Part shown: positions 1-64,000 of the stretch, in pieces
Numbering within the stretch: position 1 is the stretch's first letter
Layout: every line of letters begins with the position of its first letter
Program-made: the position numbers and the translations under genes
The notes under the pieces: model-generated
Database searches by the model: none
Seen by the model: the letters and a program-made list of their open reading frames with translations, nothing else
Told to the model about the DNA's origin: nothing
DNA from: Acidobacteriota bacterium
GTDB lineage: Bacteria > Acidobacteriota > Holophagae > Acanthopleuribacterales > Acanthopleuribacteraceae
Assembly: GCA_020439745.1 (NCBI GenBank)
Contig: JAGQSC010000003.1
Location: forward strand, 186,001 to 250,000
Direction: 5' to 3'
Length of the DNA stretch: 64,000 nt

Positions 1-2
1 TT

Positions 3-281
3 GTCATGGACTCGTCACCCATTCTGGCAGTCACCGACGCAAGCATCCTCGCGCACCAAGTTGACAGTGTCATCTTCGTTGCCAAGGCATCCGTGACCAT
101 CCGAGATGACGCAGCCCGGGCCACACAGATTCTGGCCCAAAACGGAATAAGAGCATTGGGGACCATCCTCAATGGCTACGACTACAACATGGGACGAAAA
201 TACGGTTACAAGTATGGATATCGCCGCTATGGATACGGTTATGGCTATGGCCCTTACGAATACAAGGCCGAGAAAGTATAA
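3..281 (+). CDS. Polysaccharide-biosynthesis tyrosine autokinase (BY-kinase), C-terminal part
   Basis: This is the 3' end of a gene that starts upstream of the window. The first readable residues form the DxxP Walker A'-type segment (DSSPILAVTDA), which in CpsD/Wzc-type bacterial tyrosine kinases precedes the final Rossmann strands. The chain ends in a tail with 12 tyrosines in about 30 residues, alternating with glycine, arginine and lysine. Such tyrosine clusters are the autophosphorylation site of BY-kinases, which control the length and export of capsule or exopolysaccharide at the inner membrane. The next gene begins 3 bases later and makes a nucleotide sugar, which fits a polysaccharide operon. 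The N-terminal Wzz domain and Walker A motif lie outside the window. Confidence 0.85.
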   Translation, partial: VMDSSPILAVTDASILAHQVDSVIFVAKASVTIRDDAARATQILAQNGIRALGTILNGYDYNMGRKYGYKYGYRRYGYGYGYGPYEYKAEKV

Positions 282-284
282 AAC

Positions 285-1265
285 GTGAGCCTTAGGCGAA
301 GGGTTCTCATAACCGGCGGAGCGGGATTCCTTGGTTCTCACCTATGTAAGCGGCTACTGGGCGAAGGCAACGAAGTTATTTGCCTCGACAATTTCTACAC
401 CGGTCAACGGCGCAATGTAAAAAACCTTCTGTCACACCCACGTTTTGAGTTGATTCGGCACGATGTTGTGGAACCCATCAGGCTTGAGGTAGACGAAATC
501 TTCAACATGGCTTGCCCAGCCTCCCCAGTTCACTATCAAACCAATCCTGTGGCCACGACAAAGACTTCAGTGATGGGTGCGCTCAATATGCTTGGTCTCG
601 CCAAGCGACTGAACATCAAAATCCTCCAAGCCTCGACGTCTGAGGTGTATGGTGATCCCTTGGTGCACCCTCAGCCGGAAAGCTATTGGGGCAACGTGAA
701 CCCATTCGGTATTCGTTCTTGTTATGACGTAGGCAAGCGTTGTGCCGAGGCCCTGTTCTTTGATTACCGCCGTCAGCACCACCTGAAAATCAAAATCGCC
801 CGTATCTTCAATACCTTCGGGCCCAATATGCACCCTAACGACGGCCGTGTCGTTAGTAATTTTATCGTCCAAGCGCTGCTCAATAAACCCATCACTATCT
901 ACGGTGATGGCAGCCAAACGCGCTCGTTTTGTTATGTTGACGACCTGCTTGATGGGTTAGTCGCGCTCATGAACACCGAAGATTCTTTTGTGGGTCCCGT
1001 GAACTTGGGAAATCCTCATGAATTCACCATTCTACAGCTGGCCAAACAAGTGATTGAACTCACCAACTCACAATCACAGCTCGTGTTCAAGGCACTACCT
1101 GGCGACGACCCCAAACGCAGATGCCCCGACATTGGTTTGGCCCAAGAGAAGTTGTGTTGGAAGCCCAGATTCAGCCTGGACCAAGGTCTTGAAAAGACCA
1201 TTCGCTATTTTGAGGATTTGCTGAAAGAGGACGACGGATACGTGAGGGGTTGTATCACAGCCTGA
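285..1265 (+). CDS. UDP-glucuronate decarboxylase (UDP-xylose synthase), SDR family
   Basis: A 326-residue extended short-chain dehydrogenase that converts UDP-glucuronate to UDP-xylose with bound NAD+. The sequence shows GGAGFLG (residues 11-17) for NAD binding, the STSE segment with Glu120, the YDVGK catalytic pair Tyr147/Lys151, and the DDPKRR-PDI segment near 275-283 whose arginine matches the UXS substrate-binding Arg. The CPASP and [19 protein letters not shown] segments are typical of UXS rather than of GalE or dTDP-glucose dehydratase. It starts with GTG, 3 bases after the tyrosine kinase stop, so both are probably co-transcribed for surface polysaccharide synthesis. A related SDR specificity cannot be fully excluded, but UXS fits best. 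Confidence 0.88.
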
Positions 1266-1315
1266 ACGCCAGCCGCTTTTCCGGTTATAATGCCGAGTTC
1301 CGAAAGGGAAGCGGT

Positions 1316-2770
1316 ATGGGAATTCAGGTTTACAACACGATCACACGTACAAAAGAACCGTTTGAGCCCTTGGAGGCTGGAAAGGTTCGCATGTATGCCT
1401 GCGGTGTGACTACTTACGACGTGTGTCATATTGGTCACGGGATGCAAGCCCTGATTTATGACGTCATTCGTCAATACCTCACCTTTCGCGGCTACGACGT
1501 CACCTATGTTCGCAATTACACGGATGTCGATGATAAGATCATCGCCCGCGCCAATGGTTTGGGCATTCCAGCGCTTGAGCATGCAAGTAACATGATTGCC
1601 AGCAGTGAGCGTGACCTAGCCGCACTGGGTGTTCAACCGGCAACCATTCAACCCAAAGTCTCAGACAACATTCCCGAAATCATTGAACTAATCCAGTCGC
1701 TCATCACGCGGGATTACGCCTACGAGATCAACGGTGATGTCTATTTCAGGGTACGTGCATTTCAAGACTACGGGCGCTTGTCAAACCGTAATGTGGATGA
1801 TCTGAGGTCTGGAGCCAGAATCGAGGTCAGCGAACACAAGCAGGACGCACTGGATTTTGCACTCTGGAAACGTGCCAAGGAGGGAGAAATCAGCTGGAAT
1901 TCTCCTTGGGGACCCGGTCGCCCGGGGTGGCACATCGAGTGTTCGGCTCTCGCCATGAAGTATCTGGGCGCTTCTTTTGATATCCATGGCGGTGGCAAAG
2001 ATCTCATTTTTCCGCATCACGAGAACGAGATCGCCCAGTCTCTTTGCGGTACCAATGGTGCCTTCTCGCGATATTGGGTACACAATGGCTTGGTTACCGT
2101 CGACGGTCGCAAGATGTCTAAATCGCTGGACAACTTTCTCACCATAGACGATGCAGTCAACCGTTATTATCCAGAGTCCATTCGTTACGCCATCTTGCGA
2201 AACCACTACGCGGCAAACATAGATTTTTCAGAACAGGCTTTCTACGATGCCTACAGCCGATTGATCTACTTCTATTCGACTTTGGCCAAACTTGATGAGA
2301 TCCGAGCCACGCATGCCGAAGCACCTGCAGGTGTTCCTGAGGGCATGAACCCTCCCGATCTGAAAACAGAATTCATCAATGCCATGGACGATGACTTCAA
2401 TACGGCTTGTGCGCTGCGCGAAATAGGAACTGCATTCAAATGGATTAACGACGTGATGGGCGCCAAGAAGCCCAAGCTAAAGCAGAAGGCATGGGTACTG
2501 CTCAAGGTAGGCGATGAAATACGGCGCTGCGCAGCGGTACTCAGGCTTTTGACTGAAGAACCAGCCCAAGCTCTGGCCGACATCAGAGATTATCTCGTGC
2601 GACAACGGGACATCGACGTAAATGCGGTAGCGTCACAAATCGAGGAACGCGATCGAGCCCGCGCCGACAAAGATTGGCAAAGGGCGGATCAAATTCGAAA
2701 TGAATTAGCGGATATGGGCATCTTGATCATGGATACCCCCAATGGCACGGTTTGGCAGGTACAACCCTAA
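1316..2770 (+). CDS. cysS: Cysteinyl-tRNA synthetase
   Basis: A 484-residue class I aminoacyl-tRNA synthetase that charges tRNA-Cys in the cytoplasm. Visible motifs are the zinc-ligand Cys29 in MYACGVTTYD, the HIGH motif (residues 38-41), the second zinc cluster with Cys209, His234 and Glu238 in WHIECSA and FPHHENE, and KMSKS at 266-270. The C-terminal DALR-like helical part ends with the usual KDWQRADQIRNELADMGI segment. The open frame extends 66 bases further upstream, but ATG 1316 is preferred: a GGGAAG ribosome-binding site lies just before it and the encoded start MGIQVYN aligns with the family. Length is normal. The next gene follows without a gap. Confidence 0.96.
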   Translation: MGIQVYNTITRTKEPFEPLEAGKVRMYACGVTTYDVCHIGHGMQALIYDVIRQYLTFRGYDVTYVRNYTDVDDKIIARANGLGIPALEHASNMIASSERDLAALGVQPATIQPKVSDNIPEIIELIQSLITRDYAYEINGDVYFRVRAFQDYGRLSNRNVDDLRSGARIEVSEHKQDALDFALWKRAKEGEISWNSPWGPGRPGWHIECSALAMKYLGASFDIHGGGKDLIFPHHENEIAQSLCGTNGAFSRYWVHNGLVTVDGRKMSKSLDNFLTIDDAVNRYYPESIRYAILRNHYAANIDFSEQAFYDAYSRLIYFYSTLAKLDEIRATHAEAPAGVPEGMNPPDLKTEFINAMDDDFNTACALREIGTAFKWINDVMGAKKPKLKQKAWVLLKVGDEIRRCAAVLRLLTEEPAQALADIRDYLVRQRDIDVNAVASQIEERDRARADKDWQRADQIRNELADMGILIMDTPNGTVWQVQP

Positions 2771-3922
2771 ATGAGTGAGATCCTCGCACCGGCGGGAAAC
2801 CCCCTCAAACTTAGAGTAGCTGCACTGTACGGTGCGGACGCGGTGTACCTGGCCGGCCAAAGATTTGGGTTGCGTTACGCTGCGGACAATTTTACCGACG
2901 ATCAGTTACGAGACGCCTGTATCTTTGCCAAGCAACACGGTGTTCGGGTATACGTCACCATGAATGCTTTTTCTTTTGATGACGAATTAGCGGACATGCC
3001 TGCGTATGTGAGATATCTGGAAGAGATCGGTGTCCAGGCGGTCATTGTCTCCGACCCAGGTGTCGCTCATATCATCAACGATTCTTCCAATCTGCGTATT
3101 CACGTTTCAACTCAGGCAAGCACGATCAACAGCTGGAGCGCTCGATTTTGGCAGAGATTAGGTGCCAAACGCGTCGTTTTAGGTCGCGAAGCCTCTATCG
3201 CCGATGCTATTCGCATTAAAAAAGGCGCTGAACTAGAAGTGGAAATGTTTGTACATGGCTCCATGTGCATGGCTTTCTCCGGGAACTGCACAATTTCCAA
3301 CTATACGGCGGGACGCGACAGTAACCGCGGCGGTTGTTCCCACGCATGTCGCTTGGACTACCGATTGCTCGACAGCCATGCGAACGTGGTCAGTACCGCG
3401 CCATTTATGAGTTCCAAAGACCTAATGGGCCTACAACTCATACCCGAGATGGTAGCAACAGGAATTGATAGCTTCAAAATTGAAGGCAGAATGAAGAGCC
3501 CATGGTATGTCGCGTCTACGGTGCTAGCCTATCGGTCGGCCCGTGATGAGCAGAAATTCAAGCGCCATCTCTTGGAAGACCTACCCAATCGGGGGCTGAC
3601 TCAGGCAAACCTGAAAGGTCCAGCAGGTTCCGACTCGGTCTCGCTGGAAGGCCATCAGAGAAGCGGGTTCGACATGGCAGGCTATGTTATGGAAATGCCC
3701 GACGATAGCCATATTGCAGTGTGGCTGAATAACCCTGTGGGCAGAGATCAATCACTCGAGCTGCTGAATCAGGATGGGGAACTCGAGCCTTTGGATACGT
3801 CAGACCTGCGCGATGCAGCAGGCAACAGGTTGGATAAAGGTAAGCCCAATTCAGTGGTCATTGTCCCCAGGTCCGCCGGCGCTGAACCATTCAGAGTAAT
3901 ACGTCTGGCTCATGCGTCATAA
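2771..3922 (+). CDS. U32 family peptidase / tRNA hydroxylation-type protein
   Basis: A 383-residue member of the U32 family (YegQ/TrhP, RlhA, UbiU/UbiV relatives). Despite the peptidase label, several members act with an iron-sulfur cluster in hydroxylation of tRNA, rRNA or ubiquinone. The N-terminus (LAPAGN, GADAVYLAG) is the U32 barrel start. The signature lies near residues 155-190: EMFVHGSMCMAFSGNC, then GGCSHACR, giving the four clustered cysteines expected to bind the cluster. FKIEGRMKS near 235 is the other family hallmark, and a C-terminal beta-barrel follows. The gene starts directly after the cysS stop and overlaps the next U32-like gene by 11 bases. The substrate is not known from sequence; TrhP-like tRNA work is an inference. 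Confidence 0.85.
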   Translation: MSEILAPAGNPLKLRVAALYGADAVYLAGQRFGLRYAADNFTDDQLRDACIFAKQHGVRVYVTMNAFSFDDELADMPAYVRYLEEIGVQAVIVSDPGVAHIINDSSNLRIHVSTQASTINSWSARFWQRLGAKRVVLGREASIADAIRIKKGAELEVEMFVHGSMCMAFSGNCTISNYTAGRDSNRGGCSHACRLDYRLLDSHANVVSTAPFMSSKDLMGLQLIPEMVATGIDSFKIEGRMKSPWYVASTVLAYRSARDEQKFKRHLLEDLPNRGLTQANLKGPAGSDSVSLEGHQRSGFDMAGYVMEMPDDSHIAVWLNNPVGRDQSLELLNQDGELEPLDTSDLRDAAGNRLDKGKPNSVVIVPRSAGAEPFRVIRLAHAS

Positions 3923-5054
3923 CTGGGTCATCGACAGCCGCGAGCTTTGGGATCTCATGTCACCACAACTTGCCGGACAGGAGGTCATGCTCGAACATGC
4001 CGCACTCAGCCGTCTGGGTAAGCTGGATTCGAGGCAATTGAATTCTATTGCGGGCCAATCGAAACGTATGGGCTCCAGTGTAACTACCGTTTTCGATCTT
4101 TTACCCGGAGACGCTCAACTGGACCGCGCTCAAGAGATATTCAGTCAACTTGATTGGGACTCCATCGACGCCATTCGCGTCCAAGACCCGGGTGCTGCTC
4201 TATTTGCTGCGGAGCACAGTGACAAGCCGCTTCAGATCGTGCTTGAGACAGGCCATCACAACTTAGAAGCCATCTTGGCATGGTTCAAAATCCTGGGCTC
4301 GCGTATCCAGCGAGTGTCTCTTTCCAATGAACTCCCCATTGCTTGGTTGCGCGAAAAGCGCCAAAAAATCCCTGCCGCAGTCGAAGTGCCAGTCCTTTCC
4401 CCAATACTCATCTTCTACAGCCCACGGAAGTTGGTATCGCCTTGGACACAATTACAACAGCAGCTTTATTGGGGCGCAGACTCCGAACAGCGAAAAATGC
4501 CCGTCATAGAGAATGCACACGGCACTTTTCTTTTCTACGAGAAGCCACTGTTTTTGCTCCCTCATCTCAATGAAATGGCTGCCGCAGGTGTGGATAGTGG
4601 CCGAATCGATTTGAGATTATGGCCACAGGAAGAAATGGCGGTCGCCCTGCTTGGCTGGCTTTCCGACAAAACAAAAACTGCGGCTATTAGGGCAGCACTG
4701 CCCCATCGCACAACCAGGGGATTCTACAAATCCAATCGAACCGACAAACAGTTTGCCAAGCTTAAGCGCCAACCGATCACATCGAACTTAATCATGATCG
4801 GCACAGTAGTCGACACCAAAAAGGGCAAATTCACGCTGCTTCAACTTGAGCAGCCTGTATCAGTGGGTCAAGAACTCGTCGCTCTCAACACCATGGGAGA
4901 AAGCCAATCCCACGAGGTGCGTTGGCTCAAAAACATGAACGGCGAGCCCCTGCAAAAACAAGATCAGGGGCTGGTGCTCATGAATCACATCAAACGCAGT
5001 CCCAGTCTTACCAAAGTGTTTCGCGCGCCTAGTTGGCGTCCAAATGATATCTAG
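3912..5054 (+). CDS. Divergent U32-like protein without cysteines
   Basis: A 380-residue protein whose frame overlaps the preceding U32 gene by 11 bases. It looks like a second, degenerate U32 protein: SPILIFYSPRKLVSP near 165 resembles the family's segment preceding the central barrel strands, TTRGFYKSN near 265 resembles the TTGFY motif, and residues 285-365 resemble the C-terminal U32 barrel. The whole chain contains no cysteine, so the cluster-binding residues of its neighbour are absent. A regulatory or structural partner role is suggested, comparable in layout to UbiU-UbiV, where, however, both members carry clusters. Enzyme function is unproven. The 3' end overlaps the end of the opposing DedA/ATP-grasp gene by 26 bases. 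Confidence 0.65.
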   Translation: MRHNWVIDSRELWDLMSPQLAGQEVMLEHAALSRLGKLDSRQLNSIAGQSKRMGSSVTTVFDLLPGDAQLDRAQEIFSQLDWDSIDAIRVQDPGAALFAAEHSDKPLQIVLETGHHNLEAILAWFKILGSRIQRVSLSNELPIAWLREKRQKIPAAVEVPVLSPILIFYSPRKLVSPWTQLQQQLYWGADSEQRKMPVIENAHGTFLFYEKPLFLLPHLNEMAAAGVDSGRIDLRLWPQEEMAVALLGWLSDKTKTAAIRAALPHRTTRGFYKSNRTDKQFAKLKRQPITSNLIMIGTVVDTKKGKFTLLQLEQPVSVGQELVALNTMGESQSHEVRWLKNMNGEPLQKQDQGLVLMNHIKRSPSLTKVFRAPSWRPNDI

Positions 5055-6690
5055 CGAGTCTGCGATAGTCTCGGTACCGCTTCAAGAAGGCTCGTAGCGA
5101 AGGCACCGGTACACCAGCTTTTCGATTGGCAGCGCCAATGCGCCAAACATGAAACCAATGTCGCAACAGGTGCCGCCAAGCAAACACAATTGAGTACTTG
5201 GGATCATAAATGTGGGATGGCTCCGACGTGGTTCCGTTGATCTCAACGATTTGAAAAGCGTCCCCATTGCGAAACGACTCCAAATCATTTGCCCGGATAT
5301 CCATTCTACAGATGTACAACCCATCAAAAGACTGTGCGATTTCATCGATCGTCTTCTCAAGCTGTGGGGTCAAAAGATGTGAGTGGTCGAGAAAAATCGT
5401 TCCCTGACAATGATTACCAGCATGCACCAACGGAAAACGCTCCCCTCTTTGAAGCACCATTCTCAGGCTGTCGCTAAATCGTTTTAGGAAAATATGAACT
5501 CTGCCTTGAGCCTGAGGAAGTTTGAGAATTAGATCTTCCAAGCAGGAACTGCCATCACCCACAACCTGCGGGAAGTCCTTACCAGTGATCCCCGTGACCT
5601 TACCCTGCTCACAACCCGGCATTCGAACATAGTACACACCAAACTCGTAGGGTCCGGGCGCATAAGCTTGTGCCATGAGCGGAATAGGTGCGGAACTCAA
5701 ATAATCCTGCAACGCTTGGTCATCCCGAATGAATCTGACTCCAAAGCCACGCTGACCCGAATCCGGCTTGACAATGATGGGATACGCCAGTTGGTGTTCT
5801 GACATCCAAGCCAAAACACCCTTCATTCCATCGGCGGCATGGACATTATCCCAGGCCATGTAGGCAGGAATATGACGATTTGGTCGGGAAAATAGGTTTA
5901 GAATGGCCGATTTCGATTCACCCACTATGCCACTGTATTCGATGGCGGGATTACTCATAAGCGGTAACTTCAGTGAACGATAACGGATCGCAAGCAACAG
6001 ATTCTGAATGAAAACGGGTAGATAAAGCACCGCAATGGGCCAGAACTCCCAACGCAAGAAACGATGGAGTCGAGATTGAGCACGCTTGCGCCAGCGCCAA
6101 TTTACCGCTTTAGAGACGAATACAAAGACGCCGAATAAGACCGAAAAACTCAACGGAACCACCAGCAGTGGGTGCGCGCCCAAAGCCTGAAAGATGCCTA
6201 TGACTCGATCGCCGAAGAACCAGGCAGACCCCAACAAAAGGGGCGTCCACACAGCCGTGGCGATGGCGGCTGCCAGCAAGAAATACGAGGCTTTTGATCG
6301 CATCAAACCTGCAGCAAAATAGGTGGGCAATCGTGTACCCGGAAGAAAACGCGAAAGGATGACGACCAAGAAGCCATTTCGTTCGAACCAAGCCTCACAA
6401 GCCGCAACCTTTTCCTGTGGCAGCATTCTCCTGAGGACAGGTAAGTTCATGGCGGGCCGTCCAATGACCAATCCAATGACATACAAAAGGCCATCACCCA
6501 GGAAAATGCCCAAAAAACATCCCCAGAAAGCCGTAGGTATGGACAGCGAATCCTGAGAGACCATGACACCTGCAGCAATGGTCGTCAAATCTTCGGACAC
6601 GAAAAAAGTCGACAACCCCAGCATGATCATCTTTTGCCATTCATCGACTGCCGCCAAATCGTGGGACAGTTGAATCATCCAATCATCCAT
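5029..6690 (-). CDS. DedA-type membrane protein fused to an ATP-grasp domain
   Basis: A roughly 553-residue two-part protein. Residues about 15-200 form a DedA/VTT membrane domain: hydrophobic helices, GCFLGIFLGDGLLYVIG, and the family motif FLVVILSRFLPGTRLPTYFAAG. DedA proteins are implicated in lipid-carrier flipping and membrane homeostasis. After two more membrane segments, residues about 260-510 look like a cytosolic ATP-grasp ligase: YPIIVKPDSGQRGFGV (nucleotide-binding lysine), a second strand PYEFGVYYVR, and a metal-binding EINGTTSEPSH near the end. ATG 6690 is used; a GTG six codons upstream (6708) is also possible. It ends in convergent overlap with the U32-like gene. No ligase substrate can be named; peptide or carboxylate-amine ligation is the family default. 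Confidence 0.8.
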   Translation of the reverse strand: MDDWMIQLSHDLAAVDEWQKMIMLGLSTFFVSEDLTTIAAGVMVSQDSLSIPTAFWGCFLGIFLGDGLLYVIGLVIGRPAMNLPVLRRMLPQEKVAACEAWFERNGFLVVILSRFLPGTRLPTYFAAGLMRSKASYFLLAAAIATAVWTPLLLGSAWFFGDRVIGIFQALGAHPLLVVPLSFSVLFGVFVFVSKAVNWRWRKRAQSRLHRFLRWEFWPIAVLYLPVFIQNLLLAIRYRSLKLPLMSNPAIEYSGIVGESKSAILNLFSRPNRHIPAYMAWDNVHAADGMKGVLAWMSEHQLAYPIIVKPDSGQRGFGVRFIRDDQALQDYLSSAPIPLMAQAYAPGPYEFGVYYVRMPGCEQGKVTGITGKDFPQVVGDGSSCLEDLILKLPQAQGRVHIFLKRFSDSLRMVLQRGERFPLVHAGNHCQGTIFLDHSHLLTPQLEKTIDEIAQSFDGLYICRMDIRANDLESFRNGDAFQIVEINGTTSEPSHIYDPKYSIVFAWRHLLRHWFHVWRIGAANRKAGVPVPSLRAFLKRYRDYRRLARYHLDAN

Positions 6691-6759
6691 AGTTTTCTTG
6701 CTTTCCACCCACCAGTGCCGGCTCTACTTTACGAAGAATCCCACGGGTGCGCAATTAGA

Positions 6760-7188
6760 CTAAAATACGACGCCCTTACCCGCACGCTTTCTGGGTGTAA
6801 TTCCATTCACATCGAATTCACGCAAAATAGGTGGAGACACGAGGCAAATAAATACCAAAGGGAGCGAGTACAAATACACTTTTTCAATACTCGGGTCCTC
6901 CAGGAGCATAAGCATCAGCTTAATTCGTTGCGCAAGGAATTTGGCGGCTAAAGGCAGACACAACGCCATCAACAACGGTACCCACCGATTCTTACTGATG
7001 AATAGATGGATCACGCTGAGAACACAACCAACCACCAATAAAAGGCCCAGATAATTGATTCGGGGAGGTTCCTCTGGCAGCGGAGGTATGCTCCACAAGA
7101 CCATACCTCCCAGCAGCACGAAGTACATGGCCAACAAAGCCCGCAATGAACTGATATGCAATTTTGCTACGTAATCGGTATCGCTCAT
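6760..7188 (-). CDS. Small integral membrane protein of unknown function
   Basis: A 142-residue protein with about four hydrophobic segments (roughly residues 15-35, 45-65, 68-90 and 105-122) separated by short polar loops, and a basic C-terminus (TPRKRAGKG). No family is recognised. Its start overlaps the thiI stop by four bases (ATGA), so it is translationally coupled to thiI, and the DedA/ATP-grasp gene follows about 70 bases downstream on the same strand. Coupling supports that it is a real gene, but nothing in the sequence gives its role. Confidence 0.65.
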   Translation of the reverse strand: MSDTDYVAKLHISSLRALLAMYFVLLGGMVLWSIPPLPEEPPRINYLGLLLVVGCVLSVIHLFISKNRWVPLLMALCLPLAAKFLAQRIKLMLMLLEDPSIEKVYLYSLPLVFICLVSPPILREFDVNGITPRKRAGKGVVF

Positions 7189-8351
7189 TCAAACTCCGGC
7201 TGAAGCGTAATCGTTTCAAGGCCCGCCACTGCGTCTTGTACGAGTGTCTCAATGTCCAAGTTTGACTCAATGGCTTGAATGCGCTTTGAAGACGCCTTGG
7301 TAACGGGCTCTTTGGGGGAGAACAGGGAACAACAATCCTCAAACGGCTGGATCGAAATCTCGTAGGTCCCTATTCTGCGGGCTATTTGAATGATTTCGAC
7401 TTTGTCCATACCGACGACAGGTCGTAGGATCGGCAAGGGCACGCCTTCATTTATGACTGCCATGTTTTCGATTGTCTGAGAAGCCACCTGGCCCAGACTC
7501 TCACCTGTGATCAGTGCATGTCCTCGATGGCGCTTCATGATCTGAGTGGCGACACGCATCATAAGACGCCGGCTCAATATGACCAGACACTCGGCAGGAC
7601 AGTCCGCCACCAAGGTCTTCATAATTCGAGTGAAGTTAACCACATGGAGATCCATGTGGTTCTGGTAGCGCGCGAGCACCCTGGCCAGGTCGATCACCTT
7701 GTCCTTCGCGCCATCCACCGTGTAGGGAGGTGTGTGGAAATAGATCGGCATTAAGTGAGCCCCGCGTTTTTGCATCAAATAGCCGGCGACGGGAGAGTCC
7801 AGTCCCCCGCTCAACAAGAGTCCAAAACGCGTCCGAGGATTAATGGGAAGGCCTCCTATACCAGGCCAGCGAACGATGTTCATAAACGTATCGTGCATCT
7901 CAATCGAGAATTCCAGCGTCAAGTCTGGCCGCTTCAAATCCACAGGTAAGTCAAATCCACGTTGATAGATATCGTTCGCTATTACGGTTTGCATGTCCAT
8001 GGATGTCATGGGGAACCGTTTGTTAGGGCGTTTGCCTTTTACAGCAAACTTGAGACCGGATCCTCGAAATTGAGACACTAGCTGCCATGCGAGCGCTTTG
8101 ATCGAAGTTAGGTCGTGGTTTGTTCGGTAGATAGGGCTAATACTGGTCAGTCCACTGATTGTTTCCAGTATTCGCCTTACCTGGTCCTGGGGAGCATCCG
8201 TCGCAACGAGGAGCTTTTTATGCAATGCCTGGTACGTGCCACCCAGCACACTCAAACGCGGCTTGAGCACTTGAATCAGATTTTGCACGAACAACTTTCG
8301 GTTTCGACCCTTAAGTGTCAGCTCGCCGTAGCGGAGTAAGTACTCCTGCAC
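7185..8351 (-). CDS. thiI: tRNA 4-thiouridine synthase ThiI (form without rhodanese domain)
   Basis: A 388-residue protein that adenylates U8 of tRNA for sulfur transfer, giving the near-UV-sensitive 4-thiouridine; it may also help thiamine thiazole synthesis. The N-terminal ferredoxin-like part begins with LLRYGELTLKGRNR, a THUMP domain covers about 60-165, and the PP-loop SGGLDSP is at 181-187. The chain ends after the DCCSLFSPK segment, so the C-terminal rhodanese domain of the E. coli enzyme is absent, as in Bacillus-type ThiI, which obtains sulfur from a dedicated cysteine desulfurase. The GTG start follows GGAGCAGAC. It is nine bases downstream of the PBP gene and overlaps the small membrane protein gene. 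Confidence 0.93.
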   Translation of the reverse strand: MQEYLLRYGELTLKGRNRKLFVQNLIQVLKPRLSVLGGTYQALHKKLLVATDAPQDQVRRILETISGLTSISPIYRTNHDLTSIKALAWQLVSQFRGSGLKFAVKGKRPNKRFPMTSMDMQTVIANDIYQRGFDLPVDLKRPDLTLEFSIEMHDTFMNIVRWPGIGGLPINPRTRFGLLLSGGLDSPVAGYLMQKRGAHLMPIYFHTPPYTVDGAKDKVIDLARVLARYQNHMDLHVVNFTRIMKTLVADCPAECLVILSRRLMMRVATQIMKRHRGHALITGESLGQVASQTIENMAVINEGVPLPILRPVVGMDKVEIIQIARRIGTYEISIQPFEDCCSLFSPKEPVTKASSKRIQAIESNLDIETLVQDAVAGLETITLQPEFE

Positions 8352-8360
8352 GTCTGCTCC

Positions 8361-10076
8361 TCAACGTCCCAGGTAAGCTGGTGCCTGAACGGCCAATTGA
8401 TTCATGAGCTCGGTGGCTACTTTCGCACCATTAATCTCGGCTTTTCCGCCACCCTTCAATACAAAAGCAAAAGCGATCTTCGCCTGATTGACTGGCGTAA
8501 AGCCTACAATGATCGCATCATACGGGCGGTCTCCTGCTGTTCCTGTCTTGGCGGCGAGCGTTAATTGATTGAGCTCAATATTACGGGCGGTTCCTCGAGG
8601 ATCCTCAAGAGCCGCAACCATGGACCGGGTCAGTACCTCCACAACGTCTGCATTGATCACTTTCCGTCCCTTTTCGGCCTCTGTCGTACGGATGGCCGCG
8701 CCCTTCAGGTTGATGACGCGATCAATTAGCTTAGGGTTTGGCATCACGCCACCATTAGAAATGGTAGCGGGTAGTACAGCCAGACCCAAAGTAGTGGCCC
8801 TAATATAATCCAAACCGATAGCGGCGCGGCCGAGCTGGTAATCATCGGATGGATCGAGTGCCAACTTCCCATAACGTGCCGGTGTAAAGAAATAGGGTTT
8901 GGTTTCGTCGTCAAAGAAGCGTCTCAATCCAGACCTCAGTTTGGGCCAACCCATTTCAATGCCCATGTGGGCGAAGATCAGGTTACATGAAACAGCCATC
9001 CCTTCTTCCATGGTCTCGATTCGGCCATGCTCCGTCCAATCGTAAAATACGCGTCCACTGATTCGTTCACTGGAAGGATAGTTCTTGGGTACATAGCCAT
9101 CAACACGCCCATTTTGCTGAAGAAAAAAGGCATAAGTTATTAGTTTTACAACAGAACCAGGTTCGAATTCGAACCCGAACGGGTCCACGCCAGATGTGCC
9201 ATAGGCCGCGATGACATCGCCACTTGCGACATCAAGAATGACCATGGCCCCTTCATATCCTTTCATCGCCTGGTAGGCAGAGCGCTGCACGTCCAAATCC
9301 AGCGTCGTCACAATACGATTGAGCTTATCGCGGGTGTCCAGTCCACCCAATAATTGCCCGGGCTTGTCGCCGGCCTGGGGCCAACCAGAGAACAATCTGG
9401 GTACACTGTACAGGTGGTTTGAGTTCTTGACGTCAAAGACGACAATCGGTCGCAATTGCCGGTCCATAACCACGGGCATCTCAAATGTCTGTTCAAATTG
9501 GTCAGCCATGGACTGCAGCGAACGAAATAGTTCGTTTGATTTGTCGGCAGCAGGCACATTGGAAAGCATGCGTCGGGCTTCAGCTAACTCGCGCATTCCA
9601 AGAGCCAATGTCGCAAAATCCAAATAATGGGTGCGCAAGTCGTCCGCACTTCGCCAGCTAAGCAAAAAGTCGCGATACAACAGCCCTCTCTGATAGTGAC
9701 CCAGACTAATAAACCGATCGAGAACGACTGCCGGGTCGGCGCCAAATCTACCGCTACCCTGCGACAGCACCTCACTGAATAAACGGGTCGCTTCAGCCTC
9801 CTCCCCTCGAAGCAATGCGAGTGCACCTAAGCCATCACGCCCCACCCCACGAGAAAAAGGAAAGCTCGCAGCACGTTGAAAAAGTCGAGCCGCATCTTCG
9901 TCTTCAGATGAGGCCAAATGCTGATTAGCTTTACTCAAAGTGTATTTGATGAACTGGCCGTGGGCAAAAAACGCAGCAAATACGACAGCAGAAACCAATA
10001 CAACAAACCGAAGTGGTTTAAGCCGAAGGGTTCCCCGCCTGCGCCTCGGTGCATAATTGCGACTTAATCGTACCAA
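8361..10076 (-). CDS. Penicillin-binding transpeptidase with N-terminal TPR-like region
   Basis: A 571-residue membrane-anchored D,D-transpeptidase of peptidoglycan synthesis. A basic N-terminus precedes one membrane helix (about 23-40). Residues about 45-195 are helical and repeat-like (DAARLFQRAASFPFS, EAEATRLFSEVLSQG), resembling TPRs rather than the usual PBP dimerisation domain. The transpeptidase domain carries all three motifs: SVVK (308-311), SCN (363-365) and KTG (510-512). The start is a TTG following GGGGTTACG. It lies nine bases upstream of thiI and about 100 bases downstream of trkH on the same strand. It could be an FtsI/PBP2-like elongation or division enzyme or a specialised class B PBP; the N-terminal swap prevents a firm assignment. 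Confidence 0.87.
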   Translation of the reverse strand: MVRLSRNYAPRRRRGTLRLKPLRFVVLVSAVVFAAFFAHGQFIKYTLSKANQHLASSEDEDAARLFQRAASFPFSRGVGRDGLGALALLRGEEAEATRLFSEVLSQGSGRFGADPAVVLDRFISLGHYQRGLLYRDFLLSWRSADDLRTHYLDFATLALGMRELAEARRMLSNVPAADKSNELFRSLQSMADQFEQTFEMPVVMDRQLRPIVVFDVKNSNHLYSVPRLFSGWPQAGDKPGQLLGGLDTRDKLNRIVTTLDLDVQRSAYQAMKGYEGAMVILDVASGDVIAAYGTSGVDPFGFEFEPGSVVKLITYAFFLQQNGRVDGYVPKNYPSSERISGRVFYDWTEHGRIETMEEGMAVSCNLIFAHMGIEMGWPKLRSGLRRFFDDETKPYFFTPARYGKLALDPSDDYQLGRAAIGLDYIRATTLGLAVLPATISNGGVMPNPKLIDRVINLKGAAIRTTEAEKGRKVINADVVEVLTRSMVAALEDPRGTARNIELNQLTLAAKTGTAGDRPYDAIIVGFTPVNQAKIAFAFVLKGGGKAEINGAKVATELMNQLAVQAPAYLGR

Positions 10077-10174
10077 CGTAACCCCTTTTCAGCCGTTTCG
10101 GGCAAACCCAAAGCCTAACAAAAATCGGGCCATCTGTCAGGATCTTTGAGTAGGGCCTGTTCGATTCAATCCAA

Positions 10175-11623
10175 TCAACGTCGCCAAGTCTGAGGGTGAA
10201 ACAGAATCAGGACCGAAAATATCTCGAGCCGACCCATAATCATGCAGACACTTAACACCAGAATTCCCGGTGTCGGAATGGCCAGGAAGTTCTCGGTTGG
10301 ACCGATGTCTCCAAGCCCAGGACCCACGTTGCCGAGACACGTCAGTGTTGCAGTGACAGCAGTAAGGATATCCACACCCAAGAATCCGAGAAATGCCGAC
10401 GCGGTCATGTGGAGCATGATAAAAACGAGAAACAGACCGAGAATATTCTGAATCACTTCTCGTTTCACCCGACTGCCGTCTAACTTCACCACAAATACAC
10501 CGTTTGGATGGAGCTGTTGGTTCAAAAGTATCTTTAAGTATTTGAACAAGAGCAGCACACGAACCACCTTCAAGCCACCTCCTGTACTCCCTGCACAGCC
10601 CCCGACCACCATGAGTCCAAGGAGAATCATCTTGGCAAACGGTGTCCACAGCTCAAAATCAGACGTGCCGAATCCGGTCGTTGTCATGATCGAAACCACT
10701 TGAAACAAGCTTTCACGGAAGTTCTGTTCCGTAGGAATGGACTCGTTGAGTCGGGACAAATAGATCGCCAACGTAGCAAGAGCAATGATCGTTACGTAAA
10801 ATCGAAGTTCAGCCTGCTTCAGGTACGCCAATGGTTTACCAACGAGCGCACGATAATGAAGGGAAAAGCTGATGCCACACAGAAACATAAAGAAGATGAT
10901 GATGTAGTGCACGGATGGGCTAGAGAAGTGTCCAACCGAAGAGTTGTAGTTGGAGAACCCGCCAGTGGCCACGGTTCCAAAGGTATGACACGCAGCATCG
11001 AACCAGTTGAGGCCTGCAATCATCAATAAGACAAAGCAAATCGCGCTGACGAGAATGTAAACGCCCCACAATAATTTAGCAGTCTGCTGGATTCGCGGCC
11101 TCAATTTGTCTTTGGTCGGACCGGGCGATTCCGCCTTGTATAGCTGCATGCCACCTAAACCCAGGAAGGGTAGGATGGCCACCGACAGCACGATGATTCC
11201 CATGCCGCCTAGCCAGTGCAAAAAACTTCGCCAGAACAGAACACCCTCAGGCAGATTCTCGATATTTGCCAGAATAGTGGATCCCGTGGTTGTTAACCCC
11301 GAGGCCGATTCAAAAAACGCATAGGAAAAGTTGGGTATGGTGCCGGTCATGACAAACGGCAACGCGCCGATCAGCGAGGCCCCGAACCAACTGAATCCCA
11401 CGATGCCAAATCCGTCTTTGAGACTGAGGTCTTGCGTTCCCAAGCGTTTCGAATTGCCCAAAAAGAGACCCGTTCCGATGGCCATGGACAGGACGGCGCT
11501 CAGCAGCAGACGCCACACTGATCCATCGGCAAAATACACACTGACAGCCGTTGCCAGCAACATAGATGCACCGATAAAAAATATGACAACCCCAACAATG
11601 GCAAGGACCCGACTCAATCTCAC
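10175..11623 (-). CDS. trkH: Trk/Ktr-type potassium uptake channel subunit TrkH
   Basis: A 482-residue inner-membrane protein with about ten hydrophobic helices arranged as the four-fold pore repeats of the Trk/Ktr/HKT superfamily. Filter-type segments are visible: ESASGLTTTGST (about 106-117), FGTVATGGFS (about 215-224), VSIMTTTGFGTSD (about 310-322) and CLGNVGPGLGDIGP (about 435-448), each with the conserved glycine for K+ selectivity. GGCAGSTGGGLKVVR matches the TrkH loop. It starts with GTG overlapping the trkA stop (GTGA at 11620-11623), so subunits are translated in coupled fashion. It mediates K+ import gated by the TrkA ring. Confidence 0.95.
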   Translation of the reverse strand: MRLSRVLAIVGVVIFFIGASMLLATAVSVYFADGSVWRLLLSAVLSMAIGTGLFLGNSKRLGTQDLSLKDGFGIVGFSWFGASLIGALPFVMTGTIPNFSYAFFESASGLTTTGSTILANIENLPEGVLFWRSFLHWLGGMGIIVLSVAILPFLGLGGMQLYKAESPGPTKDKLRPRIQQTAKLLWGVYILVSAICFVLLMIAGLNWFDAACHTFGTVATGGFSNYNSSVGHFSSPSVHYIIIFFMFLCGISFSLHYRALVGKPLAYLKQAELRFYVTIIALATLAIYLSRLNESIPTEQNFRESLFQVVSIMTTTGFGTSDFELWTPFAKMILLGLMVVGGCAGSTGGGLKVVRVLLLFKYLKILLNQQLHPNGVFVVKLDGSRVKREVIQNILGLFLVFIMLHMTASAFLGFLGVDILTAVTATLTCLGNVGPGLGDIGPTENFLAIPTPGILVLSVCMIMGRLEIFSVLILFHPQTWRR

Positions 11624-12963
11624 GGAAACATGGCCTCTAGCTGACGTTGCGATTCAGGTTGTCCAATCACCACGACCTTATCCCCTACCTCTAAAGTGGA
11701 AAAGCCGGTGGGGATGAACACGTCCTGCCCCCGGCTAATCATCCCGAATACCACTCGTGTTTTCAGTTTCAGGTGTTTCAAGGCCGTACCCACCAGTTTA
11801 CAGCGTTCGGTAACAATGAACTCGATGATCTCGGCGCTGTTCCCTTTCAAAGTAGCAACCGACAGGATGTTACCCCGCCGCACATACTTGAGGATGGTAT
11901 CAACGACTGCCAGGCGGGACGATACGGCGGTGTTCACACCCACCTTCTTAACCAACGGTACGTATTCCAGTTTCTCGAGCAAGGCAATGACTACGGTCAC
12001 GCGATGATTCCTGGCAATCAGGCCCGTTAACAAGTTTTCTTCATCATCCTGAGTAAGCGCCAAAAAGGCGTCCATCTCGTTTAACCCCTCTTGCTCAAGC
12101 AGTTCAACATCCGTCGCATCACCCTGTATAACTAAGGTTTCGTCCAATTCTTCGGCGAGTTCCTCGGCCCTGTCCCCATCGGCTACAATCAGAGTCGCGT
12201 TAATTCTCTGCCGTTCCAGCATCTGGCATAAGTAATAGGCCACCTTGCTCCCACCAAGTACCATCACACGTTTGATTGGTTTGCGATCCATACCGCAAAA
12301 CTCATAAACGTAATCCATCGCCTGTTTCTTGGCGATGATGTACACCTGATCACCCGCTTCCAGGTGCGTTGATCCATGGGGCAATAGGGTTTGGCCAGCT
12401 CGGGTAATCGCCACGATCAGGTAATTCTCCACGCCAAATTTGATTTTCAAGTCATGTAACGGACCTTCCAAGCACGGAGCACCCTCGTGAACCGTCAACC
12501 CCACCAGTAACACCTGTCCGCTGCCAAACTCAGCCACGTCGGTGGCCTCCGGAACACCCAGCAAATTCATAATTTGCAAAGCACATTCGAATTCCGGGTT
12601 GATGAGCAGGTCTACGCCTAGGTGGTGTTCACTGAGCCAATCATCCAAGGGGTAATAATCCATGTCGCTCACTCGAGCGATTTTGAAGGGGACATTGTAC
12701 TGAGCTGCTGCAAGGGCGGCGATCATATTGGTCTCATCCGAATTCGTGACCGCCATCAGCATATCGCATCTCTCAATGCCGGCTTTTCTCAGGATCCTGG
12801 GTGAAGCACCATTTCCCTCCACTACCATAATGTCGAATTGATCTTGAAGCACCTGGGCGCGTTGCTTGCTGGCGTCGATGAGCGTGACATCCTGGTTTTC
12901 CGATGACAAGTGGCCTGCCAGATGGGTACCCACAGATCCCGCGCCAACGACAATAATCCTCAT
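11620..12963 (-). CDS. trkA: Trk system potassium uptake regulatory protein TrkA
   Basis: A 447-residue cytoplasmic protein with the duplicated RCK plan of TrkA: an N-terminal Rossmann NAD-binding half starting MRIIVVGAGSVGTHLA, a TrkA_C domain (about 140-220, LEAGDQVYIIAKK), a second Rossmann half (RVMVLGGSKVAYYL, about 232 onward) and a second TrkA_C domain ending LEVGDKVVVIG. It forms the ring that gates TrkH in response to nucleotides. GGGAGTAGAC precedes the ATG. trkH follows with a four-base overlap; the barrel gene upstream ends only nine bases before it, so all three are probably one transcript. Confidence 0.95.
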   Translation of the reverse strand: MRIIVVGAGSVGTHLAGHLSSENQDVTLIDASKQRAQVLQDQFDIMVVEGNGASPRILRKAGIERCDMLMAVTNSDETNMIAALAAAQYNVPFKIARVSDMDYYPLDDWLSEHHLGVDLLINPEFECALQIMNLLGVPEATDVAEFGSGQVLLVGLTVHEGAPCLEGPLHDLKIKFGVENYLIVAITRAGQTLLPHGSTHLEAGDQVYIIAKKQAMDYVYEFCGMDRKPIKRVMVLGGSKVAYYLCQMLERQRINATLIVADGDRAEELAEELDETLVIQGDATDVELLEQEGLNEMDAFLALTQDDEENLLTGLIARNHRVTVVIALLEKLEYVPLVKKVGVNTAVSSRLAVVDTILKYVRRGNILSVATLKGNSAEIIEFIVTERCKLVGTALKHLKLKTRVVFGMISRGQDVFIPTGFSTLEVGDKVVVIGQPESQRQLEAMFP

Positions 12964-12972
12964 GTCTACTCC

Positions 12973-14217
12973 CTATTTCCCATAAACAAACCGCATCAAT
13001 ACAGTGAATCCTTCGTCGTTCTGGTCCTCCAGATTCGATGTGCGCTCAGACCAACCAAAGGTCATAGACAAGGTCATGGGATCCCGTAGAGCCACATCAA
13101 AAGTCAAACCGCCCAACAAGCGATCGTCTTTGCGACGTTCCGCGGAAATGGCGTTAGGTTCATATTTGTTTTGACCGACGGTGATCAGTGGACCTACGCT
13201 CATGCGTTTTGTGAATCGGTACTTGGACGAGAATGAGACTTGGCTACTGCGATAATAATCAAATCCCTGAAACACAGACACCACAGGTGTTTGGCTCAAA
13301 CTGAAATCCATGGAAAAGCGGCGCGTAATCTTGTAGTCCCCGAATGCATCCACGCGCAATGCTTGATGTGATGAGTCCAGCGCATCATTTTCCAAATAGT
13401 CAAAATCAAAGTCAACCACGCCTAATTTGAGATCGGTGTGAAAACGTTCACCGAGCTCGTTGCGGACACCCACCATAAGGGTTGTAGCGCGATTTGTATA
13501 AGGGTCTGGGTCGTCGCGGAAATCCTTTTCTTCATACCTAAGTTCAAAGTGCGGCCAAAAGCGTTTGGATTTGTGCCAAAAAAGGCCTAGGGTCGCACGG
13601 TCTCCTTGGTGGTTAAGGCTGACCAACGAGGTGTCAGAACTCTCGGTAAACTCAAACTCTGTGTGTCTTGCCTCAAAATTCACAGTCACTTTCGGGCTGA
13701 TCTGCACGCTCAAATCCAAACCAGCCGATTGGTTTTGGTTGGTGGCTCGTTGGTCAATCTCGCTGTTGGGCCGCGCTATGGACTCCCTTTGACTGTAACT
13801 TATCGATGCATAGGCTCGCCTCAGCATAAAGTGGATCTTGGAAGACGCGTCGAGGTCGATGTCATTTAAGTAGTCCAATTCCTTAAACCAGTTATAGGAG
13901 AGTTTCGTATCGGCTTCCCACGCCCAAATTCCGCTGGCTCGGTAAACAGCATTTATCCCTACAAACGGCGCAGCTTGATAGTCATCCACCTTCTGAAGAT
14001 CGGACTCACTGAGTACGTTGGAATCATAGCCAGTCTCACGGACACCAAACGATGGATCAAAGGACCAACGCCCCGCACGCCATAGAGCGGATTCGATTTT
14101 GGATTCAAGATAAGACTTGCGATCAAAAACTGCGCTGCGGTACCTGGATCGATCGTTCTGTCCCCAAGCCGTCCACGCGACAACAGCCAGCAATGTGAGA
14201 TTGAGGGCTTTCTTCAT
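12973..14217 (-). CDS. Outer-membrane beta-barrel protein
   Basis: About 414 residues. The N-terminus (MKKALNLTLLAVVAWTAWGQ) is a Sec signal peptide with likely cleavage after AWG. The mature chain starts with SFDPSFGVRETGYDSNV, as in exopolysaccharide-type outer-membrane barrels (BBP2-like). It then alternates polar and aromatic residues in many amphipathic strands and ends in FTVLMRFVYGK, close to a terminal aromatic signature. ATG 14217 is chosen because AGGGGAT lies directly upstream and the signal peptide starts there; a TTG five codons earlier is less likely. The trkA gene follows after nine bases. Cargo or ligand is unknown. Confidence 0.7.
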   Translation of the reverse strand: MKKALNLTLLAVVAWTAWGQNDRSRYRSAVFDRKSYLESKIESALWRAGRWSFDPSFGVRETGYDSNVLSESDLQKVDDYQAAPFVGINAVYRASGIWAWEADTKLSYNWFKELDYLNDIDLDASSKIHFMLRRAYASISYSQRESIARPNSEIDQRATNQNQSAGLDLSVQISPKVTVNFEARHTEFEFTESSDTSLVSLNHQGDRATLGLFWHKSKRFWPHFELRYEEKDFRDDPDPYTNRATTLMVGVRNELGERFHTDLKLGVVDFDFDYLENDALDSSHQALRVDAFGDYKITRRFSMDFSLSQTPVVSVFQGFDYYRSSQVSFSSKYRFTKRMSVGPLITVGQNKYEPNAISAERRKDDRLLGGLTFDVALRDPMTLSMTFGWSERTSNLEDQNDEGFTVLMRFVYGK

Positions 14218-14345
14218 AGGATCCCCTAACAAGATATTGATGTTGCAAGTCTAGGAGCTTAACGGCAGCTTGAAAAGAGTCGAGTTCATTCACTCGATCC
14301 ATGGACCACTTCTGATAAGATCACATCAAAGATAGGATGGTCGAT

Positions 14346-15941
14346 GTGAAAGTTCTCTCAATGCTATTTTTTCTTGGCGCTTGCGGCTCACTATGGTCGC
14401 AGAACGCCTTTTACGTCCAACTCCTGGATGAAGGTAAGCACTTCATGGCGCTGGAAGATTTTGATCATGCGTCACAGTACTTAGAAATAGCCGCATTTGG
14501 ACTACTGGACCACCAAGACCTATGGCGAGAGGCTTCAGTCCGTCGACTCTTTTGTTTGGCCATGCTCGATCATGACGACAGCGTCACATCACTCACAGTG
14601 ACTTTGAAGTCGTGGATCCCCGAAAATGCGCAAAAACCAAGTGGCCTCGACCTACCGCTGTGGCAGGCATACCGAACATACGCCGGAAACAACACAAGTT
14701 TTGACCCATCATTGGTGACCGACGATCAGGCTACTGAGTTTTTGTTGAAACTCAACCCCAACATACCAGCTCTGTGGGCGGCTCGCTTAAAAACGCTGAG
14801 CGCAGACCAACAAGCTGACGCTGAGGCTTGGATCCAGCGAGGAATGGCATTTGCCGGACAAGACATGGTTTTTCTAGATGCGTGTGCCCGCTGGTACTAC
14901 ACAATGTCACAACTGGAAAAAGCAGACTCAATTGCCGATCGCATGCTTACCTTGGATCCCAACAACGAATTGGCACACGAGATCAAAGCCCTAGAAGCCG
15001 AATCGAGGGGACGAAAAAGCCAAGCCCAAAAACACAGAACCTTTGTCCAAAATGGGCAATTACAGCCCTATACGGCTGAAGATGGCACCGGTGAACCTGA
15101 GATCCCACAATCGGTGATCGAAGAAAACACCGACCAAGCCAAGCCCAAGACCCATCGTGCCCTTGAAAAAATGCTTAAGTCCGATCCGGCTAATCTTGAT
15201 CTGCGCGCAGCGTTGGTTGGCCTTTACCTAGACCGAAACGATTTGAAGAAGGCGAGCAAGCACCTATCAATCCTGGGCCAATCCGATCGCACGAGCCTCA
15301 CCTATATGGGTCTTTTTGCCAGATTCAACTACCTTTCAAAGAATCACGAGACCAATCTAACGCTTTTCGACGTGCCTAGACGCAACGATGAAATTCACTA
15401 TTATTTGGGTAAAAGTTGCTTGGCACTCAATCTTAACGACCGCGCGCTTCACACGCTGAAAAACCTGAGCCCAGGCTACAAAGAGGATGTCCAGGCACTC
15501 ATCGACGAGGCCAGGCGCCGAACGGAAGAGGAAGCATCACCCCCCGACCAGCGCGCCACCTTAACGCGTTTGGTCGAAACGGGAAAGGCAACCTTCGTGG
15601 AACAGATAGACCTGGGGCTCAGCTACATCCAAGCAAACGATTGGGAGGACGCGAAACGTTACATCCAAAAACTTACGAAATTGTACCCCAAGGAACCACA
15701 AGTGCTGTACCTGGCCGCTCGGGTCCTGATTCAAGAAGGCAAATACGCAGAAGCAGCCAAGTCATTAAGCGGCTTGGCCAATGCGGGTTTTCATCAGCAC
15801 GAGGTACTTTACTACGGTGGTCTGGCCTACTATCGAGACGGGAAAAAGGATCACGCCACCTACATGTTCGCCCGAGCACTCAAATCGGGCACCAAATACG
15901 AAGCCGAAATTCAATCGATGCTAGAAGGCATGCATCAATGA
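14346..15941 (+). CDS. Exported TPR-repeat protein
   Basis: A protein of about 531 residues with a hydrophobic leader (VKVLSMLFFLGACGSLWSQ) and repeated TPR-like helical pairs, for example DPANLDLRAALVGLYLDRND and PKEPQVLYLAARVLIQEGKY. The leader could be cut by signal peptidase I after WSQ, or lipidated at the Cys of LGAC; the two cannot be separated by eye. GTG 14346 is preferred over ATG 14337 because the AGGA ribosome-binding site lies at 14334, too close to the ATG but correctly spaced for the GTG. It is divergent from the barrel gene. TPR proteins scaffold envelope complexes; the partner is unknown. Its end overlaps the opposing large secreted gene by seven bases. Confidence 0.7.
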   Translation: MKVLSMLFFLGACGSLWSQNAFYVQLLDEGKHFMALEDFDHASQYLEIAAFGLLDHQDLWREASVRRLFCLAMLDHDDSVTSLTVTLKSWIPENAQKPSGLDLPLWQAYRTYAGNNTSFDPSLVTDDQATEFLLKLNPNIPALWAARLKTLSADQQADAEAWIQRGMAFAGQDMVFLDACARWYYTMSQLEKADSIADRMLTLDPNNELAHEIKALEAESRGRKSQAQKHRTFVQNGQLQPYTAEDGTGEPEIPQSVIEENTDQAKPKTHRALEKMLKSDPANLDLRAALVGLYLDRNDLKKASKHLSILGQSDRTSLTYMGLFARFNYLSKNHETNLTLFDVPRRNDEIHYYLGKSCLALNLNDRALHTLKNLSPGYKEDVQALIDEARRRTEEEASPPDQRATLTRLVETGKATFVEQIDLGLSYIQANDWEDAKRYIQKLTKLYPKEPQVLYLAARVLIQEGKYAEAAKSLSGLANAGFHQHEVLYYGGLAYYRDGKKDHATYMFARALKSGTKYEAEIQSMLEGMHQ

Positions 15942-18562
15942 GCTGGGTAGCCGCCTAATTCTGTTCGCGCCGTATCCCCTACCAAGGCGAACCCTACCAA
16001 ATAGGATCTGCCCAGTCGTTCCCGACAAATCACCGAGCCTTCAAACCCGTCTGGGGCAAGTACCGTGGTTTTAGAACCCGCCGCTGCTCGAACATTGACC
16101 GTCTTGAGTACGCTGCCATCTGGATTGCGATACTTGAACTCCAAGTCGGCAATGTCACCACCCGTGTTAACAACGGCAATACCTGTCCACTGCTGCTCGT
16201 TGGCCATGGCCACAGGAAAAGATAATACGGACTTGGGCGTCGTCGGCAAGATGAACCCGGCAAGATACGGCTGTGAATCTGATATGCCACCAAACAATTC
16301 CACCCCAACAAGCGGACGAGAGCTATCGATCCGTACCCATGCCGGCAAGGGACCATCTGACAATCTCGACTCGCCAATCACAGCGATGTCCTGGCTTCCA
16401 GCAGCAATAGTAAGTGATTCAATGCCAATCTGTTTTCCGCTTGCGTCATATCCCTTCATGATCACCGATGCTACTTGCCGGGAATCGGGATTCAAAAGAC
16501 TATAACCGGTCCAAAACAGACTCGTATCCTGAGCCACATGAGGCAGGAAATAGCTTTTTGACGTGTGACCTGGTTGAAACAGATCCGTGTTTTGGGGCGC
16601 TACAGAGGCACTCACGCCTGATTGATTACGTTTGCTGAATGTAAGAAACCCGTTGACCCTCGGCTCACCGGGCCCAGATGCCTGAAGTTGCGTCCAACTT
16701 TTCTGAGCCGTCGGAATGTAACTGGGGAAGTCATAGGCAAACGATCCAGCCCCATCCACATGACCTTGTGCCGTCAAGCCATTGCCAAACAACCAATTGA
16801 GATCCGTGGCAGAACGGGTGCCAAAGGTAAAACGGTTTCGCCACGTTGTGGTTTGCGACGCCAGATGCGGTAATAGACAACTAGAAAAACTGCTCGGGCC
16901 CTGAGTCACGATGTCCAGGTCACCTTGAGCCCTGGTCAGAATAGCGGTGGTAACAGGCAAACTGCTCCTGATCTCAATCGAGCTGGTGTTGGCATCGCCC
17001 AGAAACTGGTTTAACTCCAATTGAGCAAAGGCACCTAGTACGCGAGCATCTTCTGTTCCGCTTGGCCATTCTGTCCAATTCAAAATCACAGACTGGCCGT
17101 TGGGATTGTGGATCACACAGCGATCATCTGGTTCCAGTAGTGGAACCAAGGTGCTTGGAAAGGTCCTGCGCAAGTCTAAGGCATACACCGCATCTTCTTC
17201 CTTGGTTTCCACTTGCACGAAATAGTCGTAGCCAGGCTGGATCTCTATCTCTTGCACAGACACCACTGGTTTTTGAAACAACCATGGGTCCGTGAAATCG
17301 GGTGGCACGGATAACTTCAATGTCCCATCATCGATTCCCGAAACCCTCAATTTCGCAAACTGATTGCCTTCCAATTTGAATGAGTAGCTATCAACTTTAT
17401 CGTAGTCATGGACTTCCAAGTCACCATAAACCCCCCCAAGTAATTTGCCGGCACTGGCGTTGGTTACCTCGAGATAAGTCTCTGCACTTTCAATACGCCG
17501 ATACAAATATCGATAGACAGTTGCGAGAGTCTGGAGAGACGACTGGTCCACCAATTCAGCTCGAATTACGTGTAGCCCTTCATTCAACGTGTTGGGATTG
17601 ATCGCCGCATCAAAATAGGCATCATCTAATGCCATCCGTATGTCAACGTCCCTTTCGGAAAGAGACATCATTTCCAAAGTTAGGGGTCCAACCTTTTCGC
17701 CGACCAGGACCACACCCTCTAATTCCGTAAAGGCAAGGACCGCCTCAGTAGACTCCACAAAAAAGCCGATGCGTCCCTCGACGGTGTTCACGCTGTCGCT
17801 CACAGTAAACACAAGTTCATCGAGTCCAGTAAACGATTCAAACGCCTGATAGGCATAACCATCCCCAGTAACCGTGACATTCCCATGAAGAGGGAGCTGT
17901 TCAATACTAAAAACCAGCTGGCTAGATGGAGTTTCCGGATCTACTGCATCCAGGTGAAACATGACCGGATCCAGGAACGGCGAAACGGCAAACGTCTCCG
18001 TTCTGGGCAATGGTTGCGAGTTGGTGCCCTCCGAACAGCTAATGAACGTATCGTCGTTCTTGAACAGGGTCGTTACTGGCATGGGCGTCTTTACGTCGCT
18101 GTTGTCCTTGTTCAGAACACCCCAAATACCTACGCTCAAGAAAACTGAACCGGGCCCATCGCTGACGTATTGGCACACGCGAACATCTTGCAAATTGATT
18201 CGTGCATTTGGCGGCAAAGTGCCGGAAAGTAGTTGATAACGAATGGCCACTGCACCCCGTGAGTCCGATTCAATGACTTGTGCGGCTGACCATGCATTTC
18301 CCAAATTGTCGGTTACCGTCCCAGCTTGTTCCAAACGATAGGGTACTGAAACCGTACCTGATATAAAAGGTGGATCGTTTAGATTTAGGTCAGGCACCGC
18401 AAGCACAATCAGAGTCCCGTTGAACAACGTAGCTGGACCCGTTAATTGAAACGTCGCCGAGTTTTCCAAGCACACCTTTTGATCTTCGTCACCACACAAC
18501 GAGACACCATCCGCCCACACCAACGGCACCGTAACAAAACTCAACACACATATAAATTTCAA
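15935..18562 (-). CDS. Large secreted protein with cadherin/tandem-95-like domain and repeated beta-modules
   Basis: About 875 residues when started at TTG 18562, which is preceded by AAGGAG at correct spacing and begins a clear Sec signal peptide (KFICVLSFVTVPLVWA). The open frame extends 117 bases further upstream, but that part has no leader. The middle contains a tandem-95/cadherin-like stretch (VDPETPSSQLVFSIEQLPLHG, then ESFTGLDELVFTVSD). The C-terminal third is built from at least three or four degenerate beta-rich units with a W-x-T/N pattern, a stem N-x-D/G, and an ending like SSRPLVGVELFGG or GRSYLVGFALVGD. No catalytic residues are recognised. A surface or extracellular adhesion role is an inference. 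A similar module recurs in the gene at 52224-53318. Confidence 0.65.
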   Translation of the reverse strand: MKFICVLSFVTVPLVWADGVSLCGDEDQKVCLENSATFQLTGPATLFNGTLIVLAVPDLNLNDPPFISGTVSVPYRLEQAGTVTDNLGNAWSAAQVIESDSRGAVAIRYQLLSGTLPPNARINLQDVRVCQYVSDGPGSVFLSVGIWGVLNKDNSDVKTPMPVTTLFKNDDTFISCSEGTNSQPLPRTETFAVSPFLDPVMFHLDAVDPETPSSQLVFSIEQLPLHGNVTVTGDGYAYQAFESFTGLDELVFTVSDSVNTVEGRIGFFVESTEAVLAFTELEGVVLVGEKVGPLTLEMMSLSERDVDIRMALDDAYFDAAINPNTLNEGLHVIRAELVDQSSLQTLATVYRYLYRRIESAETYLEVTNASAGKLLGGVYGDLEVHDYDKVDSYSFKLEGNQFAKLRVSGIDDGTLKLSVPPDFTDPWLFQKPVVSVQEIEIQPGYDYFVQVETKEEDAVYALDLRRTFPSTLVPLLEPDDRCVIHNPNGQSVILNWTEWPSGTEDARVLGAFAQLELNQFLGDANTSSIEIRSSLPVTTAILTRAQGDLDIVTQGPSSFSSCLLPHLASQTTTWRNRFTFGTRSATDLNWLFGNGLTAQGHVDGAGSFAYDFPSYIPTAQKSWTQLQASGPGEPRVNGFLTFSKRNQSGVSASVAPQNTDLFQPGHTSKSYFLPHVAQDTSLFWTGYSLLNPDSRQVASVIMKGYDASGKQIGIESLTIAAGSQDIAVIGESRLSDGPLPAWVRIDSSRPLVGVELFGGISDSQPYLAGFILPTTPKSVLSFPVAMANEQQWTGIAVVNTGGDIADLEFKYRNPDGSVLKTVNVRAAAGSKTTVLAPDGFEGSVICRERLGRSYLVGFALVGDTARTELGGYPAH

Positions 18563-18690
18563 CGTCAAACTCCTTGCTGGCGCGTCAATGACTCTCAGAT
18601 CATTCTCGAACAGGACCGCCACGATTGGCCCCACACTCATTACAATGGGATATGGAGGCACAAGGCGTGCCAACCGCAATGGACGACGTC

Positions 18691-19029
18691 TTAATCGTTT
18701 ATTTTGCGCGACAGGTCGGGGATTGAACTCGGGTCGTCGGCCCGCATGAAACGCTTGTCGTTCCCGGTTGCCGTGACGTTTTCATACACACCCTTCTCGC
18801 GTTTCACCAGCTTGGTGAATCCCATATTCTTGAGTTCTGCGTTGGTCTTTGGGAAAGCCAAACCAGGGGTGGCGATCAAACGCTTCACAGGTGAATCTGA
18901 AGGTGTCTCTCCCGGTTCTATGTCGGCAAGTGCACATAACTCACCCCAAGTAGAGACAGATTCATTCATGCCATGCATCACTTCAACAGTCTCTTGATTG
19001 GCCTCGCAAAAGTAGTCGTAAAAAGGCAT
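18691..19029 (-). CDS. FmdB-like small zinc-ribbon-type protein (degenerate)
   Basis: A 112-residue protein whose start (MPFYDYFCEANQETVEVMHG) matches the MPxYDYxC opening of the FmdB/putative regulatory zinc-ribbon family. The usual second CxxC pair is not present: only Cys8 and Cys32 occur, so the metal site is probably lost. The sequence continues with TWGELCALADIEPGETP and a basic KLVKREKGVYENVTATG tail. It sits alone between the large secreted gene and the divergent thioredoxin gene. Function is unknown; a regulatory role is only the family label. Confidence 0.6.
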   Translation of the reverse strand: MPFYDYFCEANQETVEVMHGMNESVSTWGELCALADIEPGETPSDSPVKRLIATPGLAFPKTNAELKNMGFTKLVKREKGVYENVTATGNDKRFMRADDPSSIPDLSRKIND

Positions 19030-19164
19030 TAGATCATTCCAAATCGGGTCGCTGGGGATGTATTCCCTTGAAACATTTTACCTCAGAACCGGAATAAGCA
19101 GGGAATGACGTAGTGTTCAACCGCCAGGTGGGAGTGCGTTAGAATGTGCTGATAAGGAGCAACC

Positions 19165-19539
19165 ATGACAGCTTTGATTTGCGCCATGTTCATTTGGAGC
19201 GGACCTTTTTACGAAGGCTCCATTGAAGACGCCTTTGCAAAGGCAAAAAAGGAAAACAAGCTTCTCGTTGTGGATGTTTACACGACGTGGTGTGGACCAT
19301 GTAAGTTGCTTGATAAGACCACGTGGCAAGACCAACGAGTGCAAGAGTTGTTAGGAACTCAGGTCATCGGGCTCAAAGTGGACGCGGAAAAGGGCGAAGG
19401 CGTCGCCTTTGCACGCAAGTACAAGATCACGGGCTACCCCAACCTGATTATTCTCAACGCAAACGGCGAACTTGTGTCGCGTCAAGTGGGTTATATGCCA
19501 CCGCAGCAATTCCTGGAGTGGGTTCGGCAGGTGATCTGA
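19165..19539 (+). CDS. Thioredoxin-fold protein, probably exported or membrane-attached
   Basis: A 124-residue thioredoxin-like protein with the active site WCGPC at residues 42-46, preceded by LLVVDVYTT and followed by the cis-proline segment GYPNLIIL. The first 12 residues (MTALICAMFIWS) are hydrophobic and may be a short leader, so it may act in the periplasm as a DsbD/Trx-type reductase rather than in the cytosol. AAGGAG sits just upstream of the ATG. The rmlC-like gene starts at the next base after its stop, so the two share a transcript. Confidence 0.85.
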   Translation: MTALICAMFIWSGPFYEGSIEDAFAKAKKENKLLVVDVYTTWCGPCKLLDKTTWQDQRVQELLGTQVIGLKVDAEKGEGVAFARKYKITGYPNLIILNANGELVSRQVGYMPPQQFLEWVRQVI

Positions 19540-20076
19540 GTGGAGATTTCTCAGTTCGAGATCGAGGGATTGGTGCTCGTAAGACCCCAGGTGTTTCGAG
19601 ATCCGCGCGGATACTTCATCGAAACTTATCAAGCAGAACGATTTCGTAAAGTAGGCATTCTTGACACCTTTGTCCAAGACAATCAAAGTTGTTCTACTCA
19701 AGGCACTTTACGAGGCCTGCATTTCCAAGTCGGCCAGGCTCAGGCCAAACTCGTGCGTGTGGTGTTGGGTGAAGTGTTTGACGTGGCCGTAGACCTTCGC
19801 CGCGGCTCACCCACATACGGTCGGTGGCAAGGTGTTCACCTCAGTGATCAGAACCACTACCAATTCTATGTACCCAAGGGTTTTGCGCACGGATTTCAAG
19901 TGGTCAGTGAACGCGCTGTGTTCGCCTATAAATGTTCCGACTACTACGCGCCGGAATGCGAACGTGGACTCATTTGGAATGACACGGACCTTTCGATCAA
20001 GTGGCCTTTGCGGCCCACGCAAATCAGTGAAAAGGACGCAAATTGGCCAACACTCGCCCAACTCAATCTGGATTGA
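19540..20076 (+). CDS. rfbC: dTDP-4-dehydrorhamnose 3,5-epimerase
   Basis: A 178-residue cupin that epimerises C3 and C5 of dTDP-4-keto-6-deoxyglucose in dTDP-L-rhamnose synthesis. It shows FRDPRGYFIETY at the start, GTLRGLHFQ with the catalytic His61, the DLRRGSPTYGRW strand, YVPKGFAHGF and the YKCSDYYAPE segment with the acid Tyr. It begins with GTG immediately after the thioredoxin stop and overlaps cinA by four bases. The rmlA, rmlB and rmlD partners are not in the window, so they must be elsewhere if the pathway is complete. Confidence 0.92.
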   Translation: MEISQFEIEGLVLVRPQVFRDPRGYFIETYQAERFRKVGILDTFVQDNQSCSTQGTLRGLHFQVGQAQAKLVRVVLGEVFDVAVDLRRGSPTYGRWQGVHLSDQNHYQFYVPKGFAHGFQVVSERAVFAYKCSDYYAPECERGLIWNDTDLSIKWPLRPTQISEKDANWPTLAQLNLD

Positions 20077-21359
20077 ACCGCGTTGAGATTATCACCACCG
20101 GCGAAGAGGTGATTCATGGTGAGTTGGTCGATACGAACGCCAGTTGGCTGTCTGAGCAATTGGCATCCATGGGTTTTCAAATCCAACGACGCAGCACCGT
20201 AGGTGATCGTTTGGATGATCTGGTGAACTTGTTCTTAGAGCGTGCGGCCATTGCAGACATCATCATTGTAAACGGAGGACTGGGACCTACCGTTGACGAT
20301 CTTTCGGCCGAGGCAGCGGCAATGGCACTGGGCGAGCCGAGAATCATCCATGAAACGTGGCTGAATCACCTGGAGTCATGGTTCAAAGAACGCGGCCGAC
20401 AGATGCCCGACAACAACCGCAAACAAGCCTATCTGCCGCAGTCGGCTCAAATCATCGATAACCCTTACGGCACAGCCTGCGGCTTTCGGATCAAACTCAG
20501 TCGAGCTGAACTCTTTTTCACCCCAGGAGTTCCCCGCGAGTTGAGACCCATGTTCAGCGAACAAATCGCGCCCTATCTCAACACCCACTACACCAACAAA
20601 CCGCGGTTCCTCAAGCGTTTGCACAGCTTTGGATTCAGTGAAGCAAGAATGGACCAGCGCCTAGGTTTGTTGACAAAGCCAACGGGCCTAACTTTGGGAT
20701 TTAGAGCGCATTTGCCGCTACTCGAAATCAAAATCATGGCTGAAGGAGAAGAAGCAGAGCGTCATGCGATGTCGTTTATGGGAAGCCTTCCAGACGACAT
20801 CATGGCCTGTGTTGTCGCACAAGACGATGAACATATCGCAGCGGTGGTCGGAAGGGCGCTTCTGGACCGCAAACTGACGCTGGCTACAGCGGAAAGCTGC
20901 ACCGGTGGCTTGCTCGCCGACGCGTGGATCCACTACCCCGGTTCTTCAGCCTATTTCAAGCACGGAGTGATCTGTTATTCAAACGACTCAAAGATCCGCG
21001 AGTGCGATGTTCCCGGTCCACTCATTGACCAGTTCGGCGCCGTATCCGCGGAAGTGGCAAAAGCCATGGCTATGGGGTTAAGACAACGCGCAAATACCGA
21101 AATCGCCCTGGCCACCACCGGCATCGCCGGTCCAGATGGCGGATCACCTGAAAAGCCGGTGGGTACCGTCGGAATTTCTTTGGCAACGCCCTCGAATACC
21201 TACACGCAACTGGTCCGTTTGCCCGACTTTGGTCGCACAGCTATTCGGCGCGTGACCGTGATGTTGGCAGTGGACATGTTGCGTCGTTACCTATTCGGTT
21301 TTCCAGTTTTCGGATCGTTTGAAATCATGAAAACCATCTCTACAGACGTTATCTCTTAG
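20073..21359 (+). CDS. cinA: CinA-family nicotinamide-nucleotide amidohydrolase
   Basis: About 428 residues. The N-terminal half is the CinA/MoCF-like domain (VEIITTGEEVIHGELVDTNAS, NGGLGPTVDD, FFTPGVPREL), acting as an ADP-ribose-type pyrophosphatase. The C-terminal half is the PncC deamidase (LATAESCTGGLLAD, YSNDSK, TGIAGPDGGSPEKPVGTV), which recycles NMN to nicotinate mononucleotide in pyridine-nucleotide salvage. TTG 20073 is chosen because it overlaps the preceding stop and gives the family-like start NRVEIITTG; the frame is open upstream to 20043. Length is normal. Confidence 0.9.
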   Translation: MNRVEIITTGEEVIHGELVDTNASWLSEQLASMGFQIQRRSTVGDRLDDLVNLFLERAAIADIIIVNGGLGPTVDDLSAEAAAMALGEPRIIHETWLNHLESWFKERGRQMPDNNRKQAYLPQSAQIIDNPYGTACGFRIKLSRAELFFTPGVPRELRPMFSEQIAPYLNTHYTNKPRFLKRLHSFGFSEARMDQRLGLLTKPTGLTLGFRAHLPLLEIKIMAEGEEAERHAMSFMGSLPDDIMACVVAQDDEHIAAVVGRALLDRKLTLATAESCTGGLLADAWIHYPGSSAYFKHGVICYSNDSKIRECDVPGPLIDQFGAVSAEVAKAMAMGLRQRANTEIALATTGIAGPDGGSPEKPVGTVGISLATPSNTYTQLVRLPDFGRTAIRRVTVMLAVDMLRRYLFGFPVFGSFEIMKTISTDVIS

Positions 21360-21515
21360 TTTTGCGCAAAAAACACATTCGTTTGACTATCGTCTAACAC
21401 GAAACGTTCTTTGAAAACTTGCCTCAATGAAACTATGAGTTTAATATGAAAGCTAAGTGTATCCATTGAATTTGCCGCGCAACCTGAGGGGCTTAGGTTG
21501 TCTGAGGAGAAACAC

Positions 21516-24035
21516 ATGGGAAAAAAAGTCTTGTTGGCTGATGATAGTATCACAATACAAAAACTGGTCGAGATGGCCTTTGCTGACACAGACTTCGTTT
21601 TGGTATCGGTTTCGGATGGGCAGCAAGCTATTGATCAACTCGCTGATGTCCAGCCCGATATTATCCTCGCCGACGCCATTATGCCCTTGAAAGACGGTTA
21701 TGAGGTATGTGAATACGTCAAATCAAGTCCTCAGTTTGCCAGCACGCCTGTGGTTCTACTTACAGGTCGATTTCAACCATTTGACCAGGCAAAAGCGGAG
21801 CAAGTACGGATTGACGGTCGGGTGGTTAAACCGTTTGTACAAGAGCAATTGGTGGAGCTCATCAATCGCTTGACATCCAAATCACCCACCGAAGCACCGG
21901 CTGAATCGGTCACACCCGCCCCGCCTGAAGTGGAAGAAGAAGAGGACACCGATGCCACATTGATGTTAGACGCAAGCATGTCCCTTGACGACGAGCAAGA
22001 AGAAACCAGGGCTGATTACGCTATGGAGTACGATTCTCACTCAACCATTCGCGTGAATCCTGCCGATTTGCAGGCCTACCTCCGCGACAAAGCCAAAGCC
22101 GAAGCCGAAGCTGAATCTGCCGATGATGAGCTCGAAATCGGTGAACTCGACGATGAAGATATCCTCGACGATGAACTCGAGGGCGTCGAGTCGGACATCG
22201 ACGACGCAATGGCAGATATGCCTTCACTGGACGATGAGCTCGAGGATATCGAAGAGATTTCCGACGATGAGCTGGTCGCGGACTCTGACAACGACACCTC
22301 TCAAGACCGATCCATTGAAGAATTGGAACTGGATGATTTCAGTGAACTTCAAGACGAATCTGCCGATGATGTGATTGACCTGGCCAGCGATGACGTGATG
22401 GAGCTTAGCAACGATGAACTGATGGAAATGGAAGAGGACGATCAAACCATCACGGCTCCCGATGCTGAGGTACCCGAAGACGAAATGGCATCCTTTGAAC
22501 CTATGGACCTAGATGAGCCCGTCTTTATGGAAGAAGCTGGAGACACACCCGACCTGAGCGAAATGCATACCGATTCATCCTATGAGACCCCGAGTCTTGC
22601 AGATGACCATGGATCAGATGCGGTTGATGAGGAGGCATTGGACCTCAGCGATGATGATTTCATGTCGAGTGATGATCTCGATGACGAGATTGCCGACCTC
22701 GGCGAATTAGAAGACCTCGAAGAACTCGATGATCTTCACGATGATTCACTTGGCGAAACGGATTTCGACGATTTGCTCGATGAAAAAAATGAAGTGCCTT
22801 TGGTGGAGCGCGACACGGTCTCCTTTGAGGATGAGGAACCCGCACTGTCGACACCTGCCGCTGAATTTCTGGATGAATCAGCCGATAAACTCCTTTCGGA
22901 AAGCGACACCAATTTCTTGGACCAGCCTTCTGAAGACGATGCGCTGCTTACGCCTGCCGATACGGATTTTCTTGAAAACGAGAAGATTGAAGAAAACGTG
23001 TTGGCACCTACAGAATTTGAAGAGCTCGATTTTTCAGAGCCCAGCGCTTTGGATGAAATAGCCACCATGCCGCTGGAACGACCTTCTTCCATCACGGACG
23101 ATTCAGAACCCTCCCAACCCTTGGAGGTGCCAACATTCGAAGCGGCCCCCATTCCAGAGCCTATTGACGAGGAGCCTGATTTCGAAGTGGCCACCGAGGA
23201 TCTTGACGAGTTGGATCAAGAGGACTTGATCACTGAACCCACTGAAGTAGCCGAAGGTGAACCCGCCATCGCTGAACTTGAGCCCGTGATTGGTGAAGAC
23301 ACGTTACCCGGTCAGAACATCGTAGAATCGATGGATGACGAGCCCCCATCACTTTCTGAAGAACTTTCAGCAATTCCTGCAGAAGAGATGGCAGCCCCAG
23401 ATGAAGCAACCTCATTTGCAGAAGAATTCGGCCTGGAACCGGTAGAAGAAGAACCTGTTTTTGATGCTGAAGAAATGGGTTTGGTCAGCGCCGAAGAAGA
23501 ACTGGATACGTCGTTTGTGGACGACTTAGATGATCTTGACGCTCCTGCCCCATCAGCTACCTGGGCTGACGACGAAGTGGAAGACGTCGAGGAAATGTTA
23601 GATGTTTCAGCAGACGATATGCCCATCGAAAATTTCGCGGAACTGGAGTCCCCTTTGGACGAGCCTGAGCCACTGGACGTCAGCATGCGCGACATCCCAA
23701 CGGCTGAGCTGGAACTTGATGTAGCTGTGGGTGACGAGGCACCGATCGAAACAGATTTTCTGGATGAGAGTCCCGGGGAACCTTTGGAATCACTTACCGA
23801 GGAGTCACCCGAAGCGGCGCCTACAGATGTGCCACCACCGCTACCAGTTAGCGCAACCAGCGTTAGTCTCGAAGCGGGTCAGCTAGACCATATCATCGAA
23901 GAAGTGGCCCGAAGAGTGGCCGCAAAGATAAGCGACGATGTGATTCGAGAAATTGCTTGGGAAGTCATACCTGAACTTGCAGAGGCTATGATCAAGAAGC
24001 GCATTCACGAAATAGAAAAGGCAGCAAGTCACTAA
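21516..24035 (+). CDS. Response regulator receiver with very long acidic region and conserved C-terminal helix
   Basis: About 839 residues. Residues 3-120 are a receiver domain: DD (9-10), phosphoacceptor Asp53 in DIILADAIMP, LLTG, and the Lys of VVKPF. From about 125 to 770 the chain is dominated by Asp and Glu with few basic residues (runs such as ELDDEDILDDELEGVESDID), low complexity and presumably disordered. The C-terminal 50 residues are an ordered amphipathic stretch (EVARRVAAKISDDVIREIAW, then EVIPELAEAMIKKRIHEIEK). That tail plus a receiver is seen in scaffold-like regulators of deltaproteobacteria and acidobacteria. ATG 21516 follows TGAGGAGA. No DNA-binding domain is visible, so action by protein contact is inferred. 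The sensor kinase is not in the window. Confidence 0.75.
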   Translation: MGKKVLLADDSITIQKLVEMAFADTDFVLVSVSDGQQAIDQLADVQPDIILADAIMPLKDGYEVCEYVKSSPQFASTPVVLLTGRFQPFDQAKAEQVRIDGRVVKPFVQEQLVELINRLTSKSPTEAPAESVTPAPPEVEEEEDTDATLMLDASMSLDDEQEETRADYAMEYDSHSTIRVNPADLQAYLRDKAKAEAEAESADDELEIGELDDEDILDDELEGVESDIDDAMADMPSLDDELEDIEEISDDELVADSDNDTSQDRSIEELELDDFSELQDESADDVIDLASDDVMELSNDELMEMEEDDQTITAPDAEVPEDEMASFEPMDLDEPVFMEEAGDTPDLSEMHTDSSYETPSLADDHGSDAVDEEALDLSDDDFMSSDDLDDEIADLGELEDLEELDDLHDDSLGETDFDDLLDEKNEVPLVERDTVSFEDEEPALSTPAAEFLDESADKLLSESDTNFLDQPSEDDALLTPADTDFLENEKIEENVLAPTEFEELDFSEPSALDEIATMPLERPSSITDDSEPSQPLEVPTFEAAPIPEPIDEEPDFEVATEDLDELDQEDLITEPTEVAEGEPAIAELEPVIGEDTLPGQNIVESMDDEPPSLSEELSAIPAEEMAAPDEATSFAEEFGLEPVEEEPVFDAEEMGLVSAEEELDTSFVDDLDDLDAPAPSATWADDEVEDVEEMLDVSADDMPIENFAELESPLDEPEPLDVSMRDIPTAELELDVAVGDEAPIETDFLDESPGEPLESLTEESPEAAPTDVPPPLPVSATSVSLEAGQLDHIIEEVARRVAAKISDDVIREIAWEVIPELAEAMIKKRIHEIEKAASH

Positions 24036-24061
24036 TTTTTACGGCGTTCGGAGCACAGCCA

Positions 24062-24877
24062 ATGTACTTAAGATCCATGTGTGCAGCGCTACTCTGCGTG
24101 CCGCTGTTTGCCACCGACAACACGCTTCCAAAGGGCGTAAAGACCATTCAGTTCCGCTACGCGCTCACAGAAGCAGACGATTTCTTTGATACCGACGGGC
24201 ACCGCACCTCGTTTTCAGAGGTAGGCTTAGGTGACTACGAGTCGGTACATACTTCCATTGAAGCTGCATTTGGCGTTGCCGAAGGTGTCACAATTGTTCT
24301 CGAAGCAACCAATACCAGCCGCGAACTGAAAGCACCCGAGTCAGCCTTCAAATCAAGTGGTATGGAGAGCGTTTATGCCGGTCTGCGCCAGCGACTTTCA
24401 CCGCCCGGTTCCAGTCACCTTTTGATTTCGGAATTAGGGGCATCATCGCCTGCAGGTTACGACGAGGACGAACAATTACCACTTGGTTCTGGTGGTATCG
24501 ATTGGTTCGCTGTGGTTTCTTATGGCCAGGACTTTTACCCCACCAGAGGCGCGTTCCATTTGGATATCACCTATGTGTTCCGCAATGAAAAGCCCGACGA
24601 TGAAATTCGCATACACACCGATTTCGACTGGGGCATTACGCGTTCCATCTGGCTGCGCCTCGCCTACGACAGCCAAGAGAGTAAGAACAACAGTTTGACG
24701 CCATTTGACGTACTCACCTATCCCGAAGAACATGGTAAGCAACTCGCAAGCGCCCGTTTTCGCTTGTACCTCTCAGCCAAATGGCATGCTGATCTATCAG
24801 CTAGCAAAGTGATGGACGGCAGGAACCAGTTTGTAGGTCAAACCCTTGCATTGGGACTGGGGTGGCGGAGTCAATAA
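24062..24877 (+). CDS. Probable outer-membrane beta-barrel protein
   Basis: 271 residues with a short leader (MYLRSMCAALLCVPLFA) and a mature chain of alternating hydrophobic strands (TIQFRYALTE, VTIVLEAT, GAFHLDITYVFR, SIWLRLAYDS, LASARFRLYLSAKW) ending LALGLGWRSQ. This is the pattern of a small outer-membrane barrel of about 12 strands. A GGAG site precedes the ATG. The molybdopterin oxidoreductase gene starts at the base after its stop, so the two are coupled. Substrate is unknown; a periplasmic lipoprotein barrel is an alternative. Confidence 0.55.
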   Translation: MYLRSMCAALLCVPLFATDNTLPKGVKTIQFRYALTEADDFFDTDGHRTSFSEVGLGDYESVHTSIEAAFGVAEGVTIVLEATNTSRELKAPESAFKSSGMESVYAGLRQRLSPPGSSHLLISELGASSPAGYDEDEQLPLGSGGIDWFAVVSYGQDFYPTRGAFHLDITYVFRNEKPDDEIRIHTDFDWGITRSIWLRLAYDSQESKNNSLTPFDVLTYPEEHGKQLASARFRLYLSAKWHADLSASKVMDGRNQFVGQTLALGLGWRSQ

Positions 24878-25930
24878 ATGCATGTTAGCCGTCGCCAATT
24901 TCTAGGACAAGCTGCGAAAGCTGGCGCAGGAATAGCGATTGTCGGAATTTGGGGTTGCGAACGAACTGAATGGACCGCCCCGGTAGCGGTAAAACGACCT
25001 TTGTTTCTGACTCCCGACTCTGAGGCATTCGTTCTGAGCCATGGTGAACAAGCTCCCATTGATGAATCACAATGGCGGCTGGATATCTATGCCAACCAAG
25101 GCCTACGCCATAGGTTTACAATTCGACAATTGCGGGATTTGCAAGCTGAAAAGGGCATTGACGCACTCGCTTCGGTCGTATGCGTGTTTGATAGCCCAGA
25201 ACAGGATATGGCCTACAACGGTTTTTTCAGGGGATTAGCGCTCGCGGATGTGATCGGTGAGGTTTCACCCCACGTGAAACGCATCCACATTCACGGTGCA
25301 GATGGCTTTCACAGCTCGCTTCCTGTTAGCGTGCTTCAGGAAAGTGCCCACCGAGTGACGCCCATGCTTGCAACAGCGTTTCAAGGTGTAAGCCTCTCAC
25401 ACGAACGGGGTTTTCCCATCCGATTGATTGCACCCGGTTTTTACGCTTACAAGCACATCAAGTATGTCACCGCCATCACGCTTTCTGATGAGCCCGAAGC
25501 CACTGGCGACTTTGAATCCATGTTCCGCTCAGATCCCGACCGCCCCATGAGTTCTTTTTCAAAGATCCAGGAACCCTTTGACACGGCGATTGTCCAGGCG
25601 GGTCGCTTGACCATTATCGGTTATGCATTGCCGTCAGACTCGCCGATCACACGTGTGGACGTACAAGTTGATCAGGGCCCCTGGCAAACGGCCCATCTCG
25701 TGTCTCAGGAACAGTTGCTTGCCGAAGTGGAGCTTCTCGGCACGGCACGTCAGCACGCGTGGCCCTACCCTTATCACGGGGTTTGGGCACCTTGGGTGTT
25801 CCAGTGGCAAGCCAGTGCCGGTGCCCATTCCATCAGTGTACGGACCCACACGGCAGATGCTAAGAACATGGCTGAGACCAGTTATTTGGGCACACCTGGT
25901 CAAACCATTCACGTCCAAGTGATGGATTGA
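24878..25930 (+). CDS. Tat-exported sulfite-oxidase-like molybdopterin oxidoreductase
   Basis: 350 residues. The N-terminus carries a twin-arginine signal (SRRQFLGQAAKAGAG) and a possible lipobox ending at Cys near residue 27 (VGIWGC). Residues about 60-205 match the sulfite-oxidase fold: the cofactor Cys in SVVCVFDSPEQDM, RIHIHGADGF, and RLIAPGFYAYKHIKYV (with a Tyr where YGYKSVKW is usual). Residues about 230-345 are the Mo-co dimerisation domain (ITRVDVQVDQGPW, WAPWVFQW, SVRTHTADAKNMAE). It would oxidise or reduce a small substrate at a Mo-molybdopterin centre in the periplasm. Substrate is uncertain; the dimerisation domain argues against MsrP. Confidence 0.8.
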   Translation: MHVSRRQFLGQAAKAGAGIAIVGIWGCERTEWTAPVAVKRPLFLTPDSEAFVLSHGEQAPIDESQWRLDIYANQGLRHRFTIRQLRDLQAEKGIDALASVVCVFDSPEQDMAYNGFFRGLALADVIGEVSPHVKRIHIHGADGFHSSLPVSVLQESAHRVTPMLATAFQGVSLSHERGFPIRLIAPGFYAYKHIKYVTAITLSDEPEATGDFESMFRSDPDRPMSSFSKIQEPFDTAIVQAGRLTIIGYALPSDSPITRVDVQVDQGPWQTAHLVSQEQLLAEVELLGTARQHAWPYPYHGVWAPWVFQWQASAGAHSISVRTHTADAKNMAETSYLGTPGQTIHVQVMD

Positions 25931-26006
25931 CTGCAACTTTTACGAGAGACATGTGTCTCCCAATGTGCCGGTACTTACCGGCAACATTCCGCAAACTCCA
26001 GCCCCG

Positions 26007-26033
26007 GAACAGGCGCATCACGCGCCTGTTCCA
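26007..26033. terminator. Bidirectional-type hairpin between convergent genes
   Basis: An 11-bp perfect stem (GGAACAGGCGC / GCGCCTGTTCC) with a 5-base loop ATCAC lies between the molybdopterin gene (+, ends 25930) and the OPT transporter gene (-, ends 26039). On the plus strand it is followed by AATATTTC. A weak U-tract makes it a probable rather than certain intrinsic terminator, possibly working for both convergent genes. Confidence 0.6.
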
Positions 26034-26038
26034 ATATT

Positions 26039-28069
26039 TCAGGCTCTTGCCGCTCTGAGTGTCCTCACAATCAAATAGACAACCACCGCGGTCAGTGCGA
26101 TCAGTGCAAATAGGGCCGCCCCCGGTGGATTGATACTCATGGTGACGTGGAACACGGCTCCAAGTGCAACTAGCACACCCATCAACGCCTCACCGGTTAT
26201 CAATCCGGAAGCCAACAAAAGACCCGTATTCTCTGCCGTTCGCTGTTGTTTTTCATTGGCGTTGCTGGTCGCGCGTTTCACGTAATGAGCGAGAACGCCA
26301 CCTACAAAGATCGTCAAGGACAAGCCAAACGGCAGATAGACACCCACGGCCACCGCCAGAATGGGGAATCGGAACGATGCCCCACTGCGTTCCTGAAACT
26401 TGTCCACAATAATCAAAAGCACGGCCAAGCCGAACCCAATGTAAATGAACCCCCAATGCATCTCACCACCGCCAAAAATGCCGGTGGCGATGTCGCGCAT
26501 CAATCCTGCCTGCGGTGCTGCTAAGAAACTGCCGCCTTCAACGATGGGTCTACCGATGCCCTGCCCTTTATCGAGGATGCTCAATGCGATTGGAATCACC
26601 GTGGCGGCAGCGATCACGCCAACCACCTGATAGATTTGCTGGCGCCATGGAGTGGATCCGACAATATGTCCACACTTGAGGTCCTGCATGTTGTCGCCAG
26701 CAATGGCCGCAGCAGAACAAATCAAACCAGCCAGGTAAAGCACGGCGATCGGCCCTATCTTTGCCGCCGGACCGTCCACGCCCATGACTGCTGAAAGTAT
26801 GAGCGCCGATACGATCACTGTAGCTATGGTTACGCCGGAAATCGGGTTGTTGGAGCTTCCCACCAGTCCGGCCATGTAGCCTGCGACACTGGAAAATATG
26901 AAGCCAAAAATCAACATCAAGACGGTCATCAGCAAGGCGATCATCATCTTGTTTGGGTAGTCTTGAAGCGCACTATTGAAGATCATAAATACAGGAATGG
27001 AGCCCAGGCCCGCTGCCCAAGCCACATAATTAATGGGGATGTCGTAATCCGTGCGCTCAATGGCATCTGCATTGGACGATGCATTCCGATAGGCAGCCAA
27101 ACTCACTTTCACGCCATCGATCAGGGGTTTGGCGAGTGAAATTAATGACCAGACACCGCCAACCATCATGGCGCCCACCCCAATGCGGCGACAATTCTGC
27201 CAGGACGCGTTGGCCACCGCACCCCAATCCGCAGAGGTCAGGCTTGACCAGGAGGCCTGTGGATCGAGCCCCGCAGCAGCCATTAACCCATCGTGGTTCA
27301 TCGCCCAATTGACCGGTACACCGATCAGAGTTCCAATAACACCACCGAGAAAGACGAGCGTGGCAATGTTCAATCCGACGATAAAGCCAACGCCAATCAA
27401 TGCAGGCGATATGCTCACGTCGCCTTGAAACAAGTAGCGGCCACTGAAGAGCGACTTCACGGTGGCTACATTCCCCTGAAATAGACCAACACCTGCTTCC
27501 AGTAACTTGAAAATACCGCCTATGACGGTTGCCTCCACCAGACTCAAGAACCCTTTTTTCCCTTCGTCGGTGGCCTGCTTTTCAGGATGGTCCCGATCCA
27601 CCTCGATACCGCCAACTTTCAAAACCTCGGCCGTAGCTACACCTTCTGGAAACTTCAGCTGTGCTTGGACAATCAATGCCTTGCGAAGCGGAATCGTGAA
27701 CGCAACTCCCATCACACCACCCACGATGGCAATGCCTACCATTGGCCCATACAAATAGCTGTCCCACGCACCCATCATGACAAGTGCAGGTATCGTGAAA
27801 ATCATTCCAGCTACCAACGACTCACCCGCTGACGCCGAGGTCTGCACCATATTATTTTCAAGGATGTTTGAGCGCTTAAATGCGCGGAGGGAACCCATGG
27901 AAATAGCCGCAGCGGGAATAGAAGCCGATACCGTCAAGCCCACCAGAAGACCAATATAAGCGTTGGCAAATGCCAACAACATGGACAGCACCGCTCCCAG
28001 GACAAATCCCTTAACAGTGAACTCCGGCAAATGACGATCGGCCCCCACGAGCGGCTTGTGTTGATTCAT
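26039..28069 (-). CDS. OPT-family oligopeptide/metal-chelate transporter
   Basis: A 676-residue inner-membrane protein with about 14 hydrophobic segments. It begins with PEFTVKGFVLGAVLSMLLA followed by NAYIGLLVGLTVSASIPAAA, the OPT-family start, and has QTSASAGESLVAG and VGSSNNPISGVTIATVI, both typical of the prokaryotic OPT branch. GDNMQDLKCGHIVGSTPWRQQ near 475 is another family segment. OPT members import oligopeptides or iron/siderophore chelates; the substrate here cannot be told. The gene is isolated by 140 bases from the LolA-like gene upstream and shares the terminator region at its 3' end. Confidence 0.9.
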   Translation of the reverse strand: MNQHKPLVGADRHLPEFTVKGFVLGAVLSMLLAFANAYIGLLVGLTVSASIPAAAISMGSLRAFKRSNILENNMVQTSASAGESLVAGMIFTIPALVMMGAWDSYLYGPMVGIAIVGGVMGVAFTIPLRKALIVQAQLKFPEGVATAEVLKVGGIEVDRDHPEKQATDEGKKGFLSLVEATVIGGIFKLLEAGVGLFQGNVATVKSLFSGRYLFQGDVSISPALIGVGFIVGLNIATLVFLGGVIGTLIGVPVNWAMNHDGLMAAAGLDPQASWSSLTSADWGAVANASWQNCRRIGVGAMMVGGVWSLISLAKPLIDGVKVSLAAYRNASSNADAIERTDYDIPINYVAWAAGLGSIPVFMIFNSALQDYPNKMMIALLMTVLMLIFGFIFSSVAGYMAGLVGSSNNPISGVTIATVIVSALILSAVMGVDGPAAKIGPIAVLYLAGLICSAAAIAGDNMQDLKCGHIVGSTPWRQQIYQVVGVIAAATVIPIALSILDKGQGIGRPIVEGGSFLAAPQAGLMRDIATGIFGGGEMHWGFIYIGFGLAVLLIIVDKFQERSGASFRFPILAVAVGVYLPFGLSLTIFVGGVLAHYVKRATSNANEKQQRTAENTGLLLASGLITGEALMGVLVALGAVFHVTMSINPPGAALFALIALTAVVVYLIVRTLRAARA

Positions 28070-28211
28070 GGCTTATCTCTCTAGTTTTTGAATTAGAGGT
28101 CGTCTGGTCGCCTCAATAGTTATTAATTCTTAGACGTCAATCAGGCGCAATTTGGCCCACGTACCACAGTGTCCAGCCCTTAATTCGCGATGGCAGTGAA
28201 GCACATTGATC

Positions 28212-28982
28212 TTATTGGCTCTGGCCCATCATGGCGCCCATATCTTGAACAGGCACCCCTGGAGGTGGCTCGTACTTGAACAGATTCTCGTCCAAAGTGT
28301 CCATGAACTTGGCATTGGTATAGGCAATGGAAATAAACGGTTTCTCGTCAATTGCCATCCCAAAGGTCATGGGGAAAATGTTCTCTTCGTCCATGACAAT
28401 CGTAAACAGGCCCATGTTCATGCCTGTTTGTGCCATTTTCTGTTTCGCTTCTTCCTTGAGCTCGCCGGAAAGAGTGACTTTGCCGTCGGCCACGCTGGCT
28501 ACCTGGAGATCCAACATCTCGGTCATCATCTCGACCATCTTGCCCGGATCCAGACTGCCGCCGCTGATGCCCATGTTACCAAACCCCTGGGATTTGGCCA
28601 CTTCATCAATCTGGTCTAACCCCATCTTCATCACCTGTTTCATTCCCATGGCCGGAATATCCGTCTCGACCCACATGGTCGTACCGTCAAAAACTGTCAC
28701 GATGGCCATGTCCATGGAGGAGGGCATTCCCTGTTGCTGCGCGTTTTCAGGCATTCTCATCGACACCGACATGGATGTTCGATGATGTGTCTGATCCTTT
28801 AATGACATCGTTCCAGACATCGTCATGTCCATCTGCATGCCCATCTGGTTCACGGACATGTCCGCATTCAAGTCCAGAGTCAAAGGCGCTTTTCTATAGA
28901 CGTCCGCGAGTTTTTCCAACCACTTGTCAACGTCACCGCCCGGTGACCAGAACCCAAAGACCACTATGGCCAACTGCAACAT
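28212..28982 (-). CDS. Methionine-rich LolA-like exported protein
   Basis: 256 residues, of which 34 are methionine (about 13%). A short hydrophobic N-terminus (MLQLAIVVFGFWS) precedes a helix-plus-beta-strand chain resembling the LolA/LppX half-barrel that binds lipid chains: strands DLNADMSVNQMGMQ, SMSVSMRMPE, MWVETDIPAMG, and the family-like ending DENLFKYEPPPGVPVQDMG. GGAGG precedes the ATG. It follows the symporter gene by 30 bases and is probably co-transcribed. Carrying a hydrophobic ligand in the periplasm is inferred; the Met enrichment is not part of the LolA family and may reflect metal binding or oxidant buffering. Confidence 0.6.
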   Translation of the reverse strand: MLQLAIVVFGFWSPGGDVDKWLEKLADVYRKAPLTLDLNADMSVNQMGMQMDMTMSGTMSLKDQTHHRTSMSVSMRMPENAQQQGMPSSMDMAIVTVFDGTTMWVETDIPAMGMKQVMKMGLDQIDEVAKSQGFGNMGISGGSLDPGKMVEMMTEMLDLQVASVADGKVTLSGELKEEAKQKMAQTGMNMGLFTIVMDEENIFPMTFGMAIDEKPFISIAYTNAKFMDTLDENLFKYEPPPGVPVQDMGAMMGQSQ

Positions 28983-29012
28983 AAATCCTCCGAAATCATG
29001 TAAGAACCCACA

Positions 29013-30377
29013 CTATACCCCAGTTTCTTCTGATTCCATACGTTTGCGCCCGCGTCCTGGCAACAAGTACGCAACCCATGCCGATACCAGAGAAAGTACA
29101 AAAGGTGTCTCAAGACCCTGCCAGTCCGCCACCACGTATACTGAGAGGCCCGCAAAAAGGGCAGCATACGCATTCAAGGCACTGCCGTAGCGTGAGAACA
29201 GTCCCATCAAAGTCACCACGACAATACCGGAACTGCCAAATGCGGAAGCCTCCTCTACCAACCCGTAAACCGTGTCGGCGTAGAGCGCCAGCACATAAGC
29301 CAAGACGCCAAATAGAGCGACGGCGAGTCGCGCCATCAGCAGTTTTGTCTTTTCATCTGGGTGACGAAGCATCGGTGTCACCAGGTTATGTGACAAAAGC
29401 GCCCCAGCTACCAATAAGGCACTATCCACAGTTGATAGGATGGCCGAAACCAGCGCACCCACAAACACCACCGCCAGTACTCTTGGCAGATACTGGTGTG
29501 CCATTGCTGGCAGGACCTGTTCTCCGTTTGGCAATTCAGGCATGAGCCCAAGCGATACAATGCCGATCAAGACTGGGATGAGACCTACGACAAAATAGAT
29601 GCCCGAAGCGATCAGGGTTGCCTTGCGTGCCACACCTTCGGAACGGGCCGAAACCGCTCTTACCACCAACTCCTGAGCGACCAGTGAACCCACAATGGGA
29701 ATGGCCCATGTTTCCATGCGCATCAGCCAGCTTGGAGGGGTATCTGAAGCAAAAAAAGCGGCACCAAACTCAGCTAGATGAGTCCCTGCAGTAGGTTGCA
29801 TAAATACGGCGACACCAAGTATTACCAGACCCACGATCAACACACTACCCTGTATGACATCGGTAAAGGCGTCCGCAAGGACACCGCCCATCATGGAATA
29901 AAGCACCACAATTGCAGCTGCAATGCTGATCGCTACTTCGATCTCGACGGACGAAGACGAGGTCAACACGATGCCAAACGCTCTCACTTGGGCTGCGGCC
30001 CACAATACGCTGGTTGGGATCATCAAAAGGGCAGCCAACCGTTCAACGCCAGGCGCGAACCTGCTCCTGTAAAGATCGGCCAGGGTAATCAACTTCTTGC
30101 GCCACAAAGGTGCTGCCAGCAGTAGTCCAAACAAGAACATGCAGATGGCGTATCCAAAAGGGTCGCTGATGACGCCAGACATGCCCGAATCGCGGGCCTC
30201 AGCTGCCGAGCCAATACAGGTCTCCGCACCAAACCAGGTGGCAAACACAGAGAACATGGTGAGCCCAAACCCCAGTGATCGACCTGCAACCAGGTAATCC
30301 GCCTCAGTCGCGACTCGTTTGGAGACCCAATAACCAATGCCCAACTGCAACGCAACGTATACCAGAATGACGATCAC
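29013..30377 (-). CDS. Sodium:solute symporter family protein
   Basis: A 454-residue inner-membrane permease of the SSS family with about 13 membrane helices. Family features are DYLVAGRSLGFGLTMFSVFATWFGAETCIG at the start, ITLADLYRSRF, MGGVLADAFTDVIQG near residue 165-180 and ALVSAILSTVDSALLVAG near 300, which hold the sodium and solute sites of SSS transporters. It would import a small organic solute with Na+. Substrate (amino acid, organic acid, sugar) is not predictable here. The LolA-like gene follows after 30 bases. A strong terminator of the next gene lies 60 bases upstream of its start. Confidence 0.9.
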   Translation of the reverse strand: MIVILVYVALQLGIGYWVSKRVATEADYLVAGRSLGFGLTMFSVFATWFGAETCIGSAAEARDSGMSGVISDPFGYAICMFLFGLLLAAPLWRKKLITLADLYRSRFAPGVERLAALLMIPTSVLWAAAQVRAFGIVLTSSSSVEIEVAISIAAAIVVLYSMMGGVLADAFTDVIQGSVLIVGLVILGVAVFMQPTAGTHLAEFGAAFFASDTPPSWLMRMETWAIPIVGSLVAQELVVRAVSARSEGVARKATLIASGIYFVVGLIPVLIGIVSLGLMPELPNGEQVLPAMAHQYLPRVLAVVFVGALVSAILSTVDSALLVAGALLSHNLVTPMLRHPDEKTKLLMARLAVALFGVLAYVLALYADTVYGLVEEASAFGSSGIVVVTLMGLFSRYGSALNAYAALFAGLSVYVVADWQGLETPFVLSLVSAWVAYLLPGRGRKRMESEETGV

Positions 30378-30437
30378 AGCGACCTCCTAGAGTGCTGAAT
30401 CTAGGGCAGTCTGCCATTGCAATCAACGGGTAATCAA

Positions 30438-30465
30438 AAAGGGCGGGTCATTCGACCCGCCCTTT
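30438..30465 (-). terminator. Intrinsic terminator after nirS
   Basis: A 12-bp perfect stem AAAGGGCGGGTC / GACCCGCCCTTT around a four-base loop. On the minus strand the hairpin is followed by TTGATT, giving a U-rich tail, and it lies 38 bases past the nirS stop. It is a classical rho-independent terminator for nirS. Confidence 0.85.
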
Positions 30466-30502
30466 GCGTTTGCTCCCCCTCTTTGGGGCTCTGAAAAAAT
30501 GA

Positions 30503-32716
<2,214 letters not shown>

Positions 32717-32841
32717 TTATGATGAACGTCATATATAGCCTGATCCTGTGCGCACAACACCGAAGCGAGGAACCGTCCGATGTGTCGTTGCAGCCTGCCG
32801 AACAAAGCGATAAGATCGGAGAAATAACCAGGGAAGGCAAT

Positions 32842-33450
32842 ATGGACGTAGACGTATATCGTGCACCGGAAGTAGAAGTAACAGCCGAATCGTCCGCAGT
32901 CCTGCCGTCATTCTATGTGGTCTCTAATACCAAGTTCATCGTCCTATTTGTAGCCACCTTGGGTCTTTATTCGTTCTATTGGTTCTTTATGAACTGGAAG
33001 CAGTATAGGTTCGCAAACCGCGAACCTATGTGGCCGATCGCACGAGCCATATTCTCGATCTTTTTCGCGCACAAATTGTTTGACCAAGTGGCCGCCAAGG
33101 TCCGAGAACGTCACGACAACCTGTTTTCAGATCATGCGTCGCTGGCCACCACCTATGTGGCCATTAACGTGGTGAGTTACATTGCCAATCGACTTTCGAG
33201 CCGGGCAATCGGCGACCCATACACGAGCCTTTTACCTCTATCGATGCTCCCCATCGAAGGATGGGTTCTGTATCGCGCCCAGGTTGCGATTAACTTGGCA
33301 TGCGATGACCCTTATGGGCTCAGCAACAGCCGAATCACCATCGCCAATATCTTCTGGATCTTGCTGGGCGCTGTTTTGTGGTTGTTAAACTTGTTTGGAT
33401 TGTACTTAATTTTTTTCAACGACCCAGAGCTATTCGCTGTGACGCCGTGA
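32842..33450 (+). CDS. DUF4234-like multi-pass membrane protein
   Basis: About 202 residues. A polar start with YRAPEVEV (a motif common at the N-terminus of small membrane proteins of this type) precedes about four membrane helices: FIVLFVATLGLYSFYWFFMNW, VAINVVSYIANRL, LSMLPIEGWVLYRAQV and a long final pair (TIANIFWILLGAVLWLLNLF). The WKQY segment after the first helix is typical of DUF4234. ATG 32842 is preferred because AGGGAAGG lies directly upstream; the frame is open further but overlaps nirS. Function is unknown. It is divergent from nirS, with about 190 bases between the two starts, in which no clear FNR-type site is seen. Confidence 0.65.
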   Translation: MDVDVYRAPEVEVTAESSAVLPSFYVVSNTKFIVLFVATLGLYSFYWFFMNWKQYRFANREPMWPIARAIFSIFFAHKLFDQVAAKVRERHDNLFSDHASLATTYVAINVVSYIANRLSSRAIGDPYTSLLPLSMLPIEGWVLYRAQVAINLACDDPYGLSNSRITIANIFWILLGAVLWLLNLFGLYLIFFNDPELFAVTP

Positions 33451-33521
33451 CAATCGCCTTGCCAGATGCCCTTGGGTTGCCTAGTATCGAATCTTAGAAT
33501 TCGGTCGAATGGGAGGGCTGT

Positions 33522-34598
33522 GTGGATGTTCAGCTATTGAATCAATTATTGACCGCTGGCGTAAAGCATGGCGCTAGCGATATTCACTTTTTTGTCGGTG
33601 TACCTCCATGTTACCGAATGAAAGGCACACTGGTCCCTATCAAAGGCAAGAGCCTGGACCCACTCGACACCCAAAAAGTGGCCGAGCTGATCTTACGCAA
33701 CGATAACCGCGTTCACATCGAAGAGATCCACGAATACGACACCAGCTACAGCATCCCCAACCTTTCGCGTTTCCGCGTCAACATCTTTAGGCAACGGGGC
33801 AGTTTTGGCATCGTTTTGCGCATCATCCCGCCAGAAATTCCCACAATTGATTCACTCAATCTTCCCGAAGTCATCAGAAAAGTGACCTTCGAGGAACGCG
33901 GGATGGTATTGGTCACCGGCGTCACCGGTAGCGGTAAATCGTCCACCCTTGCCGCCATGGTCAACGAAATCAATCGCACGCGAAATGGCAAGCACATCCT
34001 CACTATTGAGGACCCCATTGAGTACTTGCATTCACACCAAAAGAGCTACATCTCTCAACGTGAAGTGGAGCGCGATACGGGTGGCTTTGCCGCAGCGTTA
34101 CGCGCGGCCCTGCGTCAAGACCCCGACATCATCCTGGTGGGCGAAATGCGCGACCACGATACCGTGGATACCGCCATCAAAGCTGCCGAAACCGGTCACT
34201 TGGTGTTCTCCACCGCGCACACCACGGATGCTGCCAAAACCATCGGTCGCATCGTTTCGGTGTTCCCTCCCCAGGCGCAGTTGGCCACGCGTTTCCGATT
34301 GGCAGAAGCATTGGTGGCGACCATTTCTCAGCGGTTGTTGCCCAGGTCCGATGCCACAGGACGCGTGCCAGCGGTTGAGATCATGATCGTCACACCGCGT
34401 GTACGAGAGTACATTGTTGATGCAGAGAAGACCGCAGGGCTCAAGGACGTCATCGCCGAAGGGCACGTGCAATACGGCATGCAGACGTTTGATATGCACC
34501 TCTCGCGATTGTACAAGGACAACCTCATATCGCTTGAGGTAGCCCGTTCGGCCGCCACCAGTCCCGCCGATTTCGAACGCGCGCTCAGCTTTGATTAA
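33522..34598 (+). CDS. pilT: PilT-family type IV pilus retraction ATPase
   Basis: 358 residues; a hexameric cytoplasmic ATPase that powers pilus disassembly and twitching. It shows the N-terminal GASDIHFFVGVPPCYR segment, Walker A GVTGSGKSS (133-141), the Asp box LTIEDPIEY, Walker B DPDIILVGEMRD (200-211), the His box ETGHLVFSTAHT and the arginine-rich C-terminal part. The GTG start has GGGAGGG upstream. It overlaps the HEAT-repeat gene by one base (TAATG) and an Hsp70-like gene follows. PilU- or other PilT-paralogue function is possible because no other pilus gene is in the window. Confidence 0.92.
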   Translation: MDVQLLNQLLTAGVKHGASDIHFFVGVPPCYRMKGTLVPIKGKSLDPLDTQKVAELILRNDNRVHIEEIHEYDTSYSIPNLSRFRVNIFRQRGSFGIVLRIIPPEIPTIDSLNLPEVIRKVTFEERGMVLVTGVTGSGKSSTLAAMVNEINRTRNGKHILTIEDPIEYLHSHQKSYISQREVERDTGGFAAALRAALRQDPDIILVGEMRDHDTVDTAIKAAETGHLVFSTAHTTDAAKTIGRIVSVFPPQAQLATRFRLAEALVATISQRLLPRSDATGRVPAVEIMIVTPRVREYIVDAEKTAGLKDVIAEGHVQYGMQTFDMHLSRLYKDNLISLEVARSAATSPADFERALSFD

Positions 34599-35890
34599 TG
34601 CTGCTTGCCTGGGTGGTAGGATCCGTGATTTTGACGGTGGCCGGCACCATTGCGGTGGTCAGTGGCACCCAAGCATTTTCCCAACAGCGGTCGCGAAAAC
34701 GATGGAACAATGAACTAAATCGACTTGGGTTCCAGGAACAAGGCGAGCAGTGGATGAAGCGTGTGACGTTCGGGGATATGTTCTTCTTCCCAGCAAATAT
34801 GCGGCTTGTCCTGAATTCCGATAAACCTACACCTTTTGACCTGACCCTGGTTCCGGAAGATACCCATAAAGCCGCGTTGCGATTCTATCCAAACACGCAA
34901 AATGACCCGGACTCCGATGAACATAGCTCCGGTGATCCAGCGTTCGATCAGCTTTACACGTTGCGATTCAACCGCCAACGCGCCATAGCCTTTTTAGACC
35001 CACGCTTTCGCGAAAGAATGATACAACTGCATGGATTGATTGAGATCCACCCAACCCAATTAATCGTCGATATCCACAGATTTGCGACCTTAAGCGACGC
35101 AGTCCACAGCCTCCAAGATATCCACGCCCACTTGATGGGTGCACAATCTGTCGGAGAACGGCTGGTCGCCATGCTTGTGGAAGATATTCCGGCCTTGCGT
35201 ATGACAGCTGCAAAACTTCTAACGCCTTCGGATCTAGATGAAAAAATGCGTCAAATCCTTTTGCATCAACTACCGGACCTGCCACACAACCTGTTGATAC
35301 TAGTGGCTGAGCTATTAGGACCTCTGTCGGTTCAGGCATTGATCGATCGTTTCGAGAAGGCGGATTTGGAGAGACAAAAACAACTGCTCCATCTATTTGG
35401 AATACTGGGTGGATCCGAGGCCAAAACGTTCTTGCGTCATCAACTCACCCAGGCGGAGCTACAACCTTACGCAGCCGTGGCACTGGCGCAGGCCGATGAG
35501 GAAGAAATCCAATCTGTGCTCATTGCTGCATTCGTTGGCACCACACACACGGATCAACGGGTGATGTTGATCCAAGCCATGGCCCAGCACCCCGAAGAAC
35601 GGACTGAATCCGATCTTCTAATAATGCTGTCGGACCAGACCATGGGAAATCGAGAAAAACAGGCTGTCATTAAGGCACTCGGCGCAACGGCCAGGTCTGA
35701 CGCCATCGAACCGCTGTTGAAAATGCGGCCCAAATTAAGGGGGTCGCTCCGAGTCGACCTGGAGGACGCGTTATCGGCCATTCGCGACAGAAATCGAAGC
35801 GACCATGACGGCATGATTTCACCCTTTCACGGCGATTCAGGTATGATTTCTCCTGACGATGCACATGGTGAAATCAGTCGTACTGATTGA
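34598..35890 (+). CDS. Membrane-anchored HEAT-repeat-like protein
   Basis: 430 residues. An N-terminal membrane helix (about 3-24, AWVVGSVILTVAGTIAVVSG) is followed by a soluble domain and, from about residue 185, helical repeats of the HEAT/PBS-lyase kind (LVAMLVEDIPALRMTAAKLL, FLRHQLTQAELQPYAAVALA, AVIKALGATARSDAIEPLL). HEAT proteins scaffold or assemble protein complexes. The ATG sits inside the pilT stop (TAATG), so translation is coupled. A 12-base gap separates it from the Hsp70-like gene. The partner is unknown, though it lies between a pilus ATPase and a chaperone-like ATPase. Confidence 0.65.
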   Translation: MLLAWVVGSVILTVAGTIAVVSGTQAFSQQRSRKRWNNELNRLGFQEQGEQWMKRVTFGDMFFFPANMRLVLNSDKPTPFDLTLVPEDTHKAALRFYPNTQNDPDSDEHSSGDPAFDQLYTLRFNRQRAIAFLDPRFRERMIQLHGLIEIHPTQLIVDIHRFATLSDAVHSLQDIHAHLMGAQSVGERLVAMLVEDIPALRMTAAKLLTPSDLDEKMRQILLHQLPDLPHNLLILVAELLGPLSVQALIDRFEKADLERQKQLLHLFGILGGSEAKTFLRHQLTQAELQPYAAVALAQADEEEIQSVLIAAFVGTTHTDQRVMLIQAMAQHPEERTESDLLIMLSDQTMGNREKQAVIKALGATARSDAIEPLLKMRPKLRGSLRVDLEDALSAIRDRNRSDHDGMISPFHGDSGMISPDDAHGEISRTD

Positions 35891-35902
35891 CGGAGGGGGA
35901 CC

Positions 35903-37558
35903 GTGCAAAAAGTAATCGCACTTGATTTTGGGACATCCAATTCAAGCGTGGCTACGTGGGATAGCCACAAAGGCATTGCCGATCTGTTACCGATCCCCGG
36001 TGTCACACGAGGACATTCCAGCTTTTCCGACGTGCAAATCGACGACGGCGACACCATCCCATCGGCGGTCTTTCTTGAAGACGAGCCTTCGTTCTTCGAT
36101 CGAATGACCGCTACTTTGGACCGATTCAAGTTCATAGGCAATCGCGCAAGGGTTGGGATGGCCGCACTCAATGCAGACGCCATGCAAATGCAACGTCGCT
36201 TTCACAGTGGTTTCAAACGCGATCTGCTGGCCGCTTGCGCAAGTGGTCAAGCCATCGGATCGCCCGCCTACAACATCTCGCGCCAATTCCTTAGAGAAGT
36301 ACTTGCTCACACCACCAAGGCCCTGGGCTGGCGACCGAGACAGCTGGTGTTCGGGACACCCGTAGACTGTTTTGAAGCCTATCGCGGTGCCTTGGAGCAT
36401 ATGGCCCGGTCTTTCAATATGAAGGCTCGGTTCATCGATGAACCCGTCGCTGCGGCACTGGGCTACGGCTCGCAACTCAAACAAGATAATAGGGTCTTGG
36501 TGATTGATTTCGGAGCCGGAACCTTGGATCTGGTGGCCATGATGTTTGGCTACGGAGCAGCGACCAAGGGTTCAGCCACCGTTTTGGGCAAATGGGGAGA
36601 ACGCCTGGGCGGCAACGACGTGGATCATTGGGTGGCAGAGTATGTCTGCGATCGGCTTGGCTTGCCCTCCATCAACCAGGACGCCGACCCACTCACCAAC
36701 TGGTGGCTACGACTGGTGCTGGCCGAATGCCGCTCCATGAAAGAGCAGTTATTCTTCAAAGAAAAGGTCCCGTTTAGCCTGGAAATACCGCCAAGTTTGG
36801 TCCAACGTACCGCCCATACGGCACCCCGCGACCTGTTTGTGTCGCGCGATGACTTGATAGCCATCATGGCAGCAAACAAGTTTTACCAGCGCACCGAGCG
36901 CGCCATCGACCATGTGGTGAGTCAGGCTGGCGAAGAACCCTTCGATCAGGTACTTATGGTGGGCGGTAGCACACTGCTCCCGGAAGTCTATCGCCGTGTG
37001 GAACAGCGATTCGGAAGGGCGCGCATCAAGGCTTGGCAGCCTTTCCATGCAGTGACCTTAGGTGCTGCAATTTACGCGGCAGGCGAGCTGCCAACCCAGG
37101 ACCATATCTTCCACGATTATGCGATACGTGCATGGGACCGCAAAACCCATCAGCCCCAACACCAGCTCATCATTAAACGCGGCACCAAATTTCCGACCAC
37201 GAGCAATCATTGGATCGGCAGATTTGTGCCCACCTGCGCCCACGGAGAGCCGGAAGAGACGTTCAAATTGATCATCTGCGAGATAGGCCGCAAGATCGGT
37301 GCTCAAAACGAAGTGGCCTGGACCGAACAGGGTGCTGCGGTCATGCTCAAGAACGAGAGCGACAGTGTTCTGGTGGCCCTGAACGAACAGAACCCAGTTC
37401 TGGGAACTTTGGACCCACCCCACTGGCCATCGGAAAAGAAGCCCCGACTTGAGATTCAGTTCGGCATCGACGAGAACCGTTGGTTGATCGCAACCGTCCG
37501 AGACCTCAAACGCAACATCCTGCTCATGGACCATCAACCCGTGCTCCAACTTCAGTGA
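35903..37558 (+). CDS. Hsp70/actin-like ATPase (YegD-like)
   Basis: 551 residues. The N-terminal phosphate-1 motif is LDFGTSNSSVATWD, the phosphate-2 motif VLVIDFGAGTLDLV (about 195-208), and the adenosine motif VLMVGGSTLLPEVYRRV (about 352-368). Length and layout resemble E. coli YegD more than DnaK: the C-terminal substrate-binding part is short and different. It would act as a chaperone-like ATPase in the cytoplasm; its client is unknown. The GTG start is preceded by GGAGGGGGA. It closes the three-gene operon with pilT and the HEAT-repeat gene. The 3' end runs into the REP-like repeats before the RAYT gene. Confidence 0.8.
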   Translation: MQKVIALDFGTSNSSVATWDSHKGIADLLPIPGVTRGHSSFSDVQIDDGDTIPSAVFLEDEPSFFDRMTATLDRFKFIGNRARVGMAALNADAMQMQRRFHSGFKRDLLAACASGQAIGSPAYNISRQFLREVLAHTTKALGWRPRQLVFGTPVDCFEAYRGALEHMARSFNMKARFIDEPVAAALGYGSQLKQDNRVLVIDFGAGTLDLVAMMFGYGAATKGSATVLGKWGERLGGNDVDHWVAEYVCDRLGLPSINQDADPLTNWWLRLVLAECRSMKEQLFFKEKVPFSLEIPPSLVQRTAHTAPRDLFVSRDDLIAIMAANKFYQRTERAIDHVVSQAGEEPFDQVLMVGGSTLLPEVYRRVEQRFGRARIKAWQPFHAVTLGAAIYAAGELPTQDHIFHDYAIRAWDRKTHQPQHQLIIKRGTKFPTTSNHWIGRFVPTCAHGEPEETFKLIICEIGRKIGAQNEVAWTEQGAAVMLKNESDSVLVALNEQNPVLGTLDPPHWPSEKKPRLEIQFGIDENRWLIATVRDLKRNILLMDHQPVLQLQ

Positions 37559-37569
37559 AGCGTGGTTCA

Positions 37570-37630
37570 GCCCGTAAGGGCGATCGTCCACAGCCCACGG
37601 GTGACGAGCGGAGCGAGGAACCCTGGGTTA
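37570..37630. repeat. Outer left REP-like palindromic repeat
   Basis: About 60 bases, inverted copy of 38179-38238. Core shared text when the right copy is reverse-complemented: GCCCGTWAGGGC, ATCGTNCACAGCCC, GGGTGACGAGCG and AGCGAGGAACCC, with a handful of mismatches and one single-base gap. It contains its own small stem (GCCC...GGGC) and the larger palindrome around GTGACGAGC. Confidence 0.75.
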
Positions 37631-37640
37631 ACGAAAAAAA

Positions 37641-37666
37641 GGGTTTAAGCCCGGTAGGGCGAACCC
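37641..37666. repeat. Inner left REP-like hairpin
   Basis: A 26-base hairpin-forming element: GGGTT pairs with AACCC, and inside it GCCC pairs with GGGC across GGTA. Its AAGCCCGGTAGGGCGAACC text matches the reverse complement of 38144-38162. It lies directly before the transposase stop codon. Confidence 0.7.
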
Positions 37667-37667
37667 T

Positions 37668-38132
37668 TCAACTCGGCTCCCAAGTTTGTTCACCGGTTTC
37701 GTCATTCACAATCCAACGATGTCCCCATTTATCAGCTATTTTCTTCATCTCCTCTTCGAATGTGACCTCACGATGGTGTTCCTTCTGTTTTTCGACGTAT
37801 TGGTATAATCCTCCAAGTTGCGAAGCCGAACATGAAAAAGCACCATAACCACCCTGCCATGCAAAATCAGGCTCTCGTTGCTTCATCCAGCTTGACGAGT
37901 GCGCTTTCAAATCGCGTACAACATGACTGAGTGCAGCATCTTGATGTAGGCGAATAACCATGTGGATATGATCTTCGGTTCCATTCGCACGAAGAAGAAC
38001 AGTTTTACGATTTCGGAGGATGCCGCCCATATATGCGTGGAGTTCAACCTCGAAAGATGGGCGCAACCAACGCATTCGTTTGTGCGTGGAGAAGACAATG
38101 TGCACGTAAATCTGGACAAGGCTCTGGGCCAT
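37668..38132 (-). CDS. REP-associated tyrosine transposase (Y1/IS200-like)
   Basis: A 154-residue single-strand transposase of the Y1 HUH family. The HUH pair is in TEDHIHMVIRLHQ (about 53-65), and the catalytic tyrosine is in GGLYQYVEKQKEHH (about 107-120), with a helix pattern typical of TnpA-REP. These enzymes cut and rejoin single-stranded DNA at structured palindromes, and in RAYT form are thought to spread REP sequences without mobilising themselves often. It is flanked by matching palindromes on both sides. No partner tnpB gene is present. The ATG has no strong ribosome-binding site, so expression is probably low. Confidence 0.85.
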   Translation of the reverse strand: MAQSLVQIYVHIVFSTHKRMRWLRPSFEVELHAYMGGILRNRKTVLLRANGTEDHIHMVIRLHQDAALSHVVRDLKAHSSSWMKQREPDFAWQGGYGAFSCSASQLGGLYQYVEKQKEHHREVTFEEEMKKIADKWGHRWIVNDETGEQTWEPS

Positions 38133-38143
38133 GATAATACTCA

Positions 38144-38162
38144 GGTTCGCCCTAACGGGCTA
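38144..38162. repeat. Inner right REP-like repeat
   Basis: Nineteen bases, GGTTCGCCCTAACGGGCTA, whose reverse complement matches the inner left element at 37641-37666 with few differences. It contains the GCCC-TAAC-GGGC hairpin and lies 12 bases upstream of the transposase start. Confidence 0.7.
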
Positions 38163-38178
38163 GATTGTTTGCTTTCCT

Positions 38179-38238
38179 TACCCTGGGTTCCTCGCTACGC
38201 TCGTCACCCAGGGCTGTGTACGATTGCCCTAACGGGCA
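38179..38238. repeat. Outer right REP-like palindromic repeat
   Basis: Inverted partner of 37570-37630. It contains a 6-bp stem CTGGGT / ACCCAG with a long loop (38182-38211) and the small GCCC-TAAC-GGGC hairpin (38226-38237). About 60 bases with roughly 85% identity to the reverse complement of the left copy, estimated by eye. Confidence 0.75.
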
Positions 38239-38363
38239 ACATATCTATCGGCTAGCGTTTCGCTCCATTCTACATCTAGGCTTCAGCCCCCAGAGCAATT
38301 TGCCCTATCCACGTTAACGCTAAACTGGATTGTCTTAGTCCTGACAAACCGAGAATCCGTGCA

Positions 38364-39029
38364 TCAACCCACGGACATGGCCAGGGTTTTGCTCAACTGG
38401 CAGAGGTGTAGTCCAGTTTCAGCTTGCCATTGATTGAACTGGTCTTGCACCTTCTTCAAGTCGGCGACCGAGGTGGGCTGCTTGGTGACCACGCCCTCCT
38501 GAATCAGGGCCTGAACCACATCGTTGGACAAAATGAACGTATCTTTACCTGAAAATCTCAGAAACATGGGTCCCGTGTTGCCACCCAAACGTGCGCCGTT
38601 CTTCTTTAGAAACGCCCACAGTGACACAATATCGTTCACGGGCCACTGCGCCAGGAACTTCCCAAAAGAGCCGTATTTTTCCGACTGGGCTATGATCATG
38701 TCCGAATTGGGTTTTACGGTTTGGATCTTCTGCCAATTCCGGATGATGCGCTTGTCGTTCACCATAGGTCGCAAGGACTCCTCGGGCAAAACACTGAACC
38801 GCAAAGGATCGAATCCGCCAAAAGCAGCTTCAAATCCCTTCCATTTACTTTCAATCACTGCCCATACAAAACCCGCCTGAAAGATGCGTTTCGTCATCTG
38901 AGCCAGGAAAAAACTATCGGGCAAATCGCCCAGCGCTTGATCGGATAAGGGTTCAGGCCAAGCGGCCTTAATGATTTCATAGCTGCCATGACGGGTCACT
39001 GCCCGTTGAATCACAGGTTCAAACGACAC
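38364..39029 (-). CDS. DNA-3-methyladenine glycosylase I-like protein
   Basis: 221 residues resembling the Tag-type helix-hairpin-helix glycosylase superfamily, which removes 3-methyladenine from alkylated DNA. Visible are FLAQMTKRIFQAGFVWAVIE followed by WKGFEAAFGGFDP, the usual Tag core, and RIIRNWQKIQTVKPNSDMII. A GTG start follows AGGAGG at good spacing. Catalytic and zinc residues of classical Tag are not fully recognisable, so it may be a Tag-like relative rather than a proven glycosylase. It is isolated, on the strand opposite to the next genes. Confidence 0.65.
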   Translation of the reverse strand: MSFEPVIQRAVTRHGSYEIIKAAWPEPLSDQALGDLPDSFFLAQMTKRIFQAGFVWAVIESKWKGFEAAFGGFDPLRFSVLPEESLRPMVNDKRIIRNWQKIQTVKPNSDMIIAQSEKYGSFGKFLAQWPVNDIVSLWAFLKKNGARLGGNTGPMFLRFSGKDTFILSNDVVQALIQEGVVTKQPTSVADLKKVQDQFNQWQAETGLHLCQLSKTLAMSVG

Positions 39030-39122
39030 ATATCCTCCTGATTGTTCCCTTCATTCTAGCCTTCTTTTCCCCGATCTGAGTGAATCTGCTATTCTGAGTC
39101 CATCCAAAGTATCGAGTTGGCC

Positions 39123-39521
39123 ATGCCTCTTACGTTGTTCAAGAAGGGATCGGTTCGCGGAGAATGGTACGTGGCGACCATCCGCGTGGAACCCAGTACC
39201 GCCTCGAACTATTACGGTGTATCCATCAGCTTTGGACTCTTGGGACACACACAAGAGCGTGAGATCCAATGGGTGCCGCGCGGCCAGCCATCGTTTGATG
39301 TAATGGTGTCCTTAGCGGTTCCTTTCCTGAGAACAGGTTTTAATCGAGCTAAGCGACCCCGCAAATATGTGGTGGAAAAACTGACTCTCGCAGAGTGTCG
39401 TGTGCTCCATGCGGCACGCAAGCAAGTCTTTGGCGAACAGATCCCACTCTTCTGGAGTCCTCCGCCCCATCCGCTAACAGCAATCAAAACTGATCCTAAA
39501 CCCAAGTTCCATCCACTTTGA
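39123..39521 (+). CDS. Hypothetical protein
   Basis: About 132 residues beginning MPLTLFKKGSVRGEWYVATI with basic patches (NRAKRPRKYVVEKL) and a proline-rich end. No domain is recognised. The next gene's ATG (39521) overlaps the stop by one base, so the two are coupled. An ATG at 39123 is used rather than the earlier TTG two codons upstream. No function can be named. Confidence 0.5.
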   Translation: MPLTLFKKGSVRGEWYVATIRVEPSTASNYYGVSISFGLLGHTQEREIQWVPRGQPSFDVMVSLAVPFLRTGFNRAKRPRKYVVEKLTLAECRVLHAARKQVFGEQIPLFWSPPPHPLTAIKTDPKPKFHPL

Positions 39522-41059
39522 TGGTCTTAAGTCAGTCATCAATTGATCACTTGGAAAGTGGGTCAGCCTTTGGATTGAGCCATTCGGTTCGTCACATTCA
39601 AACCCACATGTCTCACGTGTTCCTGACCGGCAGTCGAGCCTACAAATTCCGAAAATCGGTTGATCTGGGATTCTGTTCGTTTCTCACCCTTGCACAACGA
39701 CAGGACGACGTGGCTCGGGAACTGAGACTCAACCGGCGACTCGCACCCCAGGTTTACCTGGGTATTTGCACTTTTGATGGTAGGCAATTCGGCCCACTTA
39801 TCACAAACATCCCATCCAGTTGGCCCGAAACCGAATTGGCCCTGGTCATGGTGGAGTTGGACCCACAGACCAATGCCAAATTCCTATTAGAAGCAGGAAC
39901 ATTGCAAGGCGATCATTTGGCGCATGCTGCCAAACAACTGGCCGAATTCCATCGTCAAAATCGACTCAACTCAAGGGATTCGCGGACGAAAAACTGGGAA
40001 ATGGCCCATTACCAACCTGCACTCGATAATCCGATCGCCCTAAAAGATTATTTGAAAGACCGCAGAGGAGACGCGGACGAACTTACCAACCGCATTCAAG
40101 CGTTCCAGATGGACCATCCAAATTGGTTTACGAATCGTTTGCAGCATGGACGTGCCGTAGACGGTCACGGTGATCTGCACCTGGAACATTTATGGTTCCC
40201 ACAACCCGCACATCCGATCTGGATCGACTGCCTGGAATTCCGCGATGATTTTCGATTGATGGATACCGTTTATGACATCGGATTCTTGGCCATGGACTTG
40301 GTATACAGAGGAAGACCAGACTTTGCGGATCATTTCCTGCAATGCTATTCACTGGCTTCATTGGACTATGATTCGTTCAAGGGATTGCGGCTGGCCATGA
40401 GTTACCGAGCTGCCGTGCGCGCCAAAGTGGCTGCTATGGCTTGCGCAGATCCAGAGATTGAGCGCCATCAACGCGAGGCAGCGCTGGAAAGTGCGCATCG
40501 CCACCTCGATCTGGCGCTTCATGTGTTGCGACCCGTGCAAACGGCACCGATCATCGCCACTTGCGGCGCTGTAGGTACAGGTAAATCCACTCTTGCCAAA
40601 GCCATTGCCAAGGAACTCGGGGGTATTCGCATTGCCTCGGACGTGCTGCGAAAGAGACTAGCTGGAGTGGAACCTCATCACCACCTGGCCTCTCAATTCT
40701 ACGATTGGGAAAGCACCGTAAATGTGTACAAACGCATGAAAGATTATGCCTCTTCCGTAGCGCAGGCAGGTCGTATAGCTATCCTTGACGCCACTTATGC
40801 ATCTGAAAAGCTCCGGGCGTTCCTACCTCCAGAAGCTATCCTTGTCTGGCTGGAGGCCGATCGCGATGAACTGCAAAAACGGCTCACTTATCGGGCAACG
40901 GATACGAGCACCGAATCCGATGCCGGACCCGAATTGTTGGAACAGAGTCTTGCCTACTTTGAACCACCCACTCAATGGCCCAATACGATCAGAATCGACA
41001 CCGGCCATTCAGATTGGTTGGAACAGGCCATAGATGCGCTGAGACAACACATCACCTGA
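39521..41059 (+). CDS. Fused aminoglycoside-phosphotransferase-like / P-loop kinase protein
   Basis: About 512 residues in two parts. The first 300 resemble the APH/choline-kinase fold: HGDLHLEHLWF holds the catalytic Asp, and IDCLEFRDDFRLMDTVYDIGF the second metal-site Asp. The last 190 have a P-loop GAVGTGKST and an adenylate/gluconate-kinase-like lid with SDVLRKRL and IAILDATYA. Such APH-P-loop fusions (COG2187 with COG0645) are known in many bacteria, but their substrate is not established. ATG 39521 overlaps the preceding stop. nnrS follows 55 bases later. It is probably a small-molecule kinase; antibiotic resistance should not be assumed. Confidence 0.8.
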   Translation: MVLSQSSIDHLESGSAFGLSHSVRHIQTHMSHVFLTGSRAYKFRKSVDLGFCSFLTLAQRQDDVARELRLNRRLAPQVYLGICTFDGRQFGPLITNIPSSWPETELALVMVELDPQTNAKFLLEAGTLQGDHLAHAAKQLAEFHRQNRLNSRDSRTKNWEMAHYQPALDNPIALKDYLKDRRGDADELTNRIQAFQMDHPNWFTNRLQHGRAVDGHGDLHLEHLWFPQPAHPIWIDCLEFRDDFRLMDTVYDIGFLAMDLVYRGRPDFADHFLQCYSLASLDYDSFKGLRLAMSYRAAVRAKVAAMACADPEIERHQREAALESAHRHLDLALHVLRPVQTAPIIATCGAVGTGKSTLAKAIAKELGGIRIASDVLRKRLAGVEPHHHLASQFYDWESTVNVYKRMKDYASSVAQAGRIAILDATYASEKLRAFLPPEAILVWLEADRDELQKRLTYRATDTSTESDAGPELLEQSLAYFEPPTQWPNTIRIDTGHSDWLEQAIDALRQHIT

Positions 41060-41114
41060 CCTAGGTCATATACCTCAGCACCAGAACATGAGCAGAATAC
41101 AAGCTGGAGGTAAT

Positions 41115-42263
41115 ATGCAGATCTTCGCCATGGGGTTCAGGGCATTCTTTCTTCTTGGTGCATTTTGGGCCGTTCTTTCCGGGATCTGGTGGTTAGGCTT
41201 CCTACACGGCGTGATCACCCCCCATCAACTAAACCCCTTCTCCTGGCATGCCCACGAGATGATCCACGGTTTTGCAGCTGCGATTATTTCAGGCTTCTTG
41301 TTGACTGCCTCGGCCAACTGGACCAAAACCCGAGGAGCCCACGGTATCACCTTATTCCTGCTCGTGTTGCTCTGGGTCCTAAATCGGCTTGCCTATGGCT
41401 GGCTTTGGTTCCACGGACCCCACTCCGGTCTTTGGACGACCTTCGTGTTTTACGTGGCATTGACATGCGTATTGCTGCCACCTTTGTGGCGTGCCCGTCA
41501 GTGGCACAACCTCGGGCTGTTACTCTGGTTGCTGTTGTTAGGCGTTGCCGAATTCATGCAATCAGCAAGTTTGCTAAACGCGAAGCCTGTTTTGGCCGAA
41601 AGAGCGATGCTGTTATCGCTAAATGCGACCCTAGCTTTTGTCGCCATTATCGGTGGACGCGTGATTCCCTTCTTTACACGCAACAAACTGCCCCACCTCG
41701 ATATCCGAAAGGAACCCGTCGCCGAATGGTTCAGTCTCGGGTTGTTACTAGCCATCACGGTCTGTGATCTTTTGTATGGACGAAGGCACACGTGTTCCGG
41801 GGTGTTGTCTCTTTTCGCAGGATTGGCATTCCTCGCAAGAGGCCGTCATTGGCATTCCTTTGAAACGCGGCACGAGCCTATGCTATGGGTACTCCATCTG
41901 GGCTATTTTTTCCTGGTGTGCGGGTTTCTGCTCAGAACGCTATGTCATGGCATCCCGCAACTACCTCAATCGGCATGGATCCATATGTTCACGCTTGGCG
42001 CACTTTCCCTGGTGGTGCTTGGTATGATCAGCCGGGTATCACTTGGCCACACGGGTCGCGTTATTCAAGCGTCCAACTGGGTGCGCGCTTCATTTATGCT
42101 TCTCGTGTTCGCCACCATCTTCAGGCAATGGGCCAGTTGGCTACCCACCCATTTGTGGGCGCGGGACGCTTCACTACTCCTATTTACGGGAGCTTTCGTG
42201 ATCTTTTTGTGGCACTACACGCCCATCCTCACATCAGCGCGCGCCGATGGCAAAACGGGTTAA
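41115..42263 (+). CDS. nnrS: NnrS-family haem-copper membrane protein
   Basis: About 382 residues with about ten membrane helices. WHAHEMIHGFAAAIISGFLL (from residue 44) and TRGAHGITLF, HEPMLWVLHLGY, and QSAWIHMFTLGALSLVVLGMISRVSLGHTGR carry the histidines and the general layout of NnrS, which helps protect against nitrosative stress and iron loss, often near nir and nor genes. ATG 41115 is preferred over 41088 because GGAGG lies just upstream and the next residues MGFRAFFLLG match the family start. A 12-base palindrome TGACCTAGGTCA (41057-41068) lies 46 bases before the start. It ends in a four-base convergent overlap with the kinase gene. Confidence 0.9.
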   Translation: MQIFAMGFRAFFLLGAFWAVLSGIWWLGFLHGVITPHQLNPFSWHAHEMIHGFAAAIISGFLLTASANWTKTRGAHGITLFLLVLLWVLNRLAYGWLWFHGPHSGLWTTFVFYVALTCVLLPPLWRARQWHNLGLLLWLLLLGVAEFMQSASLLNAKPVLAERAMLLSLNATLAFVAIIGGRVIPFFTRNKLPHLDIRKEPVAEWFSLGLLLAITVCDLLYGRRHTCSGVLSLFAGLAFLARGRHWHSFETRHEPMLWVLHLGYFFLVCGFLLRTLCHGIPQLPQSAWIHMFTLGALSLVVLGMISRVSLGHTGRVIQASNWVRASFMLLVFATIFRQWASWLPTHLWARDASLLLFTGAFVIFLWHYTPILTSARADGKTG

Positions 42264-43162
42264 TCTTGCTGCCAGGGGAATTTGCGGGTAAACAGTTGTG
42301 TGGGCGTTTTCTCATCGTCCGAAGTGGGCACATCGGAATCCCAGCTCGCAGCCACAGCAGCCATCAGTTCCTGTAAACTTCCCGGTCGCTTGGCAGGATC
42401 GCGGGCAAGCCCTGCCCTGAAAATCGTCTCCAGATCACGCGTGTTGGCTTGGCGCAAGCCACTCAGTTCAATGTGCGGTTCACCTCGAACGATCTCAAAG
42501 AGCATCTCACTGACGTGCTTCGCCTTGAACGGGTAGCTACCGGTCAAAAGCTTGTAGATCATGACGGTGAAGGAATAGCAATCCGATGCGGCCGTGATCG
42601 GCTGGTTGGTAATCTGCTCGGGACTCGAAAAGTGGGGCGTACCGATCCAATCGGAGGAATGAGTCAAACTGTTCAGTCCAAAGGCACAGCCCTTGGCAAT
42701 GCCGAAATCCAGCAGTTTTGCCGACCCATCCAACGTCGCCATCACATTGGCCGGCTTCACATCGCGATGCACCACGCCCTGCTCATGGGCATAATCCAAA
42801 GCTTGAGCCGTTTCCGCAAGCTGGCGCATGAGCTGAGTCCTATGGGAGGGAGTCTCCTGGGCTAAAGTCTTCCCAGCCACAAACTCCATTGCAAAATAGG
42901 GCAAGCGACCATGATGCCCATGATCAATAATCTGCACGATGTGGGGATGGGACAAACGGCGCATTGCCTGAATCTCTCGTTCCATTCGCCGAATAAATTC
43001 AGCCAGTTCATTTGGATCTGCGACCAGATCAGGATGCATAAGCTTGAGGGCCACCTGCGCCTGATTGCGGCGATCAAGGGCCAACATCACTCGGCCCATG
43101 GCGCCGCGACCTAACTCGCAAACCAGTTCGTATCGATCATCTACCAGGGGCGCTTCGGTCAT
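42260..43162 (-). CDS. Soluble Hanks-type serine/threonine protein kinase
   Basis: 300 residues forming one kinase domain without a membrane helix. It has a glycine loop ELGRGAMGRVMLA, a VALK lysine in AQVALKLMH, the catalytic loop VVHRDVKPANVM, the DFG triad in LLDFGIAKG, and a SPEQ segment in place of APE. All catalytic residues are present, so it should be active. A Ser/Asp-rich tail with FTRKFPWQQD follows. Targets are unknown. It overlaps nnrS by four bases head to tail and ends before the DUF420 gene. Confidence 0.92.
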   Translation of the reverse strand: MTEAPLVDDRYELVCELGRGAMGRVMLALDRRNQAQVALKLMHPDLVADPNELAEFIRRMEREIQAMRRLSHPHIVQIIDHGHHGRLPYFAMEFVAGKTLAQETPSHRTQLMRQLAETAQALDYAHEQGVVHRDVKPANVMATLDGSAKLLDFGIAKGCAFGLNSLTHSSDWIGTPHFSSPEQITNQPITAASDCYSFTVMIYKLLTGSYPFKAKHVSEMLFEIVRGEPHIELSGLRQANTRDLETIFRAGLARDPAKRPGSLQELMAAVAASWDSDVPTSDDEKTPTQLFTRKFPWQQD

Positions 43163-43219
43163 GACCCCAGTCTATCTATTTGGCTGGCACATACAAGCCA
43201 AATCCCTATGCGCATCGAA

Positions 43220-43747
43220 CTAATAGAGGGGCACGGGCCGTATGTGGTTGTTCATCACATATACAAACAAACCGGTGACTGCCACATAAGCCCACATGGC
43301 CAGTGTGATTCGGGCAAAACGGCGATGACGATCAAAAGACTGACGCAACGCCAAGACGATGATGGTCACAATGCAAGGCACAACCGCCACAGCGAGTACC
43401 GTATGAGAGAAAAGCACGACCACAAACAGGGTACGCAGCCAATCATCGCCAGGAAAGCGTTGGTGTCCAAAAATCGCCCAATGAGCGATGTAGCCAGCCA
43501 AAAAAACAACGCCGAACACACACGCGGTCAACATAAAACGCGGATGCTTAATTCGGTCACCTCGACGAATGGCGCGATAGCCAAACACCAACATGCAACA
43601 GATGGCTAGGTTCATGAATCCATTGAAATGCGGTAACCAAACCCAATTGGAAGGATCGACGGCCATATGCCCTGTAGGTCCCGCTTGATCGAGTGCCAGC
43701 AACGTCAGCAAAAGCACACTGAACTCTATAAAAACAGCGCCCTTCAT
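43220..43747 (-). CDS. DUF420-family membrane protein
   Basis: About 175 residues with five membrane helices, matching DUF420: LPHFNGFMNLAICCMLVFGY, RRGDRIKHPRFMLTACVFGVVFLAGY and RHRRFARITLAMWAYVAVTGLFVYVM are the typical segments. DUF420/CtaM-like proteins accompany haem-copper oxidases and are needed for their maturation. ATG 43747 follows GGGGAG and begins MKGAVFIEF, a better start than the upstream frame. It lies downstream of a hairpin element, and no oxidase gene is in the window, so the partner must be elsewhere. Confidence 0.8.
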   Translation of the reverse strand: MKGAVFIEFSVLLLTLLALDQAGPTGHMAVDPSNWVWLPHFNGFMNLAICCMLVFGYRAIRRGDRIKHPRFMLTACVFGVVFLAGYIAHWAIFGHQRFPGDDWLRTLFVVVLFSHTVLAVAVVPCIVTIIVLALRQSFDRHRRFARITLAMWAYVAVTGLFVYVMNNHIRPVPLY

Positions 43748-43791
43748 AGATGCTCCCCGAGAAAATGGGGTCATCCTAGCATAGATGTGTC

Positions 43792-43859
43792 GGCCGGATC
43801 TCAGGGGGTGGAGTTGAAACGCGCATGGGGGGGACGTTCATACATCCTGAGATCCGGCC
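43792..43859. repeat. Perfect 14-bp inverted repeat around a 40-base G-rich loop
   Basis: GGCCGGATCTCAGG at 43792-43805 pairs exactly with CCTGAGATCCGGCC at 43846-43859. The loop holds a GGGGGGG run. There is no T-tract, so it does not look like an intrinsic terminator. It lies between the DUF420 start and the end of the transglutaminase/TPR gene, both on the minus strand. It may be a structured 5' leader of DUF420 or a dispersed repeat. Confidence 0.6.
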
Positions 43860-43865
43860 TAAGGG

Positions 43866-44876
43866 TTAGGGCTCCTGGCCCTCCTGACCACCCGCGGCAA
43901 CCACCAGTCCCGCTGAGGAGTCGGCATTCAGGTTTTCGCGCCGCAGTGAAACGGCTGTCAAGGCGTGATGGAACTCGGCAATTTCCGGCAGCATTTTGAC
44001 CGCCCTTTTAAAACGCTTTTCAGCACGGTCAAGATTGCCCTCAGCCAGCTCCTGTTTACCGAGGTTGTAATGGTAGAAAGGATTCTGAAATTTACTTTTG
44101 CCCATTTGCGCATACATCTCTTCGGCTTCCAGAGTTTGACCCTGCTGGAACAACAGATGCGCCAAGTTGGTACGTACAACAGGAGACCTGGGTTCTAAAT
44201 CCAGTGCTTTGAAATAGACGTCGCGGGCCTTTTCATATTCACCAGATCGACGGTAATACACGCCTAGATTAGCTAAGCACCCTGCAAATTCAGGGGCCAA
44301 TTGTGACCCTAACAGCAGTGCCTCTCCAGCCTCTTGCAGTCTGTTTTCAAGCAACATATCCACACCGATATTGTTGTGATAGTGTGCCAAGGCTTTGCGG
44401 TCCCCGATAAGTGTGCGCGTGACGCCGGTCATGCCTTCGAACCGAGGGAAATCCACTTCGACGGGACGACTGCCCACCATCACGACGGCATTCAAGTGGA
44501 TAGTTTGAAGCCGATAACCGGCTAATCTTCGGAGCCCACCGTCACCCGTGATCTCTTGGAACCGTGCATCCAGACCGAGCTCTCGAGCCAGGGTCACGAA
44601 CAGCCATGAAAAGGCGACACAATCCGCAACACCTTCACTTAAGGTGACATCCGGTGGGGTAGTCGCGCGATATCTGTATTGAATATGCGCACCCCGATCG
44701 TCCAGCAATGCGGATTGCAATTGCTGAATCTTGCGGTATGGGCCGGCATCGAGTTCAACATGGCGTTTGATGAATGCCAGCATGTCTGAAGTTATTTGAA
44801 ACACCTGATCTTTACTTCCTGCATTGCCTGAGAAGGTGGACATGAACAGCGCTGTCAATGCGATGAACATAAACAC
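43866..44876 (-). CDS. Secreted transglutaminase-like and TPR protein
   Basis: 336 residues. A leader (MFMFIALTALFMSTFSGNA) precedes a transglutaminase/cysteine-protease-like core: the Cys segment GVADCVAFSWLFVTLARELG (about 84-103), the His segment TIHLNAVVMV (about 125-134) and the Asp in VEVDFPRFEG. At least four TPR units follow (NIGVDMLLENRLQEAGEALL, CLANLGVYYRRSGEYEKARD and similar). This combination is seen in envelope proteins that process or bind cell-surface peptides or polysaccharides. The catalytic triad looks intact, but transglutaminase versus protease activity cannot be told. A GGGGAGG site precedes the ATG. Confidence 0.75.
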   Translation of the reverse strand: MFMFIALTALFMSTFSGNAGSKDQVFQITSDMLAFIKRHVELDAGPYRKIQQLQSALLDDRGAHIQYRYRATTPPDVTLSEGVADCVAFSWLFVTLARELGLDARFQEITGDGGLRRLAGYRLQTIHLNAVVMVGSRPVEVDFPRFEGMTGVTRTLIGDRKALAHYHNNIGVDMLLENRLQEAGEALLLGSQLAPEFAGCLANLGVYYRRSGEYEKARDVYFKALDLEPRSPVVRTNLAHLLFQQGQTLEAEEMYAQMGKSKFQNPFYHYNLGKQELAEGNLDRAEKRFKRAVKMLPEIAEFHHALTAVSLRRENLNADSSAGLVVAAGGQEGQEP

Positions 44877-45025
44877 CTCCCCTCACTCCTAGTATTTGTT
44901 CCTGGGAAGGCCTTCCGTTGTGAACGTCATTTACTCAAGACGTAAAAGACAAAGGATAAGATCAAAAACCCGTCTTGTTTTTACAGTTTTTTTGCAAGTG
45001 GAACAGGAAGCATATGCTCCGCCAT

Positions 45026-46729
45026 TTATGCCGCACGCCGTCGATAAAAGAGAGCCAGACCGCCCAAAAGGCCGCAGAGCATGACGACACCCATGAGATC
45101 AAGTGTCGGTACGGTAGGTCGCACACCATCATCGGCTAGTTGGTGTTGGGTGATATGTTCCCCAACCAACAGCTCAATCTCGCCGCCTTGTGGTGTCTGC
45201 GTCCAGCCCTTATCAACCACCACCGAACGCCAAGCTCTTCGGTAATACAAGCGGGCACGGACATCGACCGTGTCACCCGCTGATGCCGCGTACGGAACCT
45301 CAAACTGGACATTCGCCGTGCCAACACCGCCTGCCGGAATCTGTGTATCGCTATAAACGCTCTCGGCATCAATAAATAGGACAGGACGCACGACAGGACC
45401 GATGCCGTTGATGCGGCCTTGCAGTACTTTGGCAAAGCCCGCTCCAGGATAGCCCGCCCAATCGCCGGGTTGCTCCCCTGGTACGTTATCGCTGGCCCAA
45501 AAAGGAATCGTGTCGCCACCAATTTGCACCAGCGGTGTACCGTTAAAGCTCGCCTCAATCAAAACAAACGCATTTCTTACCGACACACCCGTTGGGAAAT
45601 CGTGACCAAGCGCCAAGTTACTGATGTCGGCAACAACAGAGAGAACGCCCGCAGCATCGCTGGTGGCTGTGGACAGGGAAACCGCTGCAGCCAGGCCGGA
45701 AGCGCTGGCGCTTTCAAAGCCATGAGCCAGGTTTTGTGGCGCCGTGCGCATGGGTGGTGCACCCACCACACAAACCTGACCCGCGCCCAGTGTAGGCATA
45801 TGGCAATCCTGACAGGTTTGATAACTGGGACCTGCGATGGCAAATGGTGAGGCCAACCATTCGTCATAAGTGGATTGACCCGGAGCACCGGTCGTGGGGT
45901 TGGTGTATTGGTGACACGACGCACAAAAGATGGACTCAGAAAATTGAGGTTGATAACTGGCGTCCATGGAGGTGAATGTCACATCATCCAAGGGCCCCCA
46001 AACGTAACGCCAAGTGGGCGCTGGACCATCAGGAAATCGGTAAGTGGCATTGCCAAGGTGATGGAGTGCATTTACGTTGTTGTTAACATGGGACACCTTG
46101 TGGCAGGCCACGCAGTTGATGCCTTCGAGTGCCACCGGATCCGTCACGTCATTGAGAAAGGTGTTGCCTGGATTCAGCATATCAGCCAGCGGTGCGTGAC
46201 AGGTGGCACAAAGACCCGTATCACTCGGATCGTGTAGATCGCGAAAAACATAACCATTGGCGCCACCGGGCGTTCCATCCCCTGAATACAGGTCGCGGAC
46301 CCAGGTGTCCGTGGCGGCACCGGCATGGGCACTGAAGGCCCATCCAAAATACTGATCCGGATGGCAATTGGCGCATGACGCAGCACTGGACGGTGCAGGA
46401 AAAGGGACATCCGCAACGGGCAGCTCATCAAGCTCTATAGTCACGCCCGAGGCGCCGTCCACGGTATCAACGCCACCGGTCAGATAGTTCGTTGTGTTAG
46501 CGGGATCGTGAGGCAGAGCGGCCGTGATGGTCACCATGCCCACTGGACTGACCGGCAACGTAAAACTGCCATCAGCAGCCGAAAAGACAACGATGGTAGG
46601 ATCAGCTTGCAGATGGACCCTTGCGCCCTGGATCGGTGTCCCAGGCATGCCCGATCCAGAAACAATCACAAAACCGGAGATATCACCATAGACCCAACCG
46701 GTTAGGCCAGCCAGTACCAACAAACGCAT
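45026..46729 (-). CDS. Exported pentahaem cytochrome c with IPTL-like C-terminal anchor
   Basis: About 567 residues. A leader (MRLLVLAGLTGWVYG) precedes a carboxypeptidase-regulatory-like beta domain (residues 17-70). Five CxxCH haem sites follow at about 119, 174, 206, 269 and 306 (CANCH, CATCH, CVACH, CASCH, CQDCH). A beta-rich region comes next, and the end is VPTLDLMGVVMLCGLLGGLA followed by LFYRRRAA. The VPTL motif, a hydrophobic helix and an arginine cluster form an IPTL/PEP-CTERM-type sorting tail, processed by an exosortase-like enzyme where present. It would be an extracytoplasmic electron carrier. AAGGAG precedes ATG 46729. Confidence 0.85.
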   Translation of the reverse strand: MRLLVLAGLTGWVYGDISGFVIVSGSGMPGTPIQGARVHLQADPTIVVFSAADGSFTLPVSPVGMVTITAALPHDPANTTNYLTGGVDTVDGASGVTIELDELPVADVPFPAPSSAASCANCHPDQYFGWAFSAHAGAATDTWVRDLYSGDGTPGGANGYVFRDLHDPSDTGLCATCHAPLADMLNPGNTFLNDVTDPVALEGINCVACHKVSHVNNNVNALHHLGNATYRFPDGPAPTWRYVWGPLDDVTFTSMDASYQPQFSESIFCASCHQYTNPTTGAPGQSTYDEWLASPFAIAGPSYQTCQDCHMPTLGAGQVCVVGAPPMRTAPQNLAHGFESASASGLAAAVSLSTATSDAAGVLSVVADISNLALGHDFPTGVSVRNAFVLIEASFNGTPLVQIGGDTIPFWASDNVPGEQPGDWAGYPGAGFAKVLQGRINGIGPVVRPVLFIDAESVYSDTQIPAGGVGTANVQFEVPYAASAGDTVDVRARLYYRRAWRSVVVDKGWTQTPQGGEIELLVGEHITQHQLADDGVRPTVPTLDLMGVVMLCGLLGGLALFYRRRAA

Positions 46730-46796
46730 GCGGACTCCTTTTGAATCAGCGGCAAACCTAACGCACTGCCAATTCAAGTGTCAACGTTTGTTTGAT

Positions 46797-47075
46797 TTAA
46801 AGGCGCGACACTTCCAGCTTCTGCATGGCTGCTGTATCCAATCGCTCATTGAGACCAAAAAGGTCGTCTGCGCGTTTGGTGCCGAACAATTCTCGACGCA
46901 ATTGGAGCAACTTTTCAAACCGTTCGTAGTCGCTACTCGCCTCCATGGAATCCACTTCATGAAGATACGTCTCGTATGTGGTCCAGAAATCGTGTTTCGC
47001 GCTCACTGTATCCACCTCAAGTGAGGTTGAGCCCATCCCAAACCAAGCCACAGCGATCAAACTAACCCATCCCAT
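46797..47075 (-). CDS. Small exported helical protein
   Basis: About 92 residues. MGWVSLIAVAWFGMGSTSLE is a leader and the remainder is mainly charged helix (DFWTTYETYLHEVDSMEASS, then LLQLRRELFGTKRADDLFGL). ATG 47075 is chosen because GGAGGG lies at good spacing before it. The end pattern LRRELFGTKRADDLFG resembles the repeated segment of lipase-specific foldases, but the protein is far too short to be one. Function is unknown. Confidence 0.5.
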   Translation of the reverse strand: MGWVSLIAVAWFGMGSTSLEVDTVSAKHDFWTTYETYLHEVDSMEASSDYERFEKLLQLRRELFGTKRADDLFGLNERLDTAAMQKLEVSRL

Positions 47076-47209
47076 AACACCCTCCGCAAAAACTGAATCA
47101 TCATTCAATTTCAGCATTTGATTGGCCCATTGTCCGGAATAGACGGCGCTAAATCAAGTCTTTCTTTGAGAAAATCTTGTCGGAACAGGGCATCTATCTG
47201 TAGTTCCAG

Positions 47210-48148
47210 TTACTTGGCCGCCAATCGAAGGGCCTGCCAAAAAAGTTGGCCGTTGGCTTGCCGTCGGCTTGGATCCTTTTCCAATGACTTTGCGATGACG
47301 CGACCAAGACTGGCTGGCACATCGTCTCGAAACTTGCTGATGGCAGGTGGTACTTCGTGTATGTGCTTGACAAGTAAATTCTCGAGTTTACTTTCGACAA
47401 AAGGTGCTTTTCCCACAATGAGTTCAAAAGCGATTAGACCCAAGTTGTACACATCCGCCGCAGGCGTCACTTTATGGCCCAGGCACTGTTCTGGTGCCAT
47501 ATATCCTGGCGTGCCTAATATTTCGTTCGGGTTGGTGAGACTTGTGGGGCCTTCAACATTCAGAGCGTGTTGAAACAAAATGAGGCCAAAATCGAGCAAT
47601 TTCAGCACAAATGCGCCTTCATGGATCTCAACCATCATATTGTGAGGTTTGATATCGCGATGAACAATGCCGTTCTCGTGGATAAGGTTCACCGCGCTGC
47701 ACAGATGTTCCATAAACACCATAAACACATCTAGGGGTAATCCGCTTGGAAATTGTTTCATGAACTCAAATAACGTGAACCCGTCGATGTGCTCCATCAC
47801 GATGTAGGGCGCCACATCGTTGTTAAAGTCAAAATCAAGAATCGTGACGATGTTGGGATGGCGGAACTGCAACAATCCGATGGCTTCACGTCGGAATCGC
47901 TTCATGGTGGACGACAAATTGCGTTTCAATTCGCTGGATTTGATCATCTTGATGACGACGCTTCGGCCATCCTCCGTGTCGCGAGCCACGAAAATCAGGC
48001 CCATTCCGCCCCTACCGATGAAGGTCTCTATCAGATAACGTCGGCTAAGCAAGGTCTTGATGAGACTTTCAGCCTCCTTGCGATCTTGTTCCGTTGTGCG
48101 GGCACCGCTACGAGCCCGGCTAAAGACCTGCCATAGTTCTTCGTTCAA
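47210..48148 (-). CDS. Soluble Hanks-type serine/threonine protein kinase
   Basis: About 312 residues from TTG 48148, which lies 10 bases after a GAGGAG ribosome-binding site; the frame is open to 48265, but that would overlap the divergent PilZ gene. The domain has the glycine loop IGRGGMGLIFVA, VVIKM lysine, a catalytic loop IVHRDIKPHNMM, the DFG in LLDFGLILF and GTPGYMAPEQC, so all active-site elements are intact. The chain ends shortly after the kinase domain and has no membrane helix. It may act with the neighbouring PilZ proteins in surface regulation, which is only positional evidence. Confidence 0.9.
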   Translation of the reverse strand: MNEELWQVFSRARSGARTTEQDRKEAESLIKTLLSRRYLIETFIGRGGMGLIFVARDTEDGRSVVIKMIKSSELKRNLSSTMKRFRREAIGLLQFRHPNIVTILDFDFNNDVAPYIVMEHIDGFTLFEFMKQFPSGLPLDVFMVFMEHLCSAVNLIHENGIVHRDIKPHNMMVEIHEGAFVLKLLDFGLILFQHALNVEGPTSLTNPNEILGTPGYMAPEQCLGHKVTPAADVYNLGLIAFELIVGKAPFVESKLENLLVKHIHEVPPAISKFRDDVPASLGRVIAKSLEKDPSRRQANGQLFWQALRLAAK

Positions 48149-48229
48149 TGAAAAAGGACTCCTCGAAAGACCTAACCTTAACTTACGCGAGGATGAAAGA
48201 CAAAACCAGTACTTTAACTGAAGGGTGCA

Positions 48230-48607
48230 ATGGTCGATAATGATGGGAAGGTCAACCCTATGCAAGAGAACAGAGCCTTTACCCGCTACTCGTTTATGGG
48301 TGTCATCAAGTGTTTTTCGTCATTCCAGGTGGATGGAAGAACGCTGGAACAGCAGCCCGTCCTCAATTTGTCTGCCGGTGGCATGCTGGTATGGATAGAA
48401 AACTGCGATTTGCAACTGGACACGGGGACAGACGTCAAAGAGATCCATCTCAATCTCGATCCATTTGAGGACTGGACAATAAGCGGCAAGATCGTGCGCG
48501 TATTGCCCGTACGATCGTCCACAAGTTGCGGCGTCCAGTTTATCGATTTACCGCCAGACCGAGCCAAAGCCATTGACGCCTTTCTCACGCATCGGATGGG
48601 CCATTGA
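48230..48607 (+). CDS. PilZ-domain protein
   Basis: 125 residues made up almost only of a PilZ domain, the c-di-GMP receptor fold. The RxxxR segment is ENRAFTRYS, and NLSAGG supplies the (D/N)xSxxG motif, both required for binding. The C-terminal strands include GKIVRVLPV and GVQFIDLPP. ATG 48230 has AAGGG upstream; a second ATG at 48260 with GGGAAGG is equally possible. It is divergent from the kinase gene and overlaps the end of the methyltransferase gene by 23 bases. Target unknown. Confidence 0.85.
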   Translation: MVDNDGKVNPMQENRAFTRYSFMGVIKCFSSFQVDGRTLEQQPVLNLSAGGMLVWIENCDLQLDTGTDVKEIHLNLDPFEDWTISGKIVRVLPVRSSTSCGVQFIDLPPDRAKAIDAFLTHRMGH

Positions 48608-49394
48608 ACTGAGGGTGTTCCCTTACGCACCTTGAAAAATTATCTTGATGGGTGACCATGAAAGGAAATTGAGCGGAGCTAACCCGCCATTTTGCAATCC
48701 ATTCGGTACCCAACCAGTTCCTAACCGCTTGATTGCCCGGACCCACCGCAATGGTGGATTCACGACGTCGCCCCGATCCTTCCCCTTTGGCAACCCACAA
48801 GCCTGTTGCCAACAGTCCCGCACGAACCGCAGTAGACACCGAATAGGTGACCAGGACACCGTCACGCGCCTTCAGTCGCCGGCCTAGCATTTGGATACAA
48901 GGCCAAGACCACATGGGCCCATCCGTTCTCAGGCTGAAGGGATCAAAAAAGATAATGTCCGGTGTAGGGGCGCCATCAGCTTGTTCTGCAAAATCACCAT
49001 ACATGAGACACCAACTAACTGAAGTCGAATGGGTGCGTCCATGCTCCAGTAGTTTTCGAGGCTCATGACGGTCTAAATACGGAAACAAATTCGGATGCTG
49101 AAGTGCCAGTTGTAGGGATCCCAGATCGCGTTCAAAACTCAGGAGCAGCAATTGACCCTTACTGATCTCATTGGCCAGGTTGAGCGCTGCCATAGCATTG
49201 GCTGCGGCACCTAGACCCACATCCCATACCGTCACTTGAGATCGTGTCTTCAGAAGATCAGCCAATCCACTTTGTGCCACATACATGTGCTGAGCCTCCT
49301 GGTATGGGTCAGTCGCATGCATGCATTCACCGCTAAGGGCATCTCGGATGCGGGCAATGCCGTTGCTAATATCCACCGAAAATTGGTATCCCAT
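48585..49394 (-). CDS. MnmC-like (DUF752) SAM-dependent methyltransferase
   Basis: About 269 residues. The SAM site is VWDVGLGAAANAMAAL, and a DIIFFDPFSLRTDGPMWSW segment matches the MnmC methyltransferase domain, which in E. coli finishes 5-methylaminomethyl-2-thiouridine at tRNA wobble U34; the oxidase half of bifunctional MnmC is absent. The 3' end overlaps the PilZ gene by 23 bases. The start is uncertain: ATG 49394 has GGAGG immediately adjacent, too close for a normal ribosome-binding site, and the frame is open to 49490. Substrate assignment beyond the family is an inference. Confidence 0.7.
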   Translation of the reverse strand: MGYQFSVDISNGIARIRDALSGECMHATDPYQEAQHMYVAQSGLADLLKTRSQVTVWDVGLGAAANAMAALNLANEISKGQLLLLSFERDLGSLQLALQHPNLFPYLDRHEPRKLLEHGRTHSTSVSWCLMYGDFAEQADGAPTPDIIFFDPFSLRTDGPMWSWPCIQMLGRRLKARDGVLVTYSVSTAVRAGLLATGLWVAKGEGSGRRRESTIAVGPGNQAVRNWLGTEWIAKWRVSSAQFPFMVTHQDNFSRCVREHPQFNGPSDA

Positions 49395-49456
49395 CCTCCG
49401 AATTCTAGCGCGAAGGCTCCAAGTCAGCGTGGTAATATGTGGCCAGGTGAAACCAG

Positions 49457-49825
49457 GTGCACGAGAAAAGAAAATTTCGACGACTCGCAATAGAGGAAGT
49501 GGCCAAGTGCCAGGCCCGTTTCCGCACAGATAACCAGGGCGTGGTGACGGGTCATGTCATCAGTCTTTCGGCAGGTGGTGCCTTTCTGGCTCTGGACCCC
49601 ATATTCTTAGCCAAGATGGACGTAGGTCTAATTCTTCAAAGTATCCAATTCGGCAAAGCAGATCTCGCCCACATTCGACCGGATGGCGAAGTGGTGTATG
49701 TCCTTGATCGCGATCGATTGAAGGGCATCGGTGTGGCCTTCACCGGGCTCAGTGGACCCCAGATTCAGGAACTTGACGCCTATGTGAATCAGGGTCTGAA
49801 GGATACCCCTCTGTTTAACGCTTAG
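49457..49825 (+). CDS. PilZ-domain protein
   Basis: 122 residues comprising a PilZ domain. It has the RxxxR motif KRKFRRLAI and the SLSAGG motif in HVISLSAGGAF, then beta strands ending GVAFTGLSG, so it should bind c-di-GMP. The GTG start has AGGTGA upstream. It is divergent from the methyltransferase gene and shares its last bases with the opposing coiled-coil gene. It is a second single-domain PilZ protein within 1.6 kb of the first. Confidence 0.82.
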   Translation: MHEKRKFRRLAIEEVAKCQARFRTDNQGVVTGHVISLSAGGAFLALDPIFLAKMDVGLILQSIQFGKADLAHIRPDGEVVYVLDRDRLKGIGVAFTGLSGPQIQELDAYVNQGLKDTPLFNA

Positions 49826-50460
49826 CTGGTCTCAGACAGAGCTTGCCCTCGCGCCATACGACCTTCCCGAAGCAATTGAAGGCGTTGATCTCGCAGCACA
49901 CCCAATTTGTCTTCCGCTTTTCGCCTGCGTTGGTTAATTTCTTCTTTCTTAAACATGTCGCGTTCCAGGAAACTCTTGCGGTTCAAAGCGCGAATCTCCG
50001 CCTCCACTTGCGCTATTTCCCGATCCATCTTGTCCCGCCGTTTTGCAAATTCCGCCTGAACTTCGGCTGCCTTGTGCAAAACTTGCTCGGCCGATTCCGA
50101 TCGCGGCTGGGATTGTGTGGGCGCCAGGATTTGCGATGTGTTACTTGTGGCATGTGTGGTCGCGTAGTGTTTCAGCGTAGTATTGGTGACCTCAATGATC
50201 GTGGTTTTCTGCTGTGCCACCCACGCAACGGGCAGCGATTTCTCGGCGGTAGTCTTTAGGGGGTTCTCCACAGGCTTTTCCCTGCTGACAGGTGTTACCG
50301 AGACTACCCAACTCTCAGGGCATCGAACATGTCCCCACTCATCACTATCAAACGTTACGTACCCGCCTTCATAGACCGGCTCGCGCGCCACTTCAACTTC
50401 ATCGCCATTGCACAGCACAACCTTAAGTGAACCCACCATCAACATAAACAACAAAATCAT
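49822..50460 (-). CDS. Exported coiled-coil protein of unknown function
   Basis: 212 residues with a leader (MILLFMLMVGSLKVVLC), a variable middle rich in Thr and Ser, and a highly charged C-terminal coiled coil (AEVQAEFAKRRDKMDREIAQ, then EEINQRRRKAEDKLGVLRDQ). AGGAGGTGAGCC precedes the ATG. Its 3' end overlaps the PilZ gene by four bases. No family is recognised; periplasmic tethering is possible. Confidence 0.55.
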   Translation of the reverse strand: MILLFMLMVGSLKVVLCNGDEVEVAREPVYEGGYVTFDSDEWGHVRCPESWVVSVTPVSREKPVENPLKTTAEKSLPVAWVAQQKTTIIEVTNTTLKHYATTHATSNTSQILAPTQSQPRSESAEQVLHKAAEVQAEFAKRRDKMDREIAQVEAEIRALNRKSFLERDMFKKEEINQRRRKAEDKLGVLRDQRLQLLREGRMARGQALSETS

Positions 50461-50659
50461 GGCTCACCTCCTCGCCGCTCAAAGGCAGGGGCCATGCCAG
50501 AATCAGTTGCTCAACCATCCGGCAAACGTCTCAAACGAAAAGGGTTACGAGATGCGCCTAAGGTGGTCCATAAGACCGGTGTCTGGTTAATGTGTCACAA
50601 ACAGATGGCTTCTTATCAAGAAACGGTTTTACACCCCTGGATTTGCTTCTGCTGAAGGA

Positions 50660-51262
50660 TTACGTAGCGCACACACCTGTACCACCCAATCCGCAATAAC
50701 CGCCAGGATTTCGGGCCAAGTACTGTTGGTGATAGGTTTCGGCGAAATAAAAAGTACGATCGTCGACGATCTCTGTGGTGATGTTTCCAAATCCAGCCTC
50801 GTTGAGATGTTTTTGGTACGAATCCCTGGAGGCGAGAGCCGTCAGCAGTTGCGCCGGGGTTGTGGCATAAATAGCCGATCGGTATTGCGTGCCTCGATCG
50901 TTTCCTTGCCGCATTCCTTGGGTGGGGTCGTGGGATTCCCAAAAGACCTTGAGTAGGTCTTCAAAGGGTGTCTTTGAAGGATCAAAGACCACGAGTACAA
51001 CTTCCGTGTGACCCGTCATTCCGGAACACACTTCTCGGTACGTGGGATTTGGAGTGCTTCCGCCTGCATAGCCCACGGCAGTGATCCAGATCCCATCGAT
51101 CGACCAAAATTTCCGTTCGGCACCCCAAAAACAGCCCATGCCGAACAGTACCTGTTCCGTGCCTTGTGGGTAGGGTGGTGTGAGCGGTCGGGCCAATACG
51201 ACATGCGGCTCATTGACCGACATAGATTGGTCTCGACCAGGCAGAGCTCGGGGTTTCAGCAT
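50660..51262 (-). CDS. msrA: Peptide methionine sulfoxide reductase MsrA
   Basis: 200 residues; reduces the S-form of methionine sulfoxide with thioredoxin. It has the catalytic GCFWG with Cys44, [20 protein letters not shown], and a C-terminal [12 protein letters not shown] that supplies the resolving cysteines. No signal peptide is visible, so it is cytoplasmic. A GAGGTG site precedes the ATG. It is about 115 bases downstream of a methionine-rich secreted protein gene on the same strand, with a hairpin between them. The extra Cys pair at the end is within the normal range for the family. Confidence 0.96.
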
Positions 51263-51339
51263 AATTCACCTCTCTCTGGTCAAACACTCACCATGGTGGA
51301 ATATTCCCCGGTTGGTCCCGGCCCATGAGCCTTACGGGA

Positions 51340-51367
51340 AATGCCGGGGAGCGAGGCCCCCGGCATT
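51340..51367 (-). terminator. Hairpin after the Met-rich secreted protein gene
   Basis: A 10-bp perfect stem AATGCCGGGG / CCCCGGCATT with an eight-base loop. It lies about 10 bases after the stop of the 51377-52126 gene, on the minus strand, but the tail after the stem has only a short T-run, so it is a probable rather than certain terminator and may only partly separate it from msrA. Confidence 0.55.
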
Positions 51368-51376
51368 GATTTCTAT

Positions 51377-52126
51377 TTATTGGAGACTTAGGTCGGGTCG
51401 TGCCATACCAAACATGGATTCATGAGCCCTTGTGACCGAAGTGCTTTGTCCCATGAGTTTTTGAGCTTCGGCACTCATCTTGGCCATAAACGACTCGAAA
51501 TAGGCCATGATCTGCGACTGACTGTTACCGTAGTGGATCACAGCGTAAGCCGGCATGTTTTCTCCAGATACCTTTTGATGGACCGTAAAGGTTTCACCAC
51601 TATCCTTGGCCATCATGGCCGCAAATCCTTTGCAGACCTCTTCGAAGACTTGCTCTTTTCCGGGCTGGATCATATAGAACGAGTAGTGTACGAAGGGCGC
51701 TGTGTCGGGGCTCACCTTGCCATTCGGGTTCACAAACGACAGTTCCGGACGAAACGCCACCACAAACATATTGTAGTGATCCACCGTTTCCATGGCTTCC
51801 ATCATCTTGCCTTGCATGTCTTCCGGCATACTCATGAAAGCACTATCCCAGGCTTCATGCATGCTATCCATGCTCGCAAAATTCTCTATCGGAGTCACAT
51901 AGGTGTATACAAACCTGTCCGACGCATAGGTGTGAAACTTCATGAATTCAGACCGGTTCTCCATCTTACCCAGGGTTTCGATCATCATCTTGGTGGAAGA
52001 CTCATAAGCCATGACATGGCTCGGTTTCACATAGTCTTGATAGATCACAGACAATTTCGGCTTAGCTTCGCCTTCACCTGCAAACAAACTGATGCCAACG
52101 AGGGCACAAATCACGACACGCAACAT
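51377..52126 (-). CDS. Exported methionine-rich protein of unknown function
   Basis: 249 residues. A leader (MLRVVICALVGISLFAGEGEA) is followed by a chain of alternating strands and helices with two similar halves (YQDYVKPSHVMAYESSTKMM and YSFYMIQPGKEQVFEEVCKG), suggesting a duplicated ferredoxin-like/dimeric alpha-beta-barrel fold. It has about 25 methionines (10%). GGGAGG precedes the ATG. msrA is the next gene on this strand. No enzyme motif is recognised. Confidence 0.6.
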   Translation of the reverse strand: MLRVVICALVGISLFAGEGEAKPKLSVIYQDYVKPSHVMAYESSTKMMIETLGKMENRSEFMKFHTYASDRFVYTYVTPIENFASMDSMHEAWDSAFMSMPEDMQGKMMEAMETVDHYNMFVVAFRPELSFVNPNGKVSPDTAPFVHYSFYMIQPGKEQVFEEVCKGFAAMMAKDSGETFTVHQKVSGENMPAYAVIHYGNSQSQIMAYFESFMAKMSAEAQKLMGQSTSVTRAHESMFGMARPDLSLQ

Positions 52127-52223
52127 TAATTCCTCCCATGCTCATTGAGCTCATATCTTTTTAAAAACAGTGGCTTAGATCAATATAGATCGGTCCGAAG
52201 GCGACTGCAACCCAAAGCACAGG

Positions 52224-53318
52224 TCAATTACTCCGCAAATTAATCTTAAAATCGAAGACCTTGCCCAAGGTGGCGACCTCAACAATGTACCGCAACTTGG
52301 CTAATTCCCCGTTGGTTCGGCCCGACAACAGCGTAAAAGTGGCGGGGTTTCCAGGCTGTACCAGTTGGCCCACTTCGATACCCGTGATTTCTGCCGTTGT
52401 GATACCTGCCTCATCCTCAGCGGCAATGCGGGAAATCCGGTACGATGAGCCTGTCGCAGAGAAGCGGAAATGGCCGTGGCCGATTGTACTGACACCCGCC
52501 GCAACACCCACGGTACTGGATGTGGTGCGCACATAGGGCACAGGCGCTGAATCCCACTGACAACTGGCATTGAGTTCGGGGCATTCGGTCACGTGCAAAG
52601 AGAGCATGGGCCGAATAACCGGCAACCCTTCGATGGCAATCGCATTAGACATGGATGGTTCAGTCAACGCATTGAAAATGAAGGCCATGCCGACGATAGG
52701 CTGATCGGACGACGCAATGACATACAAGTCGCCTTGCAGATCGGGGAAAAGTTCTGAGGTAACCGCAGCAAATGGATGCTTGCTGGGTACGAAAACCTGA
52801 GTGACTGAAGCTTCCAGCCCGTTCTGATAGGCATGCAGTGTCACGGTGGCCGTTGTCGGGCCCAGATTCACAATGACGGGCGCGGAATTGCCGCCATCAT
52901 CGGGAACGGGCAAGAAATTGAACATGATGATCGGAGCCGCTTGGTCAGGCGAAACCACATTGGCTTGAGCAGGAGAACTTCCTGTGGGCGAGGCTGTGCC
53001 TCGTATCACAAAAGCACCCTGCAGATCGCTGGCGTCACTTTGAAGTTCGACCATGTAGCCGGGTCCATCGCCCAAGGTAGGGAACAATTCTGCGGTTGTT
53101 TCGACGAAATGGTTGAAGCCTGCAATGCTTACCTGGACCTGTTCCGAGCTACCATCCGCGCGCCGCGCCGTGAGTGTGACCTCAGCTTGAGTGGCATGAG
53201 GGTTAACCACAATCACCGAACCGCGAAACTGGGTATTGTTGGTCACCCAGGGATAAATCAAATCCGATTGGCCCCAACAGACCGTGGAGACCATGAAATA
53301 CAAGAGAGCGACACGCAT
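52224..53318 (-). CDS. Secreted protein with repeated beta-modules
   Basis: About 364 residues. A signal peptide (MRVALLYFMVSTVCWGQ) precedes at least two copies of a roughly 85-residue beta-rich module: FRGSVIVVNPHATQAEVTLT ... ETTAELFPTLGDGPGYMVEL ... SDLQGAFVIRG, and SAPVIVNLGPTTATVTLHAY ... AAVTSELFPDLQGDLYVIAS ... QPIVGMAFIFN. GAGG precedes ATG 53318. The module resembles the C-terminal units of the large gene at 15935-18562. The last 120 residues have an AEDEAGITTAEITGIEVG strand set of unknown type. No enzymatic motif is seen; a surface role is inferred. Confidence 0.6.
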   Translation of the reverse strand: MRVALLYFMVSTVCWGQSDLIYPWVTNNTQFRGSVIVVNPHATQAEVTLTARRADGSSEQVQVSIAGFNHFVETTAELFPTLGDGPGYMVELQSDASDLQGAFVIRGTASPTGSSPAQANVVSPDQAAPIIMFNFLPVPDDGGNSAPVIVNLGPTTATVTLHAYQNGLEASVTQVFVPSKHPFAAVTSELFPDLQGDLYVIASSDQPIVGMAFIFNALTEPSMSNAIAIEGLPVIRPMLSLHVTECPELNASCQWDSAPVPYVRTTSSTVGVAAGVSTIGHGHFRFSATGSSYRISRIAAEDEAGITTAEITGIEVGQLVQPGNPATFTLLSGRTNGELAKLRYIVEVATLGKVFDFKINLRSN

Positions 53319-53556
53319 ACAAACCTCGGTCACTGATCATCTAACCTCTTGTCAACTCGGTCAACGCTCAAAAGCCATCAGTTGAGCCGGATCACAGAAA
53401 CCACGCTGCTAGAAGCTCAAACTGGAACGGTTAAAAGCTATTGCCAGACCTAGATTTTGTTCACGGACCTATTCTCTGCGGCGATGCCCTTTTGCAATGA
53501 AATGGGAGCATTGACATATGTGACTAAACCATCTTTCATGTCTATGAACAAACAAT

Positions 53557-53580
53557 GACCCAGGGTTGTGACCCTGAGCC
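53557..53580 (-). terminator. Probable terminator after katG
   Basis: On the minus strand, GGCTCAGGGT pairs with ACCCTGGGTC (two G-U pairs) across a CACA loop, followed by ATTGTTTGTTC, a T-rich tail. It starts 18 bases beyond the katG stop. Confidence 0.55.
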
Positions 53581-53597
53581 ATTGATTCAAGCCAAAG

Positions 53598-56122
<2,525 letters not shown>

Positions 56123-56227
56123 ATTAAACCGTTTAAAACAAACCTTTTAGCGGTCCACTGCGCCCATAGTTTAGCATAAATGGGTGGGTTTGGGCGCGTT
56201 TTTGCGCGGATCGGAGCCCTTCACCAC

Positions 56228-56256
56228 TTGACAGAACGGCACCCAACCCCTACATT
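56228..56256 (+). promoter_or_regulatory. Sigma-70-type promoter for tetR
   Basis: A consensus -35 box TTGACA (56228-56233) is followed by exactly 17 bases and a TACATT -10 box (56251-56256, four of six matches to TATAAT). The operator palindrome begins four bases downstream, over the expected transcription start, so bound repressor would block it. Confidence 0.75.
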
Positions 56257-56259
56257 AGA

Positions 56260-56279
56260 AAAAGACCGATCGGTCTTTT
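56260..56279. promoter_or_regulatory. TetR-type operator (20-bp perfect palindrome)
   Basis: AAAAGACCGATCGGTCTTTT is a perfect 20-base palindrome between the -10 box and the GTG start of tetR. Its GACCGATCGGTC core recurs upstream of the hydrolase gene (56903-56914), the expected pattern for an autoregulating TetR repressor that also controls its neighbour; the core resembles the GACC-GGTC half-sites of NemR-like regulators. Confidence 0.85.
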
Positions 56280-56288
56280 GAGGTTGCA

Positions 56289-56879
56289 GTGTCCAAAGGC
56301 GAATTGACTAAAGAACGGATCGTGGCGCAGGCTGCATCGCTTTTCAACACCAAGGGCTATACAGGCTGCTCCATGGGCGACCTGATGAACGCAACCGGGC
56401 TCAAGAAAGGTGGCATCTACAATCATTTCGCCACCAAAGACGATCTGGCCGTTGCCGCTTTTGATCACGCCATTGAGCAGGTGGAACGCGCTCTGCGAGA
56501 ACATCTAAAAACCGCAACCGATGAACGTCAGCAACTCCTGTTGATTCTGGACTTTTACCGCGACTATCATGCACATCCCGTAGTGGCAGGCGGTTGCCCC
56601 CTACTGAACACCATGGTGGATAGCGATGATGGCCACCCCCTCCTCAAAACCCGAGCCCGCGACACGCTGGATCGCTGGTTGCAACGACTGACGCGCATCA
56701 TTGAACGCGGCCAGCAGGCCGGTCTGTTTGACCCAACCGCCGACGCCCGACAATGGGCAACGGTCATATTCGCCACCATCCACGGCGGTATGGCACTCAG
56801 TCGCTATCAATCCCAACCGGCCATGGCCAAACTGATGACCCACCTTACCCATAGCGTACGCCGCGCCCTTCAATTCTGA
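56289..56879 (+). CDS. TetR/AcrR-family transcriptional repressor
   Basis: 196 residues. The N-terminal DNA-binding helices (RIVAQAASLFNTKGYTGCSM, then GDLMNATGLKKGGIYNHFAT) are the TetR helix-turn-helix, and the rest is a helical ligand/dimer domain with a GGCPLLN segment holding a cysteine that could serve as a redox sensor as in NemR-type proteins, which is only suggested. The GTG start lies 9 bases after the operator; a sigma-70 promoter is upstream. The same operator core precedes the hydrolase gene. It probably represses both until an electrophile or small ligand is present. Confidence 0.9.
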   Translation: MSKGELTKERIVAQAASLFNTKGYTGCSMGDLMNATGLKKGGIYNHFATKDDLAVAAFDHAIEQVERALREHLKTATDERQQLLLILDFYRDYHAHPVVAGGCPLLNTMVDSDDGHPLLKTRARDTLDRWLQRLTRIIERGQQAGLFDPTADARQWATVIFATIHGGMALSRYQSQPAMAKLMTHLTHSVRRALQF

Positions 56880-56902
56880 CCCCTTTTTTTCGACCCATAA
56901 GG

Positions 56903-56914
56903 ACCGATCGGTCT
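56903..56914. promoter_or_regulatory. Second TetR-type operator core
   Basis: GACCGATCGGTC, identical to the core of the palindrome at 56260-56279, lies between the tetR stop and the hydrolase start (16 bases before the ATG). The flanks beyond the 12-base core are not symmetric. It implies separate control of the hydrolase by the same repressor. Confidence 0.75.
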
Positions 56915-56929
56915 GTTTTAGGAGCAAAA

Positions 56930-57763
56930 ATGAACGTAATTAAGACCACCACTCGAGTACTCGAACTCAGTTGTCCACCACTTGCTAAGTTATGGGCCAA
57001 GACGCTGTTCTTTAGGCCTACCGGAAAGAGGCGCGCTGAGCCACAGGGATTTGAGGCGCGTTGGATGTCCGTGACCAGGGATGGTGGAAGCAAGCGATTG
57101 GTGCGCGTGTACACCACCGGTTCCGGTCCCGCAGTGCTCCTGCTTCACGGTTGGGGCGGTTCGGCCCAGAGTTTTGAGTCACTCGGTACACTCCTGGCCG
57201 GGCAGGGCTATCGCGCCATTGCTTTTGATGGACCGGCTCATGGCGTTTCGCCCGGATCGACCACGAATTTGAAAGAACTGGCCGACATCGCGCGTTTCCT
57301 GGATCAACTTTGTGGGGGTTTTCACCTGGTGGTGGGCCATTCCTTTGGGGGCATGGTCGCCGCGTTTGCCATCTCTAGGGGGCTGCGCACCCATGCACTA
57401 GCGCTGATCGCCGCGCCAAATGCCACCTCCTTCATACTTGACCAGTACCAAACCATCATTGGTGCTTCCCACGCGACGCGTTCGTTTATTCAGAAACAAG
57501 TGGAGGCGATCACCGCCATACCCGTTGAAGCGGCTAATGTGCCAGACCTGATTCACCAGGCGTCGCCTCAAAAGTTGATCATTCACGACATTGAAGATCA
57601 ACGCGTGCCCATCAGCGAGGCTCGAGCCAACCACAGGGCTTGGCAGGATGCCCAGTATTTGGAGACCACCGGCTTGGGACATTCACGCATTCTTCGAGAT
57701 GCAGATATCGGACAACAAATACTGGCTTTTGCCAATCGATCGGGGATGGCACTGAGCGCATGA
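56930..57763 (+). CDS. Alpha/beta-hydrolase
   Basis: 277 residues of the alpha/beta-hydrolase fold. The oxyanion segment is LLLHGWGGSAQS, the nucleophile Ser138 is in VVGHSFGGMVAA, the acid is probably the Asp in IHDIEDQRVP and the base the His in TGLGHSRIL. It would cleave a small ester, lactone or amide in the cytoplasm. AGGAG precedes the ATG and the second operator core lies upstream, so it is under the TetR repressor. Substrate unknown. Confidence 0.88.
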   Translation: MNVIKTTTRVLELSCPPLAKLWAKTLFFRPTGKRRAEPQGFEARWMSVTRDGGSKRLVRVYTTGSGPAVLLLHGWGGSAQSFESLGTLLAGQGYRAIAFDGPAHGVSPGSTTNLKELADIARFLDQLCGGFHLVVGHSFGGMVAAFAISRGLRTHALALIAAPNATSFILDQYQTIIGASHATRSFIQKQVEAITAIPVEAANVPDLIHQASPQKLIIHDIEDQRVPISEARANHRAWQDAQYLETTGLGHSRILRDADIGQQILAFANRSGMALSA

Positions 57764-57785
57764 TGCCTGCAGTTATAATGGCCGC

Positions 57786-58508
57786 ATGGATGCCGCTCTG
57801 CTTCATGCAGCTATTGATCACTTAAAGTCGTTCGCTACGGAACCACGGGTAGCCCTAATTGACCAGGTACTCCAACACCGTACCCGCCACTTGACTGTAG
57901 TTTTGGAGGATGTCTACCAACCACACAATGCCAGTGCCATTTTGCGAACATGTGAGTGCCTGGGCATCCAAGATGTGCACGTCCTGGAACGAAGGTATCG
58001 CTACCGCGCCAACCGCGATATTGTCATGGGTGCCAACAAATGGGTCACCCTGCACCGTAGGCCCAATGGTCGCGGTGCCATTGATCAGTTTGCCGCATTA
58101 CGGCGTCAGGGGTACCGCATTGCGGCGTTCACCCCCAACGTTTCGGCAACAGATCTGGATTCTGTGGACTTGACGCATCCATTGGCCCTTGTATTTGGTA
58201 CCGAACTTGATGGTCTGTCGCAAGACAGCCTTGCAGATGCGGACTTATCCATTGCTTTGCCCATCTATGGATTTACCCAGAGCTACAACGTGTCTGTGAC
58301 GGTGGCACTTACGCTTCAGTCACTGCTTTGCCGACTGCGTCAATCAGACATTCCTTGGCGATTGGGCCCCGAAGATCGCGACCATCTCATGCTCGAATGG
58401 CTTTGCCGGTCGGTAAGGGCAGGCAACCTTATCCTCAAGCGTTTTGTGAAGAACTACGAAATAAACGCCACGCACTCAATCTCAACCAAGGCGCCCTTGG
58501 GTAGCTGA
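57786..58508 (+). CDS. trmH: tRNA (guanosine-2'-O-)-methyltransferase (TrmH/SpoU family)
   Basis: 240 residues of the SPOUT fold. The opening VVLEDVYQPHNASAILRTCE is the TrmH motif 1, and the knot segments LALVFGTELDGLS and IALPIYGFTQSYNVSVTVAL are motifs 2 and 3. TrmH makes 2'-O-methylguanosine at position 18 of tRNA. The C-terminus overlaps the opposing ridA gene by 55 bases, which is long for a convergent overlap but both frames look real. The ATG has no obvious ribosome-binding site. Confidence 0.87.
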   Translation: MDAALLHAAIDHLKSFATEPRVALIDQVLQHRTRHLTVVLEDVYQPHNASAILRTCECLGIQDVHVLERRYRYRANRDIVMGANKWVTLHRRPNGRGAIDQFAALRRQGYRIAAFTPNVSATDLDSVDLTHPLALVFGTELDGLSQDSLADADLSIALPIYGFTQSYNVSVTVALTLQSLLCRLRQSDIPWRLGPEDRDHLMLEWLCRSVRAGNLILKRFVKNYEINATHSISTKAPLGS

Positions 58509-58834
58509 GCCACAGCCACCGTGGACCGAGCAGGTCGATGCTCGCCAAAGAAATCACCATAGATCTGGTTGACGGAAGCAAAATCGGCCATATCCACCAG
58601 GAAAATAGTGGTCTTGATCACGTTCTCTTTGCACGCCCCTCCGGCAGAGAGCACTGCCGCGAGATTCTTCATCACCTGCGTCGCTTGGCTGGCAGCATCG
58701 GCGCCCACCATGTCACCGGACTGGGGGTTCAATGCGATCTGACCGCTGGTATAAAGCCATGGTCCTACCCGACGCGCTTGCACGTAGGGGCCTATGGCGG
58801 CAGGGGCCTGGTCGGTATGTATGACTTCGCTCAC
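58454..58834 (-). CDS. ridA: RidA-family reactive-intermediate deaminase
   Basis: 126 residues of the YjgF/RidA trimer fold, which hydrolyses 2-aminoacrylate and similar enamines before they damage PLP enzymes. Family features are APAAIGPYVQA, LYTSGQIALNPQSGDMV, and RPARSTVAVAQLPKGALVEIE with the substrate-binding Arg103 and the Glu near 118. The GTG start has GAGAGGTGA upstream. It overlaps the trmH end by 55 bases on the opposite strand. Length is normal. Confidence 0.93.
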   Translation of the reverse strand: MSEVIHTDQAPAAIGPYVQARRVGPWLYTSGQIALNPQSGDMVGADAASQATQVMKNLAAVLSAGGACKENVIKTTIFLVDMADFASVNQIYGDFFGEHRPARSTVAVAQLPKGALVEIECVAFIS

Positions 58835-58950
58835 GAATCACCTCTCAAATCATCACAATGCCTTATTATAGGAGTAAGTTAAGCAAATCAGCCCTTGATC
58901 ATCGCACCCGGTCCAAGATAAAAGAGGGCGAAACCATCGCGGGAGTTCCC

Positions 58951-60108
58951 ATGCCCATCACCAGAATTGACCAGTTAGACCTGAACCAAAAACGCGTATT
59001 GATGCGCGTGGACTTCAATACGCCTATGGATGGAACAGTCATCACGGATGATGCCCGAATCCGGGCCGCCCTGCCCACCCTTAACACGTTACTAGAGGCG
59101 GGCTGCACGGTGACCTTGATGTCCCATCTGGGACGTCCCAAGGACCAATATGAAGAAGCCTACTCGCTGAAACCCGTGGCCCAACGTCTGTCCCAGTTAA
59201 TTCACAGACCGGTTCACATGATGGAATTAGAGGCCAACCTACCGACCAAAGGCCAGGTGAGCATGCTTGAAAACCTGAGGTTTTGGCCGGGCGAAAAAAA
59301 GAATGACCAGGAGTTTGCACAGAAGCTGGCGCGGTTTGGTGACATCTATGTGAATGATGCTTTTGGGGCGGCTCACAGGGCCCACGCCTCCATCGATGCC
59401 GTCGCGCGTTTGTTCCCGGTCAGGGCGGCGGGTTTTCTGCTGGCTCGTGAGGTACATTACCTCCGCGACCAATTGGCTGAGCCTAAGCGGCCCTATGTGG
59501 CCATCATGGGCGGTAGCAAAGTTTCGGATAAGATCGGGCTCATCAAGCACCTGATGCCAAGAGTGGACACGATTGTTGTGGGTGGTGCCATGAGCTACAC
59601 ATTCCTCAGCGCCCAAGGTGTGGAGGTCGGCGACAGCCGTGTGGAAACCTCGTTCCTCAATGAAGCGCGAGACTTGATGAAGGAATGTGAGGCCACAGGC
59701 GTTCATTTGTTGCTGCCATTGGATCATGTCGTTGCAACGGCCTTTGATGCACAAGCCGATGCAACTATCACGTTGGACCAGACCATTCAGCCCGGAAGCA
59801 TGGGTCTGGATATTGGCCCCGAAACGATTCACTTGTACCTTTCCGCCATTAAAGACGCGGGCACCATTGTGTGGAACGGACCCATGGGTGTGTTTGAGTG
59901 GGATGTCTTTTCCACGGGCACGATTTCGGTCGCTGAGGCCATGGCCGAAGCAGAGGGTTTGACCATTGTGGGTGGCGGCGATTCGGCTGCTGCGGTCAGG
60001 AAGGCAGACGTAGAATCCCAAATCGACCATATTTCAACGGGTGGTGGTGCAGCGCTCGAACTGCTCAGTGGCATCGCACTTCCTGGACTGGTAGCGCTGG
60101 AGGGTTAA
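58951..60108 (+). CDS. pgk: Phosphoglycerate kinase
   Basis: 385 residues; transfers phosphate from 1,3-bisphosphoglycerate to ADP in glycolysis. It shows the start KRVLMRVDFNTPMDGT, TLMSHLGRPKD, the hinge segment NDAFGAAHRAHAS, VAIMGGSKVSDKI, WNGPMGVFE and the C-terminal GGGDSAAAVRK. ATG 58951 is chosen because GGGAG lies five bases before it and the family start follows; the frame is open 93 bases further upstream. tpiA follows after one base, a common glycolytic pair. Confidence 0.96.
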   Translation: MPITRIDQLDLNQKRVLMRVDFNTPMDGTVITDDARIRAALPTLNTLLEAGCTVTLMSHLGRPKDQYEEAYSLKPVAQRLSQLIHRPVHMMELEANLPTKGQVSMLENLRFWPGEKKNDQEFAQKLARFGDIYVNDAFGAAHRAHASIDAVARLFPVRAAGFLLAREVHYLRDQLAEPKRPYVAIMGGSKVSDKIGLIKHLMPRVDTIVVGGAMSYTFLSAQGVEVGDSRVETSFLNEARDLMKECEATGVHLLLPLDHVVATAFDAQADATITLDQTIQPGSMGLDIGPETIHLYLSAIKDAGTIVWNGPMGVFEWDVFSTGTISVAEAMAEAEGLTIVGGGDSAAAVRKADVESQIDHISTGGGAALELLSGIALPGLVALEG

Positions 60109-60109
60109 T

Positions 60110-60838
60110 ATGTTTGCTGTACTTGGGAATTGGAAGTCTTTTGGCAGTAACCGATGTGTCGATGATTTTTATCAAGCTCTGACCATTCACCAGCACAAGT
60201 CGACTCAGTGGGGTATCGCTTTTCCTTATCCGTACTGCCAAGCCGCGTCCACAAAACGTCAAGGATGGGTAGGCGCGCAGAACGTGAGTGCCTTTGGTGA
60301 AGGCGCCTATACAGGCGAAATTCATGCAGCGATGTTAACAGACTGCGGTTGCCAATTCGCCCTGGTAGGACATTCCGAAAGAAGACAGTATTTCAACGAG
60401 CCATCCTCACAATTGGTGGACAAAATCAACGCCCTACATGAGGCAGGTTTGACCGCTGTCTACTGCATTGGTGAAACGTTGGAGCAACGAGACGCTGGCC
60501 AACTGATGCAAGTCCTCCAGGACCAGCTGCGCGTGTTAGACGGATTATCCAATCCTGAACAACTTTGGGTGGCCTACGAACCTGTGTGGGCCATTGGTAC
60601 AGGCCGCGCAGCCACCCCTCAGGATGCTCAGGATGCGCATACGATAATTCGAAATGCCCTAAAGGGCAGCCCATTTCACCATGTGCCGATCTTATATGGA
60701 GGTAGTGTGAAGCCGGAAAACGCGGCGGCGTTGGCGCGCGAGACAGAGGTTGGCGGGTTCTTGATCGGAGGAGCCAGCTTAAAAGCCGACTCCTTCTCCG
60801 AAATCTACCTTCAATTCACCCAAACGAAATCCTCCTAG
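60110..60838 (+). CDS. tpiA: Triosephosphate isomerase
   Basis: 242 residues; interconverts dihydroxyacetone phosphate and glyceraldehyde 3-phosphate. It shows the N-terminal GNWK with Lys9, the electrophile His88 in VGHSERR, the catalytic Glu157 in AYEPVWAIGTG and the phosphate-binding YGGSVKPEN and GGASL. GGAGGG precedes the ATG and pgk ends one base upstream. The 3' end overlaps the opposing pseudokinase gene by four bases. Confidence 0.97.
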   Translation: MFAVLGNWKSFGSNRCVDDFYQALTIHQHKSTQWGIAFPYPYCQAASTKRQGWVGAQNVSAFGEGAYTGEIHAAMLTDCGCQFALVGHSERRQYFNEPSSQLVDKINALHEAGLTAVYCIGETLEQRDAGQLMQVLQDQLRVLDGLSNPEQLWVAYEPVWAIGTGRAATPQDAQDAHTIIRNALKGSPFHHVPILYGGSVKPENAAALARETEVGGFLIGGASLKADSFSEIYLQFTQTKSS

Positions 60839-63800
60839 ATGTTGGCAGCTCGCACACAGCGAAAGCCAATCTCGGGGGAACAGGTACGGGGGTCCGCCTT
60901 AAAACGCTTGAAAACCGTGATGTCGCGGCCACGACTTTTGTAGGAACCACCGCGATTGACTTTGGGACCTTTTCCTTCAAAAACCGGGTCCACCTGACCT
61001 TTCGAGTCGGCGTAAAACGACAAAGAAAAGTTATCCTGAACCCACTCGCTCACGTTGCCCAGAATCTCATAGACGCCGTACTGATTGGCGGGGAACGAAC
61101 CCACCTCAGCGGTGCGTTTGGGCGGGTAATACTCGTAAACAGCTTTCTTGGCGTCTGACGAAATACCCCACCAGTATTTCTGGTCATTGGTCCCACCAGC
61201 CGCGGCCAGTTCCCATTCAGCTTCGGTCGGTAGCCGCTTCCCTTTCCATTTGGCATAGGCCGACGCAGCATACCAACTTACATAGCGAACAGGGTGCTTT
61301 TCATCGCCCGCACGTGGGGCACCGTTTTCCCAATGACGCAAATAGTTCCCGTCATGTTTGTCATCCGAGATCGTACCCGGTCGCCACTGTGGATTGGCAT
61401 CCACAAATGCTTTGAATTCCCCGTTCGTGACTTCCGTGGTGTCCATAAAAAACGAGCTAACTGTGACGTCTCGTCGCGGACGGGAATCCAAGTCTGGTGA
61501 ATAGCCCATCTGAAAACGAACCCCAGGAATCAGGCACATGCCTGCGGGCGGTGAGAACCCTTCGTATTGGCGCCACAGTTCGTAAGCGCTGGTTTCGCCC
61601 CTGATCTCGTAGATCTCTTTGTAAATGCGCGCTGCTTCCTTGAACCGGCCCAACTCTTTCTTCTCGTTGGCTTTTTGCTTGAGGCCATTAATGTAATCGG
61701 TCACCCGGATCAATGCGGCATTCGCTACGGCACTACCAGGATCCATATCACCGAGCTTGGATGCAGCCGCATACATGGCTGGATAGTCCTCATTAACTTG
61801 CGCGTCGTCCAACTGGTCGGTGGTTTTTTCTATGGTGAACTTGAAGTTTTCTTCTTCCAGAACTTTGAGGTCTTCAGCGATCTTGCGATTGTTCTTATCG
61901 AAGATCAGACAGTAGTTCAAATAACGCACCGCCTTGTCGTATTCCTGGCGAGCCCGCGCATCGATGGCAATGTTGGTATAGGTGTCCACCAGGATGGGTC
62001 GATTTTCCTTGATGAAATCGGAATTGGGTTCAATGTCCAAGAGCTCGCCGAACTTGGCTGGAACAGCATCGTATTCTCGATTGCTCAGGAGTTGATTGAT
62101 CTCGGTTTTCAGGGTCCCCGATTTTTCGGCCACCAAGCGCTTACGCAGGTCAGAAAAGCGCTTGCTCACATCGTTATCGCCCGGAAGTGCTTTGCTCAGT
62201 GCATCTAGCAGGCGAAGGGCCTCAACCTCTGAACCAGACTCTTGCAGCTGGTTGGCCCGAGTCACTTGACCTTGTTTGATCTCGGCTATGGCTTTCGTGG
62301 CAATTTCATTGCCTGGATCAAGTTCTACGATACGCACATAGGTACCCAGGGCATCGTTCGTACCATCCATGAGCAACATGTCCTGGCGCTCAAAATCCAT
62401 GGCCCGATTCACCAAAGACGCAACTTGCTCAGCGGTTTGTTTCTCTGATTTCTCAATCTGATCATTGAGCTGGCTGTATTGAGAACGCAACTTGCTGGGT
62501 AGTCCGGCTTCGAGCGAGTGAAGCTGTGTTTTCGCGTCCGCCAAGTGGTTGTCCCGTACTTTGGCTCTTACCTCGTCTAGTGCTTTTGCAAACCGAGCAT
62601 TGATCTGTCGATTGCGCCAAGAGAGCCCACCAAAGACCGCCGCCAACAAGACCACGACAACCGTGGCGTAGAGCCAGCGTCGGTCAGCGCGCCGAACCGT
62701 GACGGTTCGTGCGGCCGGTGCGTAGTCAGCTGCTTCCAAGCTATCGGCCAAGCCTTCTCGAGCTCGGCGAACCTCTGGCATCGCCTCTACTTCCTCTTCG
62801 AAGGCAAACGCGCCATCTTCAGATTCGAAGGCAAATCCACCCCCGTGATCCTGATGGGTTTCATCGGAAACCGTCGCAGCCTGATCAAGCTCGAAACTCT
62901 TCGCAGAACTGTCAAAAGCGAAGTCAGCTGGAGGACCAGAACCCACTTCATTGGGGTTGGCTATCGTTTCGCTTTCCTCGAATGAGGTGGGTTGAAAACC
63001 GCCGATGTTGGCACCGAGATCGGTTCCCAAGTCTCCAAATGCCGTCTCCGATTCCAAACTGCCGAAGTCAAATCCGCCGCCCGGGCTTGGACTTGAGTCG
63101 GGTAGATCAAAGGAGGCTTGGGGTTGTGCAGGTTTGCTTTCGGCCAGTTCTTTGTCGAAGTCTTGTTCCCAGTCTGCCAGTCCGGAATCATCGCCAAAAG
63201 AAAAATCGGATGGAGTCGCCTGGGGTTCCGCGGGCATCTGGAACATATCGGGCGATATGTTTTCGTCTCGCACCGTGGCAGCACCCATCATGTCAGCATC
63301 TGGTTCCTTGGGCAAATCAAAACTCATATCCATATCGGCGCCACCGATATTGAACGCCGAACCAGATGCATCCGAATCCATTACCATGGGCGATGAGCCA
63401 TCCATCCCGGCGATTTCACCAAAACCCTTGACGAAATCGTCCTGGAACAATTCCGACCGTCGCATGTTCTCTACTTTTTCCAGTTCCTTGTAGAACTCAA
63501 GAGCCGTTTGGAAACGGTCTTCTGGACGTTTTGACAAGGCTTTCATCACAGCGTCAGACACACCTTGCGGCAATGCGGGAACGGCGATTCTAGGATCGTC
63601 CACCATGTCTTGAGAATGCGACATCTCCAACTCAAAGATCGAATTGGCACTAAAAGGCGGTTTGCCGGTGATCATTTCAAACAGAATCCCACCCAATGCA
63701 TAGATGTTGGTGCGAATATCCGTTGATTCGGGGTAGTTAAAGCGTTCCGGTGGAAAGTAGCGAGCATATGCCACGCGTTCTTTGTCGTTCAGACGTCGTT

Positions 63801-64000
63801 CCAGTTCCCGCTGCAAAATGGCGCCAAACCCCATGATCTTGGCGTCGCCATCGGGAGTGATCAGAATACTCTGGGGCGAGACGAGCACATGCACGAATCC
63901 TTCGTTATGGGCATAGCCGAATCCGCGTAAGATATCTTTGAAAATGCGAATCACGCCGTCCAACGCCAGCTTGCCGCCTTGACTGGCCAGCATACTTGCC
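60835..64000 (-). CDS. Membrane protein with pseudokinase and formylglycine-generating-enzyme-like domain (N-terminus outside window)
   Basis: About 1,055 residues are visible; the N-lobe lies beyond the right edge. Residues 1-175 are a kinase C-lobe with degenerate catalytic motifs: the HRDLKPxN loop reads HVLVSPQS, and the DFG position reads MGFG, so the catalytic Asp, Lys, Asn and metal-binding Asp are all gone. Residues 180-435 are an acidic linker with repeated FxF units (FSFG, FDFG, FAFD, FAFE). A single membrane helix follows (about 440-459), then TPR-like helices to about 800, then an FGE-sulfatase/SUMF1 domain (FQMGYSPDLDSRPRRDVTVS, LPTEAEWELAAAG, GNVSEWVQD, NRGGSYKSRGRD, IGFRCVRAANI). 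It overlaps tpiA by four bases. Confidence 0.85.
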   Translation of the reverse strand, partial: ASMLASQGGKLALDGVIRIFKDILRGFGYAHNEGFVHVLVSPQSILITPDGDAKIMGFGAILQRELERRLNDKERVAYARYFPPERFNYPESTDIRTNIYALGGILFEMITGKPPFSANSIFELEMSHSQDMVDDPRIAVPALPQGVSDAVMKALSKRPEDRFQTALEFYKELEKVENMRRSELFQDDFVKGFGEIAGMDGSSPMVMDSDASGSAFNIGGADMDMSFDLPKEPDADMMGAATVRDENISPDMFQMPAEPQATPSDFSFGDDSGLADWEQDFDKELAESKPAQPQASFDLPDSSPSPGGGFDFGSLESETAFGDLGTDLGANIGGFQPTSFEESETIANPNEVGSGPPADFAFDSSAKSFELDQAATVSDETHQDHGGGFAFESEDGAFAFEEEVEAMPEVRRAREGLADSLEAADYAPAARTVTVRRADRRWLYATVVVVLLAAVFGGLSWRNRQINARFAKALDEVRAKVRDNHLADAKTQLHSLEAGLPSKLRSQYSQLNDQIEKSEKQTAEQVASLVNRAMDFERQDMLLMDGTNDALGTYVRIVELDPGNEIATKAIAEIKQGQVTRANQLQESGSEVEALRLLDALSKALPGDNDVSKRFSDLRKRLVAEKSGTLKTEINQLLSNREYDAVPAKFGELLDIEPNSDFIKENRPILVDTYTNIAIDARARQEYDKAVRYLNYCLIFDKNNRKIAEDLKVLEEENFKFTIEKTTDQLDDAQVNEDYPAMYAAASKLGDMDPGSAVANAALIRVTDYINGLKQKANEKKELGRFKEAARIYKEIYEIRGETSAYELWRQYEGFSPPAGMCLIPGVRFQMGYSPDLDSRPRRDVTVSSFFMDTTEVTNGEFKAFVDANPQWRPGTISDDKHDGNYLRHWENGAPRAGDEKHPVRYVSWYAASAYAKWKGKRLPTEAEWELAAAGGTNDQKYWWGISSDAKKAVYEYYPPKRTAEVGSFPANQYGVYEILGNVSEWVQDNFSLSFYADSKGQVDPVFEGKGPKVNRGGSYKSRGRDITVFKRFKADPRTCSPEIGFRCVRAANI

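Follow-up and report, generated by a model that had tools for sequence, protein, structure and literature searches.

What can a protein kinase fold be kept for once its catalytic residues are gone, and what does it do in one chain with a fold known from formylglycine-generating enzymes (FGEs)? The question is raised by a minus-strand gene at the end of the window, by which we mean the whole stretch of 64,000 nucleotides analyzed here. The open frame was present as an earlier note on this DNA had described it (Table 1). It runs beyond the window to a likely start at contig position 250281, an ATG opening the sequence MIGATIDQYKV, which yields a product of 1148 aa, or of nine residues more if an alternative TTG start is used. 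Its 3′ end overlaps by 4 nt a convergent tpiA-like gene, the stop codon of which ends at 60838. The full-length protein consists, in this order, of a Hanks-type pseudokinase, an acidic linker, one transmembrane (TM) helix, a TPR solenoid, and an FGE-like domain. Pfam recognized Pkinase over the whole domain (PF00069, 4.6e-26) and FGE-sulfatase (PF03781), and the TPR matches stayed under the cut-off. As only a single TM helix was predicted and a basic stretch lies ahead of it, a cytoplasmic N-terminus (N-in) and an ectodomain outside are suggested, the TPR/FGE-like part presumably being periplasmic.

Table 1. Features of the pseudokinase/FGE-like gene and its product (window positions; residue numbers of the 1148-aa protein).
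Feature	Residues (aa)	Position	Strand	Basis or remark
Pseudokinase/FGE-like membrane protein gene, 3′ 3166 nt		60835..64000	(-)	Runs 281 nt past the window
Pseudokinase domain (C-lobe and hinge)	~95-272	63466..64000	(-)	PF00069; PDB PknB-type kinases
HRDxKxxN position = HVLVSPQS; catalytic Asp, Lys, and Asn gone	131-138	63868..63891	(-)	Alignment to PknB
DFG position = GFG	151-153	63823..63831	(-)	Alignment to PknB
Acidic disordered-type linker, 5 FxF (aa 360, 404, 454, 483, 492)	276-524	62710..63456	(-)	Composition, motif scan
Juxtamembrane DGAFAF	489-494	62800..62817	(-)	DG[ASN]FxF invariant in 7/7 orthologues
Single transmembrane helix, VRRADRR just before	537-556	62614..62673	(-)	Hydropathy
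TPR-type alpha-solenoid, predicted extracytoplasmic	557-907	61561..62613	(-)	AF2, Foldseek, hhalign
FGE-like (SUMF1/C-type-lectin fold) domain	913-1144	60850..61545	(-)	PF03781 2.3e-53; PDB matches
Copper-binding CxxxxC site of FGE = SYKSRGRDIT; both Cys missing in 7/7 orthologues		60916..60945	(-)	Alignment

The N-terminal domain finds its nearest PDB matches among ordinary PknB/StkP-type kinases (4eqm, PknB, StkP; best E 9e-34), and its alignment to PknB bears out the reading, made in the earlier note from the C-lobe, that the kinase is dead. Extension past position 64000 showed that the N-lobe (aa 1–94, outside the window) is dead too, with GENAVS at the glycine loop, FVLE at VAIK (β3 Lys replaced by Glu), and Asp for the αC Glu; moreover, the αF Asp is replaced by Asn. 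Thus, β3 Lys, HRD Asp, and DFG Asp are all gone in a domain that by sequence keeps the kinase fold (an AF2 model, at a pLDDT of 43, was too poor to use), and the protein is, on these residues, a bacterial Hanks-type pseudokinase for which no phosphotransfer is predicted. The kinome of this organism is not generally decaying, because 66 of its 70 kinases possess all catalytic residues (K, D, D); the other four are pseudokinases, the window protein among them. These intact kinases, together with the agreement of seven genomes, rule out the assembly or sequencing error that had been considered a possible cause of the missing residues, and an orthologue with an intact HRD was not encountered either.

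Exactly one full-length orthologue (1148–1636 aa) is encoded in each of the seven Acanthopleuribacteraceae genomes compared (G000–G006, five genera, G000 being the window genome). The HRD position reads HVL, HVL, HFA, HRF, HHF, HRF, and HRF in these proteins, within the HRDxKxxN variants HVLVSPQS, HFALNLDA, HRFLNPSN, and HHFLQPKK, so that the Asp is missing throughout. All seven have a degenerate glycine loop, the DFG Asp is lost in six and retained only in G004, and the β3 residue is E/E/H/K/K/K/K, the Lys being lost in three orthologues and retained in G003–G006. Around the active site, the HRD His and the DFG Phe are the sole invariant residues, and in three orthologues the residue immediately ahead of GFG is a Trp, a bulky side chain expected to face the nucleotide pocket. 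Nucleotide binding may still be possible in some orthologues, since G003–G006 keep the β3 Lys and G004 keeps DFG. Although its catalytic residues are gone, the kinase domain is among the best conserved parts of the protein: 43 of 278 alignment columns are invariant across the family, and within a genus its identity is 76% vs 56% for linker and ectodomain. Between G005 and G006, dN/dS amounts to 0.066 in the kinase domain (dN 0.10, dS 1.53) and 0.059 in the FGE-like domain, ratios that are rough because dS is near saturation; the strong purifying selection acting on the pseudokinase is clear nonetheless, and together with the unbroken frame in all seven genomes it rules out a pseudogene. Among the seven genomes, conserved gene neighbors occur solely within the pairs G000/G001 and G005/G006, not beyond the genus, and no partner emerged from synteny.

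The far end of the chain presents a similar picture. PDB matches of the FGE-like domain comprise true FGEs, SUMF1, pFGE/SUMF2, TvpA, and PorK (including 1y4j, 2y3c, and 9mzu), and the domain is 58–73% identical among the orthologues. As its AF2 model was poor (only two usable sequences), the fold assignment is based on sequence. The PorK/GldK equivalog TIGR03525 (NCBIfam) scored 99.5 bits (2.5e-28), below its 350-bit cut-off. Absence of the copper-binding Cys pair from all seven orthologues rules out true FGE activity; by its defining residues, the domain announced in the earlier note is a pseudo-FGE. A conserved FGE-like head without these Cys fits binding rather than oxidation, and SUMF2/pFGE, TvpA, and PorK/GldK use the FGE-like fold for binding or structure. 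The whole protein thus appears to have no evident enzyme at either end. Three further FGE-like proteins are encoded in the window genome, one of which (549 aa, L061/L172) combines the FGE-like domain with an intact kinase. The TPRs named in the earlier note were recovered by modeling, between membrane and head: in the AF2 model of the ectodomain, residues 1–351 form a 15-helix solenoid (pLDDT mostly 75–93) whose top Foldseek matches are TPR superhelices (E about 1e-5, with low TM-scores), as predicted for a tandem antiparallel helix-pair TPR solenoid.

A profile of this TPR ectodomain hit a second family of pseudokinases, with members in six of the seven genomes (E 1e-5 or better); in 394 other Acidobacteriota, where scoring was confined to the best candidates of each genome, it retrieved nothing. 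By direct search, this C2-type pseudokinase is present in all seven family genomes and in none of 86 other genomes of the class. It consists of a pseudokinase, TPRs, a TM helix, a TPR ectodomain, and a C2 domain (PF00168, 1.9e-12); the G000 member (L074:2270-6436, 1389 aa) has HFQLKPSD at the catalytic loop and NYG at DFG. Over 327 columns, the ectodomains of the FGE-type and C2-type proteins are collinear (hhalign probability 99%, E 7e-19, values that TPR repeats can inflate); homology of the two is nonetheless favored by the collinearity and by the pseudokinase at the N-terminus of both. In a FastTree phylogeny of kinase domains with long branches, the two types each formed a clade and were not joined. 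A third pseudokinase (L076:901-3015 in G000, 705 aa) likewise occurs in all seven family genomes; none of its members retains the DFG Asp, and HRD is replaced by HGL, HAL, or HGF. Its C-terminus is TonB-C-like (PF03544, 20.2 bits, under the 24.6 cut-off).

Between kinase fold and membrane lies the acidic linker, which was found much as the earlier note had outlined it, with a length of 249–264 aa, a net charge of about −41, an abundance of D, A, S, G, and F, and five FxF units. That these units form a repeated docking peptide, as the same note proposed, was upheld in part. For the window protein the enrichment is modest taken alone (5 vs 1.85 expected, P = 0.027, shuffles of the same linker), and the G001 and G002 linkers contain four FxF each (P 0.033 and 0.084). 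In G003, G004, G005, and G006, however, the motif is amplified to 13, 28, 21, and 18 copies vs 5–7 expected; the P-value is 0.0005 for G003, and the counts of G004–G006 were reached by 0 of 20000 shuffles. The G004 linker alone contains 25 FxFG vs 1.35 expected. Tandem in-frame FxFG clusters are essentially confined to the pseudokinase/FGE-like gene in the G003–G006 genomes, the remaining pattern matches being simple DNA repeats or single matches. Moreover, the final unit, DG[ASN]FxF, sits 43–74 residues ahead of the TM helix in the seven orthologues. A copy number that varies while one copy is fixed provides the best evidence that the motif may matter; a docking function is putative. A literature search on FxFG linkers in bacteria returned nothing relevant.

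On balance, we consider it probable that this lineage-specific, single-pass inner-membrane pseudokinase acts as a non-catalytic receptor or scaffold, perhaps jointly with its C2-type paralogue. With the catalytic residues gone in both lobes, the earlier suggestion that the cytoplasmic part senses or scaffolds rather than phosphorylates is sensible. The architecture, the family-wide catalytic loss, the purifying selection, the juxtamembrane motif, and the ectodomain in common with the paralogue are observed, and we infer the topology, partner binding, oligomerization, and every functional step of the model. The TPR solenoid and FGE-like head would lie in the periplasm and engage a partner there, which could be an envelope component, a ligand, or the C2-type sister, and this binding would determine how the membrane-spanning chain oligomerizes. 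On the cytoplasmic side, the kinase fold, lacking normal ATP binding, would present a surface for protein binding, with one of the ~66 active Hanks kinases as a possible partner, and the acidic FxF/FxFG linker, its conserved core being the DGxFxF by the membrane, may tether a cytoplasmic partner in a flexible, multivalent manner. Co-conservation of the C2-type sister with the same TPR ectodomain in all seven genomes counts in favor of a scaffold, and precedents for membrane pseudokinases in such a role are EssB/YukC and MviN, according to a 2025 review (PMC12599244). Quite unlikely, in our estimate, is the more far-reaching scenario in which the family relies on three co-conserved transmembrane pseudokinases, the two with a common TPR ectodomain pairing into a kinase-dead heteroreceptor whose FxFG linker would form an FG-nucleoporin-like multivalent membrane hub.

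Three other explanations have to be weighed against the receptor/scaffold model. The protein could be a structural or assembly factor of the cell envelope, as is PorK/GldK, an FGE-like component of the type 9 secretion ring; its pseudokinase would then anchor it in the cytoplasm and have no part in signaling. The GldK/PorK matches of the FGE-like domain (PDB 9mzu, 8e-15, besides the NCBIfam hit well under its cut-off), the TPR solenoid, and the co-conserved TonB-C-like pseudokinase would agree with this, as would EssB/YukC, a pseudokinase that anchors a secretion machine (PMC12599244). However, the FGE family as a whole scores better (Pfam 2e-53; actual FGEs 4e-26), and no secretion or motility genes were recognized adjoining the gene in the genomes examined, where most neighbors lack annotation; we regard this role as credible but unlikely.

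It is also conceivable that the kinase fold has been repurposed for another enzyme activity, such as AMPylation or glutamylation, for which SelO and SidJ are precedents among bacterial pseudokinases (PMC12599244). Retention of the β3 Lys in four of seven orthologues would be in line with this idea, but no invariant set of polar residues surrounds the active site, where only the HRD His and the DFG Phe are fixed, the glycine loop is degenerate throughout, and a Trp precedes GFG in three orthologues; we therefore judge it very improbable. Least credible is that a former kinase-FGE fusion is decaying toward loss and its kinase part is a functionless relic. While the degenerate motifs, which differ from genus to genus, are what decay would produce, the gene is intact and single-copy in every genome of the five genera, and the purifying selection described above (dN/dS 0.066 at dS 1.5) largely refutes this explanation.

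Bacterial pseudokinases are largely unstudied, and the 2025 review counts only seven families that are wholly or largely pseudokinases (PMC12599244). The Acanthopleuribacteraceae, a clade in which dozens of Hanks kinases are active, add a separate set that is present family-wide in single copy; its dead members bear unusual ectodomains, and one of them bears an amplified FxFG linker. Since two family members, Acanthopleuribacter pedis and Sulfidibacter corallicola, are in culture (PMC8841776), the role of a non-phosphorylating kinase fold in a kinase-rich bacterium is directly testable.

Among known systems, EssB/YukC of the T7SSb resembles the window protein in being single-pass with a cytoplasmic kinase fold that lost the three catalytic motifs, and functions as a non-catalytic scaffold (PMC12599244). 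It is, however, a Firmicutes secretion component that lacks the FGE-like head, the TPR ectodomain, and the FxF linker, and no secretion locus was recognized near the window gene. The pseudokinase domain of MviN (ActPs3, Mycobacterium tuberculosis) is likewise membrane-anchored and recruits a partner, but is actinobacterial, has its activation loop deleted, and belongs to a transmembrane peptidoglycan-synthesis protein whose tail is phosphorylated by PknB (PMC12599244). Judged by their published descriptions in the review sections consulted, with DLHK compared in outline, the features of ActPs1–3, GLW, DLHK, CP1, and DYD (such as GLW replacing HRD, the COG3899 ATPase partner and missing TM of CP1, or Arg at β3 in ActPs2 and DYD) do not recur in the window protein and its orthologues, which have HVL, HFA, HRF, or HHF at HRD, E, H, or K at β3, TPR and FGE-like partners, and one TM helix; that text mentions neither FGE, TPR, nor Acidobacteria and describes no family with the features of the window protein (PMC12599244). 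PknB/PrkC-type receptor kinases, the nearest solved kinases by sequence, have the same order of kinase, linker, TM helix, and ectodomain, but are active and carry PASTA ectodomains instead of TPR and FGE-like domains. Fusions of kinases with DUF323/FGE-like (NirV) domains in one chain have been known since 2005, for instance in a chlamydial kinase (PMC1262709), and the 549-aa kinase/FGE-like protein of the window genome itself differs in that it keeps the kinase motifs, has no FxFG, and is too short for a TPR arm. SUMF2/pFGE, TvpA, and PorK/GldK share the FGE-like fold without FGE chemistry but are not joined to kinase folds. Transmembrane pseudokinases and kinase-FGE-like fusions are thus both familiar; the protein described here represents a new combination of them rather than a new kind.

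In the window's genome (G000), the C2-type sister is a transmembrane pseudokinase with a TPR ectodomain and a C2 domain at its C-terminal end, and it occurs in all seven genomes of the family and in none of the 86 other genomes of the class. The third pseudokinase found family-wide combines a TM helix, a coiled coil and a TonB-C-like end, with YSPTTFNLAFFMHSAFR conserved C-terminal of the kinase fold; possibly, this protein is an energy transducer whose cytoplasmic part is a kinase fold.

Pseudokinase genes and a neighboring gene, with positions in the sequence stretches (L) and genomes
Feature	Stretch	Genome position	Strand	Length
C2-type sister pseudokinase	L074:2270-6436	G000:C27:99269-103435	minus	
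TonB-C-like pseudokinase	L076:901-3015	G000:C10:163900-166014	minus	
Fourth G000 pseudokinase	L075:1260-6428	G000:C8		1723 aa
Gene beside G001 orthologue	L034:11762-14341	G001	minus	860 aa

Only in G001, a gene whose product weakly resembles the family's pseudokinase proteins directly adjoins the pseudokinase/FGE-like orthologue in convergent orientation. Among the other family genomes, G006 carries one 48-bp tandem DNA repeat (TTTGGTTTTGGGGTCC...) on two contigs (C23:76080-76425 and C70:190917-191262), and G005 a short-period repeat of ~1 kb (C54:756005-757023), the complement of which would encode an acidic, AESE/EVEAE-type protein repeat.

In the fourth pseudokinase, a kinase fold with the motifs HYQLNPNA and DLN is followed by AAA_16, GAF and SpoIIE domains, a layout similar to that of the described CP1-type bacterial pseudokinases.
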